NCBI RefSeq assembly: GCF_003326015.1
Contig: NZ_CP023860.1
Span: forward strand, 1,116,001 to 1,180,000
Direction of reading: 5' to 3'
DNA length: 64,000 nucleotides
From: Candidatus Thioglobus sp. NP1
Lineage (GTDB): Bacteria; Pseudomonadota; Gammaproteobacteria; PS1; Pseudothioglobaceae
Below the pieces are notes generated by a model. It had not been told where the DNA came from and did no database searches. It worked only from the letters and a program-made list of their open reading frames with translations. Below, piece after piece: positions 1 to 64,000 of this stretch (within the stretch, counting starts at the first letter, position 1; each line of letters starts with the position of its first letter). Position numbers and translations under genes: made by a program.

Positions 1-184
1 AGATGAGGAGGGTGTGGCTGCAAAATCTTATGATTCTCTTAACAACTTTATGGGTTATAAAAGTGCAAAGCGTAATACTTTTATAATTGATCCTGAAGGC
101 TTCCTATCCAAGATCTACCTTTCAGTAGATCCTAAAACACATTCACAGATGGTTTTAAATGACCTCTCTTTATTACAAAAATAA
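1..184 (+). CDS. Peroxiredoxin (BCP/AhpC-TSA type), 3' end only
   Basis: Reading codons from base 2 gives an open frame of 60 residues that runs in from the window edge and stops at TAA 182-184. The segment RNTFIIDPEGFLSKIYLSVD is the typical C-terminal beta strand and turn of thioredoxin-dependent peroxiredoxins, which carry an R-x-TF-x-IDP-x-G signature, and the following helix (HSQMVLNDL) also fits. These enzymes reduce peroxides in the cytoplasm. The peroxidatic cysteine lies upstream of the window, so subclass cannot be decided. The next gene is convergent and starts only 11 bases away, with no clear terminator between them. Confidence 0.75.
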   Translation, partial: DEEGVAAKSYDSLNNFMGYKSAKRNTFIIDPEGFLSKIYLSVDPKTHSQMVLNDLSLLQK

Positions 185-195
185 ATTTAATTTTT

Positions 196-465
196 CTAAT
201 TATTATTTATTAAATTTTCTTTAGATTTTTTTGACATTTTTTTAATAGTTATTTCACGCTTTAAAGCCTCACCTCTTGATATAGCATTCTCCTGATAAAC
301 TATTTTTAATGGCTTTCTAGATCTAGTATATTTTGCACCACCATTAATTTCACCATGATGTTGTTTAAGACGTCTATCTAAGTCATTAGTGATTCCACAA
401 TAGAGGGATTTATCCCCACATTCAAGAAGATAAATTATCCATTTTTTTGTAGGAATATCAGTCAT
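196..465 (-). CDS. GIY-YIG nuclease-fold protein, UPF0213 (YhbQ-like)
   Basis: This 89-residue protein is almost entirely one GIY-YIG domain. The two motif strands appear as IIYLLEC (residues 10-16) and LYCGIT (21-26), followed by a conserved arginine helix (DLDRRLKQH) and the family segment GGAKYTRSRKPLKIVY. Length and order match the UPF0213 family, whose members are small single-domain nucleases of uncertain cellular role (E. coli YhbQ has reported DNA nuclease activity). It lies between two plus-strand genes and appears to be a monocistronic unit. The family assignment is firm, the substrate is not known. Confidence 0.9.
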   Translation of the reverse strand: MTDIPTKKWIIYLLECGDKSLYCGITNDLDRRLKQHHGEINGGAKYTRSRKPLKIVYQENAISRGEALKREITIKKMSKKSKENLINNN

Positions 466-510
466 TAGAAAGTTTTAAGCATAATTATTCATTAGAATAT
501 TTAATTACAT

Positions 511-516
511 TATAAT
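511..516 (+). promoter_or_regulatory. Likely -10 element upstream of MFS gene
   Basis: A perfect TATAAT lies 38 bases before the ATG of the MFS transporter at 555. The sequence 17 bases upstream (TTCATT) is only a weak -35 match, so this is a plausible sigma-70 promoter rather than a certain one. Confidence 0.4.
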
Positions 517-554
517 GCGCGTTTTTTAGAATATTTATATAGTCATTAATAATC

Positions 555-1808
555 ATGTTAACTAATGTAATGCGCTCAATCTGGCCTCTATTTCTAGGTG
601 TTTTATTCATAAGTCTAGGGAATGGTCTCCAAGGTACACTAAGTAGCTGGAGAGCAGATTATGAAGGCTTCTCAGTAATTACTACTGGACTCGTTATGTC
701 AGGTTACTTTTTAGGCGCTTTTGCAAGCTCACTGATTTCACCAAGTCAAATCAATAAGACAGGCCAAATTAGAACTTATGCTGCATACGCCTCAATAGCC
801 TCAACAGCAATTTTGATACAACTTCTTTTTATTGAGCCTCCTGTTTGGTTTGTATCAAGATTTCTTTCAGGCTTTTGCGTTGCAGGAATTATGATTATCG
901 TTGAGGGCTGGCTAAATTCAATTTCTTCTAATGAAAATAGGGGGCAAATATTCTCAATACATATGATGGTCGTATGGGGTGGCTTAGCAATGGGCCAGGG
1001 TTTGTTTGTAGTTGATGATCCTAAAGGAGTGAGCTTATTCTTACTTGCTTCAATTTTACTTTCAATCTCACTGATACCTATTCTTCTAACTGAAATTAAA
1101 GCCCCTGAGTCTGAGCTTCAAGAGTATTTAGGCTTTAAAGCTCTTTGGAAGGCCTCACCTTCAGGCGTTGCTACAATTGGCATCTCTGGACTTGCTTCTG
1201 CTGGATTTTTTGGAGTTGGAACAATTTATGCCATTAAATCTGGTCTAAGTGTTTCTGAGACTGCATTATTTATGACACTTTTCATTGGTTTTGGTGCTCT
1301 ATCTCAATGGCCATTAGGCTGGCTTTCTGACAGAATTGATCGCAGAAAGGTGATTTTATTATGTTGTTCAATAGTTATAGGTCTTTGTATTATTCTTGCT
1401 TTATTTGATTTTTCTAAGACTACATTCTTAATCTTAAATGGGTTAATTGGAGCAACAACATTACCTCTATATTCCCTTGGAGTAGCTCAAACTAATGATC
1501 GTCTAAAGCTGAGCCAAATGGTAAGTGCTAGTGGCACAATTATCTTTGTTTACAGTGTTTTTGCAGCATTAGGACCATTCACAATGAGTTATTTTCTTGA
1601 ATTATTTGATAGTAATGGGTTTTTATTATATTTAAGTATAGTTCACCTAGTTATTGCACTAACAGTATTTGTAATGATGTTTATTACTGAGGACGTTGTA
1701 GAGTCAGATCAAGCAGACTTCCAAGTTATGGCTCAAACTCCAAGCTTAGTTGCAATGGAGGTAATAGCAGAGGAAGCTCTAGAATCGCAAATAGACTTAG
1801 AAACTTAG
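555..1808 (+). CDS. MFS transporter, YcaD-like
   Basis: A 417-residue integral membrane protein with about twelve hydrophobic segments, the usual size and layout of major facilitator transporters. The motif-A-like loop between helices of the second half is visible as GWLSDRIDRRKV, and the N-terminal part (GNGLQGTLSSWRADYEGFS) resembles the YcaD/UMF2 group of uncharacterised MFS permeases. The last 40 residues are polar and cytoplasmic. It follows a TATAAT at 511. Its stop codon abuts the stop of the convergent AA_synth gene with no intervening base. Substrate cannot be read from the sequence. A small-metabolite exporter or importer linked to the neighbouring D-amino-acid cluster is possible but unproven. 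Confidence 0.85.
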   Translation: MLTNVMRSIWPLFLGVLFISLGNGLQGTLSSWRADYEGFSVITTGLVMSGYFLGAFASSLISPSQINKTGQIRTYAAYASIASTAILIQLLFIEPPVWFVSRFLSGFCVAGIMIIVEGWLNSISSNENRGQIFSIHMMVVWGGLAMGQGLFVVDDPKGVSLFLLASILLSISLIPILLTEIKAPESELQEYLGFKALWKASPSGVATIGISGLASAGFFGVGTIYAIKSGLSVSETALFMTLFIGFGALSQWPLGWLSDRIDRRKVILLCCSIVIGLCIILALFDFSKTTFLILNGLIGATTLPLYSLGVAQTNDRLKLSQMVSASGTIIFVYSVFAALGPFTMSYFLELFDSNGFLLYLSIVHLVIALTVFVMMFITEDVVESDQADFQVMAQTPSLVAMEVIAEEALESQIDLET

Positions 1809-2423
1809 TTAAACGCTTGCAGGGTTATCCACATCATGACCTAAATCTTTTAAGTCTTGATATCGATCACCAATTCTATGATGAGGCCTGCCACCAATTG
1901 ATGCGCCTAATGCTACGACTATTTCATCATCTGCTGGTGCATCTGGGACAGAGAGATGAATAGTCAAATAATGGGACCTCCTACCAACATCGTTTTTATC
2001 CATAAGAGGAATCATAATTGGAGCGTTAGCTCCACCTCGAGTATTACAAAATGATAAGTATGATTTAGCTCCTACAGCCTCACGATAAAAGTTACCAAAA
2101 CGAAGCGTATGAATTATTCCAGAGGCATGTTCAATTTCACCTTTGAGACCAACAACTGCAGATTTTCCATAAGCTTCAACTTTATCCCCAGATCCAGCTT
2201 CCTTAACAATCATTGCTGTTAAGATTTCTCCTAATTCAGGAGCAACATCTAATATGCCAGGTTTTAGATCATCAATGAAGACATTCTCTTTTAAAAGATT
2301 GACCCAAGGGTTTTTTATTACGGCAACTGCAGCAATTAGAATAAGTGGATTCTTAGCTTTTTTATTACCCTCAATGAGCGTTTCTTCAACATGCATGAGG
2401 GTTTTTCTTATTACTAAAGGCAT
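1809..2423 (-). CDS. AA_synth family protein (DUF1185)
   Basis: A 204-residue soluble protein matching the amino acid synthesis (PF06684, formerly DUF1185) family over its full length. Recognisable family segments are the N-terminal VIRKTLMHVEET, the central SYLSFCNTRGGANAPIMIPL and the C-terminal VVALGASIGGRPHHRIGDR. Despite the name, the biochemical role of this family is not established. Members are frequent in catabolic operons of proteobacteria. Here the gene is the last of five on the minus strand and follows the cupin gene with zero spacing, so the two are surely co-transcribed and translationally coupled. The cluster context (D-amino acid dehydrogenase, alanine racemase, dioxygenase) suggests a catabolic or detoxifying role for a small nitrogenous compound. 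That is inference. Confidence 0.8.
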   Translation of the reverse strand: MPLVIRKTLMHVEETLIEGNKKAKNPLILIAAVAVIKNPWVNLLKENVFIDDLKPGILDVAPELGEILTAMIVKEAGSGDKVEAYGKSAVVGLKGEIEHASGIIHTLRFGNFYREAVGAKSYLSFCNTRGGANAPIMIPLMDKNDVGRRSHYLTIHLSVPDAPADDEIVVALGASIGGRPHHRIGDRYQDLKDLGHDVDNPASV

Positions 2424-2777
2424 CTAATGCTCCTCTAAGGGCTGGTTTAAGCCTCTTTGAAAGACAATAATTAATGCACCAATCTCTGAAAATGAAGAGT
2501 GCTTACTTCCAGGCTCAAAGGAAACAAACTCACCTTTTTTAAAAACCATTCCATCTGAGTCAATTAATTCACCTTCTACAATAAGAAATTCTTCAAAGCC
2601 CATATGAGTATGGGGAACAGTTTGTGCGCCTGGATCCATCTTTAAAACATAACTCCCTTGACCTGAAATTTGATCATAACTAATAATATGCCAGCTCATA
2701 TTTGGAACTGGAGCACCATAACGATCGAATGGTTTAAATTCAACATTGTGGATATCTATTATGTTTCTATCATGCAT
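2424..2777 (-). CDS. Single-domain cupin protein
   Basis: A 117-residue protein with the two cupin motifs. Motif 1 is PHTHMGFEEFLIVEGE, supplying two metal-binding histidines and a glutamate, and motif 2 is FEPGSKHSSFSEIG, supplying the third histidine. The metal site therefore looks intact, which allows either an enzyme (dioxygenase, isomerase) or a small-molecule sensor. It is directly joined to the AA_synth gene downstream and lies 26 bases after the PhyH dioxygenase gene. Related cupins in chemically similar operons are often annotated as ChrR-like or anti-sigma cupins. I see no zinc-binding anti-sigma domain here. The exact reaction is unknown. Confidence 0.8.
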   Translation of the reverse strand: MHDRNIIDIHNVEFKPFDRYGAPVPNMSWHIISYDQISGQGSYVLKMDPGAQTVPHTHMGFEEFLIVEGELIDSDGMVFKKGEFVSFEPGSKHSSFSEIGALIIVFQRGLNQPLEEH

Positions 2778-2803
2778 AAATTATTTATTCTAGATTATAG
2801 TTT

Positions 2804-3619
2804 TCAAATTAATGATTGTAGCCAGTTATCCTCAGCATATTGACAATTTTGATCGACTAAATGCAGACTAAAAGCTTGTCGAGAGCGGCTTGATGTATTT
2901 GCAGCACTATAATGGGGAAGTTGGCCATGCAGCACAATAAGTGAGCCAGCCTTTACCTCAAGAAGGTCAAGAGATTGATTTGGCCATGGACTATCATCTA
3001 AAATCTCAAATTCTGTTCCACCATTTGCTGCTAATTTAAAACGCTTTTTAAGCGGTATTGAATGACCACCAGTAATAGCCTGTAGACAGCCATTCTCTAT
3101 ATTGGCATCTTCAAGTGCCAACCAAAATCCTATGCAACTCATTGGAGTTGTGTAAAGAAATGTTGAGTCTTGATGAAGCCCAACCTCTCCACCAATACTT
3201 GGTTGTTTAAAGATATGCATAGATTGAAGTTGACGTGGGTTTTTTATACCAAGTTGTTTACCAATTACTGGGAAATTTAATTCTGATATAACTTTTTTAT
3301 AAATTGGATCTAACTCATGTTGCGCATGACCTATTTTATTAATTGATTGTTGCTTAGGAACCGTAAAGTTACCATTTTTATCTATGGCCTTTTCTTCGAA
3401 AAAAAAACGGATTTGATCACCAGAGCTGAGAAAGTATTCATCACTAGTGCGCTCTTGCTCATTAGTTGTAAAAACAGAATGTGAAGAGGGTGGTTCAAAG
3501 TCATTAATTAATTCTTTTGCCCGATTCATTAATGCGTCTCTTTGATTTTTCTTAATATAATCTGCAATAACTAAGTAGCCATTCTGATCGAATTCTTCAA
3601 TTTGTTTTGATGTCAACAT
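2804..3619 (-). CDS. Phytanoyl-CoA dioxygenase (PhyH) family protein
   Basis: A 271-residue Fe(II)/2-oxoglutarate-dependent oxygenase of the PhyH family. The metal-binding H-x-D is seen in GLHQDSTFLY, and the distal histidine with the 2-oxoglutarate-binding arginine in the segment HYSAANTSSRSRQAFSLH. The N-terminal LTSKQIEEFDQNGYLVI is the usual opening of the family. These enzymes hydroxylate small molecules, including ectoine, alkyl chains and amino-acid derivatives, and are common in marine heterotrophs. It sits third in a five-gene minus-strand cluster between alr (35-base gap) and a cupin gene (26-base gap), so its substrate is likely connected to D-amino acids or amines. It lacks the features that would mark ectoine hydroxylase neighbours (no ectABC nearby). 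Confidence 0.85.
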   Translation of the reverse strand: MLTSKQIEEFDQNGYLVIADYIKKNQRDALMNRAKELINDFEPPSSHSVFTTNEQERTSDEYFLSSGDQIRFFFEEKAIDKNGNFTVPKQQSINKIGHAQHELDPIYKKVISELNFPVIGKQLGIKNPRQLQSMHIFKQPSIGGEVGLHQDSTFLYTTPMSCIGFWLALEDANIENGCLQAITGGHSIPLKKRFKLAANGGTEFEILDDSPWPNQSLDLLEVKAGSLIVLHGQLPHYSAANTSSRSRQAFSLHLVDQNCQYAEDNWLQSLI

Positions 3620-3654
3620 ATTCTTAACTATAAATAAAAATTGTATTATAAAAT

Positions 3655-4734
3655 TTAAACATAAGTCTTATAAACTCTTTGCGTAATTTGAGTAAAAATT
3701 TCATATGAAATTGTATTACAACAATGTGCAACCTCATCAACTGAGACGTTATCCCCAAAAAGCTCCACACTATCTCCAATCTTGGGCTCGGGTACATTAG
3801 TTAGATCAATAGTAATCATATCCATTGAAACCTTTCCTGCAATAACTGTCTTAACACCATTAATAAAGACTGGTGTGCCATCTTTAGCACTTCTTGGGTA
3901 GCCATCACCATAACCAATAGCAACAACTCCAATTTTCATATCATTTTTACATATATATCGATTTCCATAACCAATTGATTGTCCAGCTTTGAAATTTTTT
4001 ATTGACGTTAGTGGGGAAGATAGGCTCATAACAGGAGAAAGTTTATCTATATGAGGCTTATTAGAAAATGGGGATGACCCATAAAGCATAATCCCTGGAC
4101 GAACATAATCTTTATGAGATTTAGACCATTCCATTACTCCTGCTGAATTTGCTAGTGATGAGTCATACTTTCTAGCATTTGCTATATTTTCAAAATCTTT
4201 TATCTGGGCTAGCGTTGAATCACTTTCTAAGTTGTCAGCATCAGAAAAATGAGTCATCATAGTGATATTATTAATATTTTTACTTTGCTCAAGGGAATTA
4301 ATTGCACTTATAAATTCATCATCCTGAAACCCTAGTCTTCCCATTCCAGAGTCATATTTAATAAAAACATTTACTGGCTTTATAAACTTATGGCAATTCA
4401 GAATCCATTTGAGTTGTAATGAGTTACATATTGTAGGAATTAAATTATGTTTTTCTATAAGTGCAAGCTCTGACTCTTCAAATATGCCCTCCATCAGAAG
4501 TATAGGTGTTTTATTTATTTCAGATTCCCTGAGCTCTATAGCTTCCTCAATACTGGCAACTCCAAGGATATCAGCATTACTCTCTAGAACACTAGCCACT
4601 TTTATTGCGCCATGACCATATCCATTAGCCTTAACTACAGCTATTACTTTTGACTTTGGCGCTAAAGATTTAACGTATAAGTAATTTTTCTTGATTGCAC
4701 TGAGGTTAATTGTAGCTGTACATTTTCTAGCCAT
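3655..4734 (-). CDS. alr: Alanine racemase
   Basis: A 359-residue PLP enzyme interconverting L- and D-alanine. The PLP lysine is K35 within VVKANGYGHG, and the C-terminal domain carries the conserved GYGDGYPRSAKDGTPV and the GKVSMDMITIDLT strand. Length is normal for Alr/DadX. The gene overlaps the end of dadA by 8 bases, an arrangement like dadAX of enterobacteria, where the racemase feeds D-alanine to the dehydrogenase. In this genome it may serve both cell-wall D-alanine supply and catabolism. No second racemase is in the window, so I cannot say whether it is the only one, hence the neutral symbol alr rather than dadX. Confidence 0.93.
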   Translation of the reverse strand: MARKCTATINLSAIKKNYLYVKSLAPKSKVIAVVKANGYGHGAIKVASVLESNADILGVASIEEAIELRESEINKTPILLMEGIFEESELALIEKHNLIPTICNSLQLKWILNCHKFIKPVNVFIKYDSGMGRLGFQDDEFISAINSLEQSKNINNITMMTHFSDADNLESDSTLAQIKDFENIANARKYDSSLANSAGVMEWSKSHKDYVRPGIMLYGSSPFSNKPHIDKLSPVMSLSSPLTSIKNFKAGQSIGYGNRYICKNDMKIGVVAIGYGDGYPRSAKDGTPVFINGVKTVIAGKVSMDMITIDLTNVPEPKIGDSVELFGDNVSVDEVAHCCNTISYEIFTQITQRVYKTYV

Positions 4735-6013
4735 AATTAAGAGCAGTTTTATTAGAATAGTTGTAGCGACTCATTTCAATACCATCAAAAGAGATTTCAG
4801 GCTTGGTACTCGATATTATACTTGCTAATAGTTTTCCCGAGCCCGCTGACATTGTCCATCCTAGGGTCCCATGACCAGTATTTAAATATAAATTAGAATA
4901 TGGCGTAGCCCCGATAATAGGTGTTCCATCAGGCGTACTTGGTCGAAAGCCAGTCCAAAAGTTAACATCACTAGACTCACTTGTAGCCATAGGAAAAAGG
5001 TTATTCAAGCCATTTTTTAAAGATCGCAGTGATTTAGCTCTTAGCTCTTTATTGAAGTCAGTAAGATGAGCTGTTCCTGCAACACGAACATTATCTCCAA
5101 GTCGAGTTATACCGATCTTATTTTTATCATCCATAATTGTAGATTGAGGAGCATCTTTATCATTTAGGATAGGAAGAGTAATAGAGTAACCTTTAACGGG
5201 ATATACAGGAATATCTATACCTATAGTAGCAAGCAATTTTGATGAGTAACTCCCAAGAGATACTGAGTAATTATCAGAACTTATTTCACCTTTATTTGTC
5301 TTAATTGCACAGACCTTATTATTTTCCAGAAGTATTGATTCAATGTGAGTATTAAATTCAAATTTAACGCCCATTGCGAGGCATTTTTTATAAATTTCAT
5401 TTGCAAAAATAAAGCAATTTCCTGTGAAGTCATTTTTAAACTGAAGACCTCCTGCAAGCTTATTTTTTATATATTGAAGGCCTGGCTCTGCCTTTATGCA
5501 GGCGTTAGCATCAAGTAATTCATATTTAATATTAAATTTTTCTAAAATTAATGTATCTTTTTTTGCCTTTTCAAGATCTTTTAGATTCCAAAATAGTTGT
5601 AAAGAACCTTGCTTCCTTTGTTCATAATTGACATCTATTTCTTTTTCAATCTCCAATAAGCATTTTTGAGAATAATTAGCAACTCTAAGCATCCTGCTTT
5701 TATTAAGCTCATAGCTTTTTGGATTACAGTTTTTGAACATGCGATACATAAATTTAGTTGTCTCAAAACTGATATTGGGATTAACCACAACTGGTGATCT
5801 TCCTGTTAGGGTCCATTTAATAAGATCAAGTGGTAATCCTGGTGCTGCCCAGGGTGAGGAAAATGCATAAGATAATTGACCAGCATTTGAGTTACTTGTC
5901 TCCATTGCAACACTATCTTGTCTGTCAATAACTGTGACATCATGCCCTTGTTTTGCAAGAAAATATGCAGAGGTTGTGCCAATAATTCCAGCGCCTAAAA
6001 CCAACACTTTCAT
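4727..6013 (-). CDS. dadA: D-amino acid dehydrogenase, small subunit type
   Basis: A 428-residue FAD-dependent oxidoreductase of the DAO/DadA family. The dinucleotide-binding fold is at the extreme N-terminus (VLGAGIIGTTSAYFLAKQG), followed by the DadA signature region around SNSNAGQLSYAFSSPWAAPG. The C-terminal GFRPSTPDGTPIIGATP and GHGTLGWTMSAGSGK segments close the FAD site. The enzyme oxidatively deaminates D-amino acids to 2-oxo acids at the inner face of the membrane and passes electrons to the respiratory chain. It is the first gene of the minus-strand cluster and overlaps alr by 8 bases. Its promoter should lie in the 176-base gap shared with the divergent glyA gene. Confidence 0.92.
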   Translation of the reverse strand: MKVLVLGAGIIGTTSAYFLAKQGHDVTVIDRQDSVAMETSNSNAGQLSYAFSSPWAAPGLPLDLIKWTLTGRSPVVVNPNISFETTKFMYRMFKNCNPKSYELNKSRMLRVANYSQKCLLEIEKEIDVNYEQRKQGSLQLFWNLKDLEKAKKDTLILEKFNIKYELLDANACIKAEPGLQYIKNKLAGGLQFKNDFTGNCFIFANEIYKKCLAMGVKFEFNTHIESILLENNKVCAIKTNKGEISSDNYSVSLGSYSSKLLATIGIDIPVYPVKGYSITLPILNDKDAPQSTIMDDKNKIGITRLGDNVRVAGTAHLTDFNKELRAKSLRSLKNGLNNLFPMATSESSDVNFWTGFRPSTPDGTPIIGATPYSNLYLNTGHGTLGWTMSAGSGKLLASIISSTKPEISFDGIEMSRYNYSNKTALNYG

Positions 6014-6189
6014 TCGACTAAAATATTTATTAAAAAACTTATTTTACCACTGCCAAATAATCTCAATCTTCAGAACTTTAGAGTAATGTAAAGAGTAATT
6101 TTAAATTACAAAAAAAGAAATATTAAGTTATTAAATGATTAAAAAAAAGTTGGTAAAATCAAATATTAAATCTATATTCGGAATTCATT

Positions 6190-7443
6190 ATGTTTGATAA
6201 AAACTTAATATTAAGAGATGTCGATCCTGACATTGATAATGCCATAAATGCTGAAAATGCCAGACAGGAGGCGCATATTGAATTAATCGCATCTGAAAAC
6301 TATACCTCACCTGCTGTTATGTACGCTCAAGGTTGTCAAATGACTAATAAATATGCAGAAGGCTACCCTGGTAAACGATACTACGGTGGTTGTGAGCATG
6401 TTGATGTTGCAGAAAATCTTGCTATAAGCCGTGCCAAGGAATTATTTGGTGCTGCATATGCTAATGTTCAGCCACACTCAGGCTCAACTGCTAATTCTGC
6501 AGTCTTTCAGGCGTTATTAGTTCCAGGAGATACTATATTAGGCATGAGTTTGGCTCATGGTGGTCACTTAACTCACGGCGCTGCACCTTCATTTTCAGGA
6601 AAAAACTTTAATGCTATTCAGTATGGTCTTGATGAGTCAACTGGTGAAATTGATTATGATCAGGTTGAAAGACTTGCACTTGAGCATAAACCAAAAATGG
6701 TAATTGCCGGTTTTTCAGCTTACTCAAGGATTGTTGATTGGGCTCGTTTTAGAGAAATCGCTGATATGGTTGGAGCTTATCTATTGGTAGATATGGCCCA
6801 TGTTGCAGGTTTAGTAGCAACTGGTGATTATCCTTCACCTATTGAATATGCTGATGTATGTACCACTACTACCCATAAAACTTTACGAGGTCCCAGAGGT
6901 GGTTTAATTGTCGCTAGAGCAAACGAAGAAATAGAGAAAAAACTTAATTCTGCTATTTTCCCAGGAATTCAGGGCGGACCATTAATGCATATTATTGCTG
7001 CTAAGGCCATAGCCTTTAAGGAAGCAATGAGTGATGACTTTAAGGCTTATCAAAAACAAGTTGTCATTAACGCAAGAGCAATGGCAAGTGTCTTCATTGA
7101 AAGAGGCTATGATGTTGTCTCTGGCGGAACAGACAATCATGTTTTCTTAGTTAGTTTTATTGAACAAGGCTTAACAGGTAAAGCAGTTAATAATGCCTTA
7201 GGTGATGCTCACATTACTGTAAATATGAATTCAGTTCCAAATGATCCACAGTCACCTTTTGTCACGAGTGGTATCAGAGTAGGAACACCAGCAGGCACAA
7301 CAAGAGGCTTTGGTGAGTCTGAATGCAAAGACATCAGTCATTGGATCTGTGATATTTGTGATGACCTTGAAAATGAAGCTGTAATTGATGAAGTTAGGGC
7401 GAAGGTTGGAGAGCTTTGTTCTAGATTTCCAGTTTATAAGTAA
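6190..7443 (+). CDS. glyA: Serine hydroxymethyltransferase
   Basis: A 417-residue fold-type I PLP enzyme converting serine and tetrahydrofolate to glycine and 5,10-methylene-THF. The PLP lysine is K230 in [14 protein letters not shown], and the N-terminal [15 protein letters not shown] and [11 protein letters not shown] segments are diagnostic. Length is exactly that of bacterial GlyA. It heads a unit with nrdR (5-base gap) and radA (11-base gap). The methylene-THF it makes also feeds ThyA, encoded at 23.2 kb. I looked for a glycine or other riboswitch in the 176-base upstream gap and saw none. Confidence 0.97.
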
Positions 7444-7448
7444 CTGTC

Positions 7449-7901
7449 ATGAGATGTCCTTTTTGTCAATCCGATGACACTAAGGTCCTAGATACTAGAT
7501 TACTTGATGATGGTTCACAAGTTCGTCGTCGTCGCGAATGTATCGCCTGTGGTGAACGCCATTCTACACGTGAGACGGTTGATTTAAACCTTCCTAGATT
7601 GATTAAGAGTGATGGCTCTAGGCAAACATTTAGTGAAGATAAGCTAAGGTCTGGACTTCTTAAAGCCCTTGAGAAAAGACCCGTACCAATTTCTAAAATT
7701 GAAACTGCCATTCAAAAAATTCAGCGAAAACTAATGGCTCAGAACGATAGAGAAGTCCCCTCATCTATTCTTGGCGAATGGGTAATGGAGGAGTTGAGAG
7801 CTCTTGATGAGGTTGCCTATATAAGGTTTGCATCAGTTTATAGGCAGTTCCAAGATATTGAAGCATTTAAGAGTGAGATTGATAAGTTAATGAATAAGTA
7901 A
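7449..7901 (+). CDS. nrdR: Transcriptional repressor NrdR
   Basis: A 150-residue repressor of ribonucleotide reductase genes. The N-terminal zinc ribbon is complete: MRCPFCQSDDTKVLDTR with a second pair in CIACGERH. It is followed by the ATP-cone nucleotide-sensing domain (about residues 47-137, SDGSRQTFSEDKLRSGLLKA). NrdR senses ATP/dATP and binds pairs of 16-base NrdR boxes in front of nrd operons. A fitting double box is present in this window at 45407-45454 before nrdA. It sits between glyA and radA with very short gaps, so it is probably co-transcribed with glyA, a common arrangement in Gammaproteobacteria. Confidence 0.97.
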   Translation: MRCPFCQSDDTKVLDTRLLDDGSQVRRRRECIACGERHSTRETVDLNLPRLIKSDGSRQTFSEDKLRSGLLKALEKRPVPISKIETAIQKIQRKLMAQNDREVPSSILGEWVMEELRALDEVAYIRFASVYRQFQDIEAFKSEIDKLMNK

Positions 7902-7912
7902 CCTTTCGGCTT

Positions 7913-9274
7913 ATGGCAAAAACTAAAATTGAATTTGTTTGTAGAGAATGTGGATCCTCTCACCATCAGTGGGCAGGTCAATGTCTAGATTGTAAGGCAT
8001 GGAATACACTTGAAGAGGTGGTCATTTCTCAAGCAACTTCGTCAAAACCTGAAAGTTTAAAGGATCTCCCAGCATCTAAAGTTCAAAATCTATCTGAAGT
8101 TAAATCCCAAAATAAAGATCGTTTATCGACAGGCTTAACGGAACTTGATAGAACCCTAGGTGGGGGCTTAGTAGACGGCTCTGTTGTTCTTATTGGTGGT
8201 GACCCAGGCATTGGTAAATCAACTCTTATATTACAAGCGCTAGCTGCAGTTAATGCAACAAATACCACCCTATACGTCAGTGGCGAGGAATCGGCTGAAC
8301 AAGTCAGTGAAAGAGCTCTTAGATTAGACATTAAGGAAGATATATTATTCATTGGTGAAACTCACTTAGAAAAAATAATAAAACTCTCAAAAGATGTCCA
8401 GCCTAAGGTCATTGTAATTGACTCAATTCAGACTATGGTTACTGATGTTTCAACATCAGCGCCAGGTTCAGTGACGCAAGTAAGAGACTGCGCAGCGCAA
8501 CTTACCCAATACGCTAAACAAACTAATACAATTCTTTTGATGATTGGCCATGTTACTAAGGGTGGGGCTTTAGCGGGACCACGAATTCTTGAACATATGG
8601 TTGATGCTGTACTTTATTTTGAAGGCGACCCTGGTGGACGTTATAGAATTATTAGAGCTGTTAAAAATAGATTTGGTGCTGTTAATGAAATCAGTGTTTT
8701 CGCAATGGGTGAGAAAGGCTTGCAGCAAGTAAGCAACCCTTCTTCTATTTTTCTTTCAAATCAAGAGAATCCTTCTTCAGGATCAATGGTAATGGTTACA
8801 AGGGAGGCTACAAGACCTTTACTTGTTGAGATACAAGCACTTGTGGACCAAGCTAATGGCACTCCAAAAAGGGTCAGTGTTGGTCTCGATCAGAACAGAT
8901 TATCACTACAACTAGCCATTCTTCATAAGCATTCAGGAATAGCTACATTTGATCAGGATGTTTTTGTAAATGTTGTTGGTGGAATCAAGGTAAGTGAAAC
9001 TGCATCAGATTTAGTTGTTATGCTTGCAATAGTATCTAGTCTCAGAGATAAAGTTATTCCAAGTAAATGGATCGCTTTTGGTGAGGTTGGTCTTACCGGC
9101 GAAGTGCGTCCAGTCTATAATTCTATGGAAAGATTATCAGAAGCCCAAAAGCAGGGCTTTGAAGTGGCAATTATTCCAAAAGGTAATGCGCCTAAAAAAC
9201 CGATAAAGGGAATGAAAGTTGTAACTGTAGGGTATCTATACCAAGCAATTCAGTATTTACTTGAAAACAGCTAG
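7913..9274 (+). CDS. radA: DNA repair protein RadA
   Basis: A 453-residue RecA-paralogue helicase acting on recombination intermediates. It begins with the zinc finger (C10-x2-C13 and C24-x2-C27), has Walker A GGDPGIGKST at residues 95-104, the RadA-specific KNRFG motif in AVKNRFGAVNEI, and a C-terminal Lon-like domain (FVNVVGGIKVSETASDLVVM). All parts are present at normal length. The gene follows nrdR with an 11-base gap. Its end is 4 bases from the convergent cobO gene and no terminator hairpin is visible there. Confidence 0.96.
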   Translation: MAKTKIEFVCRECGSSHHQWAGQCLDCKAWNTLEEVVISQATSSKPESLKDLPASKVQNLSEVKSQNKDRLSTGLTELDRTLGGGLVDGSVVLIGGDPGIGKSTLILQALAAVNATNTTLYVSGEESAEQVSERALRLDIKEDILFIGETHLEKIIKLSKDVQPKVIVIDSIQTMVTDVSTSAPGSVTQVRDCAAQLTQYAKQTNTILLMIGHVTKGGALAGPRILEHMVDAVLYFEGDPGGRYRIIRAVKNRFGAVNEISVFAMGEKGLQQVSNPSSIFLSNQENPSSGSMVMVTREATRPLLVEIQALVDQANGTPKRVSVGLDQNRLSLQLAILHKHSGIATFDQDVFVNVVGGIKVSETASDLVVMLAIVSSLRDKVIPSKWIAFGEVGLTGEVRPVYNSMERLSEAQKQGFEVAIIPKGNAPKKPIKGMKVVTVGYLYQAIQYLLENS

Positions 9275-9278
9275 TTTT

Positions 9279-9872
9279 TTATAAATCTACCCCTTTTTGA
9301 GCTCTAATATTAGCTCTAAAAGCATGCTTTACATCTTTGACTTCACTCACAGTATCTGAGACTTCAATAATGCCCTCACTGGCAGCTCTTCCCGTAATTA
9401 CCACGTGCTGTCCGACTGGCCTATTACTTAGTGCCTTAAGGATTGATGTTTCATCAAGATACTTATAATTAATCATGTAGGTAATCTCATCAAGGACAAC
9501 AAGATTAATTTCTGGATCAGCTAGAAACTTTTCAGCTTCCAACCATGTTTCATTTGCTAACTTTTTATCAAGCACTTGGTCTTGCGTATTCCAAGTAAAG
9601 CCGCTCTCCATATGGGCTGATACAACATTAGGGTTACTATCAAGAAAAAGATCTTCACCTGTCTGTTGTTCACCCTTTAAAAATCGCACGAGAGCAACCT
9701 TCATTTCATAACCTAGAGCTCTACAAATCATCCCCATAGCCGAGGATGACTTACCTTTACCATTTCCAGTCAAAAGCACAATGATTCCTTTATCGATATT
9801 AGCCTTTTCAATTCGGGAATCAATGTGTTTTTTCTTACGCTGCATTCGCTTTTTATAGTCAGCTTCACTCAT
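9279..9872 (-). CDS. cobO: Cob(I)alamin/cobyrinate a,c-diamide adenosyltransferase
   Basis: A 197-residue CobO/BtuR/CobA-type ATP:corrinoid adenosyltransferase, which makes adenosylcobalamin from imported or salvaged corrinoid. The P-loop is TGNGKGKSSSA (about residues 35-45), and the conserved segment LVVLDEITYMINYKYLDE is present, with the ending NIRAQKGVDL typical of the family. The gene lies 22 bases downstream of the TonB receptor gene on the same strand, so both should be under the cobalamin riboswitch at about 12 kb. No corrin-ring synthesis genes are in the window, so salvage rather than synthesis is the simpler reading. Confidence 0.93.
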   Translation of the reverse strand: MSEADYKKRMQRKKKHIDSRIEKANIDKGIIVLLTGNGKGKSSSAMGMICRALGYEMKVALVRFLKGEQQTGEDLFLDSNPNVVSAHMESGFTWNTQDQVLDKKLANETWLEAEKFLADPEINLVVLDEITYMINYKYLDETSILKALSNRPVGQHVVITGRAASEGIIEVSDTVSEVKDVKHAFRANIRAQKGVDL

Positions 9873-9894
9873 CTAATTAAGCCTTCATAGTTCA

Positions 9895-11898
9895 TTAAAA
9901 TTTGTATGTGAGTCCTGCTTTGATATTTCTTGTAGAGTTATCAGGATATATAACATTATCTCTCAAACGTGTTCCATAGCTATTTTCAAATAAATTTTCA
10001 ACATCTAAAGAAAAACTTAGATCATCGTTGGGGTTGTAAGATAAGTTAAAGTTTGTTGAATTATATTCTGGCTGTTTTTTTGTAAATATATTTGCATAAT
10101 CTTCCTCTGCAAAAGCTTCACTTCGATATTTTTGAGTCAGTGTCATATTAGCCTTGTTACTAAAGCTGTAAATAACAGAAGCTGAGATGTTATGCTTTGA
10201 GGTCATTGGATTTGTTTTTCCATTTAATGCTCCAGCTCCTTTATCATCTGAATCTATCTTAGCAATTGTATAAGCATAATTAAGATCAGTGGACCATTTT
10301 GGACTAAAAACATATTTATTCTGAAGTTCTAGGCCTTGCTTATGAGATTTGTCAAGATTAAGGTTATCGCCAAAGTATCCACAGTCTGAGGCTGCATTGG
10401 ACTTACATAAAAACATTTCATCCTTAACATTTGATCGATACAACGTTACTTTAGTTTTTGAGTTATCTGTCAAATGATTAAGACCAACATTAAAGGTTCT
10501 GCTTTTAGATGGTTTTACAAAACCATTAAATACTTGCCCTGTAGCTGGCCATGCAGCAGAAATAAAGAATCGATCAATTAAAGGGGCTTGAAAGGCATGG
10601 TTATAATTCGTAAATATAGTGGTATTAGGACTTAAAGAGGTATTAATACCAATATCAAATGCATTTAAATCATATTCACCAGACAGTGCAGTGCCAGAGT
10701 CAGGGCTATACTTATAATCTACTTTTTCCGAGCGAGCGCCAATGGTAAATACTGAATCATTACTGAAATATTGAAGCTGAGAAAATACACCAAAGTTCTC
10801 TTTTGAAGTTGTGTTGCGAGAGGTTGCACTTGTTGATTCAACTTTTCTCTTACCGTCAAACATATTGATACCACTATCAATTTTTATATCTCCATTTGTA
10901 TATGTTAATAGGTAATCATTGCTATTGTAATCATACTTATAGTTATCAACCGTTGCTCCTGAATATGAGTAATAGTTTTTACTTTCTTTATCAGTAGCTG
11001 ATCTATTTGTTGTAAATTCAAAATTTTCACCCCAGTTACGTTTTATTTTGAAGTTAGTTGTGCTTGATTCAGCATCACGATAGGTGTATCTAGCTCCAGT
11101 ACCATTACCTGTTGGGTCAGCTTCAAATTGCGCATCACTAAGGTAGTTTGGGTATCTAATATCTGAATTAGTTCTATAAAGATCTAGTGATATTTCTGTC
11201 CCACCAACAGTAGTATAGGTGCCGCCAATATTTGATTTAGTTTGTTCACCTTTATCCTTAACTCCACCAGTAGCAGCTTTATGGAAGCCATCATGCTTAT
11301 GACTATCCATAGAAACATTTAAGTCTATTTTTTCATCATTGATTCCAAAAGAGGCAGACGTCTGACTTACCCCATAGTTTCCAAAACTTGTGGATACTTT
11401 GGTTTCAGAATTCTTTTTAGTATAGAAATGAATAGCTCCTGCCATTGCACTATCACCATATATAACTGAGCCAGTACCTTTAGTAATCTCAATCCTTTCA
11501 ATATCATTAATATTTACTCCAGCAATATCTGGACCACTAGTATCAATATTGTTAAGTCTTCTGCCATTAAGAGTAACAACTAGATTATGGGAGCCAATAG
11601 TTAAACCGTATCCACGAGCTGAGATTTTTTTAGAAAACCTATTACCAGACGAAGCAGCAAGAGATAGTGAGGTATTTTGAGATAAAAAATCATAGATATT
11701 AGTTACATTAGAGTTTTTAATATCATCTAGCGTGTAAACCTCAGATGCAAATGGTGCGGAAGTATCATCCTCATTAAAGTAATTTGAAGAAAGCTCTGTT
11801 GGATTTAAAGTAATTTTAATTGGACCAATAACAGCAAATGCTGAACTCGATGCAAATAAAGCTGCTAATGCAGCAGTGTAGAGTTGTTTAGTTTTCAT
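9895..11898 (-). CDS. btuB: TonB-dependent outer-membrane receptor, BtuB-like (cobalamin)
   Basis: A 667-residue outer-membrane receptor. It opens with a signal peptide ending near ASSSAFA. The plug domain follows (SGNRFSKKISARGYGL, VTLNGRRLNNIDTSG, and ERIEITKGTGSVIYGDSAMA), then a 22-strand barrel that ends in the aromatic C-terminus LTYKF used by the BAM complex. The plug resembles BtuB and other vitamin or siderophore receptors. The decisive context is a cobalamin riboswitch in the 5' leader and the adjacent cobO, which make cobalamin or another corrinoid the likely ligand. The inner-membrane BtuFCD importer is not in this window. Confidence 0.88.
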   Translation of the reverse strand: MKTKQLYTAALAALFASSSAFAVIGPIKITLNPTELSSNYFNEDDTSAPFASEVYTLDDIKNSNVTNIYDFLSQNTSLSLAASSGNRFSKKISARGYGLTIGSHNLVVTLNGRRLNNIDTSGPDIAGVNINDIERIEITKGTGSVIYGDSAMAGAIHFYTKKNSETKVSTSFGNYGVSQTSASFGINDEKIDLNVSMDSHKHDGFHKAATGGVKDKGEQTKSNIGGTYTTVGGTEISLDLYRTNSDIRYPNYLSDAQFEADPTGNGTGARYTYRDAESSTTNFKIKRNWGENFEFTTNRSATDKESKNYYSYSGATVDNYKYDYNSNDYLLTYTNGDIKIDSGINMFDGKRKVESTSATSRNTTSKENFGVFSQLQYFSNDSVFTIGARSEKVDYKYSPDSGTALSGEYDLNAFDIGINTSLSPNTTIFTNYNHAFQAPLIDRFFISAAWPATGQVFNGFVKPSKSRTFNVGLNHLTDNSKTKVTLYRSNVKDEMFLCKSNAASDCGYFGDNLNLDKSHKQGLELQNKYVFSPKWSTDLNYAYTIAKIDSDDKGAGALNGKTNPMTSKHNISASVIYSFSNKANMTLTQKYRSEAFAEEDYANIFTKKQPEYNSTNFNLSYNPNDDLSFSLDVENLFENSYGTRLRDNVIYPDNSTRNIKAGLTYKF

Positions 11899-11942
11899 TG
11901 TGACCCCTATTTATAAAATAAAAAGAGGGATTTTGAGTAAAG

Positions 11943-11961
11943 AATTACAAGATATGTAATT
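11943..11961 (-). promoter_or_regulatory. Candidate expression-platform hairpin of the B12 leader
   Basis: Between the riboswitch core and the btuB start lies a perfect inverted repeat, AATTAC, loop of 7, GTAATT (11943-11948 with 11956-11961). It is A/T rich and has no long U tract, so a translational switch or a pairing partner of the aptamer is more likely than a terminator. Confidence 0.35.
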
Positions 11962-11989
11962 GATTAACTCACCACCCATCGTAGTTTTA

Positions 11990-12120
11990 AGCATTACAAA
12001 CTTGTTATGTATCGGACTCATCAATTAAGAATTACCGTTGCGAGGGCAGTGTTGGATTTTCACCTACTTCCATATACAAATTTAAGTGAATTATATCGAG
12101 TTTTTGGAAAAGAACAATAA
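11990..12120 (-). ncRNA. Cobalamin (AdoCbl) riboswitch
   Basis: On the minus strand the leader of the TonB receptor contains the conserved B12 aptamer core in order. These are GGAAGTAGGTGAAAATCC, then CTGCCCTCGCAACGGTAA, then GAGTCCGATAC (core approximately 12071 down to 12008). These correspond to the GGTGAAAATCC, CGCAAC-GGTAA and AGTCCGA elements of the Rfam cobalamin family. The outer helices extend to roughly the given limits, which I set by eye. In this family ligand binding lowers expression of the downstream uptake genes, here btuB and cobO. Confidence 0.9.
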
Positions 12121-12228
12121 CTAAATTAAATTATTTTTTATACATCCCAATACTTAATAAAAACAATGCTTTGAAGTGCTTATAGTCTTAGGTAAAATAT
12201 CGTATAAGAATTATGATTGGCTCATATT

Positions 12229-13308
12229 ATGAAAAATGATTCACTTAAAAATTTAAGACTACAAATCGATGACTTAGATCAGAGGATTCAATTGTTGATC
12301 TCTGAGCGCGCAGATCTTGCAGCTCAGGTGGCGCTTGTTAAAAAAGAATCAAATACACAGAGTGCATTTTATCGACCTGAGAGAGAGGCAGAAGTTCTTA
12401 GTAAGGTCATAAAGAGAAATAAAAGCCTATTAAAAGATAAAGATATTGCGTTAATTTTTAGAGAAATTATGTCTGCATGCCTTGCTCTTGAGCAGCCACT
12501 TAAGATTGCTTTTTTAGGTCCAGAGGGCACATTTACCCAAGAAGCAGCTCTTAAACATTTTGGTCACGGTGTATCTTCACTTGATTGTGGAACTGTTGAT
12601 GAGATTTTTCATCAAGTAGAGACTGACAACGCGCAGTATGGGGTAGTTCCAATTGAGAACTCCTCAAATGGTGTTATTGGGACCTCTCTTGATATGCTCT
12701 ATAGTCATGATTTAAATATTTGTGGTGAAGTTGAAATTGCTGTTGCACATCATTTAATGATGCAAGATCAGTCTCAAGAAATTAAAGTTATTTATGCACA
12801 TCAGCAAGCCCTTGATCAATGTCATCGCTGGTTAGCTAATCACTACCCAAACACTGAGCTTCGTCCAGTTGCTTCAAATGCACTTGGTGCTAGAATGGTA
12901 AAAGATGAACCAAATTCTGCTGCTATTGCTTCCAAAGTAGCTCTAAATATTTATGGTCTTCAGAGGGTAGCTAAAAACATTGAAGATAATGCAGGAAACG
13001 TCACTCGTTTCATTGTAATTGGTAAAGATGAAGTGCCACTTGGTGTTAATGATAAAACTTCATTATTAGTTGTTACAAAGCATGAATCTGGTGCTTTATT
13101 TGATCTGCTAGAACCATTCAAGGTTAATAATATCAATATGCTTCAGCTTGCTAGACATCCCATACCTGGTGTTAAATGGGAGTACTTATTTTTTATAGAT
13201 ATAGAAGGGCATCAAAGTGAGAAAAATGTTGAAGATGCTATATCAAAAGTTAAATCCCGCGTCTCTAAGCTTAATATTTTAGGTTCTTACCCAGTAGCTG
13301 TTTTATGA
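12229..13308 (+). CDS. pheA: Bifunctional chorismate mutase / prephenate dehydratase
   Basis: About 359 residues from ATG 12229. The reading frame also has a TTG at 12217, but the ATG gives the usual short N-terminus before the chorismate mutase helix (LRLQIDDLDQRIQLLISERA). A prephenate dehydratase domain follows from about residue 90 (IAFLGPEGTFTQEAA, with the catalytic-loop segments VPIENSSNGVIG and NVTRFIVIG), then a C-terminal ACT domain for phenylalanine feedback. It makes phenylpyruvate from chorismate. It heads the operon pheA-hisC-tyrA-aroA and its stop overlaps the next start by 4 bases. Confidence 0.95.
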   Translation: MKNDSLKNLRLQIDDLDQRIQLLISERADLAAQVALVKKESNTQSAFYRPEREAEVLSKVIKRNKSLLKDKDIALIFREIMSACLALEQPLKIAFLGPEGTFTQEAALKHFGHGVSSLDCGTVDEIFHQVETDNAQYGVVPIENSSNGVIGTSLDMLYSHDLNICGEVEIAVAHHLMMQDQSQEIKVIYAHQQALDQCHRWLANHYPNTELRPVASNALGARMVKDEPNSAAIASKVALNIYGLQRVAKNIEDNAGNVTRFIVIGKDEVPLGVNDKTSLLVVTKHESGALFDLLEPFKVNNINMLQLARHPIPGVKWEYLFFIDIEGHQSEKNVEDAISKVKSRVSKLNILGSYPVAVL

Positions 13309-14369
13309 ACGCCTGTGAATCGATCCTTGGCTTGAGTCCATACCAAGGAGGAAAGCCAATTGAAGAGCTTGAGCGTGAGCTTGGTATTAAAAATATTACC
13401 AAACTTGCTTCTAATGAAAACCCACTAGGAATTAGTAAAAAGGTCAGTGATGCAATAAAAGACTCATTACCTAATATTAATCGCTACCCTGATGGTAATG
13501 CTTTTGAATTAAAAAAGGCTATTAGCAACAAGCTCGGTATTAAACCTGAGCAAATATCATTAGGAAATGGCTCTAATGAATTACTTGAGCTGATTGCTAG
13601 AGTTTTTGTGTCAAAGAGCTCAGATGAGGTCATTTTCTCTGAATACGCTTTTGTCGTTTACCCACTGGTAACTCAAGCTCTAGGGGCAACAGCACAAGTC
13701 TCGCCTGCTAAGAATTTTGGTCATGATTTAAATGCAATGCTTAGACTAATTAGTAGTAATACCAAATTAATCTTTGTTGCTAATCCAAATAATCCAACCG
13801 GCACACTTCTAAGTAATGAGGAGATTTATAGTTTTTTAAATCGAGTCCCAGATCATATCCCAGTTGTACTTGATCAGGCTTACTTTGAGTATATTGATAA
13901 AGGAGATCATGCCATTAGTTGGCTTGAAGAATTTGATAATCTAATAATCACTCGAACTTTTTCAAAAGCCTATGGTTTAGCTGGCTTGAGAGTAGGTTAC
14001 TCAATATGTAGTAACTCTATATCAGATTATATTAATCGTGTTAGAGAGCCATTTAATGTTAATCATACAGCGCAAATAGCAGCAATAGCTGCGCTAGCTG
14101 ATGATGAATATTTAAAAGAGTCAATTAAAGTAAATGCTGATGGCTATAAGCAACTTAAAATAGGGTTTAATCTATTAGAATTAGAATATATTCCTTCTTC
14201 TGCAAACTTTATTGCTGTTAGATTTAATGATGCTATGCAAATCTATAATGATCTCCTGCATGAGGGTGTTATAGTTCGTCCCGTTGAAATGAAAAATTAT
14301 TTAAGAATCTCTATTGGAACGAAACAAGAAAATGAACACTTATTGAGTGCATTATCAAAGATACTATGA
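13305..14369 (+). CDS. hisC: Histidinol-phosphate / aromatic aminotransferase (HisC family)
   Basis: A 354-residue fold-type I PLP aminotransferase. It has the HisC N-terminal YQGGKPIEELERELGI, the ASNENPLG motif, NPNNPTG at mid-length and the PLP-lysine region RTFSKAYGLAGLRVGY. Position between pheA and tyrA, with 4-base overlaps on both sides, implies that it transaminates prephenate, phenylpyruvate or hydroxyphenylpyruvate, as HisC2-type enzymes do in many proteobacteria. It could also serve histidine synthesis if no other hisC exists. The window does not decide this. Confidence 0.92.
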   Translation: MNACESILGLSPYQGGKPIEELERELGIKNITKLASNENPLGISKKVSDAIKDSLPNINRYPDGNAFELKKAISNKLGIKPEQISLGNGSNELLELIARVFVSKSSDEVIFSEYAFVVYPLVTQALGATAQVSPAKNFGHDLNAMLRLISSNTKLIFVANPNNPTGTLLSNEEIYSFLNRVPDHIPVVLDQAYFEYIDKGDHAISWLEEFDNLIITRTFSKAYGLAGLRVGYSICSNSISDYINRVREPFNVNHTAQIAAIAALADDEYLKESIKVNADGYKQLKIGFNLLELEYIPSSANFIAVRFNDAMQIYNDLLHEGVIVRPVEMKNYLRISIGTKQENEHLLSALSKIL

Positions 14370-15217
14370 TTAATAAAATTACAATAATTGGTGTAGGTCT
14401 GATAGGTGGGTCGCTTGCAAAGGCTTTAAAATCAAACAATCTTGCAAATATAGTTTTTGGCTTTGGAAGAGACCAAAACCGACTAGAGGCTGCAACTAAA
14501 GAGGGCATTATTAATCAATATTCAACTGATTTAAAAATTGCAGTTGATGGTGCTGATATCGTTGTCATTGCAACCCCAGTAGGCTCTTTTGAGTCCCTTC
14601 TTCATGATCTTAAGCCTTTAATTACTCAACACATGATTGTTACTGATGTTGGCAGTACTAAGTCAAGTATTGCAAATTCAGCAAAAAATATTCTCGATGA
14701 AATGTTAAGTAATTTTATTCCAGCACACCCAATAGCTGGTAAAGAGAAGAGTGGCTTTGAGGCAAGTGATGCTGGCTTATTTTTAAATAAAAAAGTAATT
14801 ATTACACCTCTTGATACTAATCTACCTGAATCTATTAATACTATTAAAAAAATGTGGGAAGATGTTGGTGCTAATGTTGATTTTATGAGCTCTGAGTCTC
14901 ATGATGAATTATTAGGTATGACCTCTCACTTACCGCATATGTTGGCTTTTTCTTTAGTTAATTACTTAGTTAGTCAAAACCCAAGTGCCTCTATCTATGC
15001 TGCGGGTGGCTTTAAGGACTTTTCTAGAATAGCCTCTGGTGATGCAGTTATGTGGAGTGATATTTGTCTTAATAATAAGGCTCAAATTATTAAACATATT
15101 AAGAATTACCAGAAGACTCTAGATTCCTTGGTTAGCTTTATTGATAATGAAAATAATGATAAATTAGAAGCTTTCTTTGTTAACGCAAAAAAGACAAGAG
15201 ACTCATGGATAGGATAG
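14366..15217 (+). CDS. tyrA: Prephenate (arogenate) dehydrogenase
   Basis: A 283-residue NAD(P)-dependent dehydrogenase for tyrosine synthesis. The Rossmann motif is at the N-terminus (IIGVGLIGGSLAKALK), followed by VIATPVGSF, the catalytic-region histidine in FIPAHPIAGKEKSG and the conserved MTSHLPHMLAFSL. It is a monofunctional TyrA without a mutase domain, and the mutase is supplied by PheA. It overlaps hisC by 4 bases and is 9 bases from aroA. Whether prephenate or arogenate is preferred cannot be told from these motifs. Confidence 0.95.
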   Translation: MINKITIIGVGLIGGSLAKALKSNNLANIVFGFGRDQNRLEAATKEGIINQYSTDLKIAVDGADIVVIATPVGSFESLLHDLKPLITQHMIVTDVGSTKSSIANSAKNILDEMLSNFIPAHPIAGKEKSGFEASDAGLFLNKKVIITPLDTNLPESINTIKKMWEDVGANVDFMSSESHDELLGMTSHLPHMLAFSLVNYLVSQNPSASIYAAGGFKDFSRIASGDAVMWSDICLNNKAQIIKHIKNYQKTLDSLVSFIDNENNDKLEAFFVNAKKTRDSWIG

Positions 15218-15226
15218 GAGCTCTTA

Positions 15227-16531
15227 ATGGCTAGCTTCGTAGCCTCAAAAAGCAAAAACTTAGAAGGATCAATCAAGGTTCCTGGGGATAAGTCTATATC
15301 TCATAGATCTATTATGTTGGGTTCTATTGCAAATGGTGAAACTCGTATTTCTGGTTTTTTACAAGGTGAGGATAGCTTAGCAACCTTAAACGCTTTTAAA
15401 GAAATGGGTGTTAATATTAAGAGAAGTGGCTCTAATGTAATAATAAACGGTGTTGGAATGCATGGCCTTAAAGAACCCCTAAAACCATTAGATCTTGGAA
15501 ATTCAGGAACTTCAATAAGACTAATGGCTGGATTATTGAGTGCTCAGAGCTTTAATACCGAGCTAACTGGGGATGACTCTCTTTCTAAGAGACCTATGGC
15601 TCGAGTTATAGAGCCTCTTACGCAAATGGGCGCAAAAATTACCGGTCCTGATTCAAAACCACCCTTAAGTATTATAGGAGGTCAAAAATTATCATCACTA
15701 ACATACACTTTGCCAGTAGCATCAGCTCAAATTAAATCTTGTCTATTGCTGGCAGGACTCTATGCAGAGGGTGAAACCTGTATTATTGAAAATGCAGTGA
15801 CAAGGGACCATACAGAGAGAATGCTGAAGGGATTTGGCTATAAAGTTAATTCTGTGAATGGTATGGTCTCATTAAGTGGTCAAGGCGAATTAAAGGCTTG
15901 TAATATTGAGGTTCCAAGTGATATATCTTCTTCTGCTTTCTTTATGGTTGCTGCAAGCATAGCTGAAAATGCTGATATTACCTTACAAGCGGTCAATATA
16001 AATCCAACAAGAACTGGAGTAATTGATATCCTCAGATTAATGGGAGCAAATATTAATCTTCAAAATGAAAGAGAAGAGGCTGGAGAGCTGGTTGCTGATA
16101 TTAGAGTCTGCTCAGCTAACCTTAAAGGTATTGAAATTCCTCATAGCCTTGTGCCCCTTGCAATTGATGAATTTCCTGTAATCTTTATTGCTGCAAGTTG
16201 TGCCAAGGGAGTAACTGTACTTACTGGTGCAAGAGAATTAAGAGTAAAGGAGTCAGATCGCATTCAAGTTATGGCGGACGGACTAACTTCTCTTGGTATT
16301 GATAATATCGTACTGGAAGATGGAATTGAAATAACAGGTGGACAGTTCAAAAGACAGGATTCAATTATAAAATCACATCATGACCACCGCATCTCTATGG
16401 CCTTTGCAGTTGCTTCAGTAAGATCTAATTTTGAAATTAATATCGATGATGTTGATAATGTTAAAACATCTTTTCCAAACTTTGTAGAGTTGGCGAATCA
16501 AATTGGCATGAATATTAATGAAGTTAATTAA
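15227..16531 (+). CDS. aroA: 3-phosphoshikimate 1-carboxyvinyltransferase (EPSP synthase)
   Basis: A 434-residue EPSP synthase of the shikimate pathway. Signature segments are VPGDKSISHRSIMLG at the N-terminus, LDLGNSGTSIRLMAG, and the C-terminal RELRVKESDRIQVMADGL and HHDHRISMAFAVA. It makes 5-enolpyruvylshikimate-3-phosphate. It is the last gene of the aromatic operon, which follows the order pheA-hisC-tyrA-aroA seen widely in Gammaproteobacteria. In many relatives cmk and rpsA follow. Here lepB does. Confidence 0.97.
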   Translation: MASFVASKSKNLEGSIKVPGDKSISHRSIMLGSIANGETRISGFLQGEDSLATLNAFKEMGVNIKRSGSNVIINGVGMHGLKEPLKPLDLGNSGTSIRLMAGLLSAQSFNTELTGDDSLSKRPMARVIEPLTQMGAKITGPDSKPPLSIIGGQKLSSLTYTLPVASAQIKSCLLLAGLYAEGETCIIENAVTRDHTERMLKGFGYKVNSVNGMVSLSGQGELKACNIEVPSDISSSAFFMVAASIAENADITLQAVNINPTRTGVIDILRLMGANINLQNEREEAGELVADIRVCSANLKGIEIPHSLVPLAIDEFPVIFIAASCAKGVTVLTGARELRVKESDRIQVMADGLTSLGIDNIVLEDGIEITGGQFKRQDSIIKSHHDHRISMAFAVASVRSNFEINIDDVDNVKTSFPNFVELANQIGMNINEVN

Positions 16532-16577
16532 TCTTAAAAAGTTAATTTCAATTCATATAAGTACTTCTATAGCAGCT

Positions 16578-16586
16578 TGTTATAAT
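16578..16586 (+). promoter_or_regulatory. Extended -10 promoter element for lepB
   Basis: TGTTATAAT, a perfect TATAAT preceded by TG one base upstream, lies 26 bases before the lepB start. Extended -10 promoters tolerate the poor -35 seen here. Confidence 0.5.
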
Positions 16587-16611
16587 ACATTTTTTTAAAA
16601 TATTCTAAGCT

Positions 16612-17505
16612 ATGACAATTGAAAATGCAGAACCATTCTTCGCATGGGATGTACTATCTTGGCTCTTTGTAGCAATAATAGTAGCAATAGTTATTGTTTT
16701 AATAGATCAATTCTTTAATAAAAAAACAAAAAAAGAAGCTGTCACTAATGATAAATCTAAACTTGGAAGCTTTTTCTATTTTTTAATCTTTTTAAAGTTC
16801 TCAAAATCAGAGAAATATAATCATAGACCGAAAGTTGTTCAGTGGTCAATTGAACTATTTCCTGTACTTCTTCTTGTATTAGTATTTAGAGGCTTTATAT
16901 TTGAGCCCTTTAGAGTTCCATCAAACTCAATGATGCCTACTCTTTTAACGGGAGATTTTATACTCGTTAACAAGTTTGATTATGGCTTGAGACTGCCAAT
17001 TACTAATACTAAGATTATTGAGTTTTCAAAGCCTGAAAGAGGTGATGTTATTGTCTTTAGGTATCCTAATTATGAGCGCACAGAGGGTTATTCTGGTGTT
17101 GACTTTATAAAAAGAATAGTTGCACTACCTGGAGATAAAATCTCTTATAAAAATGATCAACTTACTGTTAATGGTGATATTATTGGTATTAATAAAGTTG
17201 GCCCTTATTTAGGTGTTGACTCAGGAAGATCGATGAATAACTATCGATTAGTTCGTGAGTTGATTGATTCTGCTAATCATGACATCCTTCTTAATCCAAA
17301 AGGACACTCGAAAGAGTTACCTGAAATTACAATCCCAGAGGGCCATTACTTTGTAATGGGAGATAACAGGTCTCATAGTAGTGACTCTAGGTTCTGGGGC
17401 TTCGTCCCAGAGGACTTCATTATTGGTAAAGCGATTGGGATCTGGTTGCATTGGGACTGGAATTACAATACTATGCAATTTAGTCGAATAGGCGGCTTTG
17501 ATTAA
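16612..17505 (+). CDS. lepB: Signal peptidase I
   Basis: A 297-residue inner-membrane serine protease that removes signal peptides from exported proteins. Two N-terminal membrane segments flank a basic cytoplasmic loop. The catalytic serine is in VPSNSMMPTLLTGDF, the catalytic lysine in DFIKRIVALPGDK, and box E is MGDNRSHSSDSRFWG. All Lep boxes are intact. In many proteobacteria lepB directly precedes rnc-era, but here it is separated from rnc by about 6.5 kb and has its own promoter 80 bases after aroA. Confidence 0.95.
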   Translation: MTIENAEPFFAWDVLSWLFVAIIVAIVIVLIDQFFNKKTKKEAVTNDKSKLGSFFYFLIFLKFSKSEKYNHRPKVVQWSIELFPVLLLVLVFRGFIFEPFRVPSNSMMPTLLTGDFILVNKFDYGLRLPITNTKIIEFSKPERGDVIVFRYPNYERTEGYSGVDFIKRIVALPGDKISYKNDQLTVNGDIIGINKVGPYLGVDSGRSMNNYRLVRELIDSANHDILLNPKGHSKELPEITIPEGHYFVMGDNRSHSSDSRFWGFVPEDFIIGKAIGIWLHWDWNYNTMQFSRIGGFD

Positions 17506-17571
17506 TATAGCTTTAATCTTTATATTCTAAATGAAATTTTACAATTTTCGAGTATGTAAGAACTCAAAAAA

Positions 17572-17605
17572 AAATACTCCCATAAACTTGATTATGGGAG
17601 TATTT
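17572..17605 (-). terminator. Rho-independent terminator between lepB and ctpA
   Basis: A 14-base perfect stem (17572-17585 with 17592-17605) with a 6-base loop lies between the convergent stops of lepB and ctpA. The A-run at 17566-17574 becomes a U tract on the minus strand, so it is best for ctpA. The weaker T-rich side can also serve lepB. Confidence 0.85.
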
Positions 17606-17613
17606 AATAGTCT

Positions 17614-19023
17614 TTATTTCTGATATATTTTTAATGCCTTCAGAACGTTGACGGCTTCATGAACATAATAATCTTCTAATAAAAGATCAATATATTCTTG
17701 ATCACGCGCATCTGCAATCTCGTCTTGAGATTTAAGAATCTCTTCAGCAGATAGTTCGGTTGGGTCTTTAGAAGGAGTCTTTACTTCGTCTTCAGTAGGA
17801 GTCACCCCTTCAACTTCAGCAGGGGCCTCTCCTTCGTCTTCAGCAGAAAGAGCATTTTTAAGATCTTTTTCTTGAGAGCTAAAGTCAATTCTATCTTCAT
17901 CCTCATCCTTTAAAGAGATATTATCCAACTCAATATCAGGCACAATACCTTTAGCCTGAATAGACCTTCCTGAAGGTGTGTAGTATCTTGCAGTAGTCAA
18001 TTTAAGACCATAGCCGTTTTGAAGGTTATACATAGACTGCACGGACCCTTTACCAAAAGACTCTTCTCCCATTATTATTGCACGCTTATGGTCCTGTAAT
18101 GCACCAGCAACGATTTCTGAAGCTGAAGCAGAACCTACATTCATTAATACTACAATAGGGGCACCATTAAGAATATCACCACGTGTTGTTGGAAAAGAGG
18201 TATTTGAACTAGGTGTTCTTCCCTCTGTATATACAACAATTCCTGGTTCATCGATAAATAAGTTTGAAATATCAATTGAAGAGTCAAGAAGCCCACCTGG
18301 ATTATTTCTTAAATCAATAATTAATGAGTCAAGTTCACCACCGTTCTTCTTAATTAATTTATTTACAATTTTTTCTACAACTTCCGCTGTCGGTCTTTGA
18401 AATTGTGCAATCCTTAAATAGCCCATACCTTCCTGTAAAAGAAGTCCTTTTGCGGATGTAATTGTAATAACCTCACGAGTAATTGTCACTTCAAAAGGAG
18501 CAATATCAGGTCGACCAATAGTTAATGTTATTGAAGTACCTGGGGCACCTCGCATGAGCTTTACACCTTCTTCTAGATTAATTTGATTTACATTCTGCTC
18601 ATTAATTTTTAAAATAATATCACCAGCTTTTAGGCCAGCTCTATAGGCTGGTGTATCATCAATAGGTGATACAACCTCTATGAAGTCACCCTTAGTTCCA
18701 ATAACAATCCCAAGGCCTCCAAATTTGCCCATATTGCTTTCACTTAGAGCTGACTGCTTCTGTGGCTCAAGAAGACTAGAATGAGGGTCTAAACCCTCTA
18801 TAAGACCCTTAATAGCATTATTAAATAAAGTTTCGTCATCAATATCATCAACATAGAGTTGCTTAATTTGAGAAAACACAGTTGTGAATTTACTCATACC
18901 CTCAAAGAAAGACTCTGAATCTAGGGGAGAATAGTTTTCTTCATTAGCTAAGGCAATACTAGAAGAAAAAATAAGTAAAGATGATAAAGCAATGGACTGT
19001 ATTAAAAGTTTTAAGTTTTTCAT
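17614..19023 (-). CDS. ctpA: Carboxyl-terminal processing protease (S41 family)
   Basis: A 469-residue periplasmic serine protease. It has a signal peptide ending near SSIALA, a PDZ domain (GLGIVIGTKGDFIEVVSPI to about residue 170) and the S41 catalytic core, with the serine in NVGSASASEIVAGAL and the lysine in ESFGKGSVQ. Between the core and the conserved C-terminal helix is an acidic, Pro/Glu-rich low-complexity stretch of about 35 residues built from imperfect repeats. Such proteases trim C-termini of envelope proteins. It is a single gene with its own terminator, transcribed towards lepB. Confidence 0.93.
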   Translation of the reverse strand: MKNLKLLIQSIALSSLLIFSSSIALANEENYSPLDSESFFEGMSKFTTVFSQIKQLYVDDIDDETLFNNAIKGLIEGLDPHSSLLEPQKQSALSESNMGKFGGLGIVIGTKGDFIEVVSPIDDTPAYRAGLKAGDIILKINEQNVNQINLEEGVKLMRGAPGTSITLTIGRPDIAPFEVTITREVITITSAKGLLLQEGMGYLRIAQFQRPTAEVVEKIVNKLIKKNGGELDSLIIDLRNNPGGLLDSSIDISNLFIDEPGIVVYTEGRTPSSNTSFPTTRGDILNGAPIVVLMNVGSASASEIVAGALQDHKRAIIMGEESFGKGSVQSMYNLQNGYGLKLTTARYYTPSGRSIQAKGIVPDIELDNISLKDEDEDRIDFSSQEKDLKNALSAEDEGEAPAEVEGVTPTEDEVKTPSKDPTELSAEEILKSQDEIADARDQEYIDLLLEDYYVHEAVNVLKALKIYQK

Positions 19024-19205
19024 AAATATTAATTAAAAATAAAAGGTTGAATTAGAATTTGTGAGAATTGTACTAGTATTTCATAAATTTTAGATGAAGA
19101 AATAATGTAGTTTTTAAAATAAATTAAAATAATAGTTCATTATGATTCATAGAATTAAAATTCATTACTTGTCATTTACTAGACTAAAATTATCTGATTC
19201 ATATT

Positions 19206-19282
19206 GCGCTCGTAGCTCAGCTGGATAGAGTGTCGGCCTCCGAAGCCGAATGTCGGGTGTTCGAATCACCTCGAGCGCACCA
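19206..19282 (+). tRNA. tRNA-Arg (anticodon CCG)
   Basis: A 77-base sequence folds as a standard tRNA. The acceptor arm GCGCTCG pairs with CGAGCGC. The D arm, the anticodon stem TCGGC/GCCGA with loop CTCCGAA (anticodon CCG) and the T arm GGGTG/CACCT with loop TTCGAAT are all present, and CCA is encoded. It reads CGG arginine codons. It stands alone between the divergent ctpA gene and the convergent ferritin-like gene, with no integrase or attachment repeat nearby. Confidence 0.96.
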
Positions 19283-19308
19283 AAAAATATAATTTAATCA
19301 TTTAACTA

Positions 19309-19749
19309 TTAACTAAAATCTTTCAACATAGCTTTAAGCTCAAGAGAGTGTTGCTCCTCTTCGCCAATCATACTTCTGGCATACTCTTCTAAATAGACTG
19401 ACGCATCAGCAACTTTCATTAATAATTTTTTGTACAAACTCAACGCATGCAATTCATGTTCTAAGCTCTCTTCTAGAATATCCTTAATTGAGTGCCTGTG
19501 AGTTTCTTTAATTTTTGCGACTTTAAGGCTTGGATGACCATCAAGCCCAACGAGTAATTCACCGGCTTGCTGAGCATGAATCATTGATTCAGCAGCTTGC
19601 TCTTTTAAAAATGTAACTATGGGAATTCTATATGGCCCCGTTACCATTAGAGAGGAGTGTGTGTACCTAACAACACCTGCAAGTTCATATTCAATTATTT
19701 CTTTAAATATATCACAAACTTCTTTTGAATTGATTTCTTTCATTTCCAT
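19309..19749 (-). CDS. Bacterioferritin/ferritin-like diiron protein
   Basis: A 146-residue all-helical protein with a four-helix ferritin-like pattern. Candidate diiron ligands recur as E/H pairs: EIIEYELAG in helix 1, EQAAESMIHAQQ in helix 2, EESLEHELHAL in helix 3 and GEEEQHSLEL in helix 4. Length is near bacterioferritin (about 155), but I see no clear heme-binding methionine at the usual place, so bacterioferritin proper is not certain. It may store iron or protect against peroxide. It is monocistronic, facing the tRNA-Arg gene. Confidence 0.8.
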   Translation of the reverse strand: MEMKEINSKEVCDIFKEIIEYELAGVVRYTHSSLMVTGPYRIPIVTFLKEQAAESMIHAQQAGELLVGLDGHPSLKVAKIKETHRHSIKDILEESLEHELHALSLYKKLLMKVADASVYLEEYARSMIGEEEQHSLELKAMLKDFS

Positions 19750-20060
19750 ATTAATTCCTATTTTTGTAATTAAAACCTTAATTTATATTGTTTAATATTA
19801 TATGTTAAGCAATGAATTAAGGTATTTTTTTAGCACTTATTTTTTGTCAAAAGATTAAAAATTTACAATAATTATCTTTATATACTTACAATTTCAATTG
19901 CTCTGTAGTCATTTAGATCAGTTTGCTTTTTGCATTGAAATTTAGTTCAAGTTGGCATATAAAGAACTTCAATTCTTCATCTAATCTTTATGCTTCATAA
20001 TTACAATAGTTTCCGTTTGTGATTGCTCATACTTTTTTTTACAATCAATAGGAATAAATA
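19750..20060. other. Intergenic region, AT-rich, no gene recognised
   Basis: This 311-base stretch separates the ferritin-like gene from the small membrane protein gene. It must hold divergent promoters. I see short inverted repeats such as TTGAA-6-TTCAA near 19938, but no convincing Fur box, RNA fold or further reading frame. Confidence 0.5.
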
Positions 20061-20159
20061 ATGGAAACAAAATTAGTTATATGGACAACTGGCTGTATGG
20101 TGTTTATGCTTAGCTTTATGTATTTTATGGTTACCATCATAAGCAGCTTCGTAAATTAA
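20061..20159 (+). CDS. Small single-pass membrane protein (32 aa)
   Basis: An open frame of 32 codons starts at ATG 20061 and is preceded by AGGA at 20050-20053, seven bases before the start. The product has a charged start (METK) followed by an almost continuous hydrophobic segment, VIWTTGCMVFMLSFMYFM and VTIISSFV, that would cross the membrane once. Nothing similar comes to mind by family. Small subunits of respiratory oxidases or transporter regulators have this form, but there is no oxidase nearby. The reading frame, ribosome site and composition argue for a real gene in a 476-base gap otherwise empty. Confidence 0.6.
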   Translation: METKLVIWTTGCMVFMLSFMYFMVTIISSFVN

Positions 20160-20225
20160 ATTTAAAACATTGTTTGTTTTATTTAATAGATAGCTACTAA
20201 GAAAGGAACTTATAATTACAGCCTT

Positions 20226-21008
20226 ATGAAAAAACTACTCTTACTTATTTTCTCTTTAATTCTCTCTGTTAACTCTTATGCTGAGTGGACAAAAGTATTG
20301 CCAGGTAATAGCTCTACGCTCTATATTGACTTCAAGACCCTTAAAGAAGAAGATGGTTTTATAAATTGGTGGTACATAGACTCCTGGTCGACTGGTAGTG
20401 CAAAATCGTATGCACAAGGAGATTGTGACTTAAAAGGGTTTAGAATTCTAAAACGAGTTGATTATTCTTTTCCTATGGGTGAGGGAGAAGGTACTGAGAA
20501 AGACATGGTAACTAATTGGGAGTATTATCAAGCTAATACTGGCTATGAAATCTTATTAAACTTTATATGTCAAATGTCAAAACTATCCCCACAAGAGCAA
20601 TCAGTTCGTATTGAAATCTTAGAACAAAGGAATGAGGAATTTGAAAGAGAAAATCTGGGACCTATTAAGCAGCCCGAAGAGCAGATATCACCTCAATTAA
20701 AAACTTTAAAATCGGCATATATCGATAGCATTAATTTAAAAATTAAATCATCTTGGAATTACCAAGGCGCGCAAGATAATTGGAGCTGTATTGTACTAAT
20801 TAATCAAGCTGAAAATGGTGCGGTAGAGGGTGTCAAAGTTGTGGGATGTGATAATGGTAATAATGAAAACTCAGCAATGTCACAGAGTAAAGCCTTGGAG
20901 TTTGCTAGCTCTATCAGAAGGGCTGTTTTTAAATCATCACCACTGCCGCCTGCTCCAGATGAGGCGGTTTTCAGTAAAGAGATTATGCTTACCTTTAAGG
21001 TTAATTAA
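20226..21008 (+). CDS. Secreted protein with surface-adhesin-E-like and TolA C-terminal domains
   Basis: A 260-residue exported protein. Residues 1-19 form a signal peptide ending NSYA. The N-terminal part (EWTKVLPGNSSTLYIDFKTL and WWYIDSW) resembles the small lipocalin-like surface-adhesin E domain found in many short secreted proteobacterial proteins. From about residue 160 (SAYIDSINLKIKSSWNY) to the end (SSPLPPAPDEAVFSKEIMLT) it matches the TolA/TonB-like C-terminal domain, including two cysteines (in WSCIVL and VVGCDN) that TolA uses as a disulfide. No membrane anchor or long helical stalk is present, so it is not a normal TolA. A periplasmic role in envelope contact is inferred. Confidence 0.7.
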   Translation: MKKLLLLIFSLILSVNSYAEWTKVLPGNSSTLYIDFKTLKEEDGFINWWYIDSWSTGSAKSYAQGDCDLKGFRILKRVDYSFPMGEGEGTEKDMVTNWEYYQANTGYEILLNFICQMSKLSPQEQSVRIEILEQRNEEFERENLGPIKQPEEQISPQLKTLKSAYIDSINLKIKSSWNYQGAQDNWSCIVLINQAENGAVEGVKVVGCDNGNNENSAMSQSKALEFASSIRRAVFKSSPLPPAPDEAVFSKEIMLTFKVN

Positions 21009-21113
21009 TCTACTTTTAATTAGGTAAATAAATACCAACTCAAAATATTTTAGGATGTTAGAATCATCTCTAAATCTATATTTTTTCTATTCAGACTGAA
21101 CATTATAATTTCA

Positions 21114-21329
21114 ATGAATAAAATAAATAATAAAAAACTTCTTAATAGCAAGTGGACTGCAGTCAAGCCAGTTGGTAAGGAAAGGCACTTTCTTGTTACA
21201 GAGTTAACGTTTGATGAAAATAATAACGTGACTCATTGTTTAATTGAGGCAGTCATATCTAATCAATCCAAACTTATTAACTGGATAGAATTAAAAAATA
21301 GTCTGCATTGGTTACAGGGATGGAAATAA
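21114..21329 (+). CDS. Trp-rich small protein, TIGR02450 (DUF2389) family
   Basis: A 71-residue basic protein with tryptophans at conserved places: LLNSKWTAVKP near the start, LINWIELK and the terminal LHWLQGWK. This matches the small Trp-rich family TIGR02450 (DUF2389), found mostly in marine and other proteobacteria and cyanobacteria. Function is unknown. It lies in a run of short genes of the same direction, 40 bases before a NUDIX hydrolase gene. Confidence 0.75.
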   Translation: MNKINNKKLLNSKWTAVKPVGKERHFLVTELTFDENNNVTHCLIEAVISNQSKLINWIELKNSLHWLQGWK

Positions 21330-21369
21330 AAATAAACCATTATTTTAAGAGTAATAAGGATTATTTAAT

Positions 21370-21747
21370 ATGAAGCCTATTAATGTTGTTGCAGCAATAA
21401 TAAAAAAAAAGGAGTCTTACTTTATTGCTCAAAGAAATAAAGAAAAGTATATGGGCCTTAAATGGGAGTTTCCAGGGGGCAAGGTAGATCCTGGTGAAAC
21501 TCTTAGTCAGGCACTTTCACGTGAAATTCATGAAGAGTTAAATATAAACATCAGAGTCCATGAAAAGCTTGCACAAGAAAAATACAAAGATAATGAGATA
21601 AATATTATGTTGCATTACTTTCTCTGTTCAATAATAGATGGGACTATTAAGCTTAATGAACATGAAGCAATGGAATGGGTTGAAAAAAAAGATTTTGATA
21701 AATATGACTTTGTTGCAGGTGATGGTAATATCACCTCACTAATTTAA
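21370..21747 (+). CDS. NUDIX hydrolase, MutT-like (8-oxo-dGTP diphosphatase)
   Basis: A 125-residue NUDIX protein. The NUDIX box is complete, starting GGKVDPGETLSQALSREI and continuing with HEELNI. The N-terminal INVVAAIIKKKESYFIAQR and the LKWEFPGGK segment are typical of MutT, which removes oxidised dGTP from the nucleotide pool. Size fits MutT (about 129 residues). It is followed after 35 bases by a DUF1643 gene. Other NUDIX substrates cannot be excluded. Confidence 0.82.
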   Translation: MKPINVVAAIIKKKESYFIAQRNKEKYMGLKWEFPGGKVDPGETLSQALSREIHEELNINIRVHEKLAQEKYKDNEINIMLHYFLCSIIDGTIKLNEHEAMEWVEKKDFDKYDFVAGDGNITSLI

Positions 21748-21782
21748 GAGTAAGTCTATCTATAGCAAAACATTAAAACTAA

Positions 21783-22259
21783 ATGAAGATTATTAAAAAA
21801 AGTGCTATTTTTTCAGATTGTAGGTTTTATAGGTATTCTCTAACTAGGACTTGGGATGTGAACAAAAAATACGTTTTATTTATTGGGTTGAATCCATCAA
21901 CTGCTGATGAAAATTATGACGATCCTACAATAAGAAGATGTGTTGATTACGCTAATAGATGGGGCTATGGAGGCCTAGTAATGACTAATTTATTTGCATT
22001 TAGGGCAACACTTCCAATGGATCTTAAAAATGCTAAATTTCCCATTGGAGAAGCGAATAATCAATTTATTATTAATCTTCATAAAAATTCAGGACTAACA
22101 GTTGCAGCTTGGGGGAATGATGGCTGCTTTAAAGAAAGGGATAAAGAAGTGCTTTCATTAGTAACTAAACTTGTTTGTTTAAAAATTAATAAAACTGGGC
22201 AACCTGCACATCCGTTATATCAAAATAAAGCTACTAAATTAATAAACTACCCAGCTTGA
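21783..22259 (+). CDS. DUF1643 domain protein
   Basis: A 158-residue protein matching DUF1643 over nearly its whole length. Typical segments are FIGLNPSTADENYDDPTIRR, WGYGGLVMTNLFAFRATLP and the later VAAWGNDGCF. The family is widespread in phage and bacterial accessory genes, and its function is not known. The GLNPS motif recalls uracil-DNA-glycosylase-like folds, which I mention only as a resemblance. It lies 35 bases after the MutT-like gene and 132 bases before lgt. Confidence 0.8.
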   Translation: MKIIKKSAIFSDCRFYRYSLTRTWDVNKKYVLFIGLNPSTADENYDDPTIRRCVDYANRWGYGGLVMTNLFAFRATLPMDLKNAKFPIGEANNQFIINLHKNSGLTVAAWGNDGCFKERDKEVLSLVTKLVCLKINKTGQPAHPLYQNKATKLINYPA

Positions 22260-22391
22260 GTTATTATTGCAAAGCAGCCGAATAGATACATCAAAACACT
22301 ATTATTGCCTATAATTTATAGCTTAATTTAGATAGCAAAATTGTTTGAAAAATCTTATTATAAATATTAACCCTTTGCCACATTACCAATT

Positions 22392-23180
22392 ATGAAGTAT
22401 GTCATTATTGATCCAGTACTTTTTGACTTAGGATTTGTAAAGATCTATTGGTATGGAGTTATGTATTTATTGGCTTTTTTAAGTGCCTATCTGCTGGCGA
22501 ATTATCGGGCAAAATCTAGTCAAAAATGGAATAAAAGTCATGTTGATGATTTAATTTTCTATGGTGCACTGGGTGCTGTAATAGGTGGCCGCCTTGGCTA
22601 CTTAATTTTTTATAATTTTTCAGTTTTCATATCAAATCCCTTAACTTTATTTAATTTTCAAAATGGTGGAATGTCTTTTCATGGGGGATTTATAGGTGTT
22701 TTAATAGCAATGTTACTTTTTAATAAAAAAACTAAATTTAGTTTTTTTGACACAACAGACTTTATTGCTCCTTTAGTACCTCTTGGTTTAGGTTTTGGAC
22801 GAATTGGTAATTATATTAATGGTGAACTATGGGGCAAGATAACAACTAGTTCTTTTGGAGTTTATGCACCAGACCAGATTGGTCAATGGGCTATAAGATA
22901 TCCTACTCAATTATATGAGGCCTTCCTTGAGGGTCTTATTTTGTTTTCTATACTTTGGCTTTATAGTAAAAAAAATCCTCCAATAACCTCAATATCAGCC
23001 TTATTTTTAATTTTTTATGGCACCTTTAGATTTATAATTGAATTTATCAGAGTTCCAGATACACATATTGGTTATTTGGCGCTTGACTGGATAACTATGG
23101 GCCAAATATTAAGCTTCCCAATGATCCTAGTAGGGCTTTATCTTTTTTACAAATCTAATTATTTAAAAGGGGAAACATGA
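22392..23180 (+). CDS. lgt: Prolipoprotein diacylglyceryl transferase
   Basis: A 262-residue inner-membrane enzyme with about seven membrane segments. It transfers diacylglyceryl from phosphatidylglycerol to the lipobox cysteine of prolipoproteins such as BamD and Pal encoded in this window. Diagnostic segments are [23 protein letters not shown] and the Lgt signature [17 protein letters not shown]. Its stop overlaps the thyA start by 4 bases, the usual lgt-thyA pair of Gammaproteobacteria. A TATAAT at 22310-22315 may belong to its promoter. Confidence 0.96.
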
Positions 23181-23971
23181 AACAATATCTAGATTTTTTA
23201 AAAATGGTAAGAGATAAAGGGACAATTAAAACTGACAGGACTGGAACTGGCACAAAGAGCATTTTTAGCCATCAGATGCGCTTTGATCTTAATGAAGGGT
23301 TTCCTTTAGTAACCACTAAAAGAGTTCATGTACCTTCAGTTGTTCATGAATTACTATGGTTCTTAAAAGGTGATACAAATATTAAATATTTGCAAGATAA
23401 TAAAGTGAATATATGGAATGAATGGGCTGATAAAAATGGTGATCTAGGTCCAGTTTATGGTGCTCAATGGCGCAAATGGAATAATTCTGAGGGTAGAGAG
23501 ATTGATCAAATCTCAGAAGCAATTAAACTTATAAAAACCTCACCTGATTCGAGACGCATTATAGTTTCAAGCTGGAATGTTGGAGAGATAGATAAAATGG
23601 CTCTTGCTCCCTGCCATGCACTCTTTCAGTTTTATGTTGCCAATGGACGATTATCATGCCTTCTTTATCAGCGGAGTGCCGATATTTTCTTGGGAGTGCC
23701 TTTTAATATTGCCTCATATGCCTTATTAACTCATTTAGTTGCTCAGCAATGTGATTTAGAAGTAGGGGAATTCATCTGGAGTGGTGGTGATTGTCATATA
23801 TACTCAAATCACTCTGAGCAAGTTGATACTCAACTTAAACGCAGCCCTAAAGCTCTTCCAAAGCTTGTTATTAAAAGCAAGCCAAAGAGTATCTTTGACT
23901 ATAGTTATGAGGACTTTGAGTTCGTTAATTATATCCATGATGAACCAATTAAAGCACCAGTTGCTATATAA
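23177..23971 (+). CDS. thyA: Thymidylate synthase
   Basis: A 264-residue ThyA, exactly the E. coli length, making dTMP from dUMP and methylene-THF. The catalytic cysteine is in [14 protein letters not shown], and the substrate-binding segments [13 protein letters not shown] and [20 protein letters not shown] are complete. It overlaps lgt by 4 bases and is 5 bases from rnc, so the whole run lgt to acpS is probably one transcript. It works with the dUTPase at 51.4 kb and SHMT at 6.2 kb. Confidence 0.98.
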
Positions 23972-23976
23972 TTCTT

Positions 23977-24642
23977 ATGGAAAAATTACAGAAAAGTATT
24001 TTTTATGATTTCAATAATGTTAATCTTCTTAAACAAGCATTAACGCATCGAAGTGTCAGTAAAAACAACAATGAAAGATTAGAATTTTTAGGAGATAGCA
24101 TACTTGGTTGCGTGATTTCGCAAGAACTTTATAATCGCTTCCCATTAATAGATGAAGGCCAACTCTCAAGGTTAAGATCTAGCCTGGTTAAAGGTCAAAC
24201 TTTAGCAAAACTTGCTAAAGGAATTGATCTTTCTGATAACCTTATCCTTGGCCAAGGAGAGTTAAAAAGTGGTGGCTTTAGGCGTGAATCAATTCAAGCA
24301 GATGCATTTGAAGCTATTTTGGGTGCAATTCTTCTTGATTCTGACTATAAAACTGTGAAAGGCATAATTTTGAAGCTTTATGATGAGCTTTTAGAAGAAT
24401 CAGATCCTGAAAAGACTTTAAAGGATTTTAAAACCCAACTTCAAGAGTTACTCCAAAAAAAAGGATATGAATTACCACAATATAAACTTATTGATTCAAA
24501 AGGAAAAGATCATAATGCTATTTTTTATGTAAGTTGTCATATCAAAGAATTGAGAATAAGTGTCCATGAAAATGCTAAAAGCATCAAGAGAGCAGAGCAA
24601 TTGTGTGCTGAATCAATCCTAAAGAGCATTTCCTTTAAATGA
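23977..24642 (+). CDS. rnc: Ribonuclease III
   Basis: A 221-residue double-strand-specific endoribonuclease. The catalytic signature NERLEFLGDSILGCVIS sits near residue 30, and the second metal-binding helix (ADAFEAILGAILLD) near residue 110. A C-terminal dsRNA-binding domain starts at about residue 150 (DFKTQLQELLQKKG). It processes rRNA precursors. Its stop overlaps the era start by 4 bases, the classic rnc-era coupling. Confidence 0.97.
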   Translation: MEKLQKSIFYDFNNVNLLKQALTHRSVSKNNNERLEFLGDSILGCVISQELYNRFPLIDEGQLSRLRSSLVKGQTLAKLAKGIDLSDNLILGQGELKSGGFRRESIQADAFEAILGAILLDSDYKTVKGIILKLYDELLEESDPEKTLKDFKTQLQELLQKKGYELPQYKLIDSKGKDHNAIFYVSCHIKELRISVHENAKSIKRAEQLCAESILKSISFK

Positions 24643-25523
24643 GCTTTCAGTCAGGATACATAGCAGTTGTAGGTAGACCCAATGTGGGAAAATCTACAAT
24701 TACCAATGAGTTGATTGGACAAAAACTATCTATTACATCTCATAGACCTCAAACAACTAGACATCGAATAAATGCTATAGATACTCAAAAAGATTATCAA
24801 ATGGTTTTTATTGATACGCCTGGTATTCATATTGGTAATAAAAAAGCCATAAACTCTTACATGAATAAAGCTGCAAGCTCAAGCTTTGGAGATGTAGATA
24901 TGGTTATTTGGCTAGTTGAGGCTTTAAAATGGACTAAGGAAGATGCCCGTGTATTAGAACACTTAAGTAAGGTTGATATTCCAGTAATTCTTTGTGTAAA
25001 CAAAGTAGACAAATTAAATTCTATTGATCAAGTACTTCCTTATCTTGAAACCTTAGGTGAGAAATTTAAGGCTAATGATGTATTTCCTTTATCAGCGTTT
25101 GATCGTTCTCATACCAAGGAACTTAGAAAATTAATTCTTAAATATTTACCGATCCAGAAAGCAATTTATGATGAAGATTATATTACTGATCGATCACAAA
25201 GATTCGTCGTATCAGAGTTCATACGTGAAAAATTAATGAGAAATCTATCAAACGAGCTTCCATATGATATTACAGTTGAAATCGAAAAATTTGATCTTGA
25301 TGGCAAAATGTACCGCATAGCAGCTAGAATTTTTGTAGATAAACCCTCTCAAAAAAGTATTGTGATTGGTGCTAAAGGAGAAATGCTTAAAAAAATTGGA
25401 CGAGAATCTAGAATTAGTATTGAAGGTTTTTTAGAATCCAAGGTGTTTTTAGAGTTATGGGTTAAGGTCAGGCAAGGTTGGTCTGATGATAAGAGGGCAC
25501 TAGCATCATTAGGATATGACTAG
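24639..25523 (+). CDS. era: GTPase Era
   Basis: A 294-residue GTPase that binds 16S rRNA and assists 30S assembly. The G motifs are GRPNVGKST (G1), DTPG (G3) and NKVD (G4), and the C-terminal KH domain contains IVIGAKGEMLKKIGRESR. Length is typical. It overlaps rnc by 4 and recO by 8 bases. Confidence 0.97.
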   Translation: MSFQSGYIAVVGRPNVGKSTITNELIGQKLSITSHRPQTTRHRINAIDTQKDYQMVFIDTPGIHIGNKKAINSYMNKAASSSFGDVDMVIWLVEALKWTKEDARVLEHLSKVDIPVILCVNKVDKLNSIDQVLPYLETLGEKFKANDVFPLSAFDRSHTKELRKLILKYLPIQKAIYDEDYITDRSQRFVVSEFIREKLMRNLSNELPYDITVEIEKFDLDGKMYRIAARIFVDKPSQKSIVIGAKGEMLKKIGRESRISIEGFLESKVFLELWVKVRQGWSDDKRALASLGYD

Positions 25524-26202
25524 AATCGAAAATTCTCCAGCCTTTTTAATACATAGAAGAATGTATCAAGGAAGCTCCTTATTGCTTGACTTTTTTACTA
25601 AAGATCACGGTAAGATTCGTCTAATTGCAAGAGGAGCTAGAAGCAGCAAAACTTCATTGCAAATGTTTCAAAGACTAAGTATTTCTTATAAAGGCAAGGG
25701 AGATCTCAAAAGTCTTGCTAATTGGGAGATTTCTGATGAGCCACGTAGAATTATAGGTGATGACTTAATATTGGCTATTTATGCTAATGAGCTCCTCTCA
25801 AGACTTTTAGCTGAGGGAGACGAGCATAGTAAGTTATTTAATTTGTATTGGGATTTTATTAAAAATATTAATACTCAATCCAGCTCTGAAAAAGAATTTT
25901 CACTGAGATTATTTGAAAATCAACTATTACAAGAATTGGGCTATGGTATAGACTTTTCAGACGATTATGATGGAATTCCAATCAACCCTGCAAATAACTA
26001 TGAGTTTCATGAGCATCAGGGGTTTGTGTCACATACAGATGGTAAAATAAAAGGTAGTATTCTTTTAAACTTTGCCAGCGAAAATAAAGTCTGTCCAAAT
26101 AACAATCATTTGGCTACTTTAAAGAAATTAAATCGAAAGAGACTAAAGTCACTTTTAGGAGACAAACCTCTTAAAAGTAGAGAATTATTTTTTGTAAATT
26201 AA
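25516..26202 (+). CDS. recO: DNA repair protein RecO
   Basis: A 228-residue RecO, which loads RecA onto SSB-coated single strands together with RecR. The N-terminal OB fold is recognisable in PAFLIHRRMYQGSSLLLDFF and GKIRLIARGARSS, followed by the helical part. The zinc-binding cysteines of some RecO proteins are absent, as in the gammaproteobacterial group. Overlaps era by 8 bases and is followed by pdxJ after 9 bases, the usual gene order. Confidence 0.93.
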   Translation: MTRIENSPAFLIHRRMYQGSSLLLDFFTKDHGKIRLIARGARSSKTSLQMFQRLSISYKGKGDLKSLANWEISDEPRRIIGDDLILAIYANELLSRLLAEGDEHSKLFNLYWDFIKNINTQSSSEKEFSLRLFENQLLQELGYGIDFSDDYDGIPINPANNYEFHEHQGFVSHTDGKIKGSILLNFASENKVCPNNNHLATLKKLNRKRLKSLLGDKPLKSRELFFVN

Positions 26203-26211
26203 ACATAAATT

Positions 26212-26943
26212 ATGAGTATTTTTTTAGGTGTTAACATTGATCATATAGCCACATTAAGGCAGGCTAGAGGAACTAAATATCCAAGTATTGTTGAAGCTGC
26301 AAATATTTGTGAAGAGTCCGGTGCTGATAGCATTACTCTTCATTTAAGAGAGGACAGGAGACATATTCAAGATCATGATGTTCTTGAACTTAAATCAAAA
26401 CTGAAAACTAAAATGAACCTAGAAATGGCTGCAACTGATGAAATGCTTATTTTTGCTTCTAAAGTATTGCCTGAAGATTGTTGCTTAGTCCCAGAGAAAC
26501 GTCAAGAACTCACAACAGAGGGTGGATTGGATGTCTTTTCACAATTATCAAGGATAAAAGAGGTGTGTGGTGAACTTAAATCTAATGACATAAAGGCCTC
26601 TCTTTTTATAGATGCTGATAAGCATCAGATTGATGCTGCAGTGGAGTGTAATGCCCCAATAATAGAAATCCATACAGGGCACTATGCGGATTGTAAAAAT
26701 AAAATTGATTCCAATAAAGAACTTAATAGGATTATAGAGGCTTGTGAATATGCTAATAGTCTTGGACTTCAGGTTAATGCTGGCCATGGCTTAACTCTTG
26801 AAAATACTGGCAATATAGCTAAGATTGACTCTGTAGTAGAACTCAATATTGGACATTCAATTATTTCAAGAGCTTTATTTGTTGGTTTAGCAAATGCTAC
26901 CTCTGAAATGAAAGATCTAATTCGAGAGGCTAGAGGGCTATGA
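26212..26943 (+). CDS. pdxJ: Pyridoxine 5'-phosphate synthase
   Basis: A 243-residue TIM-barrel enzyme performing the last ring-closing step of vitamin B6 synthesis. Signature segments are LGVNIDHIATLRQARGTKYP, SITLHLREDRRHIQDHD and VNAGHGLTLENTGNIA. Its partner in the pathway, PdxA, is encoded at 54.7 kb. The stop overlaps the acpS start by 4 bases, and pdxJ-acpS coupling is common. Confidence 0.97.
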   Translation: MSIFLGVNIDHIATLRQARGTKYPSIVEAANICEESGADSITLHLREDRRHIQDHDVLELKSKLKTKMNLEMAATDEMLIFASKVLPEDCCLVPEKRQELTTEGGLDVFSQLSRIKEVCGELKSNDIKASLFIDADKHQIDAAVECNAPIIEIHTGHYADCKNKIDSNKELNRIIEACEYANSLGLQVNAGHGLTLENTGNIAKIDSVVELNIGHSIISRALFVGLANATSEMKDLIREARGL

Positions 26944-27329
26944 TTTATGGTGTTGGCACAGATATTGTTAGTATTGATCGTATTAAAGATATTATCTCGA
27001 AAAATAGAGATGGCTTTATAAAAAGAGTTCTAACAGATCATGAGCAAGCATTATTTGCTAATAAAGCTGATAGTCCAGCATTTTGTGCAAAAAGGTTTGC
27101 TGCTAAGGAAGCTTTTTCAAAAGCTTTGGGAACTGGTATTGGTAAAGAAGTTAGCTTTCAAGATTTGACAGTTAGAAACAATGAAAATGGGAAACCACAT
27201 TTTATTCCTAGTGAAAAATTAAGACTGTATTTGTTAGCTAAAGGCATTAAGCAGGCACATTTAAGTATATCTGACGAAAGTCAAAATGCCATTGCATTTG
27301 TGGTCTTAGAAGCAGATAAAATAGAATAA
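26940..27329 (+). CDS. acpS: Holo-[acyl-carrier-protein] synthase
   Basis: A 129-residue phosphopantetheinyl transferase that activates the acyl carrier protein. The two metal and CoA-binding motifs are present: GVGTDIVSIDRI at the start and KRFAAKEAFSKALGTGIG in the middle. It closes the lgt-to-acpS run and ends 12 bases from the convergent ssb gene, with no clear hairpin terminator between them. Confidence 0.96.
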   Translation: MIYGVGTDIVSIDRIKDIISKNRDGFIKRVLTDHEQALFANKADSPAFCAKRFAAKEAFSKALGTGIGKEVSFQDLTVRNNENGKPHFIPSEKLRLYLLAKGIKQAHLSISDESQNAIAFVVLEADKIE

Positions 27330-27341
27330 TTCAGCTAAATA

Positions 27342-27818
27342 TTAGAAGGGGATATCGTCCTCAAACTCATCTTGCGCCACAGGTGTTATTTTAGGAGCTG
27401 CTTGCGTATTTTGAGAAGGAGCCTCCATTGAAGCATTAGAAGATTCATTCGGGACACCCATATTAGAATCATCACGGCGATCAAGCATTTGAAAAACACC
27501 ATTAAAACCTCCTACAACAACACTTGTTGAGTATTTTTCAATGCCAGCATTGTCGGTATATTTTGTTGTTTGCAATTTACCCTCAACATAAACTTTGGAG
27601 CCTTTATCAGTGTACTGCGCAGCAACCTCAGCAAGTTTTCCAAATAGACTAACTCGATGCCACTCTGTTCTCTCTTGCTTCTGACCAGTATTCTTGTCAG
27701 TCCAAGAATCACTTGTGGCGACAGATAAGTTGGTTACTGCATTACCAGATGCACCATATTTTAATTCAGGCTTTGCACCCAAGTTTCCAACAAGAATAAC
27801 TTTATTAATACCCGCCAT
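27342..27818 (-). CDS. ssb: Single-stranded DNA-binding protein
   Basis: A 158-residue SSB. The N-terminal OB fold is typical ([38 protein letters not shown]), then a Gln/Asn/Pro-rich linker, and the acidic tip EFEDDIPF that recruits partners such as RecO. The gene follows the MFS gene with a 2-base gap on the minus strand, so the two share a transcript, an arrangement with ssb downstream of an MFS gene that is common in Gammaproteobacteria. Confidence 0.97.
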
Positions 27819-27820
27819 TT

Positions 27821-28987
27821 TTAATCCCCTGATGTGTTAGTTTTAAGTGGTAAAGTAAGTATCAAAAACCACCAAATTATGGCTACTGATATAGTAAATA
27901 AGAATACACTATTTAAGTCATAAATGTTATAAATAAGACCGCCAATTGCGCCTCCAAAAAATGTGCCTAAAAATTGAGAAGTTGAAAATACACCCATTGC
28001 AAGTCCTCGCTTAGAAGCGTTTGCAGTTTTTGATAATATCGATGGTAATAAAGCTTCTACAGTATTAAAAGCAATAAAGAAAATTGTTAGCAAAATAAGA
28101 AATACTGAAAAACTTAAATTTAAAGATAAGAATAAAATTTGACTAAGTATTAAGAGCAAAATACTTATCAATAAAACATGTTTTGTTTTTTTAAATTTTT
28201 CAGAAATAATAATAAGAGGTAACATGCCTAAAAATGAAAGTAAGACTGCTGGAAGGTATAGCTTCCAGTTATCTATCATCCCAATAATTTGATTTTCAAT
28301 TATTAAAATTGGCATAACTATAAAACCACTGGCAAGAATTAGATGTAGAGAAAAAATACTAAAATCTAGTCTTAATAGCTGTCCATTTAGTATCTCTTTA
28401 AAGGCACTTGCTGATAAACGATAGTATGTCACAGGCTTTGAATAAGGCAATGTAAGGACAATTATTAAAGCAATAATTGAAAGTATGGCAATAACCCAAA
28501 ACAGCCCATGAAGCCCAACTCTTGAAGTTATTATAGGACCAATAATTAAAGAAAGCATAAATGCAACTCCAATTTGAAACCCAACAAATGCATTTGCTTT
28601 GGCACGATTATCTTCTGAGGTAGAATCCGCTAAAAAGGCCATTAATACAGCAGAAATAGCACCACCACCTTGAAGAGCTCGCCCAACAATAACTATTAAA
28701 ATATTATCAGTATTTGCAGCTATTAAACTACCTAAAAAGAATACTACTAAACCAAAAATTAGCATCGGTTTACGACCAAATCTATCAGACAAATATCCAA
28801 AAGGAATTTGAAAAATAGCCTGGGTTAAGCCATATATACCAATTGCCATGCCTATTAAAAACGGTGAGGAATTATCATAATCAGCTGCATATATGCTCAT
28901 TACTGGAAAAAGCATAAAAAGACCCAGCATTCTGACAGCCATAACTAGGGATATCCTTAAAGCAAAGAGTCTTTCTTTTGAGTTCAT
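27821..28987 (-). CDS. MFS transporter (multidrug-efflux-like)
   Basis: A 388-residue permease with about twelve hydrophobic helices. Motif A is clear ([16 protein letters not shown]), and a motif-B-like [20 protein letters not shown] is present, as in drug/proton antiporters of the TetA/MdtG and YajR type. Such a gene next to ssb (and usually uvrA on the other side) is a known neighbourhood in Gammaproteobacteria. uvrA is not here. Substrate is unknown. Confidence 0.87.
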
Positions 28988-29003
28988 AGTCAGAGAAAAT
29001 AAG

Positions 29004-29774
29004 CTAATCTATAGAGTAATTCTGAGAATAGTTAGGATAGCTTGATGTTAAAACTTTTCTTGCATCAGTAGCAAGATTGTTAGCATTTATTAAATCATAA
29101 TTATATGCCATTAAATGAAGCGCATCAGCGACTGAAGGACTTCCAGGATAATTTTCAATTATATACTTAGATCTATTTATGGCTGCAATATGAGAGCCTA
29201 CTTTTGTATAAAAACGCGCAACATAAAATTCATGCCTTGCAAGAGTATTTACAAGATTAATAAGCTTTTTTGACGCGTCTTCAGAATACTTTGAATCTGG
29301 AAATTTCTCAATTAAAATCGCAAAATAACTATAAGCATCCTCCACACTTTGAACATCTCTTTGAGCGCTATCAGTGACAAAGTTATCTAGAATAGATGAT
29401 GATTTTTCTTCAGCGATAATTCCTCTTAAATAATATGCATAAGGAGTAGATGGAAGAGTGGGGTGTTTCTCAATAAACTCATCAAGTTCAATTATTGCAC
29501 GTGTATATTTTTTTTGCTTAAATAAATTATAAGCAATGTCTAATCTAGCCTGGATAGCATACTTTGAAGTTGGGTAGGAAGATAAAATTAATTCGAATTG
29601 CTTTATCGCTTGATCTATTGAGCCAGCACTTAATTTATCTTCAGCTATTTCATATAAAGCTTTTGGTGATTGGCCATCAGCAGGGCTCTTCCTTATATCA
29701 GCGCCCCCTCCAAAAGGGGAGCACCCACTTAATAAAAGCAGTAAAGAAGTCAAAAGGATAGTATGCTTATTCAT
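29004..29774 (-). CDS. bamD: Outer membrane assembly lipoprotein BamD
   Basis: A 256-residue lipoprotein of the BAM complex. The signal peptide ends in the lipobox LLSGC (cysteine about residue 18). Five TPR-like helical pairs follow, with the recognisable ALYEIAEDKLSAGSIDQAIK and YPTSKYAIQARLDIAYNLFK. It works with BamA encoded at 59 kb. It is transcribed away from spoT and is followed after 16 bases by the MFS gene. Confidence 0.93.
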   Translation of the reverse strand: MNKHTILLTSLLLLLSGCSPFGGGADIRKSPADGQSPKALYEIAEDKLSAGSIDQAIKQFELILSSYPTSKYAIQARLDIAYNLFKQKKYTRAIIELDEFIEKHPTLPSTPYAYYLRGIIAEEKSSSILDNFVTDSAQRDVQSVEDAYSYFAILIEKFPDSKYSEDASKKLINLVNTLARHEFYVARFYTKVGSHIAAINRSKYIIENYPGSPSVADALHLMAYNYDLINANNLATDARKVLTSSYPNYSQNYSID

Positions 29775-29913
29775 TTTAAAAACAAGTAATTTAAATCAAT
29801 TTGACAATTATACTTGGGTGTATTTTTTTTATGGAAACCTTTATATAAAGAACTTTAAGTAAATAACAACAAACTTCTATAATATATTAATATATTTTTG
29901 ATTTAATAATTTC

Positions 29914-32019
29914 ATGGCAACAACCTTTTTTCAAAAAAAAACGCAAATCAATGAACTTTGTGAAGTCTTAGATTCCTACCTTCCTAAAGAAGAAGTTGAA
30001 ATTGCTAGAAAGGCATTCATTGTTGCTGAAAAAGCACATTCTGGGCAATTTAGAAAGTCTGGAGAAGAGTATATCAATCATCCATTATCTGTTGCTTTAA
30101 TTCTTGCAGAACTCAAACTAGATCATCTTTGCATCGTAGCAGCAATTCTTCATGATTGTATTGAAGATACTTCTGTAACTAAAGATGATGTTTTGAATGA
30201 GTTTGGTGATCAAGTGGCTCATATTGTTGAAGGAGTTTCCAAGCTAACTAATTTAGAGTTCACATCAAGTTCCCAAAAACAAGCTGAAAACTTTCAAAAA
30301 CTTATTTTAGCAATGTCCAAAGATATGCGAGTTATGATCATAAAATTGGCTGATAGGCTTCATAACATGAGAACACTGGATTCTATGAGTGATGAAAAAA
30401 AGATCCAAAAAGCAAAAGAAACTTCAGAGCTTCACGCTCCTATTGCTAGACGACTAGGACTTCATAGTATTGGAGTAGAGTTAGATGATCTATGCTTTAG
30501 AACTCTACATCCCAGAAAACATTTAATAATAGAAAGAAAAATAAATAAGCAATATGGAAATCAAAGAAAAACAATTAGTCTTATTAAATCAGAAATAGAG
30601 ACTAGATTGAAATTTGAAGGAATCAATGCAACTATTGAGGGAAGGCAGAAAGAACCATCTAGTATTTATAAAAAAATGAAAGAAAAATCTCGAAAGTTTT
30701 CTGAAGTCCTTGATATGCATGCTTTTCGAATAGTAGTAGAAAATACAAATGCTTGTTACCAGGCTTTAGGGCATATTCATAGCTTATATAAGCCTATCCC
30801 ACTTAAGTTTAAAGATTATATTTCATCCCCAAAGCCAAATGGCTATCAATCCCTTCATACAGTATTAATTGGACCACGAAAAATGTTTATTGAAGTTCAA
30901 ATCAGGTCCCAAGAAATGGATTTCATTTCAGAGTATGGTATTGCTGCCCATTGGCACTATAAGAATACTGATAAGCCAAATGACAAATTAGCTCGAAACT
31001 GGATGGGATCACTACTTGATATTCATCAGAATACTGATACATCAATTGATTTTTTAGAGAGTACTAAATCAGACTTGTTCTCTGATGAGGTTTTTGTTTT
31101 TACACCGGCAGGAAAGATCATTCAACTTCCTCTTAGAGCCACAGTCCTTGATTTTGCTTATGCTGTTCATACAAACATAGGGAAAAAATCACAAAAAGCT
31201 ACAATTAATGGCAATGAAGCAGAGCTTTCAACAGAACTTAAATCTGGTCAAACTATAGAGATTATAACTGGCAGATTCGTTAAACCTCAACCAAGTTGGT
31301 TAGACTTTGTAATCACCTCTAAAGCTAAAACAGCAATAAAAGCGCATCTTAAAGAAAATTCAAAAACTGAACTTGCAAAACTTGGCAAGCTTTTAATCTC
31401 AGATGCTTTAAAGTATCAAAAAATTAAAATTATTGATGTGCCTGAGGATAAATGGACTAAATGCTTAAAGGATCTTAATTGCTCAGATTTTAAGGATTTA
31501 TATATTAAAGTTGGATTATCAGAAATATTTGTATCAGTAGTTATCAATAAACTTTTACAAGATATAAATAATGAAATAATAAACACAATCTCTATCACCA
31601 AAACTAAAGGGATGGCAATCAGTTTTGCCCACTGTTGCTATCCAATACCAGGAGATGGAGTTATAGGAGTTTTAACAACTCAAAAAGGCCTAGTTTTGCA
31701 TCGCTCTAATTGTTCAAATATAGAGCATATTAAAGAAAAAAATGCCCAGTGGATGGAGGTCGATTGGAAATCTGAAGAAAACGAGCTATTTGAGGTTGGT
31801 ATTAGTTGTCTTGTGGAAAATCGCAGTGGTCGTTTTGCAGCTATTGCAAATACTTTGGCTAATTTAGGTGTCAATATAGAAAATATTGAAACACAACAAA
31901 AGCCTGGCTCCTCTAGGTTATTTCATATAATTATTGTTATTTCAAATATCGTAGAGCTCAACAATATTCTTGATCAACTTAATAAATTACCTTATCTCAT
32001 ATCTGCTGAAAGACTTTAA
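29914..32019 (+). CDS. spoT: Bifunctional (p)ppGpp synthetase/hydrolase
   Basis: A 701-residue RSH protein. The hydrolase HD motif is intact (ILHDCIEDT near residue 80), and the synthetase domain keeps FKDYISSPKPNGYQSLHT and MFIEVQIRS. A TGS domain (VFTPAGKIIQLPLRATVLDF), a helical region and a C-terminal ACT domain follow. Both active sites look complete, so it is probably the bifunctional SpoT/Rel type, controlling the stringent response. A TATAAT at 29878 may be its promoter. It is divergent from bamD. Confidence 0.94.
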   Translation: MATTFFQKKTQINELCEVLDSYLPKEEVEIARKAFIVAEKAHSGQFRKSGEEYINHPLSVALILAELKLDHLCIVAAILHDCIEDTSVTKDDVLNEFGDQVAHIVEGVSKLTNLEFTSSSQKQAENFQKLILAMSKDMRVMIIKLADRLHNMRTLDSMSDEKKIQKAKETSELHAPIARRLGLHSIGVELDDLCFRTLHPRKHLIIERKINKQYGNQRKTISLIKSEIETRLKFEGINATIEGRQKEPSSIYKKMKEKSRKFSEVLDMHAFRIVVENTNACYQALGHIHSLYKPIPLKFKDYISSPKPNGYQSLHTVLIGPRKMFIEVQIRSQEMDFISEYGIAAHWHYKNTDKPNDKLARNWMGSLLDIHQNTDTSIDFLESTKSDLFSDEVFVFTPAGKIIQLPLRATVLDFAYAVHTNIGKKSQKATINGNEAELSTELKSGQTIEIITGRFVKPQPSWLDFVITSKAKTAIKAHLKENSKTELAKLGKLLISDALKYQKIKIIDVPEDKWTKCLKDLNCSDFKDLYIKVGLSEIFVSVVINKLLQDINNEIINTISITKTKGMAISFAHCCYPIPGDGVIGVLTTQKGLVLHRSNCSNIEHIKEKNAQWMEVDWKSEENELFEVGISCLVENRSGRFAAIANTLANLGVNIENIETQQKPGSSRLFHIIIVISNIVELNNILDQLNKLPYLISAERL

Positions 32020-32092
32020 TTTTAAAATTGTCTAAAGCCTTCATACTAATTGATTAAAATTGCTTCATTATATTTTTTCTATCTTTATTAAA

Positions 32093-32290
32093 ATGATTTG
32101 CTGGACAGACTCTTTAGAGATTGCTATTTCATTAGAAGAAAATCACCCAAATATTAACCCTACAACTATTAATTTTGTAGATCTTCGTCAACTTGTGCTT
32201 GATCTTGATGAATTTGAAGAGGGTCAAAGTAAATGTGGTGAGAGGGTTCTAGAAGCCATTCAAATGAATTGGATTGAGGAAAAAGATTGA
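32093..32290 (+). CDS. iscX: Fe-S assembly protein IscX
   Basis: About 65 residues from ATG 32093. A TTG at 32060 would add eleven hydrophobic residues not seen in the family. The sequence ICWTDSLEIAISLEENHPNI, then NFVDLRQLVLDLDEFE and ending LEAIQMNWIEEKD, matches IscX (YfhJ), a small acidic protein that binds IscS and modulates iron-sulphur cluster assembly. It is normally the last gene of the isc operon. Here it stands alone before tolB, whose TTG start overlaps the iscX stop. Confidence 0.9.
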   Translation: MICWTDSLEIAISLEENHPNINPTTINFVDLRQLVLDLDEFEEGQSKCGERVLEAIQMNWIEEKD

Positions 32291-33567
32291 AATACCTAAA
32301 AGCTCTTTTATTAATCACTACGTTAATTTCATTTTCTGCTAATGCTCTTTTAGAGGTAAATGTAGTCAAATCAAAAGAGGCTGCTTTTCCAATAGTAGTT
32401 GCCCCCTTTGAAATGATTGGTAATTTTGATGAGGACGTTGACCTTGCCTCAATCATAAGGGAAAATTTAAATCGATCAGGACAATTTGATGCAAAAAATA
32501 CAGATGAATTATTTAATGGAGTAATTGATTTTGATTTTTATCAACAACTAAAAAAAGATGCAATCGTATTTGGAAAAATAAGACAAGTTAGTGCCAACGT
32601 TAACCATGCAGAAATTTATGTTTATGACATTCTTACTAAAAAAGCTCTTTATCAGAAAAAAATAGCTTTCACTAATGGCGCTTTAAGAAGAATTGCCCAT
32701 GCTATAAGCGATAAGATATATTTTGTTCTACTTGGACAAAAAGGTGCTTTTGATACTAGATTGTCTTATGTGACTGTTAATGATAATTCAAGTGGTGGAA
32801 GAACATATAGACTTCAAATTTCAGACTCTGACGGATTTAATCCACGAACAGTAGTTCGATCCTCAAAGCCAATTTTATCACCTGCATGGTCCTCTGATCA
32901 AAGTAAACTTGCCTATGTTTCTTTTAAAAATAACCGCTCTGAAGTTTTTGCAATAACGCCTTTTCAAAAGACAAAGACGATAAAACTGCCAAAATTTGAT
33001 GGAATTGCATCTTCGCCAACTTGGCATCCAAATGGAGAAAGCCTTGCATTAACAATCTCTAAAAAAGGGAATAAAGATATTTACTTATATAACTTTAAGT
33101 CGAAAGACTTAAAAAGACTGACAACAAATAGTGCAATTGATACAGAGGCAAATTTCTCACCTGATGGTAAGAATATTGCATTTACCTCCAATAGGACAGG
33201 CCAAGTTCAGGTTTATATAAAAAATCTTAAATCTGGAAAAGTTAAAAGAGCTACTTTTGAAGGGCGATACAATGCAAAACCCGTATACTCTCCAGATGGC
33301 AATGAACTTGCTTTAATTCATCGTGTTGGTAAAGATTACAGACTGGCATTACTTGACATCTCATCAAGAGATTTAAGTGTTATGACCTTTAATAATTCTG
33401 ATGAGTCGCCTTACTTCTCCCCAAATGGTGGTATGATTATTTTTTCAACTAATAAAGATAACAAGGGAATATTGTCTATAATCTCACTTCATAACAATCA
33501 GATTATTGAATTAATGCAAAAAGAGGGTGAAATTCGAGAACCTAGTTGGTCAAACTATTCTAATTAA
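32287..33567 (+). CDS. tolB: Tol-Pal system protein TolB
   Basis: A 426-residue periplasmic protein starting with TTG at 32287, which overlaps the stop of iscX. The signal peptide ends near SFSANA. After the N-terminal TolA-contact domain comes a six-bladed beta propeller with repeated WD40-like blades such as SPAWSSDQSKLAYVS, SPDGKNIAFTSNRTGQVQVY and YSPDGNELALIHR. It links Pal to TolA in outer-membrane constriction. Pal follows after 10 bases. The usual upstream tolQ, tolR and tolA are not in the window. Confidence 0.95.
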   Translation: MKYLKALLLITTLISFSANALLEVNVVKSKEAAFPIVVAPFEMIGNFDEDVDLASIIRENLNRSGQFDAKNTDELFNGVIDFDFYQQLKKDAIVFGKIRQVSANVNHAEIYVYDILTKKALYQKKIAFTNGALRRIAHAISDKIYFVLLGQKGAFDTRLSYVTVNDNSSGGRTYRLQISDSDGFNPRTVVRSSKPILSPAWSSDQSKLAYVSFKNNRSEVFAITPFQKTKTIKLPKFDGIASSPTWHPNGESLALTISKKGNKDIYLYNFKSKDLKRLTTNSAIDTEANFSPDGKNIAFTSNRTGQVQVYIKNLKSGKVKRATFEGRYNAKPVYSPDGNELALIHRVGKDYRLALLDISSRDLSVMTFNNSDESPYFSPNGGMIIFSTNKDNKGILSIISLHNNQIIELMQKEGEIREPSWSNYSN

Positions 33568-33577
33568 GGAAATTAAA

Positions 33578-34420
33578 ATGTCAAAAAAAATTCTATTATT
33601 ATCAAGTGTCATTTTTCTCAGCTCATGTGCAGCTACTAATATTTCAGAGTTAGGTGATAAGTTTCTAGATCTTATTAATCCATCTGATGCTCCAGCTGAA
33701 GTTGCAGATTTGAGTGAGCAAGTTTTAGTATTAAGTGATGACGGTGGCTTTACTGTTGCTGAGCTTGAGCAATTATCAAATGATGAATTAATTGCAATTG
33801 CTAAAGAAAAAGGCCTTGAGGACATGATTGTTTTAGATGCTGATGGAAATTTACAAAATAGAGAGCAACTCATAAACGCTATAATAGAAAGTGGTGATCT
33901 TATGGATGGTAAGTCTGCTGAATTAGAGTCTCTTTCTGATGATGCACTTATTGAAATGGCAATTGCTAAAGGCATGGGCGACATGATCGAACTTGATGCA
34001 GATGGCAACCTACTAAATAGAGATGAGCTTGAAAGTGCTTTAATGGCAGATGCTTCTAAGGTTATGGCTGTGATCGAAGAATTTAAAAATAGTGGTACAT
34101 CTTTTATTCTTTATTTTGACTATGATGACACAGGTATTGATGAAGTGGCAACTAGGTCAATTATTGAACATGCCAACTTTATGCAAAATAACCCATCAGT
34201 TAATGTTCGTCTTGAAGGCCATGCTGATGAGAGGGGTACGCGTGAATATAATCTAGCTCTTGGTGAAAATCGTGCTTTAGCTGTTCAAGAAGTTCTTGGG
34301 CTATACAACCTAGAAGATAGGATTATGGTTGTTAGTTATGGTGAAGAGCAGCCCGTCCTAGTTGGAAGCAATGAAGAGGCTTGGGAAGAAAATCGAAGAG
34401 TAGAATTCTCATATTACTAG
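33578..34420 (+). CDS. pal: Peptidoglycan-associated lipoprotein Pal with tandem repeat insert
   Basis: About 280 residues from ATG 33578, preceded by AAGGA at 33566-33570. The frame is open upstream, but only this start gives a lipoprotein signal with lipobox LSSC (Cys17). The C-terminal OmpA domain (about 172-280) is normal, with VRLEGHADERGTREYNLALG and the peptidoglycan-binding NRRVEF. Unusual is the region between: two repeats of about 40 residues (63-102 and 116-155), each with L-S-x-D-x-L-I, K-G-x-x-D-M-I and DADGNL. Ordinary Pal proteins are about 170 residues and have only a short linker. It sits between tolB and cpoB. Confidence 0.92.
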   Translation: MSKKILLLSSVIFLSSCAATNISELGDKFLDLINPSDAPAEVADLSEQVLVLSDDGGFTVAELEQLSNDELIAIAKEKGLEDMIVLDADGNLQNREQLINAIIESGDLMDGKSAELESLSDDALIEMAIAKGMGDMIELDADGNLLNRDELESALMADASKVMAVIEEFKNSGTSFILYFDYDDTGIDEVATRSIIEHANFMQNNPSVNVRLEGHADERGTREYNLALGENRALAVQEVLGLYNLEDRIMVVSYGEEQPVLVGSNEEAWEENRRVEFSYY

Positions 34421-34471
34421 GCAAATAAATTGTACTAAAAACCTTTGTTATACGGTTCGTTTTATCGTCTG

Positions 34472-35128
34472 ATGAAAAAGTCTTTACTAAAATATCTCAT
34501 ATTTACGTTATGTTTCTTTTCTGCTGCAGGCATTAACGCAGAAGAGGGACTTGATATTGATATGATTTTATTAAAGCTAAATAAAGAACTTAAGACGCTT
34601 AATAAAGAAATTCTATCATTAAAAGATAATAATGAGCTTCTTAGTGAGGAGCTCAGACTTAATTCTGAAAAAATAACTGAATTGTTTGAAATAATTGAAT
34701 TGAATTCTTCAAAAAAAGAAAAAATAATAAAAACAACTAAAACAGACTCAGAAACAAAAGCATTAAAATTATTCTCTGATGGAAAAAGTAGCTTTGTCCT
34801 TGAGGATTATCAAAAAGCTATCAAATTATTCTCCAGCTATCTAGATACCTTTCCAAATTCTATCAATACTGAAGACTCTAAGTTATGGCTTGCACGCTCT
34901 TACTTTGCAAGTGGCTCTTCATTAAGATCCAAGGAAAAATATCAAGAATTTCATGCTAATGGCAATAAAGACCATCCAAAGTTTGCAGATTCACTCTACG
35001 AACTATCTATTGCCTTAATTGATTTAAAAGAATTTAGTGGCGCAAAAGTCTTGCTGTCTAAAATGATCGATGAGTATCCTGACCATGCTTTAAATCCAAA
35101 AGCTAATCAATTGCTTGAAGACCTCTAA
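34472..35128 (+). CDS. cpoB: Cell division coordinator CpoB (YbgF)
   Basis: About 218 residues from ATG 34472, which directly starts a signal peptide ending AAGINA. The longer TTG start at 34445 would disrupt it. A coiled-coil trimerisation helix of about 60 residues (LLKLNKELKTLNKEILSLKD) is followed by three TPR motifs (KLFSDGKSSFVLEDYQKAIK, KLWLARSYFASGS). This is the standard CpoB form, which binds TolA and PBP1B. It follows pal as in other genomes. Confidence 0.92.
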   Translation: MKKSLLKYLIFTLCFFSAAGINAEEGLDIDMILLKLNKELKTLNKEILSLKDNNELLSEELRLNSEKITELFEIIELNSSKKEKIIKTTKTDSETKALKLFSDGKSSFVLEDYQKAIKLFSSYLDTFPNSINTEDSKLWLARSYFASGSSLRSKEKYQEFHANGNKDHPKFADSLYELSIALIDLKEFSGAKVLLSKMIDEYPDHALNPKANQLLEDL

Positions 35129-35133
35129 CTTAA

Positions 35134-36426
35134 GTGAAAACTATTGAAATACAAAAAGTTGATTTAGCTTCTTTTTGTTATCTTGATAACTCTAGATATC
35201 CTTTCTTACTTGAAAGTGTAAATCACAATGATAATAATAGATACTCAATATTATTTGCTTTCCCAGGTGAAAATATAGTTCTTAACAATGCTTCTGACTT
35301 TGACTTTTTAAATAAGCTTGAAAGTAAATATAAGTTAAATAATACAAACTCAGATTTACCTTTTTGTGGAGGCTGGTTTGTCTATCTTTCTTATGAATTA
35401 ATTGGCCAAATTGAAAATACCTTATCTGCTGATCTTCATAACTCAGATTTACCAATTGCGTACGCTGTTAAGATTCCTACTGCAATAATCATTGATCACC
35501 AGTTAGATAAAACTTATATCGTAGATGAGAGTAATGATGATTCTCGAATTAACTTAATATTAGATGATATTAAACTTATCAATCTAATCCCATTAAGCCC
35601 ATTAGAGGGAAGCTTATCTGAGGAAAACCAAGAAAAATTTATTAGTGGAGTACAAAGTAGCCTAAAGTATATTATTGCTGGTGATGTTTTTCAGGTCAAC
35701 TTGTCAAGAGAATGGCAATATAAGCTAAATAATCATGTAGATTCAGCTGCTATTTATAAATCCTTAAAAAAAGCTAATCCAGCCCCTTTCTCTGCTTTAA
35801 TTCACTATCAAGACTTTAGTATAATCTCATCTTCACCAGAGAGGCTCTTTAGCGTCAATAATGATGTTTTACAAACAAGGCCAATTGCTGGAACTCATCC
35901 TAGAGGTAAGGGCTCTGATGATGAAACTTTAAAAGATAATTTAATCAGTAATCCTAAGGAAATTGCTGAACATGTTATGCTACTTGACCTTGAGAGAAAT
36001 GATATGGGAAGGGTATGTGAATACGGAAGTGTCTTTGTTAATGAGGTTATGACTCTTGAGACATACCCATATGTGCATCATATAGTTTCAAATATCAAAG
36101 GAAAACTTAAAAAACAGGTAGGTATAAAAGATATTATCAAGGCACTTTTTCCTGGTGGAACGATTACTGGATGTCCTAAAGTCCGCTGTATGCAAATCAT
36201 TAGTGAGTTAGAGCAAATGCCAAGAGAAGCCTATACAGGCTCAGTAGGTTATTTAAGTCAAAATGGGAGGATGGACTTTAATATTCTTATACGTAGCTTT
36301 ATCCATAAAGATAATAAGTTAAGCTTTAGAGCAGGTGCTGGAATTGTATATGACTCAATCCCAGAGAGAGAATTAGCTGAAACTAGGCATAAGGCAGAAG
36401 GCTTAATCAAAGTATTTAAAGACTAA
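35134..36426 (+). CDS. pabB: Aminodeoxychorismate synthase component I (PabB-like)
   Basis: A 430-residue chorismate-binding enzyme of the TrpE/PabB superfamily. The chorismate-binding domain is complete: YIIAGDVFQVNLSREW, HVMLLDLERNDMGRV, ETYPYVHHIVSN and LFPGGTITGCPKVRCM. Length and the N-terminal RYPFLLESVNH fit PabB rather than TrpE (about 500). It should make aminodeoxychorismate for folate with a PabA glutaminase. One oddity is PIAGT at residues 250-254, where PabB enzymes of the E. coli type have lysine (PIKGT) and TrpE has alanine. TrpE-like activity is therefore an alternative. It ends 4 bases from the convergent nadE. Confidence 0.83.
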   Translation: MKTIEIQKVDLASFCYLDNSRYPFLLESVNHNDNNRYSILFAFPGENIVLNNASDFDFLNKLESKYKLNNTNSDLPFCGGWFVYLSYELIGQIENTLSADLHNSDLPIAYAVKIPTAIIIDHQLDKTYIVDESNDDSRINLILDDIKLINLIPLSPLEGSLSEENQEKFISGVQSSLKYIIAGDVFQVNLSREWQYKLNNHVDSAAIYKSLKKANPAPFSALIHYQDFSIISSSPERLFSVNNDVLQTRPIAGTHPRGKGSDDETLKDNLISNPKEIAEHVMLLDLERNDMGRVCEYGSVFVNEVMTLETYPYVHHIVSNIKGKLKKQVGIKDIIKALFPGGTITGCPKVRCMQIISELEQMPREAYTGSVGYLSQNGRMDFNILIRSFIHKDNKLSFRAGAGIVYDSIPERELAETRHKAEGLIKVFKD

Positions 36427-36430
36427 TGCT

Positions 36431-38305
36431 TTAAGGTTGAAACTTAGAGGTCATAGGATATCGCCTCTCCCTTCCAAAAGCATTACTACTTATCTTGGGT
36501 CCAGGAGCAGATTGTCGTCTTTTGTATTCATTTCTAAGAATCATTGAAGTTACTTTATTTACCACCTCTAAACTATGGCCTTGCTCGGTTATTTTATCAA
36601 CAGATTCTTTAAGCTCAACAAATCGCATCAAAATATCATCCAAAACATCATAAGAAGGAAGGGTATCCTGATCTTCTTGATTTGGAGCTAACTCAGCAGA
36701 GGGTGGCCTTGTAATAACTCTCTCAGGAATAACTTCTGAAATTGAATTTCTATAATTAGATAGTTTATAAACCATTGTTTTTGAAATATCTTTTAATGGC
36801 GCAAATCCTCCACACATATCTCCATAGAGGGTTGCATATCCCACTGCCATTTCAGATTTATTGCCTGTTGCTAAAACTATTTTATGATGTTTATTAGATA
36901 GAGCCATAAGCAAGGTTCCACGAACTCTAGCCTGAATATTTTCCTCAGTTGAATCCACTTTTGCATTACCAAAAAGGTCATTAAGAGAATTATTAAACGA
37001 ATCCACCATAGAATGAATATCAATATTAGAAAATTCTACACCCTGATTTCTAGCCTGTAATGCAGAATCTTCAAGACTCATATTGGAGGTAAATTCATAT
37101 GGCATCATTACTGCATGGACATTTTCAGATCCAATAGCATCAACTGCAACAGCGAGCGTCAATGCCGAATCAATACCTCCAGAAAGCCCTATTAAGGCAC
37201 CACCAAATGAATTCTTTCTAATATAATCCCGTGTTGCTAAAACAAGAGCTGAGTAAATAGAGGCCTCCTTATTAATAGGCTTATAAGATTCAATAGAGGC
37301 GGAATGCATAGAGCAAAGTTCTTCAAATTCTGGTAATTGAAGCGTTACATCTCCATTTTGATTAACCACAAATGAGCTTCCATCAAATACAACTTCATCT
37401 TGACCACCAACCATATTGACATAAATAAATGTGACATCGAAGTGTTTCGCGTATTTTTGACAAATATCAAGTCTTTCTTGTTGCTTTTCTGACTGAAAGG
37501 GAGATGCATTGATAGAAATAACAATATCAATATTAGACTGACATAATCTAGAAATAGGGCCATCAATCCATTGGTCCTCACATATCAATACGCCAATTTT
37601 AGTTTGTTGACACTCAAATATCAATGATTCATTACCAGCAGTAAAATATCGCTTTTCATCAAAAACACCATAATTGGGCAATTCTTGTTTATTGTATATA
37701 TGAGAGATAAGATTATGTTGAATACAGATAGCACTATTAAATAAAAGATCATTAGTTTTTTGAGGGGCACCAAACAAAACAGAAATATTTGATGGAACAG
37801 ATTTACATAGATAACCTATCTCTTCGTTAACTTGCTCAATAAAACCTTCACGGTACAAAAGATCTTCAGGAGGATAACCAGTAAGAGCCAACTCTGGAAA
37901 TACAATTAAATGAGCGCCAGAATCATAAGCCTCTTGAATCAAATTTAACATTTTTTGAGCATTAGACTTAATATCGCCAACAATAGGGTTAAATTGTGCG
38001 ATTTGAATTTGAATAGGCTCTGATTCAGAAAAAATCTTATTTAACTGTTGCTGCCAAAATTTCGCCTTTGAATTATTATCAGTATTAATTGCATGCTCAT
38101 ACTTGGTATTAGCAACAACTACAGCTGGGTCTATATCAAGGATATTTGCAAATAACCAGGCATGCGTTTCACTTAAAGCAGCCTTACCAGAGCTATATTT
38201 ACTAAGATTCGATTGATTTATATCATATTCTTTAGATATTTTATAATCAGAAAAACCTGTTTTTTCACGCACCAGAGCAAGGTATTCAATAGTTTTTTTA
38301 TTCAT
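36431..38305 (-). CDS. nadE: Glutamine-dependent NAD+ synthetase with N-terminal HTH domain
   Basis: A 624-residue protein with three parts. Residues 1-95 are a helix-turn-helix domain of the XRE/Cro kind (SDYKISKEYDINQSNLSKYS, then LSETHAWLFANILDIDP) resembling small phage-type regulators such as DUF3693. From about 97 comes the nitrilase-type glutaminase with E138 (VFPELALTGYPPED), K206 and C242 (LICEDQW), then the NAD synthetase with SGGIDS at 375-380. It converts deamido-NAD to NAD with glutamine as nitrogen source. No methionine or other good start lies between residue 1 and 119, so the fusion is read as one protein. Ordinary NadE begins where the glutaminase begins. Confidence 0.92.
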   Translation of the reverse strand: MNKKTIEYLALVREKTGFSDYKISKEYDINQSNLSKYSSGKAALSETHAWLFANILDIDPAVVVANTKYEHAINTDNNSKAKFWQQQLNKIFSESEPIQIQIAQFNPIVGDIKSNAQKMLNLIQEAYDSGAHLIVFPELALTGYPPEDLLYREGFIEQVNEEIGYLCKSVPSNISVLFGAPQKTNDLLFNSAICIQHNLISHIYNKQELPNYGVFDEKRYFTAGNESLIFECQQTKIGVLICEDQWIDGPISRLCQSNIDIVISINASPFQSEKQQERLDICQKYAKHFDVTFIYVNMVGGQDEVVFDGSSFVVNQNGDVTLQLPEFEELCSMHSASIESYKPINKEASIYSALVLATRDYIRKNSFGGALIGLSGGIDSALTLAVAVDAIGSENVHAVMMPYEFTSNMSLEDSALQARNQGVEFSNIDIHSMVDSFNNSLNDLFGNAKVDSTEENIQARVRGTLLMALSNKHHKIVLATGNKSEMAVGYATLYGDMCGGFAPLKDISKTMVYKLSNYRNSISEVIPERVITRPPSAELAPNQEDQDTLPSYDVLDDILMRFVELKESVDKITEQGHSLEVVNKVTSMILRNEYKRRQSAPGPKISSNAFGRERRYPMTSKFQP

Positions 38306-38350
38306 AAATATTTATATATTAATGTATATATTAGTTATTTTATACCACTA

Positions 38351-38412
38351 TAGGTATTAATTAACTATAGTTACATAAAATTAACTTAGATAATAGAAGT
38401 AATTAATACCTA
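38351..38412. repeat. 13-base inverted repeat, possible operator
   Basis: TAGGTATTAATTA at 38351-38363 is the exact reverse complement of TAATTAATACCTA at 38400-38412, with a 36-base spacer. It starts 46 bases upstream of the nadE start codon. Two arms on nearly the same DNA face could bind a dimeric HTH regulator, perhaps the HTH-NadE protein itself. Confidence 0.5.
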
Positions 38413-38683
38413 ATATTTATTTAAGTTATTGATTTAACGTATTTTTTTAATTTAATTAATATTGTAATAAAATTTAAAAAAAATTTATTTTTTATCAAAA
38501 TAATTCAGTTTTTTCTTGATATATTAAGTTCAAATAGTTGAGTTTTATAATTTTTATTAACTCAATAATTGACAATATTTTTGTCTACATTGTCCTATTT
38601 GATAAGCCTTAGAAGAGTAATTTGATTACTATTAATTTGCAAAAAAACTTTATTAAGTTAGGAACTAATGATAAAATTTAGAG

Positions 38684-38716
38684 GATCCTCACTTTGTTTT
38701 GTGAAGGATTGTTTTT
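38684..38716 (+). promoter_or_regulatory. Leader hairpin with T-run upstream of aapJ
   Basis: ATCCTCAC at 38685-38692 pairs with GTGAAGGAT at 38701-38709 (one bulged A, 8-base loop), followed by TGTTTTT. It sits in the 5' leader 28 bases before the aapJ ribosome site region. It resembles a weak terminator or attenuator, or an mRNA-stabilising 5' stem. Confidence 0.35.
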
Positions 38717-38743
38717 ACTTTGAAACTCATTAAGGAGATATAT

Positions 38744-39751
38744 ATGAAACAATTATTAAAATTGTCTGCTGCTTCATTGTTAGTTGTTGGTGCACTTAGT
38801 GTACAAGCTTCTACTTTGAGCGATGTTCAGGCAAAAGGTCACCTATCATGTGGTGTATCTAAAGGACTAGCTGGATTTTCATCAGCTGACTCTTCTGGTA
38901 CATGGACTGGTATTGACGTTGACGTATGTCGTGCTGTTGCAGCTGCAACACTTGGCGATGCAACAAAAGTTAAGTTTGTACCATTAACTGCTAAAGAAAG
39001 ATTCACTGCGCTTCAATCAGGTGAAATCGATATGTTGTCTAGAAACACTACTTGGACAATTACTCGTGACGCTTCATTAGGTTTGAACTTCGCTGGTGTT
39101 AACTATTATGATGGACAAGGCTTTATGGTTAAGTCATCACTAGGTGTCTCTAGTGCTATGGAATTAGGTGGAGCTGCAATTTGTATCCAAGCAGGTACTA
39201 CTACTGAATTAAACCTAGCTGACTGGGGTAAAGCAAACGGTATTGAGTACAACTCAGTTGTTTCTGATACGAATGCTCAAACTTTAACTAACTACGACGC
39301 TGGACGTTGTGACGTTCTAACAACTGACGCATCAGGTCTATATTCAATGCGAGCAGGTGCTAACGATCCTTCAGAGCACGTTGTACTTCCTGAAATCATC
39401 TCTAAAGAGCCTTTAGGCCCAGTTGTTCGTCAAGGTGACGATCAGTGGTTCAACATCGTAAGATGGTCTCTTAATGCAATGATTACTGCTGAAGAGATTG
39501 GTGTTACTAGCGCTACTGTTGATATGGTTTCTAATAATCCAGAGCGTGAGCGCTTAATGGGTCGTTCAGGAAGCACTCATGAGTACGTTGGTCTAACTCA
39601 AGACTGGACTTACCAAATCATCAAGCAAGTAGGTAACTATGCTGAAAGCTTTGAGCGTAATATTGGTCTAAGTACTCCAATTGGTATTGCTCGTGGTGTT
39701 AATGCACTATGGTCAAATGGTGGTATTTTGTACTCAGCTCCATTTAGATAA
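38744..39751 (+). CDS. aapJ: General L-amino acid ABC transporter, substrate-binding protein
   Basis: About 335 residues from ATG 38744, which follows a strong ribosome site AAGGAGA at 38731-38737. The open frame extends to a TTG at 38720, but the ATG gives a clean signal peptide ending SVQAS. The mature part is an AapJ-type periplasmic binding protein (LSCGVSKGLAGFSSADSSG, GIDVDVCRAVAAATLGD, LSRNTTWTITRDASLGLNF). It captures a broad range of L-amino acids for the AapQMP complex. C-ending codons such as GAC, AAC and TAC are more frequent than in neighbouring genes, a sign of high expression. A strong terminator follows and separates it from aapQ. Confidence 0.95.
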   Translation: MKQLLKLSAASLLVVGALSVQASTLSDVQAKGHLSCGVSKGLAGFSSADSSGTWTGIDVDVCRAVAAATLGDATKVKFVPLTAKERFTALQSGEIDMLSRNTTWTITRDASLGLNFAGVNYYDGQGFMVKSSLGVSSAMELGGAAICIQAGTTTELNLADWGKANGIEYNSVVSDTNAQTLTNYDAGRCDVLTTDASGLYSMRAGANDPSEHVVLPEIISKEPLGPVVRQGDDQWFNIVRWSLNAMITAEEIGVTSATVDMVSNNPERERLMGRSGSTHEYVGLTQDWTYQIIKQVGNYAESFERNIGLSTPIGIARGVNALWSNGGILYSAPFR

Positions 39752-39772
39752 GCAATTATCTAGTTAGAGCCT

Positions 39773-39811
39773 AAGCCAGCCTGCTATACTTTAGCAGGCT
39801 GGCTTTTTTTT
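39773..39811 (+). terminator. Intrinsic terminator between aapJ and aapQ
   Basis: A 14-base perfect stem (39773-39786 with 39792-39805) with loop TACTT is followed directly by a run of eight T. It will stop most transcripts after aapJ, so the binding protein is made in excess over the membrane parts, or aapQ has its own promoter at 39812-39875. Confidence 0.93.
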
Positions 39812-39875
39812 GATTTTTTTGTTCTTGAAAGCCTTTATTTAGTAAAATATTTTTATTCAAATTTTAACATCTTAA

Positions 39876-41096
39876 ATGAAAAAACTTATCCTCGAATCCT
39901 TAGGTAAATCTCAACACAGAGGGTTAAACTTTCGCGATCTACTATACAACAATGAAGTGCGGGCTTTCTTGTTCCAGGTAATTACTTTCGTTCTTGTTGT
40001 AGGACTCTTTTATACTGCAATAGGAAACCTCTTTCAAAACATTGAAGCTAGGGGCATACAAACAGGTTTCACTTTTTTAAAAAATAGAGCAGGTTTTGAT
40101 ATCTTACCTTTCCTTGGTAATATTGTAACTGACTACACACCTGAATCTTCAAACCTAACTGTCTTCTACGTTGGACTCGTCAACACACTCGTTGTAGCCT
40201 TTATTGGTATCATCCTTTCAACAATAATTGGCCTTTTGATAGGTATTGCAAGACTTTCTAATAACTACCTAATAGCTAAGCTAGCAGGTGGCTATATTGA
40301 GCTTTTCAGAAACGTTCCTATTCTTCTACAAATTCTATTTTGGTATAACTTATTTATAAATATTTTTCCTCATCCAAAACAAAGCCTATCTTTTTTTGAT
40401 CTTGCTTTTCTTAATCAGAGAGGACTATATCTTCCTAAACCAATCCCTGAAGAAGGATTCTTATTTGTAGGAATAGCGTTCATTATTGGTATTATTGCCG
40501 CTTATTTTATTAAAAAGTTCTATAAGAAAAAACATGAATTAACAGGTATTCACACAAGTACTTGGCCATTTACTTTAGCATTAATTATTGGACTTCCAGT
40601 TATTATTTATTTATTATCTGGCACACCACTGCAATTTGACTATGCAATTCTAGGTAAATTTAACCTTAAAGGGGGAATGGCCGTTGTTCCAGAATTTTTA
40701 GCACTAACCTTTGCCCTAAGCGTTTACACTGCAACATATATTGCAGAAGCCATCCGTTCTGGAATAGAGGCAGTAGATAAAGGACAAAAAGAGGCTGCTG
40801 CTGCAATTGGCTTGTCACCGGTCCAATCTCTTAAGCTTATAGTCTTGCCACAAGCATTGAGAGTAGCAATTCCACCAACTATTAATCAATATCTAAATTT
40901 AACCAAAAACTCTTCTCTAGCTACAGTAATTGGCTATCCAGAGTTAATGAGTACATTTGGAGGTACTGTTTTAAACCAAGTTGGTCAAGCCGTTGAAATC
41001 CTAGCTATGGCGATGTTGGTTTATTTAGTGATATCACTGTTTATTTCCATATTGCTTAACTATGTTAATAAAAAGATGGAAATCCAGGGAAGATAA
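39876..41096 (+). CDS. aapQ: General L-amino acid ABC transporter, permease AapQ
   Basis: A 406-residue inner-membrane permease. It has the long form of the His/Glu/Gln permease family found in AapQ and BztB, with extra N-terminal helices. The core signature (FVGLVNTLVVAFIGIILSTI, then GGYIELFRNVPILLQILFWY) and the EAA loop (EAIRSGIEAVDKGQKEAAAA followed by IGLSP) are present. It pairs with AapM. Two bases separate it from aapM. Confidence 0.95.
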   Translation: MKKLILESLGKSQHRGLNFRDLLYNNEVRAFLFQVITFVLVVGLFYTAIGNLFQNIEARGIQTGFTFLKNRAGFDILPFLGNIVTDYTPESSNLTVFYVGLVNTLVVAFIGIILSTIIGLLIGIARLSNNYLIAKLAGGYIELFRNVPILLQILFWYNLFINIFPHPKQSLSFFDLAFLNQRGLYLPKPIPEEGFLFVGIAFIIGIIAAYFIKKFYKKKHELTGIHTSTWPFTLALIIGLPVIIYLLSGTPLQFDYAILGKFNLKGGMAVVPEFLALTFALSVYTATYIAEAIRSGIEAVDKGQKEAAAAIGLSPVQSLKLIVLPQALRVAIPPTINQYLNLTKNSSLATVIGYPELMSTFGGTVLNQVGQAVEILAMAMLVYLVISLFISILLNYVNKKMEIQGR

Positions 41097-41098
41097 TT

Positions 41099-42247
41099 AT
41101 GCCAGTATTCGATCAACAATCTACCAGGAAGCCACCAATATCTCAAATTGGGGCAATATTATGGTTAAAGACTAACTTATTCTCAACTTGGATTAATACC
41201 GCCCTTACAGCTGCTTCAATCTATTTGCTTTATATAATGATTCCTCCTTTATTAGATTGGATGTTTTTTAATGCTAGTTTTAGCTTTGGCACAGTTAACC
41301 TTTTTGGTTTTGACATAAAATTCAGTGAAGCCATGGCAACAAATCAAAATTGTGGCCGTGAGGGTGCTTGTTGGCCTTATATATACGAAAAGCTTTATAT
41401 GTATACCTATGGCTTCTATCCTCGAACAGAGACCTGGAGACCAAATACAGTCTTTGCGTTAACAGGATTACTTTTTGTTATTGTTCCATTAGTAAAGAAT
41501 TATAAGCATAAGAATAGGGTTACTCTATCACTAATTATTCTTTACCCTATAGTCTCATATGTTCTAATTGCAGGTGGTTTTGGGTTACTAATGCCTGTTT
41601 CTACAGACCAGTGGGGTGGATTATTGCTGACTCTTATTATTGCATCTGTAGGGATCATTGTGTCCTTTCCAATTGGAGTTTTACTAGCACTTGGAAGGCA
41701 ATCAGATTTAAAGGTAATCAAGCTATTTTCAACGCTTTTTATTGAATTTATTCGCGCTGTTCCTTTAATTACAATTCTATTCATGGCTTCTTTTGTATTG
41801 CCTCTATTTTTAGAATCAGGCAACTATTTTGATAAGCTATTAAGGGCTCTTATTGGTATTGCACTTTTTCAGGCAGCATACTTTGCAGAAGTCGTCAGGG
41901 GTGGGCTTCAAGCCATACCAAGGGGCCAATATGAGGCTGCTGATGCAATCGGACTAAGTTATTTTCAGAAAAATGTACTAATTGTTCTTCCACAAGCTTT
42001 GAAAATTTCAATTCCTAATATAGTAGGCTCCTCAATATCTCTGTTTAAGGACACGACACTAGTACTTATAATAGGACTATTTGATATGCTTGCAATGGTT
42101 AATTTAACAAGTAATGATCCATATTGGCTTGGTAGAGAGACAGAGGGCTTTGTCTTCGTTACTATTGTTATGTGGACTATACTATATACAATGTCTCGTT
42201 ATTCAAAGAAATTAGAGTTACGTTTTAATACCGAAAATACAAATTAA
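41099..42247 (+). CDS. aapM: General L-amino acid ABC transporter, permease AapM
   Basis: A 382-residue permease, second membrane subunit of the Aap/Bzt transporter. The EAA loop is RGGLQAIPRGQYEAADAIGL. The characteristic cytoplasmic or periplasmic insertion with NCGREGACWPYIYEKL lies at about residues 80-100, as in AapM/BztC. Fourteen bases separate it from aapP. Confidence 0.95.
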   Translation: MPVFDQQSTRKPPISQIGAILWLKTNLFSTWINTALTAASIYLLYIMIPPLLDWMFFNASFSFGTVNLFGFDIKFSEAMATNQNCGREGACWPYIYEKLYMYTYGFYPRTETWRPNTVFALTGLLFVIVPLVKNYKHKNRVTLSLIILYPIVSYVLIAGGFGLLMPVSTDQWGGLLLTLIIASVGIIVSFPIGVLLALGRQSDLKVIKLFSTLFIEFIRAVPLITILFMASFVLPLFLESGNYFDKLLRALIGIALFQAAYFAEVVRGGLQAIPRGQYEAADAIGLSYFQKNVLIVLPQALKISIPNIVGSSISLFKDTTLVLIIGLFDMLAMVNLTSNDPYWLGRETEGFVFVTIVMWTILYTMSRYSKKLELRFNTENTN

Positions 42248-42261
42248 AAAAGGCGTTTAAA

Positions 42262-43005
42262 ATGAGTGAAAATAATATTATTGATATATCTGAATTAAAT
42301 AAGTGGTATGGAGACTTTCATGCTTTAAAAAATATTAATTTAGAGGTTAAAGAGGGTGAAATCATAGTTGTTTGTGGACCCTCTGGAAGTGGCAAATCAA
42401 CACTAATTAGATGTGTAAATTTTTTAGAAAAGTTTCAAGAGGGAAGTATAGTGGTATCAGGTACAGAGCTCACAGATGATGCCCAAAAAATAAGAAAAGT
42501 TAGAAGTGAAGTTGCCATGGTATTTCAACATTTTAACCTTTTCCCTCATTTAACAATTGTTGACAATCTAACTCTTGCGCCGATATGGGTTCATAACGAA
42601 ACAAAACAAGAAGCTAGGGAAAAAGCATTGTCATTACTCGATAGAGTTGGTATTAGGGACCAAGCTGAAAAGTATCCAAATCAACTAAGTGGTGGTCAGC
42701 AACAACGTGTTGCAATAGCAAGGTCATTATGCACCTCACCAAAAATAATGTTATTTGATGAGCCAACATCAGCTCTTGATCCAGAAATGATCTCTGAAGT
42801 ACTAGATGTAATGATAGAGCTTGCAAAGGAAGGTATTACAATGATTTGTGTAACCCATGAAATGGGTTTTGCCAAAAAAGTTGCGAATAGAATTATATTT
42901 ATGGATGATGGACAAATTGTTGAAGAAAATGACCCAGAGAACTTCTTTAACAATGCAGAATCAGATAGATTACAGCAATTCTTAGATCAAATATTAACGC
43001 ATTAA
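42262..43005 (+). CDS. aapP: General L-amino acid ABC transporter, ATPase AapP
   Basis: A 247-residue ATPase energising AapQM. Walker A is GPSGSGKST, the ABC signature is LSGGQQQRVAIARSL, Walker B is IMLFDEPTSALD and the H loop is CVTHEMGFA. All residues for ATP hydrolysis are intact. It ends the transporter operon. A secreted MORN-repeat gene appears to begin about 30 bases later and may be co-transcribed. Confidence 0.97.
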   Translation: MSENNIIDISELNKWYGDFHALKNINLEVKEGEIIVVCGPSGSGKSTLIRCVNFLEKFQEGSIVVSGTELTDDAQKIRKVRSEVAMVFQHFNLFPHLTIVDNLTLAPIWVHNETKQEAREKALSLLDRVGIRDQAEKYPNQLSGGQQQRVAIARSLCTSPKIMLFDEPTSALDPEMISEVLDVMIELAKEGITMICVTHEMGFAKKVANRIIFMDDGQIVEENDPENFFNNAESDRLQQFLDQILTH

Positions 43006-43034
43006 ATATAAAGAATAAAAATATTAGGATTGTC

Positions 43035-43586
43035 CTGAATAAATCCTTTACTGCAGCCTCTGTAGTTTTTTTTACAGTTACTACAGCTTATGCAAACTTT
43101 ATACCAGCTAATGAGCAAACTATCACGAAACTTATTTTCATAGATGGAAGTAGCTATGAGGGTCAAGTTACAGAATGCATAAAAAATCAAAAAAAAATGA
43201 AATGTATGCATGGCCTGGGTGTTTATAAAAATCAAACAGGATCTAGATATCAGGGAATCTTTAAAAATAATAAGCCAAATGGCTATGGACTCTATACGTC
43301 AGAAAATGGGCAAAGTTATAAAGGAAACTTTAAGATGGGGTCTATTTCAGGTGAAGGAATCATGATTTATCCAGATGGAAGGCGATATGAGGGGAATTTC
43401 AAAGAAAATGAACATAGCGGCTTTGGTATTATGAAATATCCAAATGGAGATGTATATGGAGAAGGCAGTAAATATGCAGGACAATGGAAAAATAACAAGA
43501 GACATGGAAAGGGTGTTATGACTTATGCGGATGATGGAAGAGTGCTCGAGGGTTTGTTTAGAGAAAATATATATATAAAAGAATAA
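43035..43586 (+). CDS. Secreted MORN-repeat protein, probable CTG start
   Basis: The obvious ATG at 43197 lies inside the first repeat and leaves out an N-terminal part that is open in the same frame. Starting instead at CTG 43035, preceded by AGGA at 43026-43029, gives 183 residues with a perfect signal peptide (MNKSFTAASVVFFTVTTAYA) cut before NFIPAN. The mature protein has about five MORN repeats of the form Y-x-G-x-F-x-x-x-x-x-x-G-x-G (for example RYEGNFKENEHSGFGIMKYP). MORN proteins often bind membranes or envelope parts. Its place 29 bases after aapP suggests co-transcription. The start codon is inferred. Confidence 0.72.
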   Translation: MNKSFTAASVVFFTVTTAYANFIPANEQTITKLIFIDGSSYEGQVTECIKNQKKMKCMHGLGVYKNQTGSRYQGIFKNNKPNGYGLYTSENGQSYKGNFKMGSISGEGIMIYPDGRRYEGNFKENEHSGFGIMKYPNGDVYGEGSKYAGQWKNNKRHGKGVMTYADDGRVLEGLFRENIYIKE

Positions 43587-43652
43587 AAATAATTAAGAGA
43601 GACCAATAGAACAGTTATATAATTTAGAGTGATATTATTAATTAAATGAATT

Positions 43653-44051
43653 ATGTTTAATTTCTTAAAGAAAGAGGAAGTCCAGGAATCAACAAAAATT
43701 ACGTCAAATGATGATTGGACTAAGGACATTAAGAGAAGTAAAAAGATTGGCCAAGAGGTTGAGCAGCTTTCATTTTTATACGATTCTGAAAGTAATAATG
43801 ATCTATTAGGGACTAAGAAGGGACTAAGTAAGGATCATCTTAAAATTCTTATAAACTGCAAGGAAGAAAGCACTGCAGTAGAATTAATGGAAATTCTTAA
43901 AAGGACTAATAGAACTAAATTTAAGCATGCAATTATTGAACCTTTGATTGATCATAGTTTTTTAGAAAGGACAATTCCTGATTCTCCAAAAAGTCCATCA
44001 CAAAAATATCGACTAACTGGTAAATTTATTAAAAGAAGATCAAGAGCCTAA
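43653..44051 (+). CDS. Winged-helix protein, RecG/Fic C-terminal-like domain
   Basis: A 132-residue hydrophilic protein. Residues about 58-128 (LSKDHLKILINCKEESTAVE, NRTKFKHAIIEPLIDHSFLE, TIPDSPKSPSQKYRLT) match the winged-helix segment found at the C-terminus of AAA_4/RecG-like ATP-binding regulators and some Fic proteins. In those the sequence TIPDxPxSxxQxYRLT is nearly invariant. Here it stands alone after a short basic and acidic N-terminal tail. It could be a small DNA-binding regulator or the remnant of a larger gene. The N-terminal half is not recognised. Confidence 0.62.
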   Translation: MFNFLKKEEVQESTKITSNDDWTKDIKRSKKIGQEVEQLSFLYDSESNNDLLGTKKGLSKDHLKILINCKEESTAVELMEILKRTNRTKFKHAIIEPLIDHSFLERTIPDSPKSPSQKYRLTGKFIKRRSRA

Positions 44052-44440
44052 TCTTAGAGATTGATAAAACAATAGATTTTAGAGAATAAACATTAATTTC
44101 CCCTATATTTAATTAATAGCTCTAAATCTTTCGTATTTTCCACTTTTATTAAATATCTAAGTACTTATTCATAAAAGTTGTTAAACCTCATATATAAGAA
44201 AATATGAAGCTTTATATGTAACCTATTGATTTATATACATTTTGTCTAATTTCTAGCCCATATTCACCCTTTTTTAAACTAATAAGTTCGTATAATTTAT
44301 ATTATGTTAAATAATATATTAAATTAAGTATTTTCAACTTCCTATTGTTATTAATAGTTGATTATGGATAATATCTAACTTGGTCCCCCTATTCCTTCCA
44401 TTATTATCCTTATTAATTACCTTGGTCCCAAAACTCGTAT
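44052..44440. other. AT-rich intergenic region, no gene seen
   Basis: 389 bases with no open frame of note on either strand. A TATAAT lies at 44291-44296, and an octamer TTGGTCCC occurs twice, at 44380 and 44422, 42 bases apart, directly before the EamA gene. No hairpin terminator, tRNA or RNA fold is evident. Confidence 0.5.
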
Positions 44441-45310
44441 ATGTCTATAAATAAAAGAAGTTATCAACTATTAGGTTTACTTGTTATTGTTTGGGGCTCA
44501 TCTTTTCTTTTAATAGATCGTTCACTATTATTTTTTTCACCAGAACAAGTTGTTGGCTATAGATTAGTCATTGGCTTTATTACAATGCTCTCTATTGCAT
44601 TGTATTATGGAAAATCACTTCCTCGAACAATTACTCCTTGGTTACATTTTATTGTTTATGCTGTTATTGGCAATATTTTACCTTATCTCCTTATTGCAAC
44701 TGGTCAGCTAACTATTACCTCCGGCATGGCGGGTCTTTTAATGGCTTTTATGCCACTTGTTACCCTTGTATTAGCTCATATTTTCTTACCAAATGATAAG
44801 CTAAATCGTTTTAAAATTTTGGGTTTTATAATTGGTATATCTGGAGTTCTTTTTATTCTAGGTCCTTCTATCAATAATGGCAATAATACTCTTTTTGGAA
44901 TTTTATTAGTTCTTGGTGCAGCCTGTGCGTATGCAATTAATACGATTATTGCATCACGATTACCATCATATGATCCGTTAGTATCTAGCACTTGTGTCTT
45001 ATTAGTTGCTAGCTTACTCTCTTTCTTTATTTGGCCTAATATCTTCTTTATTGATTTTACTAATATCCCATTTATTAGTGGTATTAGTATTTTATTATTA
45101 GGTGCCCTTCCAACTGGTTTTGCTGCCCTTCTATATTTTATTATTATAAATAATGCAGGAGCAACATTTCTATCTAATATTAATTACTTGATTCCAGTTG
45201 TTGCTTTTTTTCTAGGTGCTATATTATTAGGTGAAGCTATACTATGGCAAAACATTTTGGCACTCCTGCTGATTATTTCTGGAATATTTGTGTCAAGATT
45301 TAAATCTTAA
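44441..45310 (+). CDS. EamA/DMT-superfamily transporter
   Basis: A 289-residue membrane protein with ten predicted helices in two EamA halves. Typical segments are LGLLVIVWGSSFLLIDRSL, SGMAGLLMAFMPLVTLVLAH and, in the second half, GAACAYAINTIIASRL and YLIPVVAFFLGAILLGE. This family exports amino acids, metabolites or drugs. The specificity cannot be told. It stands alone between a 389-base gap and the nrd operon. Confidence 0.88.
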   Translation: MSINKRSYQLLGLLVIVWGSSFLLIDRSLLFFSPEQVVGYRLVIGFITMLSIALYYGKSLPRTITPWLHFIVYAVIGNILPYLLIATGQLTITSGMAGLLMAFMPLVTLVLAHIFLPNDKLNRFKILGFIIGISGVLFILGPSINNGNNTLFGILLVLGAACAYAINTIIASRLPSYDPLVSSTCVLLVASLLSFFIWPNIFFIDFTNIPFISGISILLLGALPTGFAALLYFIIINNAGATFLSNINYLIPVVAFFLGAILLGEAILWQNILALLLIISGIFVSRFKS

Positions 45311-45406
45311 TCAATTTATTTATTACTAATTTTTCCCTTTTTTTTCAATTGCTTACATTTTCTTTTGTTATTATTTTCTTAACTCATCACCATCTTATTA
45401 AATAAT

Positions 45407-45454
45407 ATTCCATATTTAGTGTATATTTATGTTCGTAAACACTAAATGTAGTAC
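45407..45454 (+). promoter_or_regulatory. Double NrdR box upstream of nrdA
   Basis: Two imperfect 16-base boxes, 45407-45422 (containing TTTAGTGT) and 45439-45454 (containing ACACTAAAT), are separated by 16 bases, so their centres are 32 bases or about three helical turns apart. This is the spacing known for NrdR tandem operators. The outer halves ATTTAGTGT and ACACTAAAT are exact reverse complements. NrdR is encoded at 7.4 kb. Confidence 0.75.
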
Positions 45455-45471
45455 CCCATTAGGAGTAATGT

Positions 45472-47787
45472 TTGAATCAAGATATCCAGTCTGTTAAAGA
45501 CGCTGCCGCCGATCAAGAAATTCTGGTTACCAAAAGGAATGGTTCAAAGGAAGCTATTGACCTTGAAAAGATTCATCGTGTTGTCCATTGGGCCTCACAG
45601 GATTTAGATAACATTTCAGTTTCTCAAGTTGAAATTAACGCTCAATTAGCTTTTTTTGATGGCATTAAAACATCTGATATTCACGAAACTATGATTAAAT
45701 CTGCAGCAGATTTAATCTCAACGGAGTCTCCTGACTACCAGTATTTAGCTGCTAGATTGGCTATATTTCATTTGCGTAAAAAAGCCTATAAATCGTTTAC
45801 CCCTCCTTCACTATTAGAACATGTTGAGAAACTTACTAAGCTAGGTATTTATGATAAAGATATATTAATCAAATATAGTAAAAAAGAATTTGAAGTGCTC
45901 AATAGTTATGTTGATCATTGGCGTGATCTAGATTTCTCTTATGCTGCTGTAAAGCAATTAGAGGGTAAATATCTTGTTCAAAACCGTGTTACTGGAGATA
46001 TTCATGAATCACCACAAATGCTCTATATTTTGGTTGGTATGTGCCTCTTCCAGGAATATAAAGGTGAGGCTAGACTTAAAATCGTAAAACGGTTTTATGA
46101 TGCAGCTTCAACTTTCAAAATCTCACTACCAACACCAATTATGGCTGGTGTTCGAACCCCTACTCGCCAGTTTTCATCTTGTGTTTTAATTGAAACTGCT
46201 GATGATTTAGACTCTATTAGTGCTGCATCTGGGGCTATTGTCAAATATGTTTCTCAAAGAGCTGGTATTGGTATTAATGCTGGTATGATTCGAGCGTTAG
46301 GAAGCCCTATCCGTGGGGGTGAAGCTACTCATACTGGGTGCATTCCTTTCTTTAAACACTTTCATACCGCAGTTAAATCTTGTTCTCAAGGTGGAGTCAG
46401 AGGAGGCGCTGCTACACTTTTTTATCCTCTATGGCATCTTGAAGTTGAAGGTTTATTAGTGCTTAAAAATAATACTGGAACTGATGAAAATCGTATTAGA
46501 CATTTAGATTATGGCGTTCAGTTTAATGGATTAATGTACGAGCGTTTTTTAAATGATAGTGAAATCACACTCTTTTCACCAAATGATGTACCTGGACTAT
46601 ATGATTCTTTTTTTGCTGATCAGAAAAAATTTAAAAAGCTATATGAAAAATATGAGAATGACGACTCTATTCGTAAACAAAAAGTTAACGCTCGAGAATT
46701 ATTTGCAATGTTCATGAAAGAGCGTGCAAATACAGGTCGAATTTATTTACAAAATGTTGATCATTGTAATACTCATGGTGCATTTGATCCTGCTCAGGCG
46801 CCAGTTAAACAGTCAAACCTTTGTATGGAAATCACCCTTCCAACTAAGCCTCTTTATTCTGTTCAGGATGAAAATGGTGAGGTTGCACTTTGCACCCTTT
46901 CAGCAGTTAACCTTGGGGCTCTTGATAGTCTTGATGAGCTAGAGGATATTACTGAAATTATTGTTCGTGCTCTTGATTCTTTATTAGATTACCAAGACTA
47001 CCCATTAAAATCTGCTGAACTTACAAGTATCAATCGACGTACGCTTGGAATTGGAGTAACCAATTTAGCCTACTATTTAGCAAAAAATGACGCTAAATAC
47101 TCTGATGGTTCAGGAAATGAATTAATACACAAAACTTTTGAAGCTCTTCAATTCTATTCTTTAAAAGCTTCCAATAAGCTTGCTAAAGAACTTGGTGCTT
47201 GCCCTCTTTTCTCTGAAACGCAATATGCAAAAGGTTTGCTTCCTATTGATACTTATAAAAAAGATATTGATAAGTTTTGTGGGACTAAACTTGAATTAAA
47301 CTGGGATAAGTTACGAAAAGATATTGTATCCAAGGGCCTTAGGAATTCAACTTTAACTGCTCTTATGCCTTGTGAAAGCTCTTCGCAAATTTCTAATTCA
47401 ACTAATGGAATTGAGCCACCAAGAGGCTTTGTATCCATAAAACAATCCAAAGATGGAATTTTGAAACAAGTTGTCCCTGAATATGAAAAATTACACAACA
47501 AATATGAACTACTCTGGGATATTAAAGATAACGAGGGTTATCTTCAGTTATGTGCGATTATGCAGAAATTTGTGGATCAATCCATCTCCACAAATACTCA
47601 TTATGACCCTTCTCAATATGATGGTAATAAAGTTCCAATGAAGCTATTTATGATGGACCTATTAAAGGCTTATAAATATGGGATAAAAACCCTCTATTAT
47701 CACACTACTAGAGATGGTGCTACCGATGAACAAAACAATAGTAAACCAAGTGATGACGATTGTGAAGATGGTGTTTGTAAACTTTAG
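45472..47787 (+). CDS. nrdA: Class Ia ribonucleotide reductase, alpha subunit
   Basis: A 771-residue catalytic subunit reducing ribonucleoside diphosphates. It starts at TTG 45472, with AGGAG at 45461-45465 giving correct spacing. An ATG at 45468 is out of frame and opens only nine codons. An ATP-cone domain (ILVTKRNGSKEAIDLEKIHR) comes first, then the barrel with FSSCVLIETADDLDSI, QSNLCMEITLPTKPL and MPCESSSQISNSTNGIEPPR, and the redox-active C-terminal pair in DDCEDGVCKL. The presence of the cone implies dATP feedback. It is coupled to nrdB by a 9-base gap. Confidence 0.97.
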   Translation: MNQDIQSVKDAAADQEILVTKRNGSKEAIDLEKIHRVVHWASQDLDNISVSQVEINAQLAFFDGIKTSDIHETMIKSAADLISTESPDYQYLAARLAIFHLRKKAYKSFTPPSLLEHVEKLTKLGIYDKDILIKYSKKEFEVLNSYVDHWRDLDFSYAAVKQLEGKYLVQNRVTGDIHESPQMLYILVGMCLFQEYKGEARLKIVKRFYDAASTFKISLPTPIMAGVRTPTRQFSSCVLIETADDLDSISAASGAIVKYVSQRAGIGINAGMIRALGSPIRGGEATHTGCIPFFKHFHTAVKSCSQGGVRGGAATLFYPLWHLEVEGLLVLKNNTGTDENRIRHLDYGVQFNGLMYERFLNDSEITLFSPNDVPGLYDSFFADQKKFKKLYEKYENDDSIRKQKVNARELFAMFMKERANTGRIYLQNVDHCNTHGAFDPAQAPVKQSNLCMEITLPTKPLYSVQDENGEVALCTLSAVNLGALDSLDELEDITEIIVRALDSLLDYQDYPLKSAELTSINRRTLGIGVTNLAYYLAKNDAKYSDGSGNELIHKTFEALQFYSLKASNKLAKELGACPLFSETQYAKGLLPIDTYKKDIDKFCGTKLELNWDKLRKDIVSKGLRNSTLTALMPCESSSQISNSTNGIEPPRGFVSIKQSKDGILKQVVPEYEKLHNKYELLWDIKDNEGYLQLCAIMQKFVDQSISTNTHYDPSQYDGNKVPMKLFMMDLLKAYKYGIKTLYYHTTRDGATDEQNNSKPSDDDCEDGVCKL

Positions 47788-47796
47788 AGAATAATT

Positions 47797-48933
47797 ATGG
47801 CTTATAGTATATTTAATCAAGAAATAAATGACACCTTGAAAGAACCAATGTTTTTTGGTGATTCAGTTAATGTTGCTCGTTTTGATCAGCAAAAATTTGA
47901 GATTTTTGAAAAGTTAACTGAAAAACAGCTTTCTTTCTTTTGGCGTCCTGAAGAAATTGATGTGTCAAAAGATAAGATTGATTTTGGTAAATTACTACCT
48001 AATGAAAAACATATTTTTGTCTCTAATCTTCAATATCAAATCCTTCTTGATTCTGTACAAGGCCGAAGTCCAAATATTGCCTTTTTGCCTATAGTATCGC
48101 TTCCTGAACTAGAAAATTGGATTGAAACTTGGGCCTTTTCAGAGACTATTCATTCTCGCTCTTATACTCATATCATCCGTGCAATTATGAATGAGCCCGG
48201 CGTTGTTTTTGATGAAATAATGAAGACTGATGAGATTATTAAAAGGGCTACAAGTGTTTCAAAATACTATGATAAATTAATAAAACACACTCAGGCATAC
48301 CTTCTACATGGTGAAGGTGAGCATCTAATAAATGGTGAGTCAATTAATATTAATTTGTATTCACTTAAGCGTCTAGTCTATTTAACTATTATGTCTGTCA
48401 ATATTTTAGAAGCAATTCGATTCTATGTTAGTTTTGCTTGCTCTTTTGCCTTTGCAGAAAGAAAGGTAATGGAGGGTAATGCAAAAATTATTAAACTAAT
48501 TGCTCGCGATGAGGCGCTTCATCTAACTGGAACTCAACATATGCTTAATTTGATGAGAGAAGGAAAGGATGATCCTGACATGCAAGCAATTGCAATAGAG
48601 TGTGAGGCTGAAGTCATTGAAATGTTTAAAGATGGTGCAAACCAAGAAAAAGAGTGGGCTGAATATCTATTCAGAGACGGCTCAATGATTGGTCTTAATG
48701 CCCAAATTCTTAAACAGTATCTAGAATATATTACTAACATTCGTATGTCAGCATTAAACATGCAGCCTATATTTGAACAAACGACTAATCCACTTCCATG
48801 GCTTAATCATTGGCTTGATTCAGATAACGTCCAAGTTGCTCCTCAGGAGACTGAGATTACTTCTTATCTAGTTAGTGCCATTGATAATACTATCGAAGCT
48901 GAGGATGAAGATTTTAATGACTTTAAGCTGTAG
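47797..48933 (+). CDS. nrdB: Class Ia ribonucleotide reductase, beta subunit
   Basis: A 378-residue radical-carrying subunit. Metal ligands are seen in [20 protein letters not shown] and [17 protein letters not shown], and the radical tyrosine lies in the first (SRSYTHI). The C-terminal tail FNDFKL binds NrdA. It is of the E. coli-like diiron class Ia. It is followed after 17 bases by the ferredoxin gene that in E. coli (YfaE) reactivates the cofactor. Confidence 0.97.
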
Positions 48934-48950
48934 GTCTTGGTTTTGGTTAG

Positions 48951-49214
48951 ATGTTTAAAATTGATGTCGACAATATTAATGGAAAAACAGAGTCACTATA
49001 CGTCTTTGGTGAAGAATCAATCTTAGCTGAACTAGAAGCAAATAATGTTCTGGTTAATCATAGTTGCAGACAAGGGCATTGTGGAAGTTGCATTTTAAAG
49101 CTGGTTAAGGGAGATGTTATTCATCAAGAATGCCTAGTACCCCTTGCTCAAGGTGAAATTCTTGCTTGTCAATCAAGACCAGCAAGTGATATAAAAATCA
49201 CAACTAAAGTTTAA
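48951..49214 (+). CDS. yfaE: 2Fe-2S ferredoxin, YfaE-like
   Basis: An 87-residue plant-type ferredoxin. The cluster ligands are in VNHSCRQGHCGSCILKL and ILACQSRP, a C-x4-C-x2-C plus distant C pattern. It most likely supplies electrons to build or repair the NrdB diiron-tyrosyl cofactor, as YfaE does in E. coli, where gene order is the same. Its stop codon TAA shares bases with the stop of the convergent selU (overlap 49211-49214). Confidence 0.92.
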   Translation: MFKIDVDNINGKTESLYVFGEESILAELEANNVLVNHSCRQGHCGSCILKLVKGDVIHQECLVPLAQGEILACQSRPASDIKITTKV

Positions 49215-50296
49215 TTAACTAGGTAGTCAATTACAGATTGATGGCTCCCTTGAAAGATAATTCTTTGTTTTTTCTTGCTAATTTGATAGTTATACATAGG
49301 ATCATAATAATCAACAAGAAGGGCCTCAATAAGAGGGTAATACCCTGCTAAATCTTCATTTTTTTTATGATTAGTAAGTGCAATATTTAACTGCTTTTTA
49401 AGTAATTTATATCGATCACCTCCTAATCTCTTTTGAATCTTATAAAGACTATTTATCCAATACTCTGAGTATTTTTCAAAGCCATCTTGACTATTAATTA
49501 AACAATAATTTTTAGCCATATCAATAACATATGCTTGTATGCTGATCTTTATTCGTTCTTCAAGACTAGCCGTTAAAATAATTATATTTGATTGCAGCGA
49601 CTTACTTTTAATAGCCTCAGGCAATTGAATCACGCCTATATTACTGCCTTCATCTTCAATGAGTAAAATAGGATTAGATTCTTTTTCAATTAAATTAATT
49701 GCAAGATTATTTTCAAAATTAATCTGTTTAGGTTGAGGGCTCACATTATTTCCAAATGCCGAGCCCCTATGATTTGCAAGACCCTCAAGATCAATACTAT
49801 TATTAAGAGTATTTAACAACAAAGTCTTACCACAACCAGTTTGCCCACCAATTACTATGAATTCTTTTGAAGTCGAGATACGACTTGTCTCATTTAAAAG
49901 AAATGATCTTAAAGCCTTATAACCACCCTTTACTCGGGGATAACATATACCAGAGTTTTCATAAATCCACTCTTGGGCAATTTTTGAGCGTAATCCACCC
50001 CTAAAACAAAATAATGCTCCATTAGGGTTATTATTTATAAAATCAAGCCAATTAGATACCCTATATTCTTTCAAACCATCTTTTACAAGCTCATGTCCAA
50101 GTTTAATTGCATTTTCTTGACCTTTTTCCTTGTAGCATAAACCAATTTGATGCCTCTCTTCATCTGTCATCAATGGTAAATTTAAAGTGCTTGGGAAAGA
50201 GCCTTTAATATATTCAATAGGCGCTCTAATATCAAGTAAGCTTTTATTTTCTCTAAAGATCTCTGAATAATTATCAATCTCTTTTAATTGATTCAT
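49211..50296 (-). CDS. selU: tRNA 2-selenouridine synthase
   Basis: A 361-residue SelU (MnmH, YbbB). An N-terminal rhodanese domain carries the active cysteine in GALFCFRGGLRSKIAQEW, and a P-loop domain has GGQTGCGKTLLLN. The enzyme geranylates and then selenates the wobble 2-thiouridine of Lys, Glu and Gln tRNAs using selenophosphate. It overlaps selD by 4 bases in one unit. Its product depends directly on SelD, so the pair forms a complete selenouridine module. Confidence 0.95.
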   Translation of the reverse strand: MNQLKEIDNYSEIFRENKSLLDIRAPIEYIKGSFPSTLNLPLMTDEERHQIGLCYKEKGQENAIKLGHELVKDGLKEYRVSNWLDFINNNPNGALFCFRGGLRSKIAQEWIYENSGICYPRVKGGYKALRSFLLNETSRISTSKEFIVIGGQTGCGKTLLLNTLNNSIDLEGLANHRGSAFGNNVSPQPKQINFENNLAINLIEKESNPILLIEDEGSNIGVIQLPEAIKSKSLQSNIIILTASLEERIKISIQAYVIDMAKNYCLINSQDGFEKYSEYWINSLYKIQKRLGGDRYKLLKKQLNIALTNHKKNEDLAGYYPLIEALLVDYYDPMYNYQISKKKQRIIFQGSHQSVIDYLVN

Positions 50297-51348
50297 TTCA
50301 ATATTAAAGTTTTAGATTCTGGCTCTTGCTTAATGATTTTGCCAATTGGTGAAATATTTAAATTAATTGACTCAATAAGTTTATAAAAATCCTCCAAGGC
50401 TGCGTTTGAGACAGTCACTAGAAGCCCACCACTAGTTTGAGGGTCACATACAATAGCCCTTTCATAAGATGACAACTTACTAATTAATCCTCCATAACTA
50501 TCAAAATTTCTTATAGTTCCACCAGGAATACAATCAGCATCAATATATTTTTGAACGTTTGGCAAAAGAGGTAGGTCATTAAAATGAATTTCTGCAGCGA
50601 CACCACTTCCTTTACAAACCTCTAGAAGATGACCAGCCAATCCAAATCCAGTAACATCAGTAATTGCATTCACTCCTGATATAGCAGCAATTTTTGACCC
50701 AATATCATTTAACGCACACATTTGTTTAACTGCCCTATCATGGTCATTTGCTGAGACTATCTTCTTTTTTTGGGCTGTTGATAAAATACCTATTCCAAGT
50801 GGCTTAGTTAAAAATATACTGTCACCAATTTGTGCAGATGTATTTTTTTTAAGTTTATCAATATCAACAATTCCAGAAACTGATAAGCCAAATATTGGTT
50901 CAGGAGAATCAATACTGTGACCACCCGCTAAACTGATACCTGCCCGCCTACAAATCTCTCTTCCACCTTCAATAACTCTTGCACCAATCTCAGCTGGTAA
51001 CTCATTGATAGGCCAACCAAATATTGCAATCGCCATTAATGGCTTACCTCCCATTGCGTATACATCACTTAAGGCGTTACTTCCAGCAATCATCCCAAAA
51101 TCAAAAGGATCATCAACAATTGGCATAAAAAAATCAGTTGTACTAATTAGAGCCCTACCATCCCCTAAATCATAAACTGCAGCATCATCACTTGACTCAT
51201 TTCCAACTAATAAACCAGAATCAGTAAGACTCTCATGATTACTTCCTAAGATTTCTTTAAGAAGTTTTGGAGAAATTTTGCAACCACAACCAGCACCATG
51301 ACTGAATTCAGTCAACTTAATAGATGCAGTAGTAAAATTTTTATTCAA
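50293..51348 (-). CDS. selD: Selenide, water dikinase
   Basis: A 351-residue SelD, which makes selenophosphate from selenide and ATP. The N-terminal active-site HGAGCGCK (C21, K24) is intact, with cysteine rather than selenocysteine, so no recoding is needed. Other family segments are GGHSIDSPEPIFGLSVSG and GVNAITDVTGFGLAGHL. The overlap with selU shows that selenouridine synthesis is its main context here. No selA or selB is in the window. Confidence 0.96.
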   Translation of the reverse strand: MNKNFTTASIKLTEFSHGAGCGCKISPKLLKEILGSNHESLTDSGLLVGNESSDDAAVYDLGDGRALISTTDFFMPIVDDPFDFGMIAGSNALSDVYAMGGKPLMAIAIFGWPINELPAEIGARVIEGGREICRRAGISLAGGHSIDSPEPIFGLSVSGIVDIDKLKKNTSAQIGDSIFLTKPLGIGILSTAQKKKIVSANDHDRAVKQMCALNDIGSKIAAISGVNAITDVTGFGLAGHLLEVCKGSGVAAEIHFNDLPLLPNVQKYIDADCIPGGTIRNFDSYGGLISKLSSYERAIVCDPQTSGGLLVTVSNAALEDFYKLIESINLNISPIGKIIKQEPESKTLILK

Positions 51349-51350
51349 GA

Positions 51351-52004
51351 TTATGAGAGTGTGGAGTACTTTATTTCTAGCTCATTATAGAGGTCAGCTG
51401 GTGTAATATTGGGATTTTTATCCATAATTTTAAATGCAACAATATTATCCTCAATGCCATCCCAAAGCTTCACATAGGTACCATCTTTGTAACCGTTTTT
51501 TTGCCTAAAAATATTTAATTGATTTTTTATAACATAGCGCTTATATAAATCCTCAATATCTATATCTAAGTGGGATATTATATTAAAAAATAAATTAGTA
51601 ATTTTTCGAGAATTATTAATCTTTGAGTCGATACTTGAAGTAACTGATAAAACTAACATTTCTTCTAACAAGCTAACCAAAGCTACAGAATCAAAATCCC
51701 CCTTAGGCTTCATATCAAGAAATTTATTTGCATAGCTTTCATCACCAATTCTGATTGATTCAGACATTAAAAAATGCCATATATCAACTAACTCAACCCG
51801 TATATTATCCCAATCTGGCTCATCATCAATATTTTTCCAGTGCTTCCAATTAAAGGAATCAATTGCTTCTGCAACCTCCATATAAATACCACGATACCAG
51901 GATATTGATCTATTTTCTCTAGTCACGCCAGTAAGCCAAATCGCCCCATTTGTATCATCATTTAATTGTCTTTGAAGACTATACATTTGTTCAATTTGAT
52001 TCAT
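51351..52004 (-). CDS. Dimeric dUTPase (MazG-like, all-alpha)
   Basis: A 217-residue all-alpha nucleotide pyrophosphatase of the dUTPase_2 family (PF08761). The metal-binding motifs are EVAEAIDSFNWKHWK and ELVDIWHFLMSES, as in dimeric dUTPases of Campylobacter, trypanosomes and some phages. It should cleave dUTP to dUMP for ThyA and keep uracil out of DNA. It lies next to the selU-selD pair (2-base gap to selD) and close to nrdAB. The common trimeric Dut is not in this window. Confidence 0.85.
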   Translation of the reverse strand: MNQIEQMYSLQRQLNDDTNGAIWLTGVTRENRSISWYRGIYMEVAEAIDSFNWKHWKNIDDEPDWDNIRVELVDIWHFLMSESIRIGDESYANKFLDMKPKGDFDSVALVSLLEEMLVLSVTSSIDSKINNSRKITNLFFNIISHLDIDIEDLYKRYVIKNQLNIFRQKNGYKDGTYVKLWDGIEDNIVAFKIMDKNPNITPADLYNELEIKYSTLS

Positions 52005-52030
52005 AATAAATGAGCTACGTTATAAAAAAA

Positions 52031-52348
52031 TCAATATCTTTCCACTGATGAATCAATTTCTATTGACCAAGCATCAATTCCACCTTGAAGATTAACTAAA
52101 GAATGGAAACCCTTCGAAGAAAGAAAATTAGCAACTCTCATAGATCGCACTCCATGATGACAATATAGTGCGTAACTTTTGCTAGAATCAAGATCTCCAA
52201 ATGTATCCTCAATAGAGCTCATAGGAGTATTTATTGCACCATTAATTTTACAAACTTCTAACTCTCCTGGCTCCCTAACATCAATAAGAATAACACCATC
52301 TTTATTTAAATGCTCTTTAAATTCACTCGGGGTTAAATCATCAATCAT
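52031..52348 (-). CDS. Rhodanese domain protein
   Basis: A 105-residue single-domain rhodanese, similar in size to GlpE/PspE. The active-site cysteine loop is YALYCHHGVRSMRVAN, and the N-terminal ILIDVREPGELEVCKINGAI is typical. It can carry persulfide sulphur. It starts the minus-strand unit rhodanese-dUTPase-selD-selU (26-base gap to dUTPase), so a sulphur or selenium transfer role with SelD is attractive but inferred. Confidence 0.9.
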   Translation of the reverse strand: MIDDLTPSEFKEHLNKDGVILIDVREPGELEVCKINGAINTPMSSIEDTFGDLDSSKSYALYCHHGVRSMRVANFLSSKGFHSLVNLQGGIDAWSIEIDSSVERY

Positions 52349-52421
52349 ATTGAAATCCTTAATTTAATTTTGTTAATAAAAATTATATTTTATTCTGAAC
52401 ACTTATGTATTAGTAACTTTA

Positions 52422-52709
52422 ATGGGTAAAATTTATATTGTGACTGAAAATAATGAAGATATTTTTAACTTTCCATGTGATTACCCAATTAAAATTTTTG
52501 GATTAAGTCAACCTGACTTTAAAAAAACTGTGTGCCAAATTGTTGAAAGTCATATTGGACAACTGCATGCTAATCAACTGACTATTAAGAATAGCTCTAA
52601 AGGTAAATATAACTCAATAACTATTAGGATTATTGCAACAAGTCGTAAACAACTTGATGCTATAAATAGTGATTTACAAGCATGCCCTCTAGTATCGTAT
52701 CTTTTGTAA
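52422..52709 (+). CDS. ybeD: YbeD-like protein (DUF493)
   Basis: A 95-residue ACT-like ferredoxin-fold protein of the DUF493/YbeD family (FNFPCDYPIKIFGLSQPDFK, NSSKGKYNSITIRIIATSRK). It directly precedes lipB-lipA, the same order as in E. coli, and has been proposed to regulate lipoate metabolism. The gap to lipB is 6 bases. A divergent promoter region of 73 bases separates it from the rhodanese gene. Confidence 0.9.
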   Translation: MGKIYIVTENNEDIFNFPCDYPIKIFGLSQPDFKKTVCQIVESHIGQLHANQLTIKNSSKGKYNSITIRIIATSRKQLDAINSDLQACPLVSYLL

Positions 52710-52715
52710 ATAATT

Positions 52716-53327
52716 ATGATTAAAGTAAGAAAAAAAGGGCGACAAAATTATGTCAAGACCTGGAAAGAAATGAAATCTTTTACTGAGCAAAGAGATGCTA
52801 ATACACCAGATGAAATATGGATTCTTGAACATGATAGTGTATTCACTCAAGGTCTTTCAGGTAAGCCAGAACATCTATTAAAGGAAACAGTAATTCCTGT
52901 AATTCAATCTGATAGAGGTGGTCAAATAACTTACCATGGCCCAGGTCAATTAATAATTTATTGTCTAATTGATATTAAGCGTCTTGGTTTTGGAATTAAA
53001 AAAATGGTCTCTATTATCGAACAATCAATAATTGACTTGCTGGGTCAGTATTCTATCAAGGCTCATAAACTTAATGGAGCTCCTGGTGTCTACGTAGAAG
53101 GGTCTAAAATTGCTGCTTTAGGTCTTAAAGTTAAACAAGGAAGAACTTACCATGGATTAAGTTTAAATATTGATATGGACCTTACTCCATATGGCCTAAT
53201 AAACCCCTGTGGTTATAGTGGTTTAAATGTCACACAAATGCTAAATCTAACGGATAATACGCTCATTATTTCTGATATTCAAAATAACTTATCTAAGCAC
53301 CTAATATCGTATGTTACAAGAACTTGA
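52716..53327 (+). CDS. lipB: Octanoyl-[ACP]:protein N-octanoyltransferase
   Basis: A 203-residue LipB, transferring octanoyl from ACP to lipoyl domains. The substrate-binding [19 protein letters not shown], the catalytic lysine in [10 protein letters not shown] and the catalytic cysteine in [15 protein letters not shown] are all present. Its 3' end overlaps the lipA start by 17 bases, so translation is coupled. Confidence 0.96.
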
Positions 53328-54258
53328 AATTAAAGCACTTAAAGGCGAATCTAAAATAAGTCGGCTTAAGATAAAGCCTGATTCTGAAAGAAAACCATTA
53401 AAAAAACCAGACTGGATAAGGATTAGACATACTAATTCTAATAAGGTTAACGAACTTAAAAAAACACTCAGAAGCCAAGAACTCTTTACAGTTTGTGAAG
53501 AAGCTCAATGCCCTAATTTGAGTGAATGCTTCAATCATGGAACTGCAACCTTCATGATAATGGGACAGATATGCACTAGGAGATGTCCTTTCTGTGATGT
53601 TGCACATGGCAGGCCAAAATCTTTAGACAAAAATGAACCTTTGCATTTAGCTGACACAATCTCAAAGATGTCTCTAAAGTATGTTGTTATTACTTCTGTT
53701 GATCGCGATGATTTAAGAGATGGCGGTGCTGGTCACTTCAAAGAATGTATAGATCAAATTCGCCTTAAAACTCCTCAAGTAAAAATTGAAATTCTAACGC
53801 CAGACTTTAGAGGAAGAGTTGATAAGGCCCTTGAAACTTTTAGTGACTGCCCTCCTGATGTTTTTAATCATAATCTTGAGACAGTTCCGAGTCTTTATCC
53901 CAAGGTACGCCCTGGCTCTGACTACCAACAATCCCTCACCTTACTTAAAAATTTCAAAGAAAAACACCCTGGGGTTGTAACTAAATCAGGCCTTATGCTC
54001 GGTGTTGGTGAGACGCAAAGACAAGTTATCGATGTTCTAAAAGATCTTAGAGAGCATGATGTTGATATGCTTACCTTAGGCCAATATCTACAACCTAGTA
54101 GACATCATCTAGCTGTTGAAGAGTATATAACCCCTCAACAATTTGAGCAATACAAGGATATAGCTAATGAACTTGGATTCTCTCAAGTAGCAAGTGGTCC
54201 AATGGTAAGATCTTCGTATCATGCAGATCTTCAAGCTAAAGGCGAACTTGTTAATTAA
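53311..54258 (+). CDS. lipA: Lipoyl synthase
   Basis: A 315-residue radical SAM enzyme inserting sulphur into octanoyl-lipoyl domains. The auxiliary cluster motif [20 protein letters not shown] and the radical SAM motif [18 protein letters not shown] are both complete, and the C-terminal [11 protein letters not shown] supplies the serine ligand. With LipB it forms the endogenous lipoate pathway. Confidence 0.98.
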
Positions 54259-54331
54259 TAGCAATACAAATCCATAGTTTGTATAATTCTTACTAATAAT
54301 AATTTCAATAAATTAAACGGATACAAATATT

Positions 54332-54715
54332 ATGATTAAAACTTTTTTTATAGCGCTGCTATTCTTTTGCATTATCGATGTCTTTTGGATTTATTTTGTA
54401 GCAACTCCAATGTATAAACTTGAAGTACCATCTCTTATGGAACTTAAGGTTATGCCTGCAATTTTTTTCTATATTATCTTTCTACTAGGCTTGATCTTCT
54501 TTGTTATAAATCCTAATCAGGGCAACACTCTTTTTAACGTCTTTTTAATTGGTACTTTTTATGGCCTTGTGACCTATGGTACTTACGACCTAACTGTTTA
54601 TGCAACAATGAATATTTTTAGCTTAAAGCTTGTCATAGCTGATATTTTATGGGGAATGTTCCTCTCAGGTTCCGTGGCAACACTAACGGTCTTTACAACA
54701 GCTAAATTAGATTAA
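54332..54715 (+). CDS. DUF2177 family membrane protein
   Basis: A 127-residue protein with four hydrophobic helices and the DUF2177 pattern: FCIIDVFWIYFVATPMYKLE, an aromatic YIIFLLGLIFFVI helix and FYGLVTYGTYDLTVYATM, the last being the most conserved. Function is unknown. A TATAAT at 54282 may serve it. It is 12 bases from pdxA, in the place often held by surA in the pdxA operon of other Gammaproteobacteria. Confidence 0.85.
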   Translation: MIKTFFIALLFFCIIDVFWIYFVATPMYKLEVPSLMELKVMPAIFFYIIFLLGLIFFVINPNQGNTLFNVFLIGTFYGLVTYGTYDLTVYATMNIFSLKLVIADILWGMFLSGSVATLTVFTTAKLD

Positions 54716-54727
54716 ATAAAAAATATT

Positions 54728-55690
54728 ATGCCTATAGCTTTCACTTCTGGCGAACCATCTGGAATTGGACCTGACATAGCCCTAATTCATGCACAAAGAG
54801 ACAGAAAAGAAAGTCTTTTAGTTTATTGTGATCCAGATGTTCTGATTAATAGAGCAAAACAGCTCAATCTTCCAATTAAATTAAAAGAGCAAGAAACAAC
54901 AAAAGCTTCAGAATTATACATTTTCCCAATTAAAACAGCTACCAAGGTTGAGACTGGAGTATTAAATACAAAAAATGCAAATTATGTATTGGAAATAATT
55001 AAAAAGGCAACTGATGATTGTCTAAATAAGAATTGCAGTGGTATTTTAACTGGTCCTATCAATAAAGCTGTAATTAGCCAGTCTGGAGTAAAATTTAGTG
55101 GCCATACTGAGTATTTTGCAGAACTAACAAGAACTCCCAAGACAGTTATGTTGCTAGCTACCAATCAACTTAAAGTTGCTCTTGCAACAACACATTTAGC
55201 TTTAAAAGATGTGTCTAAAAATATTACTCAGGAGTCACTAACTAGCGTTATAACTATAATTAATAATGATCTTAAATATTTTGGGATAACAAAACCAAAA
55301 ATTCTTGTATGTGGGTTAAATCCTCACGCAGGTGAAAATGGTTATCTTGGCAATGAAGAGATTGAAACAATTAGCCCTGTTATAAATAAACTAAATAAAC
55401 TTGATTTTAATTTAATAGGCCCTGTTCCTGCTGATACAGCATTTACGCCTGATTCACTAGAGAATATTGATGTTGTTCTTGCTATGTATCATGATCAAGG
55501 ACTGCCAGTACTTAAAGCCAAAGGCTTTAAGAATGCTGCTAATATTACACTTGGTCTTCCATTTATTCGAACTTCAGTTGATCATGGAACAGCTTTAGAT
55601 CTTGCTGGCAGTGGCAATATAAGTCTAGGGAGTTTTAATACTGCCTTGTCTTACTTCAAAAAATTAACAAATAATGCCTCATCAACCTAG
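54728..55690 (+). CDS. pdxA: 4-hydroxythreonine-4-phosphate dehydrogenase
   Basis: A 320-residue PdxA of vitamin B6 synthesis, working before PdxJ. Signature segments are TSGEPSGIGPDIALIHA, GHTEYFAELT, LNPHAGENGYLGNEE and AMYHDQGLPVLKAKGF, with the C-terminal TSVDHGTALDLAGSG. It overlaps rsmA by 17 bases. The pdxA-rsmA-apaG-apaH order is conserved in Gammaproteobacteria. Confidence 0.97.
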   Translation: MPIAFTSGEPSGIGPDIALIHAQRDRKESLLVYCDPDVLINRAKQLNLPIKLKEQETTKASELYIFPIKTATKVETGVLNTKNANYVLEIIKKATDDCLNKNCSGILTGPINKAVISQSGVKFSGHTEYFAELTRTPKTVMLLATNQLKVALATTHLALKDVSKNITQESLTSVITIINNDLKYFGITKPKILVCGLNPHAGENGYLGNEEIETISPVINKLNKLDFNLIGPVPADTAFTPDSLENIDVVLAMYHDQGLPVLKAKGFKNAANITLGLPFIRTSVDHGTALDLAGSGNISLGSFNTALSYFKKLTNNASST

Positions 55691-56429
55691 AAAACGATTT
55701 GGACAAAACTTTTTAGTTGATGAAAAAATTATCAATCAAATCATATTAACTATCTCGCCAAAACATAATGATAATATTATTGAAATAGGTCCAGGTAAAG
55801 GAGCCTTAACTTTTCCCATGCTTGAGCATCTTAATAGCCTTAATATCATTGAGATTGATCGTGATCTAGTCGCATTATTGAAATCTAAAAAAGAAGAAAA
55901 ATTAGTAATATATGAGGCGGATGCACTTAACTTTGACTTTGCAGTAATTGATAATAAATTTAGAGTAATAGGAAATCTTCCATACAACATCTCTACACCA
56001 TTGTTATTTCACCTACTTGACTACAGAGATAAAATTATCGATATGACTTTTATGTTACAAAAAGAAGTTGTAGATCGAATTGTTGCCAGTCCTGGAAACA
56101 AAACATATGGACGTCTAAGCGTTCTAATGCAAGCATTTTTTGAAGTTGAATCTATGTTTGTAGTTCCGAAAGAGTCGTTTGATCCGCAACCAAAAATTGA
56201 ATCTGCTATACTTTATTTAAAGACCAGGGAAAAGCCAATGGTTATTGACTCAAGGCCCTTGGAAGAGATTGTTAAAATTGCTTTTTCACAAAGAAGAAAA
56301 ACACTGAAAAATTGTTTGAAGTCTGTATTAAACCAATCACAAACAAGCATTGATTTATCACAAAGAGCTGAGATGCTCAGCTTAGAAAGCTTTATAACAC
56401 TAATGAATGACTATGAAAAACAAAATTGA
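55674..56429 (+). CDS. rsmA: 16S rRNA (adenine1518/1519-N6)-dimethyltransferase
   Basis: A 251-residue KsgA/RsmA. The opening RKRFGQNFLVDEKIINQI, the SAM motif IEIGPGKGALTFPML and the catalytic NLPYNISTPLLFHLL are all typical, as is the C-terminal AFSQRRKTLKNCLK. It dimethylates two adenines near the 3' end of 16S rRNA. It overlaps pdxA by 17 and apaG by 23 bases. Confidence 0.97.
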   Translation: MPHQPRKRFGQNFLVDEKIINQIILTISPKHNDNIIEIGPGKGALTFPMLEHLNSLNIIEIDRDLVALLKSKKEEKLVIYEADALNFDFAVIDNKFRVIGNLPYNISTPLLFHLLDYRDKIIDMTFMLQKEVVDRIVASPGNKTYGRLSVLMQAFFEVESMFVVPKESFDPQPKIESAILYLKTREKPMVIDSRPLEEIVKIAFSQRRKTLKNCLKSVLNQSQTSIDLSQRAEMLSLESFITLMNDYEKQN

Positions 56430-56784
56430 AGTTAATGTTGCGGTAACCTACCTTGCAGGTCAATCTAATATTCCTAATGCTCAATATGCATATGCTTACA
56501 CCATTACGATTACTAATAATGGGGAAACTGGTGCGCAGCTTAGAACTCGTCACTGGATAATTCAAGATGAATCTGGAGAAGTTGAGGAAGTCGTTGGTGA
56601 GGGTGTGATTGGACAGCAACCCCATCTCTCCCCAGGAGAGAGCTTTGAGTATAGCTCAGGAGCAATCATTAGCACTGAAACAGGGTCTATGAAGGGCTCT
56701 TATGGAATGATTAATGATCAAGGTCAACGCTTTGATGCAATAATCCCAGAGTTCACCTTAAGTGAGCCCTATACTCTTCACTAG
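56407..56784 (+). CDS. apaG: ApaG protein
   Basis: A 125-residue single-domain beta-sandwich of the ApaG family (YAYAYTITITNNGETGAQLR, WIIQDESGEVEEVVGEGVIG, GESFEYSSGA). Length is as in E. coli. The first ATG overlaps rsmA by 23 bases, and a second ATG at 56413 is also possible. Role is not settled. It is associated with Co2+ tolerance and stress phenotypes. apaH follows after 7 bases. Confidence 0.95.
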   Translation: MTMKNKIEVNVAVTYLAGQSNIPNAQYAYAYTITITNNGETGAQLRTRHWIIQDESGEVEEVVGEGVIGQQPHLSPGESFEYSSGAIISTETGSMKGSYGMINDQGQRFDAIIPEFTLSEPYTLH

Positions 56785-56791
56785 GTAACTT

Positions 56792-57598
56792 ATGGATTAC
56801 GTCGTTGGTGACGTTCAAGGCTGCTTTGATAGCCTTCAAGCACTCCTTAAAAAAATAAATTTTAATAAAGATAGAGATCGTATTTATTTTTTAGGGGATG
56901 TCATTAATCGAGGCAACAAATCCTTGGAAACATTGCGCTTTATACACTCATTTAAAGATAATATGAAAATGGTCTTAGGAAACCATGACTTTCATTTACT
57001 GGTATGCGCATTAACAGATAGGAAGCCAAATAAAAAAGATACTTTTTTGGAAATATTAAATACTCATGACAAACAATCTTTACTTGATTATCTTTTAAAT
57101 AGACCTCTAGTTATTGAATATGGTAATGCCCTTCTAGTTCATGCTGGAATTCCGCCACAATGGGATAAATCTGAGGTTATGAAAAATGCTGAAATAGTTC
57201 ATCAAAAGCTCAGGGCAAATGACCCAAAAGAGTTTTTATCAAAAATGTATGGAAATGAGCCGTCAATATGGACTAATGAGTTAGGTATTGACGAAAATTG
57301 CCGTTATACAATAAATGCCCTAATGAGAATGAGGTTTTGTAAGGAGAATGGTGAGCTTGAGTTTGACCATAAACTTGATGTAGATCAAAACCCTATTGGC
57401 TTTAAAGCCTGGTTTTTGCATGAGAAACGATTACTTAAAGAAACAGAAATTTACTTTGGACATTGGTCAACATTAAATAATGTTGTTACCAAAAATATAT
57501 TTGCACTTGATCATGGATGCGTTTGGGGTGAAAGCTTAACGGCTTTCAACCTATCAACCAAAGAATACACATCTCAACAATCAATTGAATCTCGCTAG
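56792..57598 (+). CDS. apaH: Bis(5'-nucleosyl)-tetraphosphatase, symmetrical
   Basis: A 268-residue metallophosphatase splitting Ap4A into two ADP. The motifs are DYVVGDVQGCFDSLQ, FLGDVINRGNKSLE and VLGNHDFHLL, with the C-terminal FGHWSTLN and ALDHGCVWGESL. It ends the pdxA-rsmA-apaG-apaH unit. Its TAG stop shares bases with the stop of the convergent dapF (CTAG at 57595-57598). Confidence 0.96.
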   Translation: MDYVVGDVQGCFDSLQALLKKINFNKDRDRIYFLGDVINRGNKSLETLRFIHSFKDNMKMVLGNHDFHLLVCALTDRKPNKKDTFLEILNTHDKQSLLDYLLNRPLVIEYGNALLVHAGIPPQWDKSEVMKNAEIVHQKLRANDPKEFLSKMYGNEPSIWTNELGIDENCRYTINALMRMRFCKENGELEFDHKLDVDQNPIGFKAWFLHEKRLLKETEIYFGHWSTLNNVVTKNIFALDHGCVWGESLTAFNLSTKEYTSQQSIESR

Positions 57599-58419
57599 GA
57601 AGAGCCACTTCTAAGATTTATAGAGCCTTCATAAACAAATTCCCCAGGCCCTGAAAGAAAAACCTTCTTTCCATCGAACTCAACACTAGCATCACCACCA
57701 CTGAGATGAACTAAAACTTTTGATTCAAGCTGTCCAAGTTTATTACCATAAACTACAGCAGCGCATGCACCTGAACCACAGGCCAATGTTTCTCCAACAC
57801 CTCTTTCTATAACTCTTAACCTTATTTCATTATTATTAATAATCTGCATGAAACCAACATTAATCCCCTCAGGAAAATAATTTGATTTTTGAATTTTCAA
57901 AGCAAATGCATTTATATTATTAGAATCTAGATCATCCAAAACCATAATAGCATGGGGATTACCAATTGATAATGCCCCAATTTCAAGGCCCTCAATGTCA
58001 TAGCTTATAGACTCCTCATGAGCGTTAAAAGGTATTTGGGACGGAGTAAAGTTTGGCTCTCCCATCTCAACACTTACACTATCATCTTTATTAATAGTAA
58101 GCGTAAGCTTTCCTGAATTCGTTTCAACAGTAATAGGGTTCATGAATGCTAAATCTTTTTTTCTAACATACAGTGCAAAACATCTTGCTCCATTTCCACA
58201 TTGACTAACTTCAGAACCATCAGCATTAAATATTACATATCGAAAATCAACATCATTAGATGAAGGACTCTCTACCATAAGCAATTGATCAAAACCAACT
58301 CCAAAGCGGCGATCAGAGAGCCTTCTTATCTCTTCAACAGATAAGCTAATATCTCCATCAATATTATTTATAACAATAAAATCATTGCCCAGACCTTGCA
58401 TTTTCGTAAAATTTATCAT
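57595..58419 (-). CDS. dapF: Diaminopimelate epimerase
   Basis: A 274-residue cofactor-independent epimerase giving meso-diaminopimelate for peptidoglycan and lysine. Both catalytic cysteines are present, in EVSQCGNGARCFALYV and ETLACGSGACAAVV, and the N-terminal FTKMQGLGNDFIVINN is typical. It is divergent from the DUF971 gene with an 81-base shared promoter region. Confidence 0.97.
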   Translation of the reverse strand: MINFTKMQGLGNDFIVINNIDGDISLSVEEIRRLSDRRFGVGFDQLLMVESPSSNDVDFRYVIFNADGSEVSQCGNGARCFALYVRKKDLAFMNPITVETNSGKLTLTINKDDSVSVEMGEPNFTPSQIPFNAHEESISYDIEGLEIGALSIGNPHAIMVLDDLDSNNINAFALKIQKSNYFPEGINVGFMQIINNNEIRLRVIERGVGETLACGSGACAAVVYGNKLGQLESKVLVHLSGGDASVEFDGKKVFLSGPGEFVYEGSINLRSGSS

Positions 58420-58500
58420 AATGCTATTTTAACCTTATGTCTTATAGATTTTATTAAAATGCTGTTGTGCTAAAATTGATATAAACAAAACTAATTAAAA

Positions 58501-58869
58501 ATGATAACTCCAAGCAATTTAACACTTAGTAAAGATAAAAAATTACTAACAGTAACATTTGAAAGTATTGATTATTCTCTGAGTAGTGAGTTTTTAAGAG
58601 TTTATTCACCATCAGCAGAAGTCCAAGGACATGGACCAGGTCAAGAGACTCTTCAATTGAATAAAAGCAATGTCAAAATTGAAAAATTAAACCCGATGGG
58701 TAATTACGCAGTAGCAATTCATTATGATGATGGTCATAGTACTGGGATCTATTCTTGGAGCTATTTACATCATCTCTCTATTAGTAAGGATAAGCTGTGG
58801 CAGGATTATTGTAAGAGAGTTGAAAAAAACAATAATAAAAATTCAAACTTTCATGAAGTTAGTATTTAG
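58501..58869 (+). CDS. DUF971 protein (gamma-butyrobetaine hydroxylase-like N-terminal domain)
   Basis: A 122-residue protein matching the DUF971 / GBBH-like N-terminal domain: LTVTFESIDYSLSSEFLRVY, SPSAEVQGHGPGQE, and the metal or structure-linked DGHSTGIYSWSYLHHL. Stand-alone copies are common in proteobacteria. Some are linked to iron-sulphur assembly (ApbC-fusions), but the function is unproven. It is about 160 bases before bamA. Confidence 0.88.
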   Translation: MITPSNLTLSKDKKLLTVTFESIDYSLSSEFLRVYSPSAEVQGHGPGQETLQLNKSNVKIEKLNPMGNYAVAIHYDDGHSTGIYSWSYLHHLSISKDKLWQDYCKRVEKNNNKNSNFHEVSI

Positions 58870-59032
58870 ACTAAAAAAATATTAATTTATAAAATTAAGA
58901 TTAAATACGCTTAATATTATTTACGTTAACAATAACTTTGTTAATTTTGTTAAAATATTAACACATATTGATTTGATTAAAAATTAATACTTTACTGGCT
59001 AAAATTATTTTAAAACTTATAGGTAAAAAAAA

Positions 59033-61348
59033 ATGAAAAATAAACTAATTAGATTTTTGCTTCTCTTTACCTTATTCTTTTCAATACAAGCATCAGCAAA
59101 TCCTATTAACAAAATTAATTTTACTGGCCTTAATTTTCATTCTGAAAAAATGTTGCTTGAAATGCTCCCATTCAAAGTTGGTCAAAATTTCAATTCCTCA
59201 ATAAGTGATAAAATTATTGATTCTCTATTTGAAACAGGGTTCTTTTCTGATATATCAATAATTAAAGATAGTAATAGCCTTACAATTAATATTAAAGAAA
59301 ACCCTTACATAAAGTTTCTTGATATCAACATAAATAAAGGATCTGGATTAACGGCTTGGCTTAAAAATGAAAAAGAATTTCTAACTGACGAGATTATTAA
59401 TGAATTAATAGAATCAAACGAACTTTCTGCTGGGGAGATTTACACTAAAAGAAAACTAACTGAACTTATAACTTTAATAGAGGATCAGTATATTAAATCT
59501 GGTTATTACAATGTTCTAGTTGATTCGCAAATAGATCTTGACCAGCAAAATAAAATCGGAGTTGAGCTTAATATTATTCAAGGAAATAAAGCAACCATAG
59601 GCTCTCTTAATATTTCTGGGAATGATAGACTATCTGAACAAGAATTACTGAAATCTTTTGAAATTGGTGAAGCTGGTTTATCTTTTATTAATTTTTTTAC
59701 TAACAAAGATCGTTATTCAGAAGCTGAATTATTTCAAGGTATCAACATAATGACTAATACTTATTTTGATCTTGGATATCTTGATTTTAAAGTTATTAAC
59801 TTAGATTCTAATTTAAGTGATGATAAGGAAAAAGTATTTATTGATATTGAAATTTCTGAAGGAATTCAATATAAACTCGGTGAAGTTTCTTTTGAAGGTG
59901 AGTTAGGAGATTTTTCTCTTACTGAACTTAATAGTGTTATCAGTATGAGTAATGGTGATATATTCAATCGTAATTTAATAATTAATGATATTCAAATCCT
60001 TACTGATATGTTTGCTGATCGAGGATATGCATTTGTTAATATAAATCCAGTCTTGTCAGATTTTTTAGATTCTGTTGATGTTAATTTTGAAATCTCATTG
60101 AATAAAAAAGTTTATATTAATAGAATAATGATTTCAGGAAATACGCGTACGCAAGATGAAGTAATAAGAAGAGAAGTAGAAATTTCTGAAGGTGGTTTAT
60201 ATTCTAGATCTGCATTAAGGGATTCTTTAGAAAAGCTTAGAAGAATTGGATATTTTTCTGATGTTCAAATATCAACTTCGGAGGTTGAAGATCTTCCAGA
60301 CAAAATTGATATCAATTTCATAGTTGAGGAAACTCAGACTGGGGCAATTAGTTTTTCTGTGTCACATAGCAATAATTATGGTATTTCAATTGGTGCAGGA
60401 ATTCAAGAAAAAAATATTTTTGGCTCAGGTAATACACTTAATGCAGACTTAAAACTTTCAGAATCTTTTAATAAGGTTAGCTTTTATTTTATGAACCCTA
60501 ACTTCAATGATGCTGGTCATAGTATTAGTATAGGTGCCTTTAAAAGTGAAATAAGTGATGATGATGTTACTAATAACTCTTATGAAATTGATAGCACAGG
60601 CTTAACCTTAGGTTATGGAATTCCATTAACCAAAGATACCAGAGTAAATACTAATCTTGAATATTCCAAGAATAAGATAAAGTGCGGAACATTATTCTCT
60701 GGATCAGGTTATGAATCTAGTCAATGCGCCACTCCAAAAAAAGATGAGTTCAAACTCAATGTTAACTGGAATGAAAATACTCTAAATAATTATCTTTATC
60801 CAACAGAGGGTAGAACCAATGAACTTGCAATTGGTATATCCCTTCCTTTAGGTGACTTCAGATACTATAATCTGAGTGCAAGTCACACAAGTTATACCCC
60901 ACTTAATGAGAATGCGACACTAAAATTAACTGGTAGCATTGATCTTGCAAAAGGATATAGTGGGAAAGAACTCCCTTTCTATAGAAGGTATTTTGGAGGA
61001 GGAAGTGGATCAGTTCGAGGTTTTGGAAACAAGACTCTTGGCCCTGTTTATCCAAATGGAAAGGCAAAGGGAGGTGAGTTATCGCTCCTTGGAAGTGTTA
61101 ACCTAATAACTCCTGCCTTCTTCTTTGAGAATAATGATAAGATGAGGCTTAGTGGCTTTATTGATGCCGGAAATATATATGACAAAACATCAAACCTCAA
61201 ATTAGGTGATTTAAGAATGTCTGCTGGAATTGGTTTTGCTTATCTTAGTCCTATAGGCGTGATAGGAGCTTATATTGCCACTCCTATAATTAAAAAATCA
61301 GGTGATACTATAGAAGACTTTGGACTTACTTTAGGTACTGGCTTTTAA
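59033..61348 (+). CDS. bamA: Outer membrane protein assembly factor BamA
   Basis: A 771-residue Omp85 protein, centre of the BAM complex. Signal peptide ends near IQASA. Five POTRA domains fill about residues 22-410 (for example NRIMISGNTRTQDEVIRREV), then a 16-strand barrel with the Omp85 loop motif YFGGGSGSVRGFGNKTLGP and a terminal aromatic strand ending GTGF. The upstream region has an inverted repeat TTAACAA-5-TTGTTAA at 58926-58944. Skp follows after 8 bases. The metalloprotease rseP that usually precedes bamA is absent here. Confidence 0.97.
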   Translation: MKNKLIRFLLLFTLFFSIQASANPINKINFTGLNFHSEKMLLEMLPFKVGQNFNSSISDKIIDSLFETGFFSDISIIKDSNSLTINIKENPYIKFLDININKGSGLTAWLKNEKEFLTDEIINELIESNELSAGEIYTKRKLTELITLIEDQYIKSGYYNVLVDSQIDLDQQNKIGVELNIIQGNKATIGSLNISGNDRLSEQELLKSFEIGEAGLSFINFFTNKDRYSEAELFQGINIMTNTYFDLGYLDFKVINLDSNLSDDKEKVFIDIEISEGIQYKLGEVSFEGELGDFSLTELNSVISMSNGDIFNRNLIINDIQILTDMFADRGYAFVNINPVLSDFLDSVDVNFEISLNKKVYINRIMISGNTRTQDEVIRREVEISEGGLYSRSALRDSLEKLRRIGYFSDVQISTSEVEDLPDKIDINFIVEETQTGAISFSVSHSNNYGISIGAGIQEKNIFGSGNTLNADLKLSESFNKVSFYFMNPNFNDAGHSISIGAFKSEISDDDVTNNSYEIDSTGLTLGYGIPLTKDTRVNTNLEYSKNKIKCGTLFSGSGYESSQCATPKKDEFKLNVNWNENTLNNYLYPTEGRTNELAIGISLPLGDFRYYNLSASHTSYTPLNENATLKLTGSIDLAKGYSGKELPFYRRYFGGGSGSVRGFGNKTLGPVYPNGKAKGGELSLLGSVNLITPAFFFENNDKMRLSGFIDAGNIYDKTSNLKLGDLRMSAGIGFAYLSPIGVIGAYIATPIIKKSGDTIEDFGLTLGTGF

Positions 61349-61356
61349 AAAGTTTT

Positions 61357-61830
61357 ATGAGAGTTCTTGCTCTATTTTTATTAACCTTTTTAGTATCTTC
61401 TGTAAGTGCTGAATCAATAAAAATTGGCTATATAGATACTGAAATGGTTGTTAATAACTTGACTCTTTATAAAGATGGCAAAAATCTTATAGCTTCAGAA
61501 TTTGAACAAAAAAAACAAGAGTTACTAGATTTATTTAATCATATTGAGTTAATAAGATCTAGTAAAAATGAGTTAGATGACAACGAAATAAAGAAAATAT
61601 TAGAATTAGAATCAAGTTTTAAAAAAGAAACCGAATTTTGGCAAACAACTATTAATCAAAAACAAGTTGATTTACTTAGAGATATTGAGATAATCATTAA
61701 TAACGCAATCAAAGAATTAGCTATAGAAGATAATTTTGATCTTATTTTTTATGAAAATGCAGCATTTGTTAGTAATAATGTTGATATAAGTAACAAGATT
61801 ATTTCTAAAATTGAAAGTCAGACTCCATGA
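61357..61830 (+). CDS. skp: Periplasmic chaperone Skp (OmpH)
   Basis: A 157-residue exported protein with signal peptide ending VSSVSAES and then IKIGYIDTEMVVNN, the normal start of OmpH/Skp. A long charged coiled-coil arm follows (FEQKKQELLDLFNHIELI onward). It holds unfolded outer-membrane proteins for BamA. The divergent middle is usual for the family. It overlaps lpxD by 4 bases. Confidence 0.9.
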   Translation: MRVLALFLLTFLVSSVSAESIKIGYIDTEMVVNNLTLYKDGKNLIASEFEQKKQELLDLFNHIELIRSSKNELDDNEIKKILELESSFKKETEFWQTTINQKQVDLLRDIEIIINNAIKELAIEDNFDLIFYENAAFVSNNVDISNKIISKIESQTP

Positions 61831-62840
61831 ATATTTCACTTGGAAAAATTGCAGAAATTATTGATGCATCATTAGATGGTGATCCTTCAAAAGTTATTTA
61901 TGGAATTAATGCCCTAGAAGATGCACAAAATAATGAAATTAGCTACGCTACAAGTATAAAATATTTGAAGCCTTTGAGTAAGACTAGTGCTGGTGCGGTA
62001 ATATTAGAAAAAAATCTAAAAGACCTTTGCTCTTCCAATGCCCTTATCGTTGAAAATACTTATCTAGCTTTTGCTAAATTAACACATCATTTAAAAAAAC
62101 AACAATCTCAACTAAGTAGCCAAGAAGTTCAATCAAATATTGGTAAAGCTCAAAAGATAAAAGGGGTTTTTATAGGGCCATCTTGTTTTATTGGAAATGA
62201 AGTTGTAATTGGTGAGAATACGATAATTGAAACAAACTGTGTTATAGAAGATGGCGTCCATATTGGTGAAAACTCTCATATTTCATCAAATGTTATTATT
62301 CAGAGAAATTGCTTGATTGGTAAAAATTGTATTATTTCATCTGGAGCAATAATTGGCTCCGAAGGTTTTGGTAATGCTCGAACTAAAAATAAAGATTGGC
62401 TTCCTATTTCGCATTTAGGCAATGTTCAGCTTGGAGATAATGTATCAATTGGGGCTAATACAACAATTGACAGAGGTACTATTAAAGACACAGAGATACA
62501 TGATGGTGTCAAAATTGACAATCTTGTTCATATTGCTCACAATGTTGTAATTGGTGAAAATAGTGCTATTGCTGCTAAAACAGGTATTGCTGGAACTACC
62601 TCAATTGGAAGGAGATGTATGATCGGTGGAATGGTAGGTATAGTTGGTCATCTAATGATTACTGATGATGTTGTTATAAATGCCACAAGCACGGTCAATA
62701 GAAATATTACTGAACCAGGAGTTTATACTGGTTTTGTACCATTGATGCTTCACTCTGAGTGGAAAAAGGTAGGCATGTGGTTAACAAAACTTGATAAAAT
62801 TGCTTTTTATTTAAAAATTAAATTAAAGAATATTAAATAG
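61827..62840 (+). CDS. lpxD: UDP-3-O-(3-hydroxyacyl)glucosamine N-acyltransferase
   Basis: A 337-residue LpxD of lipid A synthesis. After an N-terminal uridine-binding domain ([20 protein letters not shown]) comes the left-handed beta helix of hexapeptide repeats, with the catalytic region [20 protein letters not shown] and [16 protein letters not shown], and a C-terminal helix. Gene order bamA-skp-lpxD-fabZ-lpxA is standard. Confidence 0.97.
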
Positions 62841-62844
62841 CTAT

Positions 62845-63288
62845 ATGGAAATGAATATCAATGAGGTTAAGAATTTTCTACCTCACCGCTACCCTTTTTT
62901 ATTAATTGATAAAGTAATTGATTTTGAGACTGGTAAAAGTCTTACAGCAATCAAAAATGTTTCTTTTAATGAACCACACTTTACTGGTCACTTTCCTGAT
63001 CAACCAATTATGCCTGGTGTTTTGATTATTGAAGCAATGGCTCAGGCAACTGGTATTTTAGCCTTTAAATCTGAAGTTGGTCGTCCACAAACTGGCCAAA
63101 TTTATATGCTTGTTGGGGTTGATAAGGTTCGCTTCAAAAAAATTGTTGAGCCTGGTGATCAACTTCAAGTCTATGCAGAAGTTATTACCGTTAAGCGTGG
63201 TATATGGAAATTTAGTTGTAAAGCCTCAGTTGATGGAGAATTAGTAACCTCAGCTGAAATAATTTGTACTCAAAAAACTGCAAAATAA
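62845..63288 (+). CDS. fabZ: 3-hydroxyacyl-[ACP] dehydratase FabZ
   Basis: A 147-residue hot-dog-fold dehydratase of fatty acid synthesis. The signature [17 protein letters not shown] and the catalytic His in [20 protein letters not shown] with the Glu of the following helix are present. It competes with LpxA for 3-hydroxyacyl-ACP, so its place between lpxD and lpxA is meaningful. lpxA begins 2 bases later. Confidence 0.98.
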
Positions 63289-63290
63289 TT

Positions 63291-64000
63291 ATGTCTGTAG
63301 ATCCTTCTGCAATTATTCATGAGAGCGCCAAAATCCACAAAGGAGCAATCATCTCTCCCTATGCAGTAATTGGTGCTAATGTTGAAATTGGTTCTGGTAC
63401 AGTTATTGATTCTCATGCGGTAATCGAAGGGCCTACAAAAATAGGTAAAAATAATCATATATATTCTTTTGCTTCTATTGGTGGTGATCCTCAAGATATT
63501 ACCTATCAAGATGGTCAGGAAAGTAATCTTGTAATAGGTAATGATAATCTTATTAGAGAGTTTTGCACAATAAATCGTGGTACTGAAAAAGAAAACTCAC
63601 TAACAAGAATAGGTTCAAACAATATGCTTATGTCGTATGTTCATATTGCACACGACTGTCAGCTGGGGGACCACATTATTATGTCAAATAATGCTTCTCT
63701 TGCTGGGCATGTTAGAATCTCTGATTGGGCTATTCTTGGTGGATTTGTTTTAGTTAAACAATTCTGTAATATTGGAAGTCATACATATGCTGGAATGGGT
63801 AGTCAAATCAATAAGGATATTCCAGATTACATGATTGCAGCAGGTATACATCCCAAAATTAGAGGCATTAACAGTGTAGGTATGAAAAGAAGAGGTTTTA
63901 GCTCGAGTTCAATCAAATCTATAAAGAGAGCCTTTAAAGTTGTTTATCGTGAATCCCAAGGAAGACTCCTTGATCAAGCTTTAAATGAGCTTGAATCATC
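63291..64000 (+). CDS. lpxA: UDP-N-acetylglucosamine acyltransferase LpxA, 3' end missing
   Basis: From ATG 63291 an open frame runs to the window edge, giving about 236 residues of the usual 255-260. It is a beta helix of hexapeptide repeats with PSAIIHESAKIHKGAIISPY at the start. The catalytic region is SYVHIAHDCQLGDHIIMSNN, followed by AGHVRISDWAILGGFVLVKQ and the C-terminal GMKRRGFSSSSI. It performs the first step of lipid A synthesis. lpxB would be expected just outside. Confidence 0.96.
   Translation, partial: MSVDPSAIIHESAKIHKGAIISPYAVIGANVEIGSGTVIDSHAVIEGPTKIGKNNHIYSFASIGGDPQDITYQDGQESNLVIGNDNLIREFCTINRGTEKENSLTRIGSNNMLMSYVHIAHDCQLGDHIIMSNNASLAGHVRISDWAILGGFVLVKQFCNIGSHTYAGMGSQINKDIPDYMIAAGIHPKIRGINSVGMKRRGFSSSSIKSIKRAFKVVYRESQGRLLDQALNELES

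What the first reader, a model, noticed from the sequence alone, without database searches (positions are those of the whole stretch)
36431..38305. Helix-turn-helix domain fused to NAD+ synthetase
NadE enzymes normally begin with the glutaminase domain. Here about 95 residues of a Cro/XRE-type HTH (resembling DUF3693 phage regulators) precede an apparently complete glutaminase plus synthetase, with no internal start. An enzyme that both makes NAD and can bind DNA would be a direct metabolic regulator, comparable in idea to NadR, BirA or PutA, but I know of no described NadE of this kind.
Basis: partly seen in the sequence, partly recalled or inferred. Interest (0 to 1): 0.85.

Follow-up and report, generated by a model that had tools for sequence, protein, structure and literature searches.

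The report
DNA-binding NAD synthetase with own operators
In one family of sulfur-oxidising marine bacteria and shellfish symbionts, the enzyme that makes NAD carries a built-in DNA-binding domain, and its own promoter carries a conserved array of likely binding sites, so the enzyme probably controls its own production.

Summary
Confirmed and extended. Window 36431-38305 (minus strand) is one 624-aa frame: an XRE/Cro-type HTH (residues ~4-76), a linker helix, and a complete glutamine-dependent NAD synthetase (97-623; 725 bits). It is no start-site artefact. All 29 nadE genes found in 37 genomes of the family begin with it; none of 17 near-full-length nadE genes from other families does. The HTH is the most constrained part of the protein (pN/pS 0.17; glutaminase 0.38, synthetase 0.22). 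The nadE promoter holds an array of 13-bp palindromes, GKTA-N5-TAMC: two or more in 29 of 29 family genomes, in 0 of 17 outgroup promoters, and in 0.5 to 1.5 of 29 after shuffling. An IHF-like box lies upstream. The array follows nadE past changing neighbours; no second cluster of exact sites was found in the own genome. Best reading: a 'trigger enzyme', the genome's only recognised NAD synthetase, that represses its own promoter. DNA binding, repression and the sensed ligand are inferred, not shown. Seven literature searches listed no NadE of this kind. A new variant of a known kind (PutA, NadR, BirA).

The parts
36431..38305 (-). HTH-nadE fusion gene, 624 aa, ATG start, TAA stop
   Evidence: single open frame
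38078..38296 (-). XRE/Cro-type HTH domain, residues 4-76; recognition helix 31-39; residues 29-37 and 39-40 invariant in 19 sequences
38018..38077 (-). linker, residues 77-96, with helix 78-94
   Evidence: less conserved than the HTH
37286..38017 (-). glutaminase (CN-hydrolase) domain, residues 97-340; E138, K206, C242 invariant in 19 sequences
36434..37285 (-). NAD synthetase domain, residues 341-624; SGGIDSA loop at 375-381
38334..38346 (-). operator O1, GGTATAAAATAAC (-41 to -29 from the start codon)
38328..38333 (-). -10-like hexamer TAATAT directly after O1 (4 of 6 matches); TATAGT directly after O2 is a rival
   Evidence: sequence
38353..38365 (-). operator O2, GTTAATTAATACC (-60)
38398..38410 (-). 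operator O3, GGTATTAATTACT (-105), one mismatch
38422..38434 (-). IHF-like box AATCAATAACTTA (-129), exact WATCAANNNNTTR (consensus recalled)

Best explanation
It is a trigger enzyme: a glutamine-dependent NAD synthetase fused to a Cro/XRE-type DNA-binding domain that binds palindromic operators (GKTA-N5-TAMC) in its own promoter and represses it. In many relatives an operator directly abuts a TATAAT hexamer, so binding should block RNA polymerase. Two or more operators and an IHF-like bend site upstream suggest cooperative binding by a multimeric enzyme that presents several HTHs. The feedback would keep the dose of the single NAD synthetase matched to need; occupancy of the active site (deamido-NAD, ATP, glutamine) may shift the balance between enzyme and repressor. 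Shown: the fusion, its conservation, the promoter array. Inferred: that this HTH binds those sites, that the effect is repression, the multimeric state, and tuning by a ligand.
For: 29 of 29 nadE genes found in 37 family genomes (nine genera) begin with the HTH. Mean pairwise identity is 0.81 in the HTH, 0.59 glutaminase, 0.74 synthetase; pN/pS 0.17, 0.38, 0.22. Recognition-helix residues are invariant in 19 sequences, S38 excepted. HTH and enzyme distances correlate at 0.92. Two or more operators within 150 nt in 29 of 29, against 0.5 of 29 (single-base shuffle) or 1.5 of 29, at most 5 (shuffle in units of two bases); 0 of 29 at -400 to -250 and 0 of 17 outgroup promoters; 55 of 56 named loci. 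TATAAT directly follows an operator in 31 of 57 against 0.9, at most 3, at random positions. The array stays with nadE although the upstream neighbour changes. In the own genome the only close pair of exact sites is at nadE, 17 sites in all against 20 for the reversed pattern. One nadE over the cut-off in 4 of 4 complete genomes; NrtR in 0 of 4, NadR over cut-off in 0 of 4.
Against: No binding or expression data. The operator model was learned from these promoters, so the controls are partly circular; 13 of 17 outgroup promoters are above 40% GC (the other four have no site either). The loose -10 test (54 of 57) means little: random positions give 28.5, up to 40. In complete genome G031 only one exact site lies at nadE, so no exact pair there, though a second site has one mismatch. 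Foldseek gave no PDB match at E <= 0.001, best 0.077, with probabilities mostly near 1; best VIA Z is 9.0, modest for a helical domain. HTH_3 in the window protein is under the Pfam cut-off. Three of 56 named loci stop early. A stand-alone relative of the HTH exists in one family genome. No HU/IHF-type hit passes the himA cut-off.
Confidence: 0.72

Rival explanations
1. The HTH-NadE binds the array but activates its promoter, with IHF bending upstream DNA towards RNA polymerase, rather than repressing it.
For: IHF-like box, exact in 42 of 56 named loci and 19 of 29 genomes, 3% in shuffles; distal operators near -89 or -105 would suit an activator.
Against: TATAAT directly follows an operator in 31 of 57 promoters, 0.9 expected at random positions, the usual place of a repressor.
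Confidence: 0.13
2. The array is bound by a different regulator, for example a separate XRE protein, and the fused HTH has another job.
For: A stand-alone 84-aa relative of the HTH lies in one family genome (L124 1498-1752). Other HTH proteins of these genomes were not surveyed.
Against: At E <= 1e-6 the HTH profile finds only the fused copy in complete genomes G000, G029 and G031, and each has two or more operator sites upstream of nadE. The array was found in the genomes with the fusion (29 of 29) and not in the 17 without.
Confidence: 0.08
3. The HTH fold was recruited as a structural or oligomerisation domain and no longer binds DNA, as is recalled for the N-terminal domain of cyanase.
For: Two enzymes with XRE-like domains, cyanase 6xgt and MPnS 6b9s (each Z 6.3), are among the structure matches.
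Against: Recognition-helix residues, which a scaffold would not need, are invariant in 19 sequences, S38 excepted, and an operator-like array accompanies the gene.
Confidence: 0.05
4. Artefact: translation really starts near residue 96 and the upstream frame is open by chance.
For: NadE of other families in the class starts there; 8 of 26 genes have a GTG or TTG between residues 77 and 112.
Against: No such codon in the window gene, strong purifying selection on the extension, conservation across the family.
Confidence: 0.01

Closest known systems
NadR of enterobacteria (HTH plus NMN adenylyltransferase)
   Same: an NAD-pathway enzyme with a DNA-binding domain
   Different: another enzyme of the pathway; controls nadA-pnuC and others and is reported only in Enterobacteriales among Proteobacteria (PMC5343134, passages); no match over the family cut-off in 4 complete genomes here
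PutA, PepA, BirA 'trigger enzymes'
   Same: enzyme that doubles as a transcription factor; PutA binds the spacer between putA and putP (PMC8249747, passages)
   Different: other enzymes; here the gene upstream of nadE differs between genera
NrtR and NadQ, NAD-metabolism regulators
   Same: regulate NAD genes; NadQ through palindromes (PMC5343134, passages)
   Different: not fused to NadE; NrtR domain in 0 of 4 complete genomes; NadQ not searched for
Type F (glutaminase-fused) NAD synthetase
   Same: same enzyme architecture from residue 97
   Different: the passages read describe one- and two-domain forms only (PMC3376133)
HigA/CI-type XRE repressors
   Same: fold of residues 1-79
   Different: antitoxins or repressors in the entries listed, not joined to a biosynthetic enzyme

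Membership tests
Glutamine-dependent NAD+ synthase (NF010588) | profile score over curated cut-off | tested here: met
   725.5 bits, cut-off 479
Glutamine-dependent NAD+ synthase (NF010588) | Glu-Lys-Cys glutaminase triad and SGG.DSA ATP loop (motifs recalled) | tested here: met
   E138, K206, C242 and 375-381 invariant in 19 sequences
Glutamine-dependent NAD+ synthase (NF010588) | NAD synthesis activity | not testable with these tools
   no assay; only nadE over cut-off in 4 of 4 complete genomes
XRE/Cro-type HTH | HTH_3 profile match | tested here: met
   17 of 17 members at E <= 0.01, best 1.2e-7; the window protein itself 20.6-22.7 bits, under the cut-off of 23
XRE/Cro-type HTH | HTH fold | tested here: met
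   model pLDDT 94.0; DNA-bound HigA 6chv Z 9.0, rmsd 2.7, 77 residues; Foldseek best E 0.077
Trigger enzyme (enzyme plus transcription factor) | sequence-specific DNA binding and regulation | not testable with these tools
   indirect: conserved operator array
NadR | TIGR01526 over cut-off | tested here: not met
   0 of 4 complete genomes over cut-off; weak partial matches only
NrtR | NrtR_WHD domain | tested here: not met
   0 of 4 complete genomes
NadQ | COG4111 family with NrtR-like HTH | not tested
   described in PMC5343134; not searched for
DUF3693 | Pfam profile match | tested here: inconclusive
   not listed at E <= 1 or 0.01

The most novel reading that the evidence does not exclude
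The last enzyme of NAD synthesis senses its own substrate or product load and, through a fused phage-type HTH, forms a multi-operator repression complex with IHF on its own promoter: a one-protein homeostat for an essential cofactor, fixed in a whole bacterial family including genome-reduced symbionts.
Probability: 0.4. Interest if true: 0.88.

Novelty: new variant of a known kind. Interest (0 to 1): 0.77.

Why it matters
NAD synthetase is essential, and my searches listed no report of it acting as a transcription factor. The family includes ocean sulfur oxidisers and mussel and clam symbionts with small genomes, so a self-contained enzyme-repressor would show how cofactor homeostasis can be kept with few regulators. 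Protein, operators and predictions are concrete enough to test in one binding experiment.

Tried and rejected
Wider occurrence: the HTH profile at E <= 1e-6 hit 4 of 369 class genomes, all 4 of this family. An NF010588 search matched 310 of 398 phylum genomes, but only part of its match rows were printed. Of those I fetched the upstream stretch of 20 with long open frames; by eye none looks HTH-like. G771 (frame over 1000 aa) and several frames of 601-610 aa were not read, so other HTH-NadE fusions are not excluded.

RNA element: one sub-threshold chance match, mir-44. Wider regulon: exact sites elsewhere are at or below the reversed control. The two 1-mismatch hits lie in a purH-like gene and at the 3' end of a leuS-like gene. 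Thirteen further exact sites: 7 inside genes, 6 intergenic, none beside a gene that I recognised by eye as NAD-related. The nadA loci of four genomes (3.9 kb each) carry one to four one-mismatch sites each, three of them within about 200 nt in L141; none is exact.

Origin of the HTH: no match in phages, four Cupriavidus plasmids at 31%, none in viral contigs. The consensus promoter scan found 2 sites, both on this strand and neither proximal, against 4.7 in shuffles. HU/IHF-type hits are present in 4 of 4 genomes, none over the himA cut-off, so the IHF reading is tentative. One search read minus-strand loci in the wrong orientation; one search replaced it.

Literature, top rows listed only: 20 of 103, 12 of 213 (49), 7 of 7 (66), 12 of 14 (67), 12 of 120 (77), 12 of 137 (78), 10 of 35 (82); none names an HTH-NadE in title or abstract start. 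Only open-access PMC papers are held.

Full report
What is there. The minus-strand frame 36431-38305 encodes 624 aa. Residues 97-623 are a complete glutamine-dependent NAD synthetase (NF010588, 725.5 bits; best solved match 5kha, aligned from residue 98). Residues 1-96 match HTH families: HTH_3 below its cut-off and PHROG 4441 (E 2.1e-13 for the segment). The AlphaFold model of 1-96 has helices 4-16, 20-27, 31-39, 46-56, 60-74 and 78-94 at mean pLDDT 94.0; the full-length model is weaker (78.9). Structure matches are XRE repressors and antitoxins, best DNA-bound HigA (6chv, Z 9.0, rmsd 2.7, 77 residues, 18% identity). Foldseek itself gave no match at E 0.001 or better, best 0.077, so the assignment rests on profile, model and the VIA look together.

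How widespread. The whole protein was searched in 58 genomes. Of the 37 in the window's family (nine genera), 29 have a nadE match; the other eight are 54-81% complete. All 29 matches begin at residue 1-4, and the 29 genes were read. In other families of the class, 17 near-full-length nadE matches begin at residue 81-101 (16) or 108 (one), and their upstream stretches show no HTH by eye. A scan of genome contigs with the HTH as query returned 59 loci: three Flavobacterium HTH proteins without NadE and 56 others, many titled Candidatus Thioglobus, Pseudothioglobus, Ruthia, Ruthturnera, Thiodubiliella or Bathymodiolus symbiont, the rest uncultured bacteria whose family was not checked. These 56 carry the HTH by construction; what is informative is that 49 continue into a complete fused frame of 620-626 aa, four are cut by the contig end and three (L064, L096, L105) stop early. 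At least 23 of the 56 share their promoter with one of the 29 genomes, so the two sets overlap. That the window's genus is Pseudothioglobus is inferred: contig G002:C23 of the same genus has the length (20262) of a Candidatus Pseudothioglobus aerophilus contig; NCBI places that genus in Pseudothioglobaceae. In 369 genomes of the class the HTH profile hits four at E <= 1e-6, all in this family.

Selection. Over 26 sequences (three incomplete ones dropped) mean pairwise identity is 0.81 in residues 11-76, 0.67 in 1-10, 0.62 in the linker, 0.59 in the glutaminase and 0.74 in the synthetase. pN/pS against the window gene is 0.167 for residues 4-76, 0.282 linker, 0.378 glutaminase, 0.222 synthetase. 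Residues I29 to Y37, S39 and G40 are invariant in 19 sequences. HTH and enzyme distances correlate at 0.92. Between residues 77 and 112 an in-frame GTG occurs in 1 of 26 genes and a TTG in 7, none in the window gene. An annotation artefact is very unlikely.

The promoter. Upstream regions of the genus share a block next to the start codon. A matrix search shows a 13-bp palindrome, G(G/T)TA-N5-TA(A/C)C. Within 150 nt, two or more sites (up to one mismatch) occur in 29 of 29 genomes, mean 3.1, against a mean of 0.2 in single-base shuffles; at -400 to -250 the mean is 0.24 and none has two; 0 of 17 outgroup promoters have two and one has a single site. Shuffling in units of two bases gives 1.5 of 29, at most 5. 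Of the 56 named loci 55 have two or more. In the window genus sites start near -105, -60 and -41, in the other genera usually near -89, -53 and often -33. TATAAT directly follows an operator in 31 of 57 promoters (56 named plus window) against 0.9 at random positions; the looser -10 test, 54 of 57, is weak because random positions give 28.5. In the window gene the abutting hexamers are TAATAT after O1 and TATAGT after O2. An IHF-like box WATCAANNNNTTR (consensus recalled) is exact in 42 of 56 named loci and 19 of 29 genomes, 3% in shuffles, and within one mismatch in 53 of 57. Of 43 promoters with an exact box, an operator starts 43 bp from it in 22, 24 bp from it in 16 (one promoter counted in both), and at neither in 6. 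In L084, L092, L109 and L113 the block lies elsewhere relative to the start codon and the 43 bp are kept, so it behaves as a unit.

Why I link the two. The array stays with nadE while the gene upstream changes: aapJ-like in most, Sel1-like, hemH-like or argF-like in others, all named by eye. It has the shape expected of a dimeric Cro/XRE protein (recalled). Exact sites in the own genome number 17 against 20 for the reversed pattern, and the only close pair is at nadE. In G006 and G029 the closest exact pair is also at nadE; G031 has one exact site there; counts are 10 against 27, 7 against 14 and 14 against 24. Clusters of imperfect sites were sought only in the window, where nadE's is the only one. 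The profile finds no second copy of this HTH in G000, G029 or G031 at E <= 1e-6. Four complete genomes have nadA and one nadE over the cut-off each, no NrtR domain and no NadR over the cut-off.

Mechanism. I read it as a self-repressing trigger enzyme. Binding, repression, cooperativity by a multimeric enzyme, and control by substrate or product are inference. Activation, another regulator on the array, and a purely structural HTH are weighed as rivals.

Compared with what is known. Enzyme-regulator proteins are established: a research paper lists BirA, NadR, PepA, PutA and PyrH for E. coli, with PutA binding only the putA-putP spacer (PMC8249747, passages). NAD genes of Proteobacteria are described as controlled by NadR, NrtR or NadQ (PMC5343134, passages). 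A survey of the NAD synthetase family describes one- and two-domain forms (PMC3376133, passages). Seven literature searches, of which I saw the top rows, listed nothing on a DNA-binding NadE. So: a known kind of arrangement, in an enzyme for which I found no report of it, with a clear promoter signature.

Noticed in passing
L124 1498-1752 (genome G261): A stand-alone 84-aa relative of the HTH domain without NadE, upstream of a ribonucleotide-reductase-like gene (named by eye).
   Followed up: partly
window 38422-38434 and relatives: IHF-like box upstream of the operators, at 43 or 24 bp in most; HU/IHF-type genes are present but none passes the himA cut-off.
   Followed up: partly
L105 3001-3210: In-frame stop after codon 69, between HTH and enzyme, in one MAG; sequencing error or a real split.
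   Followed up: partly
window 32287-36426: TolB-, Pal- and CpoB-like genes and a PabB-like gene (named by eye) that converges on nadE with a 4-base gap; the same neighbours recur beside nadE in many family genomes.
   Followed up: no
G006, G029, G031 whole genomes: Exact operator-type palindromes are fewer than the reversed control (10/27, 7/14, 14/24), perhaps avoidance of stray sites or only a composition effect.
   Followed up: no
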